32,870 bases of DNA from Acidobacteriota bacterium (GTDB lineage Bacteria > Acidobacteriota > Thermoanaerobaculia > Thermoanaerobaculales > Sulfomarinibacteraceae), in the NCBI GenBank assembly GCA_013152895.1, contig JAADFN010000026.1:4173-37042 (forward strand), in the 5' to 3' direction. The notes beneath the pieces were generated by a model. That model had not been told where the DNA came from. It worked only from the letters and a program-made list of their open reading frames with translations, and did not search any database. Shown piece by piece: positions 1 to 32,870 of the stretch. The translations under genes were made by a program, and so were the position numbers. Position 1 is the first letter of the stretch; the number at the start of each line of letters is the position of its first letter.

Positions 1-37
1 GACGGCTTACGGTCGGAGGACCTCCCGCCAAGCCGTC
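1..37. repeat. Inverted repeat / long hairpin at the window edge
   Basis: An 8-bp inverted repeat, GACGGCTT at 1-8 and AAGCCGTC at 30-37, encloses further pairable bases (GGA at 15-17 with TCC at 23-25). This could be the terminator or intergenic repeat of a gene left of the window. No T-run follows on the plus strand and the left flank is missing, so its role cannot be decided. Confidence 0.45.
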
Positions 38-215
38 TGCGCTCGGTCCCCCGGCACCTCCCGGGCGGGATTGCCCCTCACCTCGTTGCGGGCCGTCCCC
101 GCGCAACCCGCAGAACATTTCGCTCGGGGTGTCGGGGTGTGGGCGGTGGGGATGCTGCGGGCTCGGCGTGCTTCGGCTTTGTCTCGGCGTCGCCTCGCCC
201 GGGATGCCGGGATGG

Positions 216-224
216 TGCTATGGT
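216..224 (+). promoter_or_regulatory. Candidate extended -10 element for asnA
   Basis: The sequence TGCTATGGT reads as an extended -10 (TGn plus TATGGT, four of six matches to TATAAT). No good -35 box lies 17 bases upstream. Transcription would start close to 231, so the hairpin at 233-254 would be the very 5' end of the mRNA. Confidence 0.3.
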
Positions 225-232
225 GCTCGTAC

Positions 233-254
233 GGGCCGCAGGGGCCTGCGGCCC
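233..254 (+). repeat. Perfect 10-bp inverted repeat in the asnA leader
   Basis: GGGCCGCAGG at 233-242 is followed after two bases by its exact reverse complement at 245-254. The hairpin is very GC-rich and lies about 50 bases before the asnA start. No T-run follows, so it is not a standard terminator. A 5' mRNA-stabilising hairpin, a protein-binding operator and chance are all possible. Confidence 0.55.
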
Positions 255-303
255 GACGTTTGGAGACGTGGGGGCGCGGCGCTCCCAGAAAGGAAGGTCG
301 AAC

Positions 304-1431
304 ATGGCTGACAAGAGGGCAGACCTGGCCGGTCCGGGCATCGGGACGTACGAAGAGGTCGCACGGGTGTTGCCGGAGCATTACAGCTCCCTGCTGACGC
401 CCATGGAGACCATGAAGGCGGTCTACGCCGTCAAGTCCTACATCGAAGAAAATCTCTGCCGGGAGCTGAACCTTCAGATGGTCCAGGTCCCGTTGATCGT
501 CGACCGCGAGAGCGGCGTCAACGACATGCTCGACCGGGATGGATCGCGAACGCCCGTCGAGTTTCCCTGCGGCCTCGGGCTCGACGAGCCGATCCATGCG
601 CAGGTCGTTCAGGCGGCCACGAAGTGGAAGCGGATGGCGCTCACCGAATTCGGGTGCGGCCTGGGCGAGGGGATCTGCACCGACATGCGAGCCGTGCGGA
701 AGGACTACTTCCTCGACCACGACCACAGCGCCTACGTCGACCAGTGGGACTGGGAGCGGGTGATCTCCGCCGAGGACCGGACGCTCGAGTACCTCAAAGA
801 CACGGTGAAGCGTATCTGGAAGGTGATCCGCGGCGCCGGCGTCTTCGCGCGGGAACGGTTCCCGAAGCTCGCCGGGGGCGGCTACCCGGACTTTCCCGAG
901 GAGCTGACCTTCCTCCACGCCGAGGACCTGCTCGACATGTACCCGGATCTGCCCCGCAAGCAGCGCGAGACGAAGATCCTCCAGAAGTACCCGGCCGTCT
1001 TCATCATTGGGATCGGCTGGCCGCTGAAGGACGGCTATCCCCACGAGATGCGCGCCGCCGATTACGACGACTGGATCACCGAGACCGTCTCCGAGGACGG
1101 CCGCCCGATGCACGGCCTCAACGGCGACATCCTGGTGTGGAACCCAGTGACGAAGCGGCGTCACGAGCTGACGTCGATGGGCATTCGCGTCACGAAAGAC
1201 ACGCTGGTCGCGCAGATGAAGATGGCGGGACTCGAGAAGGACCTCGAGCTGCCGTACCACCAGGCGATTCTTCACGACAGGATTCCGCTCACCATCGGCG
1301 GGGGCATCGGCCAGTCGAGGACGTACATGTACCTCCTCCGCAAGGCCCACCTCGGCGAGGTCAGCGTCAGCGTGTGGCCGAAGCAGCTCAAGGAGATCTG
1401 CGAGGCGAAGAATATCCACGTGCTGACGTAA
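304..1431 (+). CDS. asnA: Aspartate-ammonia ligase (asparagine synthetase A)
   Basis: This enzyme makes asparagine from aspartate, ammonia and ATP in the cytoplasm, through an aspartyl-AMP intermediate. It is related to class II aminoacyl-tRNA synthetases. The 375-residue product carries AsnA hallmarks in order: ATKWKR, YVDQWDWERVI, ADYDDW, GLNGDILVWNP, SMGIRV and the C-terminal TIGGGIGQSR motif of the active site. The start at 304 is preceded by AGGAAGG at suitable spacing; an in-frame ATG at 139 is rejected because it has no such site and adds unrelated sequence. E. coli AsnA has about 330 residues. The extra length here is mostly an N-terminal extension of about 28 residues and a short C-terminal tail. 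The gene stands alone, with a strong terminator at 1468-1501. Confidence 0.95.
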   Translation: MADKRADLAGPGIGTYEEVARVLPEHYSSLLTPMETMKAVYAVKSYIEENLCRELNLQMVQVPLIVDRESGVNDMLDRDGSRTPVEFPCGLGLDEPIHAQVVQAATKWKRMALTEFGCGLGEGICTDMRAVRKDYFLDHDHSAYVDQWDWERVISAEDRTLEYLKDTVKRIWKVIRGAGVFARERFPKLAGGGYPDFPEELTFLHAEDLLDMYPDLPRKQRETKILQKYPAVFIIGIGWPLKDGYPHEMRAADYDDWITETVSEDGRPMHGLNGDILVWNPVTKRRHELTSMGIRVTKDTLVAQMKMAGLEKDLELPYHQAILHDRIPLTIGGGIGQSRTYMYLLRKAHLGEVSVSVWPKQLKEICEAKNIHVLT

Positions 1432-1467
1432 ACGCGGCCGGTGCGCGTTGCCGCACGGAGGTTCTCG

Positions 1468-1504
1468 CCCGCGGCTCGGTCATCAGCCGAGCCGCGGGTT
1501 TGCT
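1468..1504 (+). terminator. Rho-independent terminator after asnA
   Basis: A perfect 12-bp GC-rich stem (CCCGCGGCTCGG at 1468-1479 with its complement at 1487-1498) encloses a 7-base loop and is followed by TTTGCT. It lies 37 bases after the asnA stop and separates asnA from the exchanger gene. Confidence 0.8.
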
Positions 1505-1564
1505 CATGGGCCTCGATGGCGCATCCGCCGGGTGCAGCGTTGCCGGTTCATGTAGGATAACCGT

Positions 1565-2515
1565 ATGGTGGCGATGACGCCGTGGATGGCGGCCCTCTTG
1601 CTCGTGGGCGGCATGGTCATGCTGGGAGCCGGGTCCAGCTGGCTCGTGACCGGAGCCTCGCGCCTGGCCCTGGGACTCGGCGTCAGCCCGATGATCGTCG
1701 GGCTGACGGTGGTCGGCTTTGGGACGTCGATGCCTGAGCTCAGCGTCTCCGTGCTGGCGGCGATGCGGGGCAGCGGCGGGCTGAGCCTGGGCAACGCGGT
1801 CGGCTCGAACATCATGAACCTCCTCGTCGTGCTCGGCGCCGCGGCGGTTGTAGCTCCGCTCCATGTGCTCGGCAATCGCAAGGCCCTGCGGTCGAACCTG
1901 GTGTTCGGGCTCGTCCCCGCCGTGATCCTGATCGCCGGCGGCTGGAGCGGCCGGCTGTCCCGTCCAGTCGCGCTCGCCCTGTTGCTCGTCTTCGCGATCT
2001 TCCTCGGGAGCTGTATCCGCTCGGCGCGGGGCAGCGAGGAAGGGGTCGCCGTCAAGAGGGGAAATCCCTGGCTTCACCTTGCGCTCTTGAGCTTTGGCAT
2101 CGCCGTGCTGGTGACGGGCGCGCACCTGATGGTGCAGGGCGGCGTCAGCCTGGCGCACCAGGTGGGGGTCTCGGACGCCGTGATTGGCCTGACGGTGGTC
2201 GCGTTCGGCACCTCGCTGCCGGAGCTCGCGACGTCGGTGACGGCGGCGCTGCGGGGCGAGGCCGAGCTGTCGGTGGGGAATGTGCTGGGGTCGAACGTGT
2301 TCAACCTGGGGCTCGTCGTCGGTTCGGCGTTTTCCATTCATCCGGAACGCATTCCGGCGTTCGTGGCCAGGCAGGACATCCCGATCTTGATCGGCGTCAC
2401 GCTGTTCGTCGGGTTGATCGTCCTTCCCAACGGAAAGATCAGCCGGAAGGAGGGAGCGCTCATGCTCCTGATCTTTGCGGCGTACATGGCGTTTCTCGTT
2501 CTCCGGGCGATGTGA
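1565..2515 (+). CDS. Calcium/sodium antiporter, CaCA family (YrbG-like)
   Basis: An inner-membrane cation antiporter of 316 residues, the usual length of bacterial CaCA proteins. It shows the two inverted alpha-repeats that form the ion sites: GFGTSMPELSVSV with GNAVGSNIMN in the N-terminal half, and AFGTSLPELATSV with GNVLGSNVFN in the C-terminal half. The acidic residues (the PEL glutamates) are intact. Hydrophobic segments fit about ten membrane helices, with a basic cytoplasmic loop near residues 140-165. GTAGGA sits 7 bases before the ATG at 1565. The same bases could be read as a -10 box (TAGGAT), so a leaderless transcript is possible. ATGs at 1574 and 1586 are weaker alternatives. The exact ion (Ca2+, Na+, H+) cannot be read from sequence. 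Confidence 0.93.
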   Translation: MVAMTPWMAALLLVGGMVMLGAGSSWLVTGASRLALGLGVSPMIVGLTVVGFGTSMPELSVSVLAAMRGSGGLSLGNAVGSNIMNLLVVLGAAAVVAPLHVLGNRKALRSNLVFGLVPAVILIAGGWSGRLSRPVALALLLVFAIFLGSCIRSARGSEEGVAVKRGNPWLHLALLSFGIAVLVTGAHLMVQGGVSLAHQVGVSDAVIGLTVVAFGTSLPELATSVTAALRGEAELSVGNVLGSNVFNLGLVVGSAFSIHPERIPAFVARQDIPILIGVTLFVGLIVLPNGKISRKEGALMLLIFAAYMAFLVLRAM

Positions 2516-2555
2516 TCCGCGCCGCGCGCGCCACGCCTGTAGCCATATCCTTTCC

Positions 2556-3857
2556 CTACAGCAGATGACGCTCCCTGGCTGCCCGCGTAAGCTCGTCGCG
2601 GAAACCCGGATGCGCGATCCCGATCAGCGCCTTGGCACGCTCCCTCAGGCTCCGGCCGTAGAGGTCGGCGATTCCGAACTCCGTCACGACGAAGTGCACG
2701 TCCGCACGGGTCGTCACGACGCCCGATCCCGGCAGGAGCGTATTCACGATCCGGGATATCGTTCCGCCCTTCGCCGTCGACGGCAGTGCAATGATGGGCA
2801 CGCCTCCCTTCGCGTGGGCCGCTCCCCGGATGAAATCGAGCTGGCCGCCGAACCCCGAGTAGATGCTCGTCCCGATGGAATCCGCACAGACCTGTCCCGT
2901 GATATCGACGGCAAGGGCGGAGTTGATCGCCACCATCGTGTCGTTCTGGGCAATGATGAAAGGATCGTTGACGTAGTCGTTGGGATGGAACTCCATGAAC
3001 GGGTTGTTATCGACAAAGTCGAACGACCTGCGGGTCCCGATGACGAACGACGCAACGATCTTGCCCCGGTGCAGGGTTTTCTTGTCGTTGGTGACGACGC
3101 CCATTTCGAATAGCTCGACCAGACCATCGGAGAACATCTCCGTGTGCACACCGAGGTCCTTCTTGTCCTTGAGAAACAGCAGCACGGCGTCGGGAATCTC
3201 GCCGATTCCCATCTGGAGGGTCGCCCCGTCGGGTATCAGCGATGCGATCTTCTCACCGATCGACCGTGAAACGTCCGCAATCTCTCTGGCCATCGGGAGC
3301 TCCATCACGGGCGTGTCCGTCTCCACGACGCGGGTCAACCGCGAGACGTGCACAAAGCTGTCCCCCAGGGTCCGGGGCATCCGCTGGTTGACGAGCGCGA
3401 TGACGACGCGGGCCCGCTCGACGGCCGCCTTGGTCGCATCGACGCCCACTCCGAAGGAACAAAAACCGTGTTCGTCGGGCGGGGAGATGTGAATCAGCGC
3501 AACGTCGATCGGGAGCCTGCCGGAGATCACGAGACCGGGGACCTCGTGGAGGTGGATGGGAACGAAGTCCGCCCGTCCGTCGTTGATGGCCTGCCGGACG
3601 TTGGCGCCGGTAAAGAGGGCGCGGTGGTGAAAGTGTTTCTCCATCCCCGGCTCGGCGTACGGCGCCGGGCCGAGTGTCAGAATATGCACGATCTCCACGT
3701 TCTCGAGCTCGGGGGCACGCGCCACCATCGCGTCGATCAGGGGAAGCGGCGTGTTGCATCCGGGGTGAATCCATATGCGATCTCCCGAACGGATATCCTT
3801 CACAGCCTCTTCAGCCGTTGTGACTCGTTCACGATAGATCTTCATCCACTGTTGCAT
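2556..3857 (-). CDS. Acetyl-CoA hydrolase / 4-hydroxybutyrate CoA-transferase family protein
   Basis: This 433-residue cytoplasmic enzyme is expected to move CoA between acyl-CoA and a carboxylic acid such as acetate. Family features visible are the N-terminal region with SGDRIWIHPGCNTP, the glycine-rich GATLQMGIGEIPDAV, HTEMFSDGLVELFEMG (which should hold the catalytic glutamate by analogy with 4-hydroxybutyrate CoA-transferase) and the C-terminal SGFGGQLDFIRGA and VVTEFGIADLYGRS. The start at 3857 has GGAGG four bases upstream; an in-frame ATG at 3884 would overlap the end of the preceding gene. It begins 13 bases after the alanine dehydrogenase stop, so the two are surely cotranscribed. 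The acyl substrate is not determinable. Succinyl-CoA:acetate CoA-transferase is the main alternative. Confidence 0.9.
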   Translation of the reverse strand: MQQWMKIYRERVTTAEEAVKDIRSGDRIWIHPGCNTPLPLIDAMVARAPELENVEIVHILTLGPAPYAEPGMEKHFHHRALFTGANVRQAINDGRADFVPIHLHEVPGLVISGRLPIDVALIHISPPDEHGFCSFGVGVDATKAAVERARVVIALVNQRMPRTLGDSFVHVSRLTRVVETDTPVMELPMAREIADVSRSIGEKIASLIPDGATLQMGIGEIPDAVLLFLKDKKDLGVHTEMFSDGLVELFEMGVVTNDKKTLHRGKIVASFVIGTRRSFDFVDNNPFMEFHPNDYVNDPFIIAQNDTMVAINSALAVDITGQVCADSIGTSIYSGFGGQLDFIRGAAHAKGGVPIIALPSTAKGGTISRIVNTLLPGSGVVTTRADVHFVVTEFGIADLYGRSLRERAKALIGIAHPGFRDELTRAARERHLL

Positions 3858-3870
3858 GCGGCCTCCACCC

Positions 3871-4983
3871 TCATCTCTCGCCAATCTGCGTGTACGGGAT
3901 CCCGAAAGACTGCGCCAGGCTCTCCCGGACGCACGTTCCGCGATGGGTGTACGTGCCGCGTCTCAAGGCGGCGTTGAGCCGCACGGCTTCATCAAAACCC
4001 TTTTCAGCGATCTGTTCGACGAACGGTAAAATGGCGTTGGTCAACGCCCGCGTCGAGGCGCGTGACGCCTCTGACGGCAGGTTCGGCACGCAGAAGTGAA
4101 GCACGCCATCGACCTCGTACGTGGGGCTCGAAAAATCGGTCGGGCGCGACGTTTCGCAGCATCCGCCCTGGTCGATCGACAGATCCATGATCAGCGAACG
4201 GGGCTTCATCAGCTTGAGCATCTCGCGGGTCACGAGGATAGGCGTTCGTTCCCCGTGAACCGCGACGGCGCACAGGAAGATATCGGCAAATGCCAGCGCC
4301 TTCTCGATGTTGCTCTTCGTCGAAAGCATCGTCGGGACGCCGAAGCCGACCCTGGCCTGCAGCCTCCGGAGCGCCGCGACGCTGCGATCCAGTACCACGA
4401 CGTGAGCGCCCATCCCACGGGCGCACAGCGCCGCGGAGCACCCCAACGTCCCGGCACCCAGGATCACCAGGGACGCCGGGGGGATCCCCGGGGCGCCCCC
4501 GATCAACATCCCCTTGCCACCGAATTCGTTGAGGAGAAGGCCCGATCCGACGATGACGGCGATCCGGCCGGCAATCTCACTCATCGCCTGGAGCACCGGG
4601 GCGTTCCCATCGTCATCCTCGATGATCTCGTACCCGACCGTTGTGATGTCACGTTCCAACAGGCGCCGGAAATGCTCCGGCGGCGCCACGGCGAGGTGCC
4701 ACGATGAGAGGACGATCTGGCCTTCCTTGAATTTCTGATACTCCAGGGGGGCCGGGGGCGATATCTTTATGACAAGCTCGGATCGCAGCAAGACCTCATC
4801 CTCTGAAAAGACGATCGTTGCCCCGGCCCGTTCGTAGCTCTCATCCGGGAAACCGGCCCCTGCGCCGGCCCCCGATTCAACGTACACCCGGTGTTGCAAG
4901 GCCGTCAGGACCCTCACGGCATCGGGCGTCAGCCCGATCCGGTGCTCGAACGGCCGCCGATCTTTGACCAGCCCAATATCCAT
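3871..4983 (-). CDS. ald: Alanine dehydrogenase (Ald/PntA-N family)
   Basis: A 370-residue NAD-dependent enzyme expected to interconvert L-alanine with pyruvate and ammonia. The N-terminal catalytic lobe keeps R15 (HRIGLTP), K73 (VIKI) and H96 (SSWHLA), close to the known substrate-binding residues of Ald. The Rossmann lobe begins near residue 170 with VILGAGTLGCSAA, and MDLSIDQGGCCETSRPT supplies the catalytic aspartate region. The ATG at 4983 is preceded by GGGAGGAGG. The substrate-loop context (SWHLAVAPP) is less canonical than the usual YLHLA, so a related dehydrogenase acting on another amino acid is possible. It is the first gene of a pair with the CoA-transferase, suggesting amino-acid oxidation feeding acyl-CoA metabolism. 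Confidence 0.85.
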   Translation of the reverse strand: MDIGLVKDRRPFEHRIGLTPDAVRVLTALQHRVYVESGAGAGAGFPDESYERAGATIVFSEDEVLLRSELVIKISPPAPLEYQKFKEGQIVLSSWHLAVAPPEHFRRLLERDITTVGYEIIEDDDGNAPVLQAMSEIAGRIAVIVGSGLLLNEFGGKGMLIGGAPGIPPASLVILGAGTLGCSAALCARGMGAHVVVLDRSVAALRRLQARVGFGVPTMLSTKSNIEKALAFADIFLCAVAVHGERTPILVTREMLKLMKPRSLIMDLSIDQGGCCETSRPTDFSSPTYEVDGVLHFCVPNLPSEASRASTRALTNAILPFVEQIAEKGFDEAVRLNAALRRGTYTHRGTCVRESLAQSFGIPYTQIGER

Positions 4984-5007
4984 GCGACACCTCCTCCCGG
5001 CTCCCGG

Positions 5008-5036
5008 ATTCCACCACATCCCCCCCGTGACAGCAA
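5008..5036 (-). promoter_or_regulatory. Candidate promoter for ald and the CoA-transferase
   Basis: On the minus strand TTGCTG is followed after 17 bases by TGGAAT, and TGG directly precedes the -10 as an extended element. It lies 25 bases upstream of the ald start. The boxes are imperfect but the spacing is ideal. Confidence 0.4.
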
Positions 5037-5157
5037 CCGACGCCAACGCGCTCTGCGCCTGTCGGACCGTGGGGAGGCGCTGGCCGGCGCCGTGAGAAAC
5101 GCCGCTATGGCGGGCGTATCCGCGGTCGCAGCAGGAAGTGTGGTGAGAGATGCGGGC

Positions 5158-5168
5158 TATGGTAGACT
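5158..5168 (+). promoter_or_regulatory. Candidate extended -10 element for the uppS operon
   Basis: TATGGTAGACT can be read as TGG plus TAGACT (5160-5168) or as TATGGT (5158-5163). No clear -35 is present. It sits 20-30 bases before the uppS start in the 206-base gap between divergent ald and uppS, where no other gene is seen. Confidence 0.35.
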
Positions 5169-5189
5169 CCTCATCCCTGGGGTATTTGG

Positions 5190-6011
5190 ATGCGTCACCT
5201 GGACGATATTGCTGGGCCCGGCTCTCCCGAGCGCGCGCTCGTAGAACGGCTCGATCCGAGCCGTTTGCCGAAACACGTGGCCATTATCATGGATGGTAAC
5301 GGCCGGTGGGCGAACGCCCGTCACCTCCCCCGGGTCGAGGGTCACCGGGCTGGCATTCAAGCCGTACGGCAAACGGTCGAGATGATCGCGCGTCTCGAGA
5401 TCGGGGTCGTCACGCTCTACGCCTTTTCCACCGAGAACTGGAAGCGCCCGCGTCACGAGGTCGTGACACTGATGGGTCTGCTCAAGCACTATCTCCGGTC
5501 GGAGCTTGCGACGATGCTCGAAAACAACCTTCGCTTCGTCCCGATCGGGCGCATCGAGCAGCTCGACCCCAGCGTTCGCCGCGAGCTCGAGCGAACGGTC
5601 GAGGCGACCGCCCGGTGCACGGGCTCCACGATCCAGATCGCGCTGAACTACTCCGGGCGCCAGGAAATCACGGACGTGGTCCGCCGCGCGGTGATCGCGG
5701 CCAGGGCCGGAGAGATCGAGCCCGACGTCATCGACGAGACGTGGATTTCGCAACACCTGTCCACGGCGCGCGTGCCCGATCCCGACCTCCTGATCCGGAC
5801 ATCGGGAGAGCAACGTATCTCGAACTTCCTCCTCTGGCAGCTCGCGTACTCGGAGATCTACTTCACACCGGTGCTCTGGCCCGACTTCTCGAAGATCGAG
5901 CTCCTCAACGCGCTGCTCGATTACCAGCGGCGCGAGCGGCGTTTCGGCGGGCTGTCCGACGAGGGCCGAAGCCTGTTTACCGCACCTGGAGATCTCAGTG
6001 CCGGCTCGTGA
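5190..6011 (+). CDS. uppS: Di-trans,poly-cis-undecaprenyl diphosphate synthase
   Basis: This cis-prenyltransferase extends farnesyl diphosphate with isopentenyl units to make undecaprenyl diphosphate, the lipid carrier for peptidoglycan and O-antigen. The 273-residue product has the family signature HVAIIMDGNGRWA with catalytic D35, then GHRAG, TLYAFSTENWKRP, ALNYSGRQEI and the C-terminal PDPDLLIRTSGEQRISNFLLWQ and SEIYFTPVLWPDF. It is about 20 residues longer than E. coli UppS, mostly at the N-terminus. The start at 5190 has only a weak upstream site, so the exact start is less certain than the identity. It heads a seven-gene operon and overlaps cdsA by 14 bases. Confidence 0.96.
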   Translation: MRHLDDIAGPGSPERALVERLDPSRLPKHVAIIMDGNGRWANARHLPRVEGHRAGIQAVRQTVEMIARLEIGVVTLYAFSTENWKRPRHEVVTLMGLLKHYLRSELATMLENNLRFVPIGRIEQLDPSVRRELERTVEATARCTGSTIQIALNYSGRQEITDVVRRAVIAARAGEIEPDVIDETWISQHLSTARVPDPDLLIRTSGEQRISNFLLWQLAYSEIYFTPVLWPDFSKIELLNALLDYQRRERRFGGLSDEGRSLFTAPGDLSAGS

Positions 6012-6810
6012 ATCCGTCGCGCTCGTCGCCATCCCTCTCCTGCTCGCCGTCATCATCTGGCTCCCCCCATGGGGCCTCCTCGTCGGCGTCGGCGCCGCGG
6101 CGCTCCTGGCTGGAGACGAGCTGCTGACGATGGCCCGCCACCGCGGCGCGCCCTGCGGCAGGGGTGTGCCGTTGATCCTCCTGGCCGTTGCTCTCGCGGC
6201 CGCGTGGACCGGAGGCTCGCGTTGGCTCCTCGTTGCCCTGGCGGCGGCCATCCTCGTCGTGCCCACTCTCCAGCTCCTGGCTCCGAACCGCCCGGACGGG
6301 GCCCTCGCCGGTGCTGCTATCGCCCTGTTCACGGTCGCCTACATCGGGCTTGGCGCGGCATGCCTCGGCTGGTTGCGCCAGTGGCCTCCGGACCCCTGGG
6401 GAGAGCGTTTCATCCTTCTGTTCCTGGCCACGATCTGGGCTGGCGATTCGGGCGCCTACTATGTCGGGAAGGGCTTCGGACGCCACAAGATGTCGCCCCG
6501 GATCAGCCCAAACAAGACGTGGGAAGGGCTCACCGGGGGCATCGTCACATCGTTTGCCGCAGCGGCGCTCGCCAGGACCGCGTTTGGCCTGGATCTCGCG
6601 TGGAGTCACACCTTCGCCGTGGCGGCCATCCTCGCCGTCGCGGCGCCCGTCGGAGACCTGATCGAATCGGCGCTCAAACGGGATACCCGCGTCAAGGATT
6701 CTTCCGCGTTGCTCCCCGGCCACGGCGGTTTCCTCGATCGAACCGACTCGCTCTTCTACTCCGCGCCCCTCGTCCTGGCCTATCTCCTCCTCGTCGGGGT
6801 CATTCGATGA
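5998..6810 (+). CDS. cdsA: Phosphatidate cytidylyltransferase
   Basis: An integral-membrane enzyme that makes CDP-diacylglycerol from phosphatidic acid and CTP, the branch point of phospholipid synthesis. The 270-residue protein is largely hydrophobic with several membrane segments. It ends in the CTP-transferase signature: SALKRDTRVKDSSALLPGHG, then GGFLDRTDSL, with the K-D and D-D pairs intact. An earlier conserved segment is SPRISPNKTWEG. It starts at GTG 5998, inside the end of uppS, with GGAG just upstream. The last four bases are ATGA shared with dxr. The order uppS-cdsA-dxr-rseP is common across many bacterial phyla, which supports the call. Confidence 0.95.
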   Translation: MPARESVALVAIPLLLAVIIWLPPWGLLVGVGAAALLAGDELLTMARHRGAPCGRGVPLILLAVALAAAWTGGSRWLLVALAAAILVVPTLQLLAPNRPDGALAGAAIALFTVAYIGLGAACLGWLRQWPPDPWGERFILLFLATIWAGDSGAYYVGKGFGRHKMSPRISPNKTWEGLTGGIVTSFAAAALARTAFGLDLAWSHTFAVAAILAVAAPVGDLIESALKRDTRVKDSSALLPGHGGFLDRTDSLFYSAPLVLAYLLLVGVIR

Positions 6811-7973
6811 AGCACCTGGCCATCCTCGGCTCGACCGGTTCAATTGGAACGTCGGCGCTCTCCGTCGTCGAGTCGTTTCCCGGGCGATTTGACGCCGTCG
6901 CGCTTGCGGCCGGTCACAACGTCGCAAGGCTCCGGGAGCAGGTCCGGACATTTCATCCGGAGGTCGTCTCGGTTGCGGACGCCGGCGCTGCGGCCGCGCT
7001 GGCCAACGAGTTTCCCGAGGTCCGCTGGGTGCACGGCGCGGAGGGATTGACCCAGGTCGCCTGTCACCCGTCCGCCGACGTTGTCGTCGGCGCCGTGGTC
7101 GGGTCGGCGGGCCTGGCCCCGACGCTCGCCGCCATCCGGGCCGGGAAGGATATCGCCCTGGCCAACAAGGAAACACTCGTGGTGGCCGGGGATCTCGTGA
7201 TCGAGGCCGCCCGGAAGCACGGCGTCCGGCTCCTGCCGGTCGATAGCGAGCACAACGCGATCCACCAGGCGCTGCGCGTCGGTCCTCCCGACGGCGTCAA
7301 GCGGCTGATCCTGACGGCTTCCGGCGGGCCATTCAGGACGTGGAGCCCGGAGCGGATCCGGCGGGCGACGGTCGAGGATGCCCTCGCGCATCCGACCTGG
7401 AAGATGGGGCGGAAAATATCGATCGATTCCGCGACCATGATGAACAAGGCGCTGGAGATCATCGAGGCGCACCACCTCTTCGAGATGCCATCGGAACGGA
7501 TCTCGGTGCTGATTCATCCCCAGAGCCTGGTGCACTCCTTCGTGGAGTACATCGATGGCACGCTGATCGCCCAGCTCTCGGTCAACGACATGCGTTTCCC
7601 CATCCTGTACGCCCTGGCGTACCCCGACCGCCTGCCCACGCCGTTTGCGCCGCTGGACCTCGCATCGGCGCCGGCGCTTCAATTCGAGGAGCCGGATCCC
7701 GCACGGTTTCCGGCGCTGGACCTCGCACGAGCCGCGCTCGACGAGGGTGGCGAAATCCCCGCGGTGCTCAACGGGGCCAACGAGGCGGCGGTCGCGGCCT
7801 TCCTCGACCGGCGTCTTCCCTTCGGCGCGATCGTCGAGATCACGGCCCGGGTCATCGACCACTGGATCCCGAAGAACCGGCCTCTCGCGAGCGTGGAACA
7901 GGCGCTCGCGGCAGATCACGAGGCGCGGAGGCTTGCGGCCGGGCTCCTTGCGAAATACGAAACTCCTTCATGA
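6807..7973 (+). CDS. dxr: 1-deoxy-D-xylulose-5-phosphate reductoisomerase
   Basis: The second, NADPH-dependent step of the MEP isoprenoid pathway, making 2-C-methyl-D-erythritol 4-phosphate. The 388-residue product starts with the nucleotide fold ILGSTGSIGTSAL. It carries ALANKETLVVAG, the metal and substrate motif LLPVDSEHNA, ASGGPFR, and the catalytic lid region HPTWKMGRKISIDSATMMNK followed by the helix with EIIEAHHLF and IHPQSLVHSFVEY. Length and motif order are typical. The ATG at 6807 overlaps the cdsA stop as ATGA, so translation is probably coupled. Placing dxr beside uppS links isoprenoid supply to undecaprenyl carrier synthesis. Confidence 0.97.
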   Translation: MKHLAILGSTGSIGTSALSVVESFPGRFDAVALAAGHNVARLREQVRTFHPEVVSVADAGAAAALANEFPEVRWVHGAEGLTQVACHPSADVVVGAVVGSAGLAPTLAAIRAGKDIALANKETLVVAGDLVIEAARKHGVRLLPVDSEHNAIHQALRVGPPDGVKRLILTASGGPFRTWSPERIRRATVEDALAHPTWKMGRKISIDSATMMNKALEIIEAHHLFEMPSERISVLIHPQSLVHSFVEYIDGTLIAQLSVNDMRFPILYALAYPDRLPTPFAPLDLASAPALQFEEPDPARFPALDLARAALDEGGEIPAVLNGANEAAVAAFLDRRLPFGAIVEITARVIDHWIPKNRPLASVEQALAADHEARRLAAGLLAKYETPS

Positions 7974-7982
7974 GGTTACGCA

Positions 7983-9329
7983 TTGACGATGTTGATTAGC
8001 TTACTCGCGTTCATCTTTGTTCTCGGTGTTCTCGTCATCCTGCATGAGGGTGGGCATTTCCTCGCCGCCCGCCTGGTCCATGCGCCCGTGGACGTCTTTT
8101 CGGTCGGTATCGGAAAGCGGTTGTGGGGGTTCAAGCGGGGCGGTACCGATTACCGGATCAGCCTGCTCCCCCTCGGCGGGTACGTGCGGGTCGTCGGCCT
8201 CGGTCCGGACGAGTCCGACCTGGCCGGGGCCACCGACGTCGAGCCCGAGCTGCTGCCCAAGTGGAAACGAACGATCATCCTGCTGGCCGGACCCGCGATG
8301 AATATCGTGGCCGCCGTCGCTTTCCTCGGCTTTGCCTTCGTTCTCGGGGTTCAGGTGCCGGCGTACCAGTCACGGCCCCCGGTCGTCGGCTGGGTTGAAC
8401 CGGCCTCGCCCGCCGCTGCTGCCGGCGTCCGCCCGGGCGACCGGATCGAGGCCGTCGACACGACGAAGGTCCCCACCTGGCAAGATCTCGAGAACATGAT
8501 CCTGACATCCGGCGGGCACCAGGTCCTGTTGAAGGTGATCCGCAACGGGCACGAGCTGAGCATCGAGATGACCCCGAAACGAATCACGCGGTACGGCTTC
8601 GGCTATTCCGGGATCCTCCCCCCCCTGGCGCCGGTCGTACGCGGGTTGCAGCCGGGCTCGCCCGCGGAACGGTGCGGTTTGAAAAAGGGCGACAGGATCA
8701 TCGCTGTCGATTCTCACCCGGTGAAGCAGTTCTACGACCTGATCCGGCTGATCTCCCCCTATCCTGGGAAGGCGCTGGTCCTGACTGTCCTGCGCGGGAC
8801 ATCGACGCTCACCCTCCGCGTGACACCACGGAATATCGGTGGGAAGGGCAAAATCGGGATTCCGGTTATTTTTCCGACCCACATGGAGAAGCTCGGCGTT
8901 CCCGGAGCGCTTCGCGCCAGCCTGAGCGAGAACGTGCGGATGACGATCCAGACGTTCCGGGTGATCGGGCGGCTCGTGAGCCACAAGGCGTCGCTCAGCC
9001 AGGTCTCGGGGCCCCTGGACATCGCGAGAATCTCGGGGCAGGCCGCCCGGAGCGGCATCAGGTCGCTCATCTGGCTCATGGGGTTGATTTCCCTGCAGCT
9101 CGGCATCTTCAACCTGCTGCCGATCCCCCTCCTCGACGGGGGTCACCTGACGATCATCGCCGTTGAAACGGCGATCCGGCGGGATCTCTCGATCAAGGTC
9201 AAGGAACGCATCATGGAAGTCGGCTTCGTCTTGCTGATGCTCCTGATGGTCGTCGTGCTCTACAATGATATCCTCAAGGTGCTTCCAGCGAATCTCTACC
9301 GGATGTTGCACGGCGGGGGAACGCCATGA
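7983..9329 (+). CDS. rseP: RseP-type site-2 zinc metalloprotease with two PDZ domains
   Basis: An inner-membrane intramembrane protease that usually cleaves anti-sigma factors or leftover signal peptides. The first membrane helix holds the zinc motif HEGGH (in VILHEGGHFLAARL), and the C-terminal helix holds LLPIPLLDGGHL, which supplies the third zinc ligand. Two PDZ-like segments lie between, marked by SPAAAAGVRPGDRI and SPAERCGLKKGDRI. The length of 448 residues is normal. TTG at 7983 has GAGG at good spacing and is preferred; ATG at 7989 would shorten the protein by two residues. It follows dxr by 9 bases and overlaps the PASTA gene by ATGA. No anti-sigma factor gene is nearby, so the substrate is unknown. 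Confidence 0.95.
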   Translation: MTMLISLLAFIFVLGVLVILHEGGHFLAARLVHAPVDVFSVGIGKRLWGFKRGGTDYRISLLPLGGYVRVVGLGPDESDLAGATDVEPELLPKWKRTIILLAGPAMNIVAAVAFLGFAFVLGVQVPAYQSRPPVVGWVEPASPAAAAGVRPGDRIEAVDTTKVPTWQDLENMILTSGGHQVLLKVIRNGHELSIEMTPKRITRYGFGYSGILPPLAPVVRGLQPGSPAERCGLKKGDRIIAVDSHPVKQFYDLIRLISPYPGKALVLTVLRGTSTLTLRVTPRNIGGKGKIGIPVIFPTHMEKLGVPGALRASLSENVRMTIQTFRVIGRLVSHKASLSQVSGPLDIARISGQAARSGIRSLIWLMGLISLQLGIFNLLPIPLLDGGHLTIIAVETAIRRDLSIKVKERIMEVGFVLLMLLMVVVLYNDILKVLPANLYRMLHGGGTP

Positions 9330-10075
9330 GTCATGGGTCACAACCGGGAAGGGAACCCGAACACCGCGGGCGGTGGCTCGCGACGCTTCTCGTGATTGGC
9401 GTGTTTTGCGTCTCCTTCGGGATCGTCTTCTGGATCGCGCTGGTGCACACGATTCACGAGGGCACCCAAACCGTTCCCAGTCTCCGCGGGCGCACCCTGG
9501 AAGAGGCTCAGCGCTTGCTTCACGACCGCAGTCTTGGCATTCGTCTCGCACAGCCCGGCGCGTTCGATGCAACCATTCCGGCCGGTGCAATCGCCCGGCA
9601 GGAGCCACGTGCCGGGTTCCACGTCAAGAGCGGGGCCATCGTGACGGTTCGGCTCAGCCTCGGGGGAGAGAGGATCATCATCCCCGATGTACAGGGGGAA
9701 TCGCTCCAGGGCGCCGCAGGGGTCCTCGAGCAGGTCGGCCTGAGGCCCGGCCGGCGGGTCAAGATCGACGGGGGGGCCGAAGGCAACAGCGTGCTTGCGA
9801 CCGATCCGCCGGCGGGCTCGGCCGTGACGCCGTCCACCGCGATCGATATCCTGTTCAATCAGGCGCCACATCACAGGCTGTGGGTAATGCCCAACCTGCT
9901 CGCCGTGCCCCTGGAACGGGTCCAGGCGTTCTTCCGGAGAAACAGGTTCCGTTTGGGCCAGGTTCACCGGGTTCCCTATGCCGGCGTTCCCGCCGGCGAG
10001 GTCGTCCGCCAATATCCTCCGGCTGGAAGTCCACTGTCAACATCCGATATCATCACCGTGTGGATCGTCCAATGA
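9326..10075 (+). CDS. Membrane-anchored PASTA-domain protein without a kinase
   Basis: A 249-residue protein with a short polar N-terminus, one membrane helix (about residues 18-40) and three extracytoplasmic PASTA repeats: roughly 47-113 (TVPSLRGRTLEEAQRLL), 114-184 (IIIPDVQGESLQGAA) and 185-249 (VMPNLLAVPLERVQ). PASTA domains bind peptidoglycan fragments in serine/threonine kinases and penicillin-binding proteins, but there is no kinase or transpeptidase domain here. It sits between rseP and rpe with ATGA overlaps on both sides. In Firmicutes a PASTA kinase (PrkC) lies near rpe, so this may be a relic or relative of that arrangement. A role as a periplasmic cell-wall-binding factor is an inference. 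Confidence 0.87.
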   Translation: MSHGSQPGREPEHRGRWLATLLVIGVFCVSFGIVFWIALVHTIHEGTQTVPSLRGRTLEEAQRLLHDRSLGIRLAQPGAFDATIPAGAIARQEPRAGFHVKSGAIVTVRLSLGGERIIIPDVQGESLQGAAGVLEQVGLRPGRRVKIDGGAEGNSVLATDPPAGSAVTPSTAIDILFNQAPHHRLWVMPNLLAVPLERVQAFFRRNRFRLGQVHRVPYAGVPAGEVVRQYPPAGSPLSTSDIITVWIVQ

Positions 10076-10737
10076 CCATCCGGATCGCGCCCTCGCTACT
10101 GTCGGCCGATTTCTCACGTCTCGCCGGCGAGGTGCGCGACGTTCAGGCGGCGGGAGCGGACCTGATCCACCTGGACATCATGGATGGATGCTTCGTTCCC
10201 AATCTGACCTTTGGTCCGCCGCTCGTGGCGTCGCTGGCGCCCCACTGCGAGATTCCCCTGGACGCCCACCTGATGGTCGTCGATCCCGATGCCCTCCTTC
10301 CCGCCCTGGCGGCGGCCGGCGTCGCGCGGATCGCCGTTCATGCCGAGGCGTGCACGCACCTCCATCGCACGCTGAGCGCCATCCGTTCGCACGGCATCTC
10401 TCCCGGCGTCGCCATCAACCCGGCGACACCGCTCGTTTTCGCCCTGGAGGCCGTCCCGTGGGTTGATTTCATCCTGGTGATGTCGGTCAATCCCGGTTTC
10501 GGCGGCCAGGAGCTCATCGAGGAGAGCGTTTCGCGCATCGAGAGGTTGAGGGCGGCCGCTCGGGCGCCCGGCTTGGACATCACCGTCGATGGCGGTGTAA
10601 CCTGTATGGTAGCTCCCTCACTCGTCGCAGCCGGCGCGACCACCTTGGTGGCCGGAAGCGCAATCTTCGGGGCACACGACCGGGGCCGGGCGATCGCCGA
10701 GCTTCGCGAGTCAGTACGGCAAGGAGAAGACGCATGA
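10072..10737 (+). CDS. rpe: Ribulose-phosphate 3-epimerase
   Basis: A cytoplasmic TIM-barrel enzyme that interconverts ribulose 5-phosphate and xylulose 5-phosphate in the pentose phosphate or Calvin pathway. The 221-residue product has IAPSLLSADF with S8, the metal-binding H33 and D35 in IHLDIMDGCFVPN, the second metal histidine in DAHLMV, the phosphate loop MSVNPGFGGQ and the catalytic aspartate in DITVDGGV. ATG 10072 overlaps the PASTA stop as ATGA; an open frame extends upstream but is not part of the protein. There is no clear Shine-Dalgarno site, consistent with coupled translation. Confidence 0.97.
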   Translation: MTIRIAPSLLSADFSRLAGEVRDVQAAGADLIHLDIMDGCFVPNLTFGPPLVASLAPHCEIPLDAHLMVVDPDALLPALAAAGVARIAVHAEACTHLHRTLSAIRSHGISPGVAINPATPLVFALEAVPWVDFILVMSVNPGFGGQELIEESVSRIERLRAAARAPGLDITVDGGVTCMVAPSLVAAGATTLVAGSAIFGAHDRGRAIAELRESVRQGEDA

Positions 10738-11486
10738 GAAGGTGGTTTTTCGCTGGAGTCATCCTGACCCTGCTCCTCGGCGCCGCAGGGTGCTCCAGCA
10801 CGTCCCCGGAAGATCAGTTGATTTCGAAGCTGCAGAACACCGACAAGCAGACCGTTTTCAACAAGGCCGAGGCGTTGTACCAAAAGGGAAAGTACACCGA
10901 GGCGCGCAAGCTCTTCTCCTTCCTGTACGACACGTTCCCGAACGATCCCCTCGGTCACAAGGCCGCGTTGCGGGTCGCCGATACGTACTACCAGCACAAG
11001 GACGTGGGCAACCTGACCGAGGCGAGGCTACGGTACCGCGATTTCGCAAACCGGTTCCCGAACGATCCCGACCGGGACTATGCCCTGTTGATGCTCGGCA
11101 ACACCTATACCAAGCGGATGCTCTCGCCCGATCGGGACCTGGCCCAGACCCGCGATGCGCTCAAGGCGTACCAACAGCTCCTCAACCTCTATCCACACTC
11201 GAAGTACGCTTCCGAGGCGCGCCAGAAGGTGGCCGAGGTCAAGAAAGTGCTGGCTCAACACGAGTGGCGGGTCGCCGTGTTCTATGCGCGAAACAAGGTC
11301 TGGCTGGCCACGATTTGGAGACTGCAATACCTCAAGGAACATTATCCACAATACCCACAGATGAAGCAGGTGGACCAGCTGCTCACCGAGGCGAAGAAGG
11401 CGCGGGCCGAGTTGAGGAAGCGTGATCGTGAGAGGTATGAAGAGTATCTGAAAAAACACAAGAAGAAGAATAGAAAAGAAAAGTAG
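10734..11486 (+). CDS. Outer-membrane assembly lipoprotein, BamD/YfiO-like
   Basis: A 250-residue lipoprotein. The signal peptide ends in the lipobox LGAAGC with the lipidated cysteine at residue 20. The mature part consists of TPR-like helices typical of BamD/YfiO: FNKAEALYQKGKYTEA, then YDTFPNDP, DFANRFPNDP and LNLYPHSKY. BamD works with BamA to fold outer-membrane proteins. The C-terminus is very lysine-rich (last about 25 residues), which is unusual. AAGGAG precedes the ATG, which overlaps the rpe stop as ATGA. Other TPR lipoproteins (YbgF/CpoB-like) are alternatives; the repeat spacing and length favour BamD. Confidence 0.85.
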   Translation: MRRWFFAGVILTLLLGAAGCSSTSPEDQLISKLQNTDKQTVFNKAEALYQKGKYTEARKLFSFLYDTFPNDPLGHKAALRVADTYYQHKDVGNLTEARLRYRDFANRFPNDPDRDYALLMLGNTYTKRMLSPDRDLAQTRDALKAYQQLLNLYPHSKYASEARQKVAEVKKVLAQHEWRVAVFYARNKVWLATIWRLQYLKEHYPQYPQMKQVDQLLTEAKKARAELRKRDRERYEEYLKKHKKKNRKEK

Positions 11487-11508
11487 AGGATGAGCCATCA
11501 ACCGCCCA

Positions 11509-11538
11509 TTGACGCCTGCGTCCCTCGTAGAGTACCCT
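11509..11538 (+). promoter_or_regulatory. Candidate promoter for the LysM gene
   Basis: TTGACG at 11509-11514 and TACCCT at 11533-11538 are separated by 18 bases. This lies about 30 bases before the LysM start, in the 81-base gap after the bamD-like gene. The -35 is good and the -10 is imperfect. Confidence 0.4.
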
Positions 11539-11567
11539 TGGTGTGTTCAAGCAGCGGGAGAGGACCT

Positions 11568-12659
11568 ATGAAAAGAACGACGTGGTTTGTCATCTTGGTG
11601 AGCCTGCTACCGGCCCTCGTTGTCGCGGGCGGTGTCGCACCGCCGCCGAAACCCCTTCACAAGGTGGGTCAGCACTGGACGCCGTACACTCCGCCATCAA
11701 CGTTTCCCAAGGGGGCCAAGGTCCACGTGATCAAGAAGGGTGATACCCTCTGGGACCTGGCACAACAGTACCTCGGCAATTCGTACCTCTGGCCGCAAAT
11801 CTGGGAAAGGAACCCGTATATACGGGATTCTCACTGGATCTACCCCGGTGATCCGCTCGTCGTTGACATCGCCGTCGCGAAGGCGCCGGCGCCGAAACCG
11901 GCTCCGTCCCCCACGCCGGTGGCACAGGTCACGCCGGCCCTTGTCAAGCCGGCAGCGGCCCCGGTCGGCGAGGCCATCCCCCTCGGAAACACGTCCGACG
12001 TCTACTGCTTCGCGATCCTCAACGAGTCCGGCGAGGCCTATCCGTTCCGCGTGATGTCCGCCGAGAAGGGACCGTACCAGGATAGCTTCAGCGAGGGGGA
12101 TATCATCTACATCAACGGCGGCACGGCCGAAGGTGTCAGGGCCGGCGACCGGTTCTTCGTCCTCGAATCACGGGGTGAGCTGCGTCATCCAGTGTCCGGC
12201 GCGTCGATGGGGAAGCTGTACCGGCAGGTCGGCCAGATCAAGGTTCTCTGCGCGCAGAAACATTCCAGCATCTGCGAGATCGTGAACGCGTGCGATCCGG
12301 TCGTTGTCGGGAACGTGTTGAAGCCGTTCAAGCCAATTCCCGTGCCGCTCGCGATCAAGACGCCGCCGAAGACACGATGTGACGCACCCAACGGAAAACC
12401 GACAGGTGTCATCGCGTACATGCAAGACGGCACAACAATGGGCGGCGACAGCACACTGGTCATGCTGGACCTTGGGTCAGCCGACGGGATCTACCCCGGC
12501 ATGTTCGTGACGATCTACCGCGACAATCCCGCAGTCGGGATGCCCCGTCTCGTCCTCGGAGAGGCCGGCATTCTGACAACCGGTCAGCACTACTCGACGG
12601 CCAAGATCCTCAGCGCAAAGGCGTCCATCCACGTCGGGGATCATGTCGAGGTGAAGTAG
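11568..12659 (+). CDS. Exported LysM-domain protein
   Basis: A 363-residue protein with an N-terminal signal peptide (MKRTTWFVILVSLLPALVVA). One LysM domain spans about residues 49-95; KVHVIKKGDTLWDLAQQYLG and the closing IYPGDPLVV are typical. LysM binds peptidoglycan. A proline/alanine linker (about 105-125) leads to a C-terminal part of roughly 230 residues. It looks beta-rich, with repeated short segments such as EGDIIYINGG and LGSADGIYPGMFVTIYR, and matches no catalytic family I recognise. GGGAGAGG sits just before ATG 11568, which decides against an in-frame start at 11490. A structural or wall-sensing role in the periplasm is likely. Confidence 0.86.
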   Translation: MKRTTWFVILVSLLPALVVAGGVAPPPKPLHKVGQHWTPYTPPSTFPKGAKVHVIKKGDTLWDLAQQYLGNSYLWPQIWERNPYIRDSHWIYPGDPLVVDIAVAKAPAPKPAPSPTPVAQVTPALVKPAAAPVGEAIPLGNTSDVYCFAILNESGEAYPFRVMSAEKGPYQDSFSEGDIIYINGGTAEGVRAGDRFFVLESRGELRHPVSGASMGKLYRQVGQIKVLCAQKHSSICEIVNACDPVVVGNVLKPFKPIPVPLAIKTPPKTRCDAPNGKPTGVIAYMQDGTTMGGDSTLVMLDLGSADGIYPGMFVTIYRDNPAVGMPRLVLGEAGILTTGQHYSTAKILSAKASIHVGDHVEVK

Positions 12660-12702
12660 ACGCGCAACGGCGAGACGGCTGCTACGGAGAGATCAGCTCA
12701 CG

Positions 12703-12909
12703 TCACGAGGCGTCGTGGTCGTCTTCGTGGTCGGTGCTCTTCGGGGCGGGCTTAGGCTCGTCGTCTTTCCCCTCGTTGAGAGCATTCTTGAAGTTCTTGA
12801 TGCCCTGCCCCAGGCCACGGCCGAGCTGGGGCAGCTTGGCCGCGCCAAAAAGAATGATGACGATGAGAAGGATCATCAGAATCTCGGGGAAACCAAGGCT
12901 ACCAAGCAT
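12703..12909 (-). CDS. tatA: Sec-independent protein translocase subunit TatA
   Basis: A 68-residue TatA/E protein: a short periplasmic N-terminus, one membrane helix (about residues 8-22), the FG hinge (LFGAAKLPQLG) and an amphipathic helix (RGLGQGIKNFKNAL), then a charged tail. TatA forms the pore for folded twin-arginine substrates. GGAGG stands 5 bases before the ATG. The start lies inside the end of the upstream kinase gene (11-base overlap), so the two are coupled. No tatC or tatB lies in the window; they must be elsewhere. Confidence 0.92.
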   Translation of the reverse strand: MLGSLGFPEILMILLIVIILFGAAKLPQLGRGLGQGIKNFKNALNEGKDDEPKPAPKSTDHEDDHDAS

Positions 12910-13858
12910 AGGAACCTCCGTCAGCCCTGGAGTATAACAGACAACCCTCCAACTCGTGTGGCGCTCCGGCCCTCCGCGCCGCTGCGGCGAGCCGTCGCGC
13001 CAGTGGCTCTACCCAGCGCTCATACTGCTGCTTCCCAGAGGCTTCAAGGCGGCTGAACGTCCCCAGGACCTTCAGGCCGCGTTGCAGGAGAGTCTGCTCG
13101 AGGCGCATCTCCCAACCGGTCTCGGCGCCAGTCCTCTCGGCCCACGTTTTCGCGAGGCGCCGCCGCCCCGCCCGATCGACGAGCTCCGGGAAGGCACGCT
13201 CACCGATCAGGGAAGCCAGGTCGTACGTGTCCGGACCGACGAACGCATCCTGGACATCGATCACGCCGACCTCCCCGTCGGCGAGCACAAAGAGGTTGTT
13301 GAGGTGATAGTCGCGATGACATACCCGGCGGGGGTGGCTCCCGACTGCCCCGGCCAGCTCGTCGAGCCAGGAATGGAGCACCCCCGCAACGGGGAGACCG
13401 CATCGCGCCGACACGTACCACCTCTCGAAATCGGCGAGCTCGCTCCGGAGGCGACCCTCGTCCAACGGTGGATTGAACGGCGGGAGGTCGCCTGGAGGAA
13501 TGGCCGCCAGTTGGATGAGCGGCCCGAGGAGCCGTTCCGCCAGGTCCCGGCGCCGCGAACGGCCGGCCCGCCGCAAGCTCGCTTCCGCGTCGTCCGGTCC
13601 AAAATCCTCCACGATGAGCACCGGCGGATTCACGGTGAAAAACAGAATCGACGGGACGCGAACCCCACGTCCGGCAAGCCACCCCAGGACCGCTACGTCC
13701 CGCGCGATGCGTGCGGACGCGCCTTCAGGATAGTCCGCCCGAATGGCCGTCTCTCCGCCGCGGGCGACCAGCCGCCAATACGTGCGGTTTGAGGCATCGC
13801 CGGCCAGTGGAACCCTCCGGTCCGGCGAAAGCCACCGGCGTGCAGGCGGGCCGTTCAT
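12899..13858 (-). CDS. Aminoglycoside phosphotransferase-fold kinase, AmgK-like
   Basis: A 319-residue protein of the APH/choline kinase fold. It has VPLAGDASNRTYWRL near the N-terminus, IVEDFG at the hinge, the catalytic loop VCHRDYHLNNL (catalytic Asp, metal-binding Asn) and GVIDVQDA with the second metal-binding aspartate. This pattern fits AmgK, the anomeric N-acetylmuramate/N-acetylglucosamine kinase of peptidoglycan recycling, better than true antibiotic kinases. No murU-type nucleotidyltransferase lies beside it, so that role is tentative. The start is uncertain: ATG 13858 has only a weak GGA upstream, and in-frame ATGs at 13903, 13921 and 13942 have no ribosome site. The 3' end overlaps tatA. 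Confidence 0.85.
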   Translation of the reverse strand: MNGPPARRWLSPDRRVPLAGDASNRTYWRLVARGGETAIRADYPEGASARIARDVAVLGWLAGRGVRVPSILFFTVNPPVLIVEDFGPDDAEASLRRAGRSRRRDLAERLLGPLIQLAAIPPGDLPPFNPPLDEGRLRSELADFERWYVSARCGLPVAGVLHSWLDELAGAVGSHPRRVCHRDYHLNNLFVLADGEVGVIDVQDAFVGPDTYDLASLIGERAFPELVDRAGRRRLAKTWAERTGAETGWEMRLEQTLLQRGLKVLGTFSRLEASGKQQYERWVEPLARRLAAAARRAGAPHELEGCLLYSRADGGSYAW

Positions 13859-13871
13859 GAGACATCCGAGG

Positions 13872-13891
13872 GATCGTGGCTCTTCACGATC
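13872..13891. repeat. Short palindrome beside the divergent kinase start
   Basis: GATCGTG at 13872-13878 and its complement CACGATC at 13885-13891 are separated by 6 bases. It lies in the gap between the likely kinase start and the divergent gene at 13965. It could be an operator or chance. Confidence 0.3.
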
Positions 13892-13964
13892 AAAGTATGT
13901 CATGGCCGCGTGGTGTACCATGGGAAGGTGAGGGGGTTGCATGGTTGAACCGGGCGGAGGACCG

Positions 13965-14318
13965 ATGGAAGAGTCGCGGGCTCAAGGGCTGCATGAGATT
14001 CTCAAGCGGCTTGGCGAAGCGCTCCACGGATCGATCGTCAACTCCGGCGAGGTCCGGGCGTGCCTCCGGGAGCTTCACGAGAAGGGCTGGGATGCGGTCA
14101 TGCTCTTGGAGGCCTCCGTCGTCTGTCATGAGGATGGAAAAGTCAGCGGTGGGCACGCCGCCCTCCACATCCACTCGGATCCGTCCGAGGCGGAACCCGG
14201 GTACGACATCAGCCCCGAGGATGCGAGAATCTTGCGTTCGCTCGGCATTTCCATCGGCGTGGACCCCGGCGTGCGTTCAACCCCAGGATCCGATGATTCG
14301 ACTGACTGGCAAGGATGA
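13965..14318 (+). CDS. Small protein of unknown function
   Basis: I do not recognise this 117-residue protein. It is soluble and acidic, has no signal peptide or membrane segment, and looks like a small alpha/beta domain: an N-terminal helix (EILKRLGEAL), a second helix (GEVRACLRELHEKGW) and a strand (AVMLLEASVVCHE). The tail is poorly ordered. The start at 13965 has GGCGGAGG four bases upstream, the best ribosome site nearby; an earlier ATG at 13941 lacks one. It overlaps rlmN by 26 bases, so the two are translated together, which argues that it is real. Codon use resembles its neighbours. Confidence 0.68.
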   Translation: MEESRAQGLHEILKRLGEALHGSIVNSGEVRACLRELHEKGWDAVMLLEASVVCHEDGKVSGGHAALHIHSDPSEAEPGYDISPEDARILRSLGISIGVDPGVRSTPGSDDSTDWQG

Positions 14319-15321
14319 GCCGGGCGTCATCGAGGCGCTTGCCGAGCACATCGACCGGCCCTTCAGGGCGCGGCAAATTGCCCGCTGGATTCTGCATCGT
14401 GGAGCGCAGTCGTTCGACGAGATGACCGACCTTCCGCGGTCCCTCCGCGAGAGCCTGAGCCGCACGTTCGTGCTCGACGATCCCGAAATTGTTCAGGTCG
14501 TCCCGAGCTCGGATGGTTCGCACAAGTACCTCTTCCGGCTGTCCGACGGCGCGACCATCGAATCGGTCGCCATCCCCGACCGTGGCAAGATGACTCTCTG
14601 CCTCTCCTCTCAGACAGGGTGTGCCGTCGGCTGTACGTTTTGTGTTACCGGGGCGCTCGGAGCGGGACGAAACCTGGAGCCGCACGAGATTGTCGGACAG
14701 TACCGGGCCATCATCCGGCGGGAGACGCACGATCAAGGCCCCGTCAACATCGTGTTCATGGGGATGGGGGAGCCGCTTCTCAACGCTGGGAACCTCGGAT
14801 CTTCTCTCGACGCCCTCTTTGAGACCATCAGCCCCAAGCGCATCACCGTTTCGACGGCCGGCGTCATTCCAGGTATTCGCTGGCTGGCCCGGCTTCCCAG
14901 AAGGCCGAAGCTCGCGGTCTCGCTCAACGCTCCCGACCAGGCGTTACGAGAGACGTTGATGCCCATCGCGCGGCGCTATCCCCTGGTCGAGCTCATGGCC
15001 GAGCTCCGGAGGTTCCCGCTCGAACGGGGACGCCGCATCACCTTCGAGTACGTCCTGATCCGCGGCGTCAATGATTCGGAGAAGCTCGCCCGGGCTCTCG
15101 TCCGCCTCGTTCGCCCGATCCCCTCGAAGATCAACCTCATCCCACTCAACAGCGACCCCGACTTCCTGCCCGGTTTCGAGCGTCCCCCCGACGACGTCAT
15201 CGACCGTTTTGCGCGCGTTCTGCGCAACGCCGGGCGAACCGTCACCGTGCGATGGTCGAAGGGGCACGATGTCGCCGCGGCCTGCGGCCAGCTCAAGGGG
15301 GCGCATCACGCTGTCCGATAG
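14293..15321 (+). CDS. rlmN: 23S rRNA (adenine-2503-C2)-methyltransferase
   Basis: A radical SAM enzyme that methylates A2503 of 23S rRNA and A37 of some tRNAs. The 342-residue product has an N-terminal RNA-binding part (RPFRARQIARWIL), the radical SAM cluster motif CAVGCTFC, the GMGEPLLN motif, TVSTAGVIPGI, and VSLNAPDQALRETLMP. Near the end, ACGQLKG supplies the second methyl-carrier cysteine typical of RlmN. Start 14293 is preceded by AGGA. The 3' end overlaps the convergent pgeF gene by 16 bases. Confidence 0.95.
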   Translation: MIRLTGKDEPGVIEALAEHIDRPFRARQIARWILHRGAQSFDEMTDLPRSLRESLSRTFVLDDPEIVQVVPSSDGSHKYLFRLSDGATIESVAIPDRGKMTLCLSSQTGCAVGCTFCVTGALGAGRNLEPHEIVGQYRAIIRRETHDQGPVNIVFMGMGEPLLNAGNLGSSLDALFETISPKRITVSTAGVIPGIRWLARLPRRPKLAVSLNAPDQALRETLMPIARRYPLVELMAELRRFPLERGRRITFEYVLIRGVNDSEKLARALVRLVRPIPSKINLIPLNSDPDFLPGFERPPDDVIDRFARVLRNAGRTVTVRWSKGHDVAAACGQLKGAHHAVR

Positions 15322-16034
15322 ATCATCGACCATTGGCGGCCCGCGCGCGCACCGTCTCTTCGGTATGAGGCGCATACGGCCGAACATGCGGTACAGCCCC
15401 CCGCGAGCGACCACGAAGACGGCTTCACGCCGGCCCGTTCCAGCTGTGCGCCGAGAAACGCCCTGAGATCCACCCGGTCCCCGTCCCTCCAGAAGCGCTC
15501 CGGGACGGCTGTGGCGGCCAAGGCGGCGATGACATCCTCTCCGACCTGGTAATGACACGGGCCGATGGCCGGCCCCAGTGCAACGGCGAGTTTGTCCGGC
15601 CGAACGCCGTACTCGAGGTAGAACCTGCGGACCGCGGCCGGGACGATCCCGGCCGCAGCGCCCCGCCACCCCGCGTGAACGGCGGCCACCACGCCACCGC
15701 CTTCCATGAGAACGGGCACGCAATCCGCCGTCCAGACGACCAGTCCCACGCCCGCTTCGCACGTGATCAACCCGTCGCACGTCCCGACCGAGACCGCGCC
15801 CGAGAAAGGTCGCCCCGGCTCTGGTGAGAGCGACGCCAGCAGCTTTCCGTGAACCTGGTCGCACCACCGCACGGCCGACACTCCCGGCGTCATCGCGGCG
15901 AGGACGCGATCCATTCGTTTCTCGTATCCATCACCCCCGGTGGCCGGGCCACTGGAGAAGAGCAGCCTTACGCCATCGCCGCTCGTCGCCGCAAGGACCG
16001 GCCGCCCTTCATGGGCATCCTGTCGAAATCTCAC
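15306..16034 (-). CDS. pgeF: Peptidoglycan editing factor PgeF / laccase-domain protein
   Basis: A 242-residue DUF152/YfiH family protein. In E. coli the homologue removes wrongly placed serine from peptidoglycan precursors; family members also show purine nucleoside or phenol oxidase activity. The metal-site residues are present: the histidine in WCDQVHG, the cysteine in VVWTADCVPVLM and the histidine in AAVHAGWRGAA, followed by GPAIGPCHYQVG. GTG at 16034 has GGAGAGG five bases upstream and is the best start; the frame stays open far upstream but that part is not family-like. It is divergent from ftsE and convergent with rlmN. Confidence 0.93.
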   Translation of the reverse strand: MRFRQDAHEGRPVLAATSGDGVRLLFSSGPATGGDGYEKRMDRVLAAMTPGVSAVRWCDQVHGKLLASLSPEPGRPFSGAVSVGTCDGLITCEAGVGLVVWTADCVPVLMEGGGVVAAVHAGWRGAAAGIVPAAVRRFYLEYGVRPDKLAVALGPAIGPCHYQVGEDVIAALAATAVPERFWRDGDRVDLRAFLGAQLERAGVKPSSWSLAGGCTACSAVCASYRRDGARAGRQWSMIYRTA

Positions 16035-16108
16035 ACTACCTCTCCTTTCCAGGACGGACCGCCATGGGCGCCCCATCCCGCGGACCCGCGCCTGCCCGCC
16101 GCACCGGA

Positions 16109-16117
16109 TGGTACAAT
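16109..16117 (+). promoter_or_regulatory. Candidate extended -10 element for ftsEX
   Basis: TGGTACAAT reads as TGn plus TACAAT (five of six matches to TATAAT), 101 bases before ftsE in the 183-base gap shared with pgeF. No recognisable -35 is present. The predicted leader is about 95 bases. Confidence 0.45.
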
Positions 16118-16217
16118 GCGCATGCCAAGGATACGATGTGCACGTTCCCGGAAGTCGCGGCATTCGAGGAGAGACCATGACATGAGCTGGGAACCGCGCG
16201 CCTAAGGAGAGACGTCC

Positions 16218-16886
16218 GTGATCCGGTTGCGCGGGGTGGAGAAGGCGTACAACCATCGCAGGATTCTCCGGGGACTCGATGTTCACATCGAGCCCGGCGA
16301 ATTCGTGTTCCTGACCGGCCCTTCCGGCGCCGGCAAGACGACGTTTCTCAAGCTGCTTTACGGTGCGCAACGTCCGACCGGGGGTGAGGTTTGGGTCAAT
16401 GGCCTGCGCGTCGACAGCCTCTCGCGCGCACAGCTGCCGACGTTGCGCCGCACCATGGGTGTCATCTTCCAGGACTTCAAGCTCCTCAAGCGCAAGACCG
16501 TCCTGGAAAACCTGACCTTCGTGTTGCGCTTTCACGGATTACCTCAACGGGAGTGTCAACGAAGGGCCTACCTCACCCTGAAGCGCCTGGCGCTGCAGCA
16601 TCGGCAATCGGCTTATCCCGAGGCGCTGTCCGGGGGAGAGCAACAACGCGTTGCCATCGCCCGCGCGCTCGCCTATCAACCCCGCCTGATCCTGGCGGAT
16701 GAGCCGACCGGCAATCTCGATGCCGAGCTCGCCGCGGAGCTCATGAGCCTGTTGTGCGACATCAATTACCAGGGGGCGACCGTCCTCGTGGCGACTCACG
16801 ATCACTCCCTCCTCGAAGCGGTACCGGCGCGCACGCTGATTCTGCAACACGGCGTCATCGAGTACGACGGGGCGTGGCCGCCGTGA
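16218..16886 (+). CDS. ftsE: Cell division ATP-binding protein FtsE
   Basis: A 222-residue ABC ATPase that pairs with FtsX to switch on septal peptidoglycan hydrolases. Walker A is GPSGAGKTT (K40), followed by the Q-loop IFQDFKLL, the signature LSGGEQQRVAIARAL, Walker B LILADEPTGNLD and the switch histidine in VATHD. Length is typical. It starts at GTG 16218 with AAGGAGA upstream. The stop codon overlaps the ftsX start (TGATG). No EnvC-like hydrolase activator is next to it. Confidence 0.95.
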   Translation: MIRLRGVEKAYNHRRILRGLDVHIEPGEFVFLTGPSGAGKTTFLKLLYGAQRPTGGEVWVNGLRVDSLSRAQLPTLRRTMGVIFQDFKLLKRKTVLENLTFVLRFHGLPQRECQRRAYLTLKRLALQHRQSAYPEALSGGEQQRVAIARALAYQPRLILADEPTGNLDAELAAELMSLLCDINYQGATVLVATHDHSLLEAVPARTLILQHGVIEYDGAWPP

Positions 16887-17740
16887 TGCACCAAATCCTC
16901 ACGGAGGCCTTTGCCCTCATGCGGCGCCGGATCCTCGCCAGCTTCGCGCTCATCATCGCGGTCGCGATGCCGGTCGCCCTTGGAGGCGTCACGTTGAGCA
17001 TCGACCTCTGGCTTCAGCCTCTCGTGCGCGGGACGACATCGAGACCCACGGTGGAGGTGCTCCTGCGCCCCGGGGCGACCGGGCCCGCGGTTCAATCGTG
17101 GCTTCACGCGCAGCGGGCCAGTCACCCCACGTGGCGTTTCCGCCCGGTTCCCAGGCAGGAGATGGAACGGCGCCTGGGCGTATGGTTTCCCTATCTCAAG
17201 CCCCTTCTCCGCCGCCAGCCGGCCGACCTGCTGCCGAACATGATCGAAATCACCTCGGCCCACCCGCGCACCGTCGCCGCGCTCGCCTCCGATCCCATCG
17301 TTCTTGCGGTGGGTCCCGAAACGTCCCTGGGCCCCGTTCTGCGCAGATTCTCATCCAGGTTGAGCTGGATCGTCGGTGCTGCGACCGCAATCCTGTTGTT
17401 CTCAGCAGCGCTTTTCGCCGGCATCTGGGTCCATCTCGAGCTGTTTCGGCACGCCGACGAGATTTCGATCATGCGCCTCGTTGGAGCAACGGAGCCGTCC
17501 GTCCGGGGACCGTTCCTCGTGGCGGTTGGCCTGACGGGGGGCCTCGCCGGAATTCTCGCGTGCGTATCCGACGCCGCGATGCTCCGGTGGCTTTCCACCC
17601 TCCTCGGCTCCATCGGACTGCCCCCGCTCACCGGGCCGCTCGGCGTCGTTGTCGTTCAGCTCCTCGTCGCAACCCTGATCCCGCTCGGCGTTGCCACCTT
17701 TACCCTCGCCCGCCACGCCACGCTTGAAATCGAGGATTAG
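16886..17740 (+). CDS. ftsX: Cell division protein FtsX
   Basis: The membrane partner of FtsE, 284 residues. It has a cytoplasmic N-terminus, a first membrane helix (about residues 15-37), an extracytoplasmic domain of about 130 residues with VEVLLRPGAT and the PDLL-type segment PADLLPNMIEI, and then three more helices (near 165-190, 215-235 and 250-275). Between the second and third helices is the conserved EISIMRLVGAT motif that contacts FtsE. The start is the ATG that overlaps the ftsE stop; GTG at 16883 is an alternative. Confidence 0.93.
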   Translation: MHQILTEAFALMRRRILASFALIIAVAMPVALGGVTLSIDLWLQPLVRGTTSRPTVEVLLRPGATGPAVQSWLHAQRASHPTWRFRPVPRQEMERRLGVWFPYLKPLLRRQPADLLPNMIEITSAHPRTVAALASDPIVLAVGPETSLGPVLRRFSSRLSWIVGAATAILLFSAALFAGIWVHLELFRHADEISIMRLVGATEPSVRGPFLVAVGLTGGLAGILACVSDAAMLRWLSTLLGSIGLPPLTGPLGVVVVQLLVATLIPLGVATFTLARHATLEIED

Positions 17741-17839
17741 CCGGGACGAGTTGACCGCGCATCCGGCGCGGGGCGCGATGCGCCGCACCTCCAGTCCCCC
17801 ATAACGATGCCGGATGAGTGACGCCCCCGTAGACGACAA

Positions 17840-17861
17840 CGGCGCAGCCGAGGCTGCGCCG
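17840..17861. terminator. Possible bidirectional terminator between ftsX and the TPR gene
   Basis: A perfect 10-bp GC-rich stem (CGGCGCAGCC at 17840-17849 and its complement at 17852-17861) lies in the 153-base gap between convergent ftsX and the TPR gene. T-runs are weak on both sides (GTTGT on the minus strand), so termination efficiency is uncertain. No gene is seen in the gap. Confidence 0.5.
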
Positions 17862-17893
17862 ATTCGCATCGTTAGTAATGGTCGCTCTCCGTG

Positions 17894-19123
17894 TTACTTC
17901 TTGCCCTTGACACCCTTCTGAAGCTCCTTGACCTGGTCCCGGAGCGCCTTGGCCTCGTTCACCTGGCCGAGCTTTTGCAGCTCCTGCGCCTGGAGCAGAA
18001 GCGCCTTGATCTTCTGCTCGAACTGGCGGCGTTCCTTCTCGGCGGCCAGATTGTGTTTCTGCTTCTTGAGGTTTGCCTGCATTTCGGCGGCCTTTGAGGC
18101 ATTGCCCGCGTTCTGATAGGCGGAGATCGCCTTGTCATACCGCTTCTGCTTGGCGTATACATAGCCAAGCTGGTTGTAGATCTGGCGGCGTAGCCGCGAC
18201 TCCGGTCCGAGCTGCAACGAGGCGCGAAGCTCCGTCAATGCCTGGCCGAACTGACCCAGGGACGAGTAGCACTGACCACGATAAAACCGGACGAGAGCGT
18301 TCTGGGGTTTCTGAGCGTGGGCCTTGTTCAGCCATTTCAAAGCTCGGTTGAACTGCTTCGCGCCGAGCCACGACTCCCCGGCGAGAAGGTGATACTCGAA
18401 CGTCGCGCGGCTTCGCGCAAGTCTCTCGCCGATACGCCCCGCCTTCGTGTAGTACGCGACCTTTTTCTGGGGATCGCTGGTACGTCTGCCGGCATCGATG
18501 TACGAGTACGCTGCCGAGCGTCCGAGCTTGAGATTGTTCGGATGGAGCTGATACGCCTTTTCGAACGCCACGGCGGCCTTGGCGTCGTTGCCGATCGTGG
18601 CGTACGCCACGCCGAGCGCCTGGTAGAGGCGAGCGTCGCGGGAGCTGTGGCGGATCCGGGCCTGCAAAACACGCACGGCATCCTGAACGTGGTTTGTCTT
18701 GGTCGCGGCGCCGCTGAAGAGCAACGCGTAGAAGGTACGCTCTCCCGGCTTCAGGCTCGCGGGATTCACCGCTTTGAGCACGCTATAGGCGTCGCTGTAC
18801 TGCTTCGCCCGCAAGAGAACCTGGCCCAACGCGGTCCGGTATTGCGGGTTCTTGCCGTCGAGCTTCACCGCCTGCCGGAGGTTCCCGAGAGCCTGGCTGA
18901 TCTGTCCCAGCTGGTTCTGGGCGAGCCCCAGCATGTAGTAACCACCGGCAAAATCCGGGTTGGTTTTCGTGACCTGTTGAAACTCCTTGACCGCAGTGGT
19001 GAAGTCTTTCTTCTGGAACGCGGCAACTCCCTTGTGCCAGTCGGCATGAGCCCAACCGGCCCACAGCGTGGCGGCCAAAGCTACCACGAGACTGCTCACC
19101 CACAACCGTCGGCTGAAACTCAT
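17894..19123 (-). CDS. Exported TPR-repeat protein
   Basis: A 409-residue protein with a cleavable signal peptide (hydrophobic residues about 8-25, ending AHA). Many tetratricopeptide repeats follow, for example GVAAFQKKDFTTAVKEFQQV, GYYMLGLAQNQLGQISQALG, YQALGVAYATIGNDAKA and IYNQLGYVYAKQKRYDKAIS. The last about 70 residues form a lysine/glutamate-rich coiled coil. It should act as a periplasmic scaffold. GAGGAGG lies 7 bases before ATG 19123; the frame is open further upstream but without a ribosome site. It is the last gene of the exbB-exbD-exbD-tonB-DUF4388 operon, so it probably works with that motor. Confidence 0.9.
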   Translation of the reverse strand: MSFSRRLWVSSLVVALAATLWAGWAHADWHKGVAAFQKKDFTTAVKEFQQVTKTNPDFAGGYYMLGLAQNQLGQISQALGNLRQAVKLDGKNPQYRTALGQVLLRAKQYSDAYSVLKAVNPASLKPGERTFYALLFSGAATKTNHVQDAVRVLQARIRHSSRDARLYQALGVAYATIGNDAKAAVAFEKAYQLHPNNLKLGRSAAYSYIDAGRRTSDPQKKVAYYTKAGRIGERLARSRATFEYHLLAGESWLGAKQFNRALKWLNKAHAQKPQNALVRFYRGQCYSSLGQFGQALTELRASLQLGPESRLRRQIYNQLGYVYAKQKRYDKAISAYQNAGNASKAAEMQANLKKQKHNLAAEKERRQFEQKIKALLLQAQELQKLGQVNEAKALRDQVKELQKGVKGKK

Positions 19124-19142
19124 ATGATTGCCTCCTCGTGAC

Positions 19143-19997
19143 CTAGACTGCCCCGGATACGGGGCCCGCTGCCTCTTCACCGAGCAACGGTTGAACTTCT
19201 TCAGCAAACATCTCTGCGACATCCGCGCCCTTAAGCTTGGAAATGGCTTTGCCATTCTCCTCGATCATCGTCCGGATGGCGTTCATGCCGTCACCGTGCT
19301 CGATCCGCGTGCGAGTGCTCTGATACTGCTCCTCGATGGACTTTTCGCCATCGGCACCGACAATGGAGAGCGCCATCTTCCGTATCTTCTCTGCAAGGCC
19401 GAGCAGCGTAATGGGGCTGGGCCGGGCGTCAAGATATCCCTCGCCGCCTCCACCCTCGCCCGGCTTCATCAGCTCGACCAGGCCGGACGTCACCATCCCG
19501 AACAGGAGCTTTGAAACATCGAATGCCGCCCAACGGAGCTCTTTCGCGATCTCTTCGATCGAGCTTCTGCCGTCGATACGGGTCACGAGGATCCACTCTT
19601 GCGGGCTCAGCGTGACCTGGTCCTGGTTGCGATCCCTCTTGGGAAACACCGGCACAAGATCGAGCGACGGGATCTTCCGGGAGAGCACACGCCACTCATC
19701 CATACGGCGCGCCGCCTCCATCATCAGGTTTGCGTTGGACTTCCGGACGGTGAGCTCGGCGCTGACGACGCCCGGCTCGAACCGGAAATCCCCCTCCGAC
19801 CAGATCGCCATTTCGTAGACGGCGTGCTCCCCACGCAAATCTCCAACCCGGGCATCGGTGATCTGGCCGTTGGTGAGGTAGATTTCGCCCTCGGTGTCTC
19901 CCCGTGTGACGTGAAAAGCACCCGTCTTGCCCGACACCGCCACGAGTTGAATAACGTCGGGCAGTGACAGCTCGGAGAGCGAACCTTGAAGCGCCAT
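19143..19997 (-). CDS. DUF4388 domain protein
   Basis: A 284-residue cytoplasmic protein. Residues 1-100 match the DUF4388 (PATAN-like) pattern: ALQGSLSELSLPDVIQLV, KTGAFHVTRG, GEIYLTNGQITDARVGD and EGDFRFEPG. These domains occur in signalling proteins of myxobacteria and related lineages and are thought to mediate protein contacts. The middle (about 130-185) resembles a winged-helix segment (IDGRSSIEEIAKEL, VSKLLFGMVTSGLVEL). A glycine-rich linker then leads to a helical C-terminus. The start has no Shine-Dalgarno site but lies 4 bases after the tonB stop, so translation is probably coupled. Its role beside a TonB motor is unknown. Confidence 0.82.
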   Translation of the reverse strand: MALQGSLSELSLPDVIQLVAVSGKTGAFHVTRGDTEGEIYLTNGQITDARVGDLRGEHAVYEMAIWSEGDFRFEPGVVSAELTVRKSNANLMMEAARRMDEWRVLSRKIPSLDLVPVFPKRDRNQDQVTLSPQEWILVTRIDGRSSIEEIAKELRWAAFDVSKLLFGMVTSGLVELMKPGEGGGGEGYLDARPSPITLLGLAEKIRKMALSIVGADGEKSIEEQYQSTRTRIEHGDGMNAIRTMIEENGKAISKLKGADVAEMFAEEVQPLLGEEAAGPVSGAV

Positions 19998-20001
19998 CAG
20001 C

Positions 20002-20724
20002 TTACTGCAACGTGAACCGTACCGTCAAAATGTAGATCACTGAAACCGGCTTGCCATTGAGGGTCGACGGTTTGAACCTCCACTTCTTGACTGCTGCGAC
20101 GGCTGATTGAGTTAAACCGAGTGGCATGCCACGCAGAACCTTGACCGACTTGACGCGTCCATTCGTACCGATCACACATTCGAGGACGACGACCCCTTGC
20201 ATGCGGGCCTGACGTGCGGCTTCCGGGTATTTCGGCGGCGGTGCGCTGATCTTGATCGGCTTGGTGATGTTCCCGCCCTCGACGTAACGGATCGGTCCCG
20301 TCTGCGGCGGAGGCGGAGCGTTCGGCACTCCGAGAACCATGCTGGAGTCAGGCACGTAGTTGATGTCCTCTTCCGGCTGTTGCTGGCGTACGGGCTCTGG
20401 CTGATCCGGCGTTGGATCCGGGATCGGCACGAGAACCATTTTCGGTTTCGGGATATGTTGGAGCTGCTGTTTTGGCGGCTGCTTGAACCTGACCTGCTTG
20501 ACAACGAAGATCTTCGTTTTGTTTTGCTTCACGGACGAGCCCGTGCCCGCGAAAGACGGCCAGTGGACCACGAAGAAAATCACGTGAAGCACGATCGCGA
20601 TCCCGATCGCCCAGCGGAAGAGCTTCGTATCTTCGCGCTGCTCCTCTTCGAGGATCTCAATCACCGTCGGCGGGAGCTTGGCATCGGCCGTGGCGCCCTG
20701 CGGCTTTTGTTGCGACTCACTCAC
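20002..20724 (-). CDS. TonB family energy transducer
   Basis: A 240-residue protein: a cytoplasmic N-terminus of about 36 residues, one membrane helix (about 38-57, AIGIAIVLHVIFFVVHW), a long proline/glutamine-rich periplasmic spacer (about 80-150), and a C-terminal TonB domain (about 155-240) with PPKYPEAARQARMQGVVVLE and KWRFKPSTLNGKPVSV. It passes proton-motive energy from ExbB/ExbD to outer-membrane partners. The start is GTG 20724 with GGGAGG upstream. The N-terminal cytoplasmic part is longer than in E. coli TonB. No TonB-dependent receptor is in the window, so the target is open. Confidence 0.92.
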   Translation of the reverse strand: MSESQQKPQGATADAKLPPTVIEILEEEQREDTKLFRWAIGIAIVLHVIFFVVHWPSFAGTGSSVKQNKTKIFVVKQVRFKQPPKQQLQHIPKPKMVLVPIPDPTPDQPEPVRQQQPEEDINYVPDSSMVLGVPNAPPPPQTGPIRYVEGGNITKPIKISAPPPKYPEAARQARMQGVVVLECVIGTNGRVKSVKVLRGMPLGLTQSAVAAVKKWRFKPSTLNGKPVSVIYILTVRFTLQ

Positions 20725-20738
20725 GGTGTCCTCCCATA

Positions 20739-21191
20739 TTATTTAACCCCAAACAAGGCCCAAACATTCTGGATCTCGCGCTGGGTCGGAATCGAAATCG
20801 TCTTGATCTCCATTCCGATTTTATCTGGCGCCTGCCGCAGGAGATCGAAAACCTGAATCATGTTGTTATAGGTTGCGTCCGGATCCGTCCTGAGAATCAC
20901 CGGCTTGTCCGGGTTCTGCTTGAGCTTTTCCGCGATGTAGGGAAGGATCTGGTCCATCGTCATCGGCTTTCCGTCAACCTTGATCTGGTCGCCCTGCATC
21001 ACGTGGATGTCGATCGAGTCTTCCTGCTTGATTTCTGGCGTTGAGGTCGACTGCTTGGGGAGGGCGAAATCCAGACCGCGGGTCGCCGAAAACACCGACG
21101 TCACCATGAAGTAGATGATCAGCAGGAAGGAAATGTCCGCCATCGAACCCGTAAAGATCTCGGATTCGATCCTTTTCTTTTGCAGTTTCAT
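20739..21191 (-). CDS. ExbD/TolR family biopolymer transporter (second copy)
   Basis: A 150-residue protein with one membrane helix (about 20-38) holding the essential proton-conducting aspartate D19 in SMADISFLL, then a periplasmic domain of about 110 residues with VILRTDPDATYNNMIQVFD. It forms the ion channel with ExbB. A good ribosome site (GGGAGG) precedes the ATG. It lies 17 bases after the first exbD-like gene and is clearly different from it in the helix and tail, so it is a paralogue and not a recent duplicate. Confidence 0.92.
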   Translation of the reverse strand: MKLQKKRIESEIFTGSMADISFLLIIYFMVTSVFSATRGLDFALPKQSTSTPEIKQEDSIDIHVMQGDQIKVDGKPMTMDQILPYIAEKLKQNPDKPVILRTDPDATYNNMIQVFDLLRQAPDKIGMEIKTISIPTQREIQNVWALFGVK

Positions 21192-21208
21192 ATGAGCCTC
21201 CCCACTGC

Positions 21209-21649
21209 CTACTGCTTCGTATCGTCTTGCGTCTTCTGCTCGGACAGGAGGTAGATCACCCTCGCTTTGGCCTGCTTCAACGCGTCAAGCACTTTGTCGA
21301 CATGCTCATACTTGGTGTCCTTGTCAGCCTTGATGACGAACGACTTGTTCGGCGTCTCGGCGACAACGTTCGACGCGAACGTCACCACCTCTTCGTCTGA
21401 ACCGACCGGAAGAGACATCTCCTTGCCGCTTGAGACCCGGATCACACCGTCTTTCGTAATCGAGATGTAGGCGGCGTCCTTGGGGACCGTCTTACGCACC
21501 CACGTCTTCGGGAGGTTCACCTGGGTTCGATCAACCTGAACGTTGTAGGTCAGCACGAAAAATACGATCAGGAGGAAAACAATGTCCGCCATCGAGGCCG
21601 TAAAGATCGACGCCTCAACTTTCCTGGCTCTTCCACGCAGAATCGACAT
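21209..21649 (-). CDS. ExbD/TolR family biopolymer transporter (first copy)
   Basis: A 146-residue ExbD/TolR protein. The membrane helix holds D22 in SMADIVFLLIVFFVL; the periplasmic domain includes FVIKADKDTKYEHVDKVLDALKQA, shown here only in part of its typical fold. GGGAGG precedes the ATG at 21649. It begins 11 bases after exbB. Having two different ExbD proteins next to one ExbB resembles the AglRQS motor of myxobacteria and some TonB/Tol variants, in which the plug is heteromeric. Confidence 0.92.
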   Translation of the reverse strand: MSILRGRARKVEASIFTASMADIVFLLIVFFVLTYNVQVDRTQVNLPKTWVRKTVPKDAAYISITKDGVIRVSSGKEMSLPVGSDEEVVTFASNVVAETPNKSFVIKADKDTKYEHVDKVLDALKQAKARVIYLLSEQKTQDDTKQ

Positions 21650-21660
21650 TGCGACCTCCC

Positions 21661-22323
21661 CTAAGCCTGCTGGCCTTCGCCTCCCTGGCTGTACCGCTGG
21701 CTATCCATCTCGATGAAGGTCTCCATCAACATGTTGGTCGCCGTCTCGGTCTCACGCACGAAGCGGTTGATCTTGGTGGTGTACCAGTTGAATGCCAGCT
21801 GAACGGGGATGGCGATCATCAGGCCCGCGGCGGTCGTGATCAGGGCTTCAGAAATACCGGCTGCGACTTTGCCAGGGTTGGTGAGGCCGCTTGCCGCGAG
21901 CGTGGCGAACGACTTGATCATGCCGGTCACGGTCCCGAGGAACCCGAGCATTGGCGAAACGTTGGCCGTCGTTGCCAGCACGCCCATGCCCCTCTCCAGA
22001 CGGTCCAGCTCGAACAGGGCGGCGTTTTCGATCGTCTTTTCGATGTCTTCGCGGCTGTGGCCGTACCGGAGCAACCCGGCCTTCATCACGGAGGCGACGG
22101 GACCCTTGTACTGCTCACACACCTTGACCGCTTCCTTGACGTTGCGGTTGACGAGCAGGGCCTTCCTGATCTTGGTCAGGAATTCGTTGACGTTGATCCG
22201 GGCCTTGGTCAGCGCGATGTACCGTTCAATGATAAAGGTCAGGCCGAGAAGAGAAAAGAAGAGCAACGGCCACATCACCGGCCCACCTTGGCGGAAGTAC
22301 GAATAAAGCTGTCCGAATCCCAC
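21661..22323 (-). CDS. MotA/TolQ/ExbB family proton channel protein
   Basis: A 220-residue inner-membrane protein with three membrane helices: about 15-35 (VMWPLLFFSLLGLTFIIE), about 115-140 and about 155-180. It carries the family signature VSPMLGFLGTVTGMIKSF and the third-helix AGISEALITTAAGLMIAIP with the polar threonines of the proton path. It assembles with ExbD and powers TonB. The start is GTG 22323 with GGAGG at good spacing. It is the first gene of a six-gene operon with a strong promoter about 150 bases upstream. Confidence 0.94.
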   Translation of the reverse strand: MGFGQLYSYFRQGGPVMWPLLFFSLLGLTFIIERYIALTKARINVNEFLTKIRKALLVNRNVKEAVKVCEQYKGPVASVMKAGLLRYGHSREDIEKTIENAALFELDRLERGMGVLATTANVSPMLGFLGTVTGMIKSFATLAASGLTNPGKVAAGISEALITTAAGLMIAIPVQLAFNWYTTKINRFVRETETATNMLMETFIEMDSQRYSQGGEGQQA

Positions 22324-22474
22324 GGTTCATCCTCCTTGCGAGAAGTTTCCGGCGGATCGTTGGGACGGTCCGCACGGCAGTTCATTGTTACCCATTCGCG
22401 GGACAGATACAAGAGCCGCTCCGGGTTCCCCAGTTTTTCAAGGCCTCTCGTTCCATTGGAGCGGAAGGCAGCGA

Positions 22475-22503
22475 ATGCTAGCACGCTTCGAATATGGGGT
22501 CAA
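22475..22503 (-). promoter_or_regulatory. Sigma70-type promoter of the exbB-tonB operon
   Basis: On the minus strand TTGACC (-35, 22498-22503) and TAGCAT (-10, 22475-22480) are separated by exactly 17 bases, with TGC directly before the -10 as an extended element. It is the best promoter in the window. It predicts a leader of about 145 bases before exbB. The rest of the 299-base gap between polA and exbB holds no gene that I can support. Confidence 0.72.
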
Positions 22504-22622
22504 ACATCGTGGTTCTTGCAAAGATCGCACCGGTTCAAAATCGCCAAGTGGCTTCACCAAAGAGAGTTACAAACTGAGGCGGCCGGCCCCCCGGAGCTGC
22601 CACAGGGGAGAGGGGACGGTGC

Positions 22623-25145
22623 TCACTTCGCGTCGTACCACGAATCCCCCCACCCGACATCGACGACGAGCGGCACCTTCAGCTCCACCTGGTGCTCCAT
22701 GACATCCCGCACCAGGGAGGCGACGTCGCGCTCGGTCCCGTGCGGCGTTTCGAGGATGAGCTCGTCGTGAACCTGCAGGAGCAAGCGCGCTTCCCGTCCC
22801 TCCAGCCGGCGGTCGAGCTCGATCATCGCCAACTTGATGAGGTCCGCTGCGGTGCCCTGAATCGGCGCATTGATCGCCATCCGTTCGGCCGCCGCGCGCA
22901 CGGTCGCGGAGCTGTGATCCAGGTTGGCGATCCGCCGCACCCTGCCGAACAGGGTCGTCACGACCCCCTCCCGGCGCGCGACCTCCCGCAACCCGTCCAT
23001 GTACGCCTTGACCTGCGGAAAGCGCTCGAAATAGGTATCGATGAACGCCTGGGCCTGGGCCACGTCAACGCCCAGATCCCGGGCCAGCGAGTACGCGCCC
23101 ATGCCGTAGATCAAGCCGAAGTTGACAGTTTTGGCAGCCCGGCGCTCCGCCGTGGTCACGTCCCGCGGCGCCTTGCCCAAGATGGCTGCGGCGGTGGCCC
23201 TGTGAATGTCCTCACCGTCGCGGAACGCCTCGATCAGGTTCGTATCCCCCGACATGTGGGCGAGCACCCGCAGCTCGATCTGAGAGTAATCCGCAGCAAC
23301 GAGGGAGAAGCCCGGCTCGGCGACGAACGCCCTGCGGACCTCTCGCCCCAGCTCGGAACGGACGGGGATGTTCTGAAGGTTCGGATCGGATGACGAGAGG
23401 CGGCCGGTCGACGTGACCGTTTGGTGAAATCGTGTATGGATCCGGCCGTCCGGCCCGACCTGGCGCGGAAGCGCATCGACGTACGTGGACTTGAGCTTCG
23501 ACTGCTCCCGGTATTCGAGAATCAGCGCCGGCAGGCGGAACCGCCGCCGGGCCAGCTCGGCGAGCACCTCGACGCCCGTCGACGGCCGCCGGGTCTTCGC
23601 CGTGCGCTTGATGACGGGATACTTCAACCGTTCGAACATGACCTCGCCGAGCTGGCGGGGCGAATTGATGTTGAACGCCGTTCCCGCCTCGTTGAAGATC
23701 TCGCGCTGGAGGTCGGCGAGCGACGAGGCGAGGCGGCTCGAAAGATCGGCGAGCACCTTCTCGTCCAAGCGGATTCCCAGCCGTTCCATGCTCTCCAGCA
23801 CCGGCGCCAGCGGCGCCTCGATCCGCTCGTAGACTCCGCGGAGATGCGATGCCTCGAGCTCGGAGAAAACAGCCTCGGCCGCGTCCCGAATCCAGAGGGC
23901 CCGTTCCCCGGCGACCGAAAGCTCCGGATCGCCGGCGTCCGGGGCCGGCTTGAGCACGGCAAGATGACGGCGCGCGATCGCGTCGAGGCTCATCTCCTCG
24001 CCGGGGTTCAAGAGATAGGCCGCAAGAACCAGGTCGCGAGGCTGTCCGGCCCACGCGACGCCGTTGTCCCGGAGCGTGCGAATGACCTCCTTGCTCGAGA
24101 AAACGGTCCAGCCGGCGTCGATCGCGGGCCCGAGCACGGCGACGATCTCACGGCTGGGCGCCCGGCACGCCTGCACATCGCCCGGCGTCGCGACAACGGC
24201 CAGGTCCTCCCCGAGCACGAGCGCGCCCGGGGAGTGCATGAGCGTCTCCACCGGGACCATGCGGATCGTCAGCCGCCGGGCCTCGCCATCGGTCAGATCG
24301 AGCGCCGCGAGAAGCGATGTGAAGCCCAGTTGGCGATACAGATCGGCCAGCCCGGCGACGTTCGGGTCGCTTCGCCTGAGCGCTTCAAGATCGAGCGGCA
24401 CATCCAGGTCTGTCCGAATCTCGACGAGCCTGCGGGAGAGCTCGACCTCGTTGCGATTGTTCGCGAGCGCGTTCCTCGGCCGGCCCGGCGTCACCTCATC
24501 GAGGTGGCGGTAGATGTCCTCGACGGAGCCCCACTGGCTCACCAGCTTCCGTGCGCCCTTCTCACCGATGCCGGGACACCCAGGAACGTTGTCCGAGGCA
24601 TCGCCCATCAAGGCCAGCACGTCGACGACACGGGCCGGGGGCACGCCGAAGAGCTCCTCGGCGGCCGCCTCGTCGAGGAGCCGTTCGTGCCGCGTATGCC
24701 AGACCTTGATCCATGGATCACGGATGAGCTGCAGCATGTCCTTGTCCGAGGTCGCGATGATGCACTCCATTGGAACCTTGGCCGCCTTGACGGCGAGCGT
24801 GCCGATGACATCGTCCGCCTCGAAATCGGGCAGCTCCAGGATCGGGATCCCCAGGTGCTCCAGCGCTTGGCGGACGTACGGAATCTGCGCCTTGAGCTCG
24901 GGAGGCATCGGCTTGCGCTGGGCCTTGTACCGCTCGTCGAGCCGGGTGCGGAAGGTGATCCGGCTGACATCGAAAGCGACCCCCACGTGGGTGGGGCGAA
25001 GATCTTCCAGCATCCGGTGGAGCATCCGGAGAAAGCCATAGGCCGCGCCGGTGGGCGTCCCGTCGGGCGCCGTCAGGTTGTCCCGCAGGGCAAAGTGCGC
25101 CCGGTACAGGTTTGAGTGCCCATCGACGAGCAGAAGACGATCCAT
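22623..25145 (-). CDS. polA: DNA polymerase I (5' nuclease plus polymerase, inactive proofreading domain)
   Basis: An 840-residue repair and Okazaki-fragment polymerase. The N-terminal 5' nuclease (about 1-290) has LLLVDGHSNLYRAHFAL, FDVSRITFRT, PDFEADDVIGTLA, ATSDKDMLQL and DASDNVPGCPGIGEKGA. The middle (about 300-440) has the place of the 3'-5' exonuclease but lacks the DxE Exo I motif; only a DLVLAAYLLNP-like segment remains. The polymerase domain has motif A (AADYSQIELRVLAH), motif B (RRAAKTVNFGLIYGMG) and motif C (LQVHDELILE). Length is close to Taq polymerase (832) and shorter than E. coli Pol I (928). Start 25145 has GGTGAGG upstream; an in-frame ATG at 25184 is less likely. Confidence 0.97.
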   Translation of the reverse strand: MDRLLLVDGHSNLYRAHFALRDNLTAPDGTPTGAAYGFLRMLHRMLEDLRPTHVGVAFDVSRITFRTRLDERYKAQRKPMPPELKAQIPYVRQALEHLGIPILELPDFEADDVIGTLAVKAAKVPMECIIATSDKDMLQLIRDPWIKVWHTRHERLLDEAAAEELFGVPPARVVDVLALMGDASDNVPGCPGIGEKGARKLVSQWGSVEDIYRHLDEVTPGRPRNALANNRNEVELSRRLVEIRTDLDVPLDLEALRRSDPNVAGLADLYRQLGFTSLLAALDLTDGEARRLTIRMVPVETLMHSPGALVLGEDLAVVATPGDVQACRAPSREIVAVLGPAIDAGWTVFSSKEVIRTLRDNGVAWAGQPRDLVLAAYLLNPGEEMSLDAIARRHLAVLKPAPDAGDPELSVAGERALWIRDAAEAVFSELEASHLRGVYERIEAPLAPVLESMERLGIRLDEKVLADLSSRLASSLADLQREIFNEAGTAFNINSPRQLGEVMFERLKYPVIKRTAKTRRPSTGVEVLAELARRRFRLPALILEYREQSKLKSTYVDALPRQVGPDGRIHTRFHQTVTSTGRLSSSDPNLQNIPVRSELGREVRRAFVAEPGFSLVAADYSQIELRVLAHMSGDTNLIEAFRDGEDIHRATAAAILGKAPRDVTTAERRAAKTVNFGLIYGMGAYSLARDLGVDVAQAQAFIDTYFERFPQVKAYMDGLREVARREGVVTTLFGRVRRIANLDHSSATVRAAAERMAINAPIQGTAADLIKLAMIELDRRLEGREARLLLQVHDELILETPHGTERDVASLVRDVMEHQVELKVPLVVDVGWGDSWYDAK

Positions 25146-25163
25146 GGCTCTCACCTCACCGGG

Positions 25164-25172
25164 ATCATACCA
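25164..25172 (-). promoter_or_regulatory. Candidate extended -10 element for polA
   Basis: On the minus strand TGG plus TATGAT (five of six matches) lies about 20 bases before the polA start. No clear -35. The predicted leader is very short, about 12 bases, just enough for the ribosome site. Confidence 0.42.
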
Positions 25173-25310
25173 GCGAGCTTCCAATTATCGTGCACGAGTC
25201 ACGCCACCGTACCGCAGGCATCACGTTCACCGCGTTTTTCGCGGGTCCCGTTCAACAGGTCCACCTCGGCGCTCGCCGCCACCCGCTTGACCGTGTCACT
25301 CGAAACGAAG

Positions 25311-25334
25311 ACGGCGGGCCTGACGGCCCGCCGT
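25311..25334 (-). terminator. Rho-independent terminator after the coiled-coil lipoprotein gene
   Basis: A perfect 10-bp stem (ACGGCGGGCC and its complement) with a 4-base loop, followed on the minus strand by CTTCGTTTC. It starts 22 bases after the lipoprotein gene's stop and ends its transcript before the polA promoter. Confidence 0.72.
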
Positions 25335-25355
25335 ATGCGCCCACTAGGGTCACGA

Positions 25356-26141
25356 TCAGTCCTTCTTGACCTTGGGCTTGACGGCATTCCAACGCTTGGA
25401 ATAAACCTTGTGATGCCTGTTGAAGTAGATCGCCGCAGCCCCGCCGTCCCGGCGCGGGTAGAGCCAGAAATCAACGCCCTTTTCATGCTTCTTGTTCATG
25501 TAGTACGGGTATCCGGCGGTTTTGGAGACCTCTTCTTCGCTCATGCCCTTCTTGACGGCGTCGAAACGATCCTTCGTGATGAATTGCATCTGGTCGTACA
25601 ACGTCATCTTCTGTTTGAGCAGCTTGTACGGGGTCAGGCCGGCGCTCTCGTAATACCCAACTGCAGTTTGAAGGATCTCGATCGCTTTCTTGTAGTCCCC
25701 GGCCTCGCGAATCGCGGTCTCCGCGTTGTTGATGGCCTCGTCGGAGTAGATCTTCAACGCCGCGGCGGTTTGCGGAGCTTTCGGGGCGTTGTTCAACGCG
25801 AAGTTCAGGAAGGTGGCGAGCTTGTCCTGAACCTCGTCGTATTTCTTCGAGACGTCCTGCTCATCGGCCTTGATCTGCTCGGGAAGCTGGGCGAGCTGCT
25901 GCTTCTGCTCATCCGTCAGCTTCCGCTTCCGAATCTGCTTGAGCTGCTCGAGCGTCGCCTTTTCATCGGCCACCTTCTTGCGGGCGTTGACGAGCGCCTC
26001 GTATGACTTTGTAATCGCGAGAGATTGTTTCTGCAACTGGCTTTGCTGCTGCTCTTGTTTCTTTTTGGCTTGGCCGCACCCAAGGGTCAGGCCAAACATC
26101 ACGGGAATCACGACCGCGTACACAACCATTCGACGTCGCAT
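25356..26141 (-). CDS. Coiled-coil lipoprotein with a BamE-like C-terminal domain
   Basis: A 261-residue predicted lipoprotein: basic N-terminus, hydrophobic helix and lipobox LTLGC with the lipidated cysteine at residue 22. Residues about 25-115 are a glutamine/lysine-rich coiled coil; about 125-175 are helical (INNAETAIREAGDYKKAIEI) and TPR-like. The last about 55 residues (KKGMSEEEVSKTAGYPYYM, then DFWLYPRRDG and AIYFNRHHKVYS) resemble the SmpA/OmlA (BamE) fold, where a GMSxxEV helix, a GYP turn and a W-Y strand recur. I do not know a named family with this arrangement. ATG 26141 has AAGGAGG upstream, chosen over 26201. It could be an envelope-assembly factor. Confidence 0.85.
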   Translation of the reverse strand: MRRRMVVYAVVIPVMFGLTLGCGQAKKKQEQQQSQLQKQSLAITKSYEALVNARKKVADEKATLEQLKQIRKRKLTDEQKQQLAQLPEQIKADEQDVSKKYDEVQDKLATFLNFALNNAPKAPQTAAALKIYSDEAINNAETAIREAGDYKKAIEILQTAVGYYESAGLTPYKLLKQKMTLYDQMQFITKDRFDAVKKGMSEEEVSKTAGYPYYMNKKHEKGVDFWLYPRRDGGAAAIYFNRHHKVYSKRWNAVKPKVKKD

Positions 26142-26166
26142 CGGCCTTCCTCCTTTCACCCGGATC

Positions 26167-26195
26167 ACGGTACCAAATCGCACACCCAAAGACAA
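26167..26195 (-). promoter_or_regulatory. Candidate promoter for the coiled-coil lipoprotein
   Basis: On the minus strand TTGTCT and TACCGT are separated by 17 bases, with TGG just before the -10. It lies 26 bases upstream of the start. The -10 is weak without the extended element. Confidence 0.4.
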
Positions 26196-26220
26196 CGTCA
26201 CGGACGCCGGGTGGCGACTC

Positions 26221-26250
26221 TTGCCGCCGGGCCGCCAAAGGGGGGATAAT
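26221..26250 (+). promoter_or_regulatory. Candidate promoter for deoC
   Basis: TTGCCG at 26221-26226 and GATAAT at 26245-26250 are separated by 18 bases. The -10 matches TATAAT at five of six positions. The leader would be about 75 bases. It is divergent from the lipoprotein promoter, with only about 25 bases between them. Confidence 0.5.
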
Positions 26251-26331
26251 GACGACTACGGGCGACCTGAGGATGTTGGAAGAAGTTGCACCATACGCGT
26301 GAGGCCATGATCCGCCGTTGAGGAGGTTCCA

Positions 26332-27021
26332 ATGCATTCCGTCGACTCCATTGCCGGCTTTATCGACCACACCCTGTTGAAACCTGAGGCCGGCCCCGAT
26401 GCCATCACCCGCCTGTGCGAGGAGGCGCGCCGGTACCGTTTCGCGGCGGTCTGCGTGAACCCGATCTGGGTCCCCCTTGCTGCCGACCTGCTTGCTGATA
26501 CGTCCGTGCGCGTCGCCTCCGTTTGCGGGTTCCCGCTGGGCGCGACCCCGACGCCGGTGAAGGCATTCGAGGCGGCCCAGGCCATGCGTGACGGCGCGCG
26601 GGAAGTGGACATGGTGATCTCGATCGGCGATGCGAAAGCCGGCCGCTGGGGCCGGTTGCAGGAAGACATCGCCGGGGTGGCCACGCGGGTTCACGAGAGC
26701 GATGGGCTTCTCAAGGTCATCCTCGAGTGTGGGCTTCTCACGGATTTCGAGAAGGAAGAGGCGGCCCGTCGGGCCGTGGCCGCCGGTGCCGATTTCGTCA
26801 AGACCTCGACCGGTTTCTTGGCGGGAGGCGCGACGGTGGAAGATGTGGCGTTGCTCAAACGAGTCGTCGGCGCCAGCGCCGGGGTCAAGGCCGCCGGGGG
26901 GATCCGTAGCTTGGGCCAGGCGAGAGCCATGCTGGCCGCGGGCGCTTCGCGGCTCGGCACCTCTTCGGGCGTGCGCATCATGGAGGAGGTTGCCACGCAC
27001 CGCCATGGACAGCCAGCATGA
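26332..27021 (+). CDS. deoC: Deoxyribose-phosphate aldolase
   Basis: A class I aldolase of 229 residues that splits 2-deoxyribose 5-phosphate into glyceraldehyde 3-phosphate and acetaldehyde during nucleoside breakdown. It has FIDHTLLKPEA, AVCVNPIWV, VCGFPLGA, the conserved aspartate in REVDMVISIG, the Schiff-base lysine in DFVKTSTGF and the second active-site lysine in GVKAAGGIRS. GAGGAGG stands 6 bases before ATG 26332. No other nucleoside-catabolism gene is adjacent. The gap of 154 bases to the sensor kinase suggests a separate unit, but no terminator is visible. Confidence 0.97.
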   Translation: MHSVDSIAGFIDHTLLKPEAGPDAITRLCEEARRYRFAAVCVNPIWVPLAADLLADTSVRVASVCGFPLGATPTPVKAFEAAQAMRDGAREVDMVISIGDAKAGRWGRLQEDIAGVATRVHESDGLLKVILECGLLTDFEKEEAARRAVAAGADFVKTSTGFLAGGATVEDVALLKRVVGASAGVKAAGGIRSLGQARAMLAAGASRLGTSSGVRIMEEVATHRHGQPA

Positions 27022-27175
27022 TGCATCGGACGCCGTCGCGACGGGCGGGAGGACGCGGCGTGCCTCCGGCGCTGGCGCAGATGGACGGTGAATAGTGCTG
27101 GCGAGATCATCCATACCGTGGCCGGAATCCGGAAGCGGCGCCGCCACGCCCCCCAGACGGCCGGAGGGCGCCAGG

Positions 27176-29848
27176 GTGCTCATCCGCCGGATCGCCTTCA
27201 TGCTCGTCACGGCCTTTGCCCTCGTGGTCGCAGCCGTCTCGATGGCCCGGACCATCCGGTCGTTCCACGTGCTGGACTTCCAGGCGACCTGGACCGCGGA
27301 CGCCCTGAGGCTCGACGTGGTACCGCGCGATTCCTCCGCCCGCAGGGCGGGGCTTCAGCCCGGCGATCGCATCGTTTCCATCGATGGAACGCCCGTTGCT
27401 GAGCTGACGAACCCCGGCCAGAAGCTCACATGGGGGAACGTGCACCGGCTCGAGATCCTCCGGCCCGGCACCGGTACGATCACCGTTGCGTTTCACCCGC
27501 CGCCACCGGAGGTCGATCCCGTCTACCTGGCTCGTTCGGTTGTAGCGATCGCCGGCATCATCTGTGCGCTGCTCGCCGTGCTCGGAACGGCGCGGGACGA
27601 GGCGGCCACCATGCTGCTCCTGGCGCTGGCGGCCCTCGTTCTCGCCACGATTCCGCATCGGACCGCTGCGTCCAGCGTGCTGTTCGCGATGCTCCACCGG
27701 GCATCCGGGGCGGCTCTTTCCTTTCTCCTCGTCCGTTTCTTCGCCATTTTTCCCGAGCAACGGAAAGTCCCCCTGTTCTGGGATCTGGCGACCGGAGCCG
27801 CAATGGGGCTTGCGGCGGCTACTGCGGTCATTCCCGGCACGGCCACGCTGTGGCCATCGGTCGCCATCGGATTGCGGGCCGCGTTCGTTGCGGCCCTGGT
27901 GGCAGGATCGGTCCTGCAGATCCGGAAATGGCGTGCCTCCGCGCGGGTCGCCAGGATCCGCCGGCAGATCGAGTGGTCCGCCCTCGGCATGTTCACCGGC
28001 CTGTTCCCCTACGGAGCGCTGGTCCTGTTGCCACGCTGGCTCGGCATCGGCTTCGAGCCGTTTTCCTGGCTCGCCGTCGTGCCCGTGATGGCGGTTCCAA
28101 TCGGTTTTCTTGCCGCGTTGAAGGAGTACCGCCTGTGGGACCTCGAACCGATAACCCGGGACACGCTCTCTGCAATACTCGTGGTCACCCTCGGCGGCCT
28201 CGTCTTTGCTGCGCTCAACCGGCTGCTCTTCACGTCGGTGGCCCAGGCCGGTCCCCTGCGGAGCCTGTTGGCCTTCGCCACCGGCGTCATCCTCGTGATG
28301 ATCCTGCACCCCGTGCGCCAACAGGTCGGTACGTTCCTCGACCAGTGGCTGTACCACGGGCGTCCCGCTCCCCGGCGGCTGATCACGAACGCGACGCGCG
28401 AGCTCGCCCAGACCACCGATCCGGTGCAGCTTCTCAAGCGCCTTTCGAGCGTCTTGCACGATGACCTCGAGCTCGAGCTCGTCGCCACGTACCAGCGATT
28501 CCGGGGCAACGACTTCAGGCGCGTCACGCCCGCCGTGGGGGACCTCCCGGCGTCGATTCCCGGCGCCATCGTCGGCACGGCCTACCCGGCCACCGCGGAG
28601 CAACCGCTGCGCGACGAGGGGTTCGCCCTCAGGATCCCTCTGGAGCGCGCCGGCGTCGTCCAGGGACTGCTCTACCTTGGCCTGAGACGGGGCATCTTCC
28701 CGCTGGGCCGGGAGGTTCGCGAGGTGGTGGCGGCGCTCGCCGCCCAGGCGGCCCTTGGGCTGGAGAGCGCCGGGTTGATGGAGGACCTCCGGCAGCAGGC
28801 CGAGGAATACCGGATCCTTCACGCCAACACCCAGCGAATCATCGAGTCCTCGGCGGCAGGCATCCTCGTCTGTGACGCACGGGGCCGCATCCTGTCCGCG
28901 AACACCCAGGCCGCGGGGGTGTTTTCCATCGCAGCCTCGGAGCTGGTCGGACGCGAATTGGGTACCCTCGTCGAGCTCCCCAAGCAGTGGGCGCCCCAGC
29001 TCCCCGTCCACGTGCTGAACGCCGGTGGGCAGACCTTGACCGAGCCTCCGCGATGGATCGTGATGGCCGTCTCTGCGCTGGAGCTGGAGAGTGGCCGCTT
29101 CGACGGACGCGTCGTCGTCCTCCAGGATGTGACGGAGCTGCGGGAGCTCGAGAACCGCGTGCGGGAGCAGGAGCGCCTGGCCTCGCTCGGGCGCCTGGCG
29201 TCCGGGCTCGCCCACGAGATCAACACGCCGTTGACCGGGATCGCCTCCTTCGCCCAGCTCCTCGGCGAGATGACGCCGCGCGAGGATCCGCGCGCCGGGA
29301 TCGTCGCCAAGCTCGTGGACCAGAGTTTCAGGGTCTCGAGAATCGTTGCCAACCTCCACGAGGCGATGCGGGGGAGCGGAGGTCAACCCGCGCTCCTCGA
29401 CCTGGGCCAAGCGGTTCGCCGGGCAGCCGAGGACGCCGCACGCTCGCTGGGGGCGGAGGGTAGAATTCGCATCGCCGATCCTGCCCAGCCCGTGCTCGTT
29501 CATGCGTTCTCCGGCGCCGTGGAGCTGGCGGTCGGCAATCTCGTCCGCAACGCGATCGAGGCGTCGCCCCCCGCCGCCAAGGTCGAGATCACGATCGGCG
29601 GCGATGACGAAGCCGCGTGGATCCAGGTGCGCGATCATGGTCCCGGCGTTCCGCACGAGCTTCGGGAAAAGATCTTCGAGCCGTTTTTTACCACGCGCTC
29701 AGCCACGGGAGGAACCGGCCTTGGGCTTGCCATCACGCGTGATATGATCAGCCGCCAGGGAGGTGAAGTACGGCTCGAGCCAGCTCCACCACGAGGAACC
29801 CGGGCGGTGATCCGGCTGCCACGGTCGAGGAGCCCGCACGTATCCTGA
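27176..29848 (+). CDS. Multi-domain membrane sensor histidine kinase (PDZ, TM, GAF-like, PAS, HisKA, HATPase)
   Basis: An 890-residue sensor. After a first membrane helix (about 5-23) comes an extracytoplasmic PDZ-like domain (about 40-108; SSARRAGLQPGDRIVSIDGTPV). A block of about eight membrane helices follows (about 120-400), then a weak GAF-like region (about 400-545), a PAS domain (about 565-645; SSAAGILVCDARGRILSANTQA), and the kinase core. The phosphoacceptor is H680 in GLAHEINTPLTG. The ATPase shows the N-box GNLVRNAIEAS, then DHGPGVP, FEPFFTT and GGTGLGLAI. GTG 27176 has GGAGG upstream and is preferred over GTG 27095. It overlaps the response-regulator frame, so the pair is coupled. 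The signal is unknown. Confidence 0.92.
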   Translation: MLIRRIAFMLVTAFALVVAAVSMARTIRSFHVLDFQATWTADALRLDVVPRDSSARRAGLQPGDRIVSIDGTPVAELTNPGQKLTWGNVHRLEILRPGTGTITVAFHPPPPEVDPVYLARSVVAIAGIICALLAVLGTARDEAATMLLLALAALVLATIPHRTAASSVLFAMLHRASGAALSFLLVRFFAIFPEQRKVPLFWDLATGAAMGLAAATAVIPGTATLWPSVAIGLRAAFVAALVAGSVLQIRKWRASARVARIRRQIEWSALGMFTGLFPYGALVLLPRWLGIGFEPFSWLAVVPVMAVPIGFLAALKEYRLWDLEPITRDTLSAILVVTLGGLVFAALNRLLFTSVAQAGPLRSLLAFATGVILVMILHPVRQQVGTFLDQWLYHGRPAPRRLITNATRELAQTTDPVQLLKRLSSVLHDDLELELVATYQRFRGNDFRRVTPAVGDLPASIPGAIVGTAYPATAEQPLRDEGFALRIPLERAGVVQGLLYLGLRRGIFPLGREVREVVAALAAQAALGLESAGLMEDLRQQAEEYRILHANTQRIIESSAAGILVCDARGRILSANTQAAGVFSIAASELVGRELGTLVELPKQWAPQLPVHVLNAGGQTLTEPPRWIVMAVSALELESGRFDGRVVVLQDVTELRELENRVREQERLASLGRLASGLAHEINTPLTGIASFAQLLGEMTPREDPRAGIVAKLVDQSFRVSRIVANLHEAMRGSGGQPALLDLGQAVRRAAEDAARSLGAEGRIRIADPAQPVLVHAFSGAVELAVGNLVRNAIEASPPAAKVEITIGGDDEAAWIQVRDHGPGVPHELREKIFEPFFTTRSATGGTGLGLAITRDMISRQGGEVRLEPAPPRGTRAVIRLPRSRSPHVS

Positions 29849-31197
29849 TCATCGACGATGAGCCGGTCCTCCAGGATGTGTTGGTCAATCTCCTCGCCAG
29901 GGACGGCATGCGGCCTCACAGCGCGATGACAGCGGCCGAGGGGCTTCGAGCGCTCAACCAGGGAGATTTCGACGCCGTGCTCCTCGACCTGATGCTGCCG
30001 GATGAGCCTGGGCTCGACCTGCTCCCCAAGTTGCACTCGCGCGATCCCAATCTGCCGGTCGTGGTCATCACCGCGTACTCCTCCATCGAATCCGCTATCG
30101 AGGCCATGCGGCGCGGAGCGTTCCACTACGTTCCCAAGCCGTTCAAGAACGAAGAGGTTCTCCACATCGTCCACAGGGCCGTCGAGCAACGGAGGCTCCT
30201 GGAGGAAAACCTTCGGCTGAAAAACCAGCTCAGGGGCCTGGAGAACCTCGTGGGTGCCAGCCGGCCCATGCAGGAGATTCTCGACCTGATTCACCGTGCC
30301 GCCCCGGCCCGCTCGAACATCATTGTCACCGGCGAGCCCGGGACCGGCAAGGAGCTCGTGGCCCGGACCATCCACCGTCTCAGCTCCCGGCGATCCGGGC
30401 CGTTCCTTTCGGCCCACACCGGCATCGCCTCTCCCGAGGTCGTCGAGGCCAGTCTCTTCGGCCAGGGCGCAGCCGGCAATGGCGCGGATGGGCATGCGGG
30501 ATCCGGCCTGTTCGAGGCCGCCGCGGGGGGCACCCTGTTCCTCGACGAGGTCGGGACGCTGGCGCCGATGACCCAGGCCAAGCTGCTCCAGGTGATCCAG
30601 GAGCAGACGATCGAGCGACCCGGCGGCGGTGAGCCCGTCCAGGTCGATGTCCGGGTGATTGCGGCGTCCCGCCTCGATCTGCTCCGGGAGGTGCGCGAGG
30701 GACGGTTCCGGGAAGATCTCTACTACCGCCTCGGGGTGATCGTCATTCCCCTCCCGCCGCTTCGGGACCGCCGCGAGGACATTCCGATGCTGGCGCATCA
30801 CTTCTTGAGGCGGTACGCCCGGGAGAACGGGAGGCGCGTCGAGGCGTTCACTCCGCGGGCGCTCAACGCGATGATCCAGTACGCGTGGCCCGGGAACATC
30901 CGGGAGCTCGAAAACGCCGTGGAACGGTGCGTCGTGCTGAGCCGCACCGACGTCATCGATCTCCCGTTGCTTCCGGAGGCGGTACGCACCGGCGGGCGGT
31001 GGACCCAAGACGAAGCGAAGCTGCCCCCCGATGGGATCGATTTCAGGGAAGTCGTGGCCGACTACAAGAGGAACCTGATCCTCAAGGCGTTGCACACGTC
31101 CAACGGCGTCCAGCGTCAGGCCGCCAGACTGCTCAGGCTCAACCCGACGACCCTCAACGAGATGATCCGCAGGCTCGATATCACCTCCGAAGAGTAG
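29845..31197 (+). CDS. NtrC-type response regulator lacking the GAFTGA loop
   Basis: About 450 residues: receiver (1-115), AAA+ domain (about 130-365) and Fis-type helix-turn-helix (about 400-445). The receiver needs IIDDEP to be translated (acidic D4, D5; phosphoacceptor D48 in LLDLMLP; K in VPKPF). No ATG, GTG or TTG exists in frame between the stop at 29764 and GTG 29878, so I place the start at CTG 29845, which overlaps the kinase stop as CTGA. This is an inference. The AAA+ part has Walker A GEPGTGKE, Walker B GGTLFLDEV and the R-finger segment FREDLYYRL. At the loop that should be GAFTGA it reads AGNGAD (30472-30489), so contact with sigma54 is doubtful. HTH: NGVQRQAARLLRLNPTTLNEMIRRL. 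Confidence 0.85.
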   Translation: MIIDDEPVLQDVLVNLLARDGMRPHSAMTAAEGLRALNQGDFDAVLLDLMLPDEPGLDLLPKLHSRDPNLPVVVITAYSSIESAIEAMRRGAFHYVPKPFKNEEVLHIVHRAVEQRRLLEENLRLKNQLRGLENLVGASRPMQEILDLIHRAAPARSNIIVTGEPGTGKELVARTIHRLSSRRSGPFLSAHTGIASPEVVEASLFGQGAAGNGADGHAGSGLFEAAAGGTLFLDEVGTLAPMTQAKLLQVIQEQTIERPGGGEPVQVDVRVIAASRLDLLREVREGRFREDLYYRLGVIVIPLPPLRDRREDIPMLAHHFLRRYARENGRRVEAFTPRALNAMIQYAWPGNIRELENAVERCVVLSRTDVIDLPLLPEAVRTGGRWTQDEAKLPPDGIDFREVVADYKRNLILKALHTSNGVQRQAARLLRLNPTTLNEMIRRLDITSEE

Positions 31198-31240
31198 CCC
31201 GGGTGCATCATCCGGCCTCGCGCGTGTCAGGGAGGCTCGC

Positions 31241-31888
31241 ATGGACGGTGAAGCGGTACGCAGCGTGCGCCGCGCGGCTGCGATCGAGGTCATTGTCTTC
31301 GTGGGGGTAATCCTCTCCTACATCTGGGTGTGGAAGGGAACGTTTCGGGGCAACATCCCCCTGGTGCTCGCCCTCTATTTCGGGATCGGGCTGGAGACGC
31401 ACCTGAGGCGGCGGGAGAGCCTCCGGCGCATCGGCCTGTCTCTTCACAACCTGGGAGCGGCCGGGAAGCTCGCCCTGGCCTGGGTGGGGCCGATCGTTGC
31501 GGTCATCGCCGTGGCCGGTCTCCTGCGGGGAACGTGGCATCCGCCGTCCCACCCGCTGATGGCGGCGGTGTGGCACCTCGTGTGGGGCACGATCCAGCAG
31601 TATGGCCTTCTCGCGGTGCTCTTCCGACGGCTCGAGGAGCTCCTGCCCTCCGAAAGCGCTGCCGGGCTTGCGGCGGGCCTGCTGTTTGGAGCGTTCCATT
31701 TTCCCAACCCGTTCCTGGCGCCGCTCGCCGTCAGCTTCGGCATCCTCGCCTCGTGGCTCTACCGGCGCGAGCCGAACCTCCTGGTGATGGGCCTGTGCCA
31801 CGCCGCCGTCGGCTTCACCCTGACCCACGCCCTGCCGCTGAGCCTGACATGGGGGATGCGGGTCGGCCCGGGCGTCTTTACGATGTAA
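31241..31888 (+). CDS. CPBP-family (CAAX-like) membrane protein with altered active-site motif
   Basis: A 215-residue membrane protein with about six hydrophobic segments. It fits the CPBP family of intramembrane proteases in its second and third motifs (FGAFHF and GLCHAAVG), each with the expected metal-binding histidine. The first motif, normally EExxxR, reads QQYGLLA, with Q119 and Q120 in place of both glutamates, and no arginine four residues later. It may be a non-proteolytic family member, or belong to a subclass that uses other residues. GGGAGG precedes ATG 31241. It follows the regulator by 43 bases and probably belongs to the same operon. Confidence 0.78.
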   Translation: MDGEAVRSVRRAAAIEVIVFVGVILSYIWVWKGTFRGNIPLVLALYFGIGLETHLRRRESLRRIGLSLHNLGAAGKLALAWVGPIVAVIAVAGLLRGTWHPPSHPLMAAVWHLVWGTIQQYGLLAVLFRRLEELLPSESAAGLAAGLLFGAFHFPNPFLAPLAVSFGILASWLYRREPNLLVMGLCHAAVGFTLTHALPLSLTWGMRVGPGVFTM

Positions 31889-31904
31889 GTCGGCCGCGGC
31901 ACGG

Positions 31905-31910
31905 TACAAT
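31905..31910 (+). promoter_or_regulatory. Possible -10 box before the exonuclease III gene
   Basis: TACAAT at 31905-31910 lies 22 bases before the ATG, inside the 44-base gap after the CPBP gene. There is no -35 and no TG extension, so this is weak. Confidence 0.25.
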
Positions 31911-31932
31911 GCCGCCCCGGCGAGGGGGGGCC

Positions 31933-32724
31933 ATGACGCGCGATACGATCCGTCTCTTTTCCTGGAACGTCAACGGGCTGCGAGCCTGCGTACGCAAGGG
32001 GTTCCTCGACTGGCTTGCGGCCGAAAAGCCGGACATCCTCAGCCTCAACGAGGTCCGGGCCTTCCCCGAGCAGCTCCCGCCCGGGGTCCGCGAACCGGAG
32101 GGATACCGCGCCTTCTGGAACCCGGCGGCGACCAAGAAAGGCTATTCCGGGACCGGCCTGCTCACGCGCATCCCACCCGTGTCGGTCACGTTCGGCGGCC
32201 TCGGGAACCCGGCGTTCGATGACGAGGGAAGGCTGATCGTTGCCGACTTCGGCGATTTTCTGCTCTACACCGTGTACTTCCCGAACGGCGGTGCCGACCT
32301 GTCCCGCGTCCCGTACAAGCTCGACTTTTCCGAGGCCGTGCTCCAGCATGCCGAGGGCCAGCGCGCCCGGGGCCGCAGCGTCATCATCTGTGGCGACATC
32401 AACATCGCCCACGAAGAGATCGACCTCGCCAACCCGAAGGCCAACGAGAAGAACACAGGGTTCCTGCCGGAAGAACGCGCCTGGCTCAGCCGGTTTCTCG
32501 CCCACGGCTACATCGACATCTTCCGCGAGCTGCACCCGGGCGAGCCGGACCATTACACCTGGTGGAGCAACCGCCGGGGCGTGCGCGAGCGCAACATCGG
32601 CTGGCGCATCGATGGCTTCTACATCACCCCCGACCTGGTCCCCCGCGTCGTCGCCGCCCGCCACCACCCCCACGTCATGGGCTCCGACCACTGCCCCATC
32701 GAGCTCGAGCTCGCCAAGGAGTAG
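31933..32724 (+). CDS. xth: Exodeoxyribonuclease III / AP endonuclease (Xth/ExoA family)
   Basis: A 263-residue DNA-repair enzyme that cuts at abasic sites and removes 3' blocks. Family motifs in order are LFSWNVNGLRACVRKGFLDW, the metal-binding glutamate in LSLNEVRA (normally LQExKA), GYSGTGLLTR, YTVYFPNGG, CGDINIAHEEIDL (catalytic D and N), the conserved GWRIDGFY and the C-terminal GSDHCPI with the catalytic D-H pair. Start 31933 has a G-rich ribosome site (GAGGGGGGG). The frame is open far upstream, but that part overlaps the CPBP gene. The N for Q change beside the glutamate is conservative. Confidence 0.94.
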   Translation: MTRDTIRLFSWNVNGLRACVRKGFLDWLAAEKPDILSLNEVRAFPEQLPPGVREPEGYRAFWNPAATKKGYSGTGLLTRIPPVSVTFGGLGNPAFDDEGRLIVADFGDFLLYTVYFPNGGADLSRVPYKLDFSEAVLQHAEGQRARGRSVIICGDINIAHEEIDLANPKANEKNTGFLPEERAWLSRFLAHGYIDIFRELHPGEPDHYTWWSNRRGVRERNIGWRIDGFYITPDLVPRVVAARHHPHVMGSDHCPIELELAKE

Positions 32725-32784
32725 AGCCCCGGGACGGGAGGAACCCGCCTCAGAGATGTGACCTGTGCGTGACCTGGAAAACCA

Positions 32785-32808
32785 AGGCCATCCGGTGAAG
32801 GATGGCCT
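32785..32808 (-). terminator. Rho-independent terminator of the tRNA-Arg transcript
   Basis: AGGCCATCC and its complement form a 9-bp stem around a 6-base loop. On the minus strand it is followed by TGGTTTTCC. It begins 17 bases after the tRNA 3' end and could also stop transcripts from xth on the plus strand. Confidence 0.7.
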
Positions 32809-32824
32809 ACGTACTTGAAAACAA

Positions 32825-32870
32825 TGGTGCGCCCGGCGCGATTCGAACGCGCGGCCTTCAGATCCGGAGT
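32825..32870 (-). tRNA. tRNA-Arg (anticodon CCG), 3' part, cut by the window end
   Basis: The minus strand shows a 3' CCA (encoded), discriminator A, the acceptor strand CGGGCGC, a T-arm GCGCG-TTCGAAT-CGCGC, a 5-base variable loop (AGGCC), anticodon stem strand TCTGA and the loop CTCCGGA. The anticodon is therefore CCG (arginine). The 5' half lies outside the window. Confidence 0.92.

Follow-up and report, generated by a model that had tools for sequence, protein, structure and literature searches.

An NtrC-type response regulator encoded in the window (the stretch of 32,870 nucleotides analysed here) has lost the GAFTGA motif from its L1 loop, keeps its phosphorylation, ATPase and DNA-binding residues and is under purifying selection. 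On comparative grounds, the protein is probably a former sigma54 activator that has given up its contact with sigma54, binds DNA under the control of phosphorylation and acts at sigma70-type promoters. The original prediction of a sigma54-independent AAA+ transcription factor is thereby supported by comparison, and three findings speak against a decayed or misassembled copy: a sister species shares the loss, the dN/dS ratio is low, and the receiver and helix-turn-helix (HTH) domains are conserved.

The window derives from a Thermoanaerobaculales (Acidobacteriota) MAG of 2.99 Mb that is 97% complete and whose named relatives place it in the class Thermoanaerobaculia. The 5' end of the regulator gene overlaps the 3' end of a sensor histidine kinase gene (Table 1). 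The regulator translation, P0001, spans 29830-31194 on the forward strand and is followed by a stop codon at 31195-31197, and the open frame reaches upstream to about 29770. The kinase is intact, with a HisKA H-box, LASGLAHEINTPLTG, and a GTGLGL box that were both read directly, and the same type of PDZ/membrane kinase was paired with the regulator in all 17 loci inspected across the class. The other gene neighbours differ among loci (deoC, polA and an xth-like gene in the window, others elsewhere), so the neighbourhood was uninformative about the function of the regulator.

Four Pfam domains in the regulator scored above cut-off (Response_reg, 92 bits; Sigma54_activat, 168; AAA_lid_14, 99; HTH_8, 26), which is the group 1 bEBP architecture of receiver, AAA+ (PF00158), lid and Fis-type HTH. 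The protein fell below all NCBIfam equivalog cut-offs listed, namely those of NtrC (TIGR01818), AtoC, NtrX, ZraR and other named regulators; its best scores were 373.8 bits for ntrC (cut-off 558.6, TIGR01818), 367.8 for AtoC (714) and 355.8 for NtrX (600). Residues D9, D10, D53, T81, K103, K174, D239, E240, R294, R300 and R358 are invariant in 50 of 50 orthologues, including the window copy, and the arginine of WPGNIREL is present. The window copy has the ATPase set of EBP54 proteins: the Walker A lysine, the Walker B Asp-Glu pair, the arginine fingers and the sensor II arginine. Walker A, Walker B and the Fis domain are intact, as had been claimed from the DNA alone.

Table 1. Features of the kinase-regulator locus, in positions of the window.
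Feature	Position	Strand	Basis	Remarks
Sensor histidine kinase gene	27095..29848	+	Pfam	PDZ, multiple membrane segments, PAS, HisKA, HATPase_c
CTGA, kinase TGA stop overlapping CTG codon of regulator frame	29845..29848	+		proposed non-canonical start (inferred)
NtrC-type response regulator gene (REC - AAA+ - Fis-type HTH)	about 29845..31197	+	ORF, Pfam	
Receiver domain	29839..30168	+	Pfam Response_reg, 92 bits	D9/D10 acidic pair, phospho-acceptor D53, T81 and K103 intact
Walker A GEPGTGKE, residues 168-175	30331..30354	+	orthologue alignment	Walker A lysine kept
L1 loop QGAAGNGADGHAGS	30463..30504	+	alignment of 50 orthologues	GAFTGA expected at 30472-30489
Walker B LFLDE, residues 235-240 region	30532..30549	+	orthologue alignment	intact
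L2 region QVIQEQTIERPG	30589..30624	+		class consensus RVIQEREFxRVG; R254Q, E260T; altered along with L1
Sensor I segment AASR	30661..30672	+	orthologue comparison	class consensus AATN; N281R
FREDLYYR	30706..30729	+		conserved R294 and R300 at arginine-finger positions, both intact
Fis-type HTH (HTH_8)	31066..31173	+	Pfam	zero class-conserved residues lost

The regulator frame (29830-31197, forward strand) reads EASLFG-QGAAGNGADGHAGS-GLFEAAAGGTLFLDEVG around the loop, and AGNGAD (P0001 residues 215-220, window positions 30472-30489) occupies the place of GAFTGA, within the interval given in the original prediction, so that L1 holds neither this motif nor a tolerated variant. The spacing from LFG to GLFE is 14 residues, the same as in GAFTGA orthologues (LFG-HVKGAFTGAVASRR-GLFE). 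Replacement and spacing, both noted in the original prediction, were evident in the frame and in the alignment of 50 orthologues. Nearly every genome among the 60 relatives searched had one clearly best match (44-85% identity), and the next paralogues, at about 45% identity or less, lay well below. G[A/S]FTGA was found in 46 of the 50 copies located across the class. The exceptions were the window copy; a same-genus sister species with an 85% identical regulator and the non-GAFTGA loop GPAQGGAAEPAG; G007, whose loop is four residues shorter and reads QVEEPGGG; and G005, which has GAFPGA. A fifth altered copy, G009, was retrieved from the edge of a contig and has GAFPGA as well. All five altered genomes fall within the window's family: two genera have GAFPGA, another has lost the four residues, and in the window's own genus the loop is scrambled. 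Since the loop is altered in the same-genus genome too and the motif is near-invariant across the class, the change is more than chance. The search for orthologues with an altered loop thus uncovered a sister species that shares the loss of GAFTGA, and for this reason the window copy is no misassembly.

A close orthologue with a normal loop had been named in advance as the mark of a decayed or misassembled copy. Same-family orthologues with GAFTGA do exist, at 58-61% identity; they make the loop loss derived, but the window copy is neither misassembled nor a dying allele. A second, GAFTGA-bearing copy of the regulator was sought elsewhere in the genome and none was found, the next paralogue being about 40% identical. 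Two further segments had been described as altered. One of these, sensor I, is changed as claimed, and the sister species has the change as well. The histidine of the other, HTGIA, is unlinked to the loop loss: VHTSAIP or similar stands at this place in nearly all same-family GAFTGA orthologues and NTGS in the sister family, and the histidine is therefore an older change.

We examined whether sigma54 itself persists in the host. RpoN was present in 18 of 20 genomes of the family. In the MAG, rpoN (L145, G000:C172:22000-27500) is divided between two frames, each holding a well-conserved half of the gene, which meet within a conserved stretch. The same-genus genome (L165) and other family members have the gene intact, and the apparent frameshift in the MAG is most likely a sequencing or assembly error. 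Matches to the -24/-12 consensus were commoner than matches to a reversed control (5 versus 1 in the MAG, 5 versus 0 in the sister), and the host cell appears still to use sigma54. With RpoN intact in the sister and the family and the consensus in excess of its control, we rejected a genomic loss of sigma54 as the cause of the loop change. Twelve of the 13 strong PF00158 matches in the genome are other proteins. Most of the loops read in these are GAFTGA-like, and the deviant ones among them are one GAFTDA, one GAATGV and one GVATGV, the last two in L141 and L142 (G000:C47, C9). Because the other regulators are mostly GAFTGA-like and RpoN is present in the family, the loop change is specific to the window regulator. 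No convincing -24/-12 promoter was found near the operon in the window or in related loci; this includes the GAFTGA-bearing relatives, so the promoter evidence is neutral.

Deviant regulators were also seen outside this orthologous group. A separate Acidobacteriota group of NtrC-type proteins, mainly from Bryobacterales, consistently has GAFTDA for GAFTGA (L106, L109, L110, L114, L115, L117, L119, L121, L124-L127, L129-L131). The NtrC-type loops GALPGS, DASQGN, GASPRA and GAFPGA occur in Myxococcales (L107, L120, L128) and Deltaproteobacteria (L116, L123). Finally, L144 (G000:C59:4000-6706) joins an FHA-like N-terminal part and a Fis-like C-terminus to a strongly degenerate AAA+ domain without a normal Walker A or GAFTGA, and is possibly another sigma54-independent relative.

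The altered copies cluster in the best trees of the regulator (loop removed), of RpoN alone and of the concatenation, with weak support (78/40, 73/79, 59/88). Within the orthologous group, S170P in Walker A occurs in altered copies only, although it is unscorable in G009, the contig of which starts part-way through the gene. GEPGTGKE is frequent in more distant regulators, so S170P alone is not diagnostic. As shared derived features, S170P and the missing start codon described below add weight to the grouping. The simplest history would be one loss, probably by a change of Thr to Pro, followed by lineage-specific drift. Each loop change may instead have arisen independently, but the altered copies fall together in all three best trees, weakly supported as these are. 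A Thr-to-Pro step to GAFPGA agrees with the bias reported by Francke et al., who found Pro to be the preferred change at that position among about 110 deviant proteins (PMC3162934). For the GAFPGA-bearing Desulfovibrio protein DVU2960, function is in doubt, since a NifA lost its activity through an identical change (PMC4641369); the GAFPGA copies of our group might keep weak activity.

The altered copies also differ at their 5' ends. All 15 GAFTGA-bearing family members have an ATG or GTG 6 nt before P0001 residue 1. By contrast, an ATG, GTG or TTG compatible with a complete receiver was absent from 4 of 4 altered copies with a readable 5' end (the window; L002, L003, L009); G009 was left out of the scoring, as its contig starts within the gene. 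No canonical start follows before residue 17 (in G007, before residue 49), and a protein begun at such a start would lack the acidic pair of the receiver. Besides isoleucine codons and distant ACG codons, the sole candidate shared by the altered copies is the CTG at residue 6, and we infer that the regulator initiates at this codon, which overlaps the kinase stop. Coupled gene pairs typically show four-base overlaps of this type (PMC10666635), and re-initiation from non-canonical starts is possible in engineered tests (PMC2268962). Inspection of the kinase-regulator overlap by eye revealed no obvious slippery heptamer. We tentatively entertain the idea that the loss of sigma54 contact and a re-wiring of translation went together, through either the CTG start (CTGA re-initiation) or a frameshift fusion of kinase and regulator. 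The outcome would be a stoichiometrically coupled sigma54-independent system, with the steps GAFTGA, GAFPGA, deletion and scrambling preserved in living species.

We counted residue losses at 150 positions that are near-invariant in GAFTGA copies (71 in AAA+, 25 in the lid, 36 in the receiver, 6 in the linker and 12 in the HTH). The window copy has lost 17 of the 71 AAA+ positions and 2 of the 25 in the lid, and none in the receiver (0/36), linker (0/6) or HTH (0/12); its losses in AAA+ exceed those elsewhere (17/71 versus 2/79, Fisher p = 1e-4). Pooled losses in 15 GAFTGA controls from the family, with 0-7 losses each, had no domain bias (14/1065 in AAA+ versus 19/1185 elsewhere, p = 0.6). 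The other altered copies were similar to the window copy in their bias towards AAA+, G007 more mildly (p = 0.05). Most of the lost residues belong to L1 with the helix beside it, to L2 or to sensor I (Asn281). For the two species of the window's genus, the whole gene gave a dN/dS of 0.08, AAA+ outside L1 gave 0.087 and L1 itself 0.34, against 0-0.09 for L1 in control pairs; L1 is a short region, and synonymous sites are partly saturated. Relaxed constraint is, by these ratios, limited to L1.

These data bear on whether the gene is decaying or non-functional, either as a pseudogene in the making or as an assembly artefact. The loss of a canonical start codon from all four altered copies whose 5' end could be read would fit such a reading, and the apparent rpoN frameshift means that the sequence of this MAG is not error-free. 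However, the reading frame is intact in the altered lineages, the sister genome agrees, selection on the whole frame is strongly purifying, the kinase is intact, and the receiver and HTH of the window copy have lost no class-conserved residue. We therefore rejected assembly error and decay, which we regard as highly improbable.

AlphaFold models of the window copy and a GAFTGA orthologue, built on the same 39 rows, differed in the same loops. In L1 (residues 213-223) pLDDT was <50 in the window copy versus about 86 in the orthologue, and in L2 (residues 261-270) the mean was 74 versus 93. The predicted overall fold was kept and matches NtrX, NtrC1, ZraR, FleQ and PspF. Could the regulator still be a sigma54 activator, with a loop that contacts sigma54 in another way or with activation taking place within the ring? 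The ATPase residues listed above are all kept, and deviant motifs, GVATGV among them, are presumed functional in Desulfovibrio (PMC4641369). In Caulobacter, mutations in the HTH of NtrC have an effect on sigma54 genes, and NtrC mutants that lack GAFTGA can, under unusual circumstances, still increase sigma54-dependent transcripts (PMC12421884). We nevertheless consider this unlikely: the window's genus retains neither the F nor the T of the motif, L2 and sensor I are changed too, and the loops of the two sister species drift under relaxed constraint and have reached no new consensus. The literature also agrees with the earlier argument that disrupting GAFTGA ends sigma54 activation and that GAFTGA-less relatives act at sigma70 promoters (PMC3162934, PMC10274813).

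The regulator could alternatively serve as a modulator subunit, either joining a GAFTGA regulator in mixed rings or competing with it for sites, and so antagonise or tune a sigma54 promoter in a phosphorylation-dependent way. Conservation of the assembly and DNA-binding surfaces, with change mainly in the sigma54-facing loops, and the many paralogues in the genome would suit this role, but none of these paralogues is close, and we hold it to be quite improbable.

Our preferred reading is a regulator that has left sigma54 for sigma70-type promoters. Its ancestor, paired as response regulator with a PDZ/membrane kinase, would have been an ordinary sigma54 activator with GAFTGA. Contact with sigma54 would have been lost in the common ancestor of the five sampled species of one Thermoanaerobaculales family, with Thr-to-Pro (GAFPGA) probably the first step. 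The pore loops L1 and L2 would then have drifted, leading to the deletion in one genus and to a fully scrambled loop in that of the window. The kinase would still phosphorylate the receiver, the conserved HTH would still bind DNA, and the regulator would still bind or hydrolyse ATP for assembly; sigma54-RNA polymerase would no longer be remodelled by it. Sigma70-type promoters would most likely be controlled by contact or occlusion, and the outcome could be activation, repression or both. Phosphorylation-controlled binding at such promoters is the mode described for NtrC of Caulobacter and R. capsulatus (PMC10274813) and is likely here too.

With the motif lost from an otherwise conserved bEBP under selection, the regulator is, judged by its sequence, a new lineage of the already known GAFTGA-less kind. 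The GAFTGA-less bEBPs that we found described are mainly from Proteobacteria, and our literature search found no paper joining GAFTGA, enhancer binding protein and Acidobacteria. What this group adds is a graded natural series coincident with start-codon loss: a stepwise exit from sigma54 can be traced within one conserved, kinase-paired orthologous group, from GAFTGA through GAFPGA to deletion and scrambling. Such a series allows one to test which step ends sigma54 activity and whether the ATPase is kept for another purpose. The annotation of such proteins as "sigma54-dependent" is probably wrong.

TyrR and DhaR are not known to be two-component regulators. Like HupR, VpsR and YplP, they are relatives of sigma54 activators with a defective GAFTGA, and TyrR, DhaR and HupR have been reported to be sigma70-dependent (PMC3162934). 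The window regulator, in contrast to this set, keeps the phospho-acceptor and the full ATPase set, and VpsR is a much weaker sequence match to it. The nearest solved sequences and folds over the receiver and AAA+ domains are Aquifex aeolicus NtrC1 (1ny5, 4l4u) and Brucella NtrX (5m7n-5m7p); however, NtrC1 keeps GAFTGA in the aligned loop and has been described as activating with sigma54, and the window regulator scores under the NtrX cut-off. Caulobacter NtrC (PMC10274813) shares the REC-AAA+-HTH architecture, a cognate kinase, the absence of GAFTGA, the retention of Walker A and B and the presence of other sigma54-dependent regulators in the genome. It differs in having an eight-residue deletion, whereas the window copy has a full-length scrambled loop and the four-residue deletion occurs in genus g7 only; furthermore, the window copy lies under the NtrC equivalog cut-off, and a nitrogen role is not indicated. 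Rhodobacter capsulatus NtrC likewise has the NtrC architecture without the motif, although its loop deletion is larger and its activity is known where that of the window regulator is deduced; as cited in PMC10274813, it activates with sigma70 and requires phosphorylation and ATP binding.
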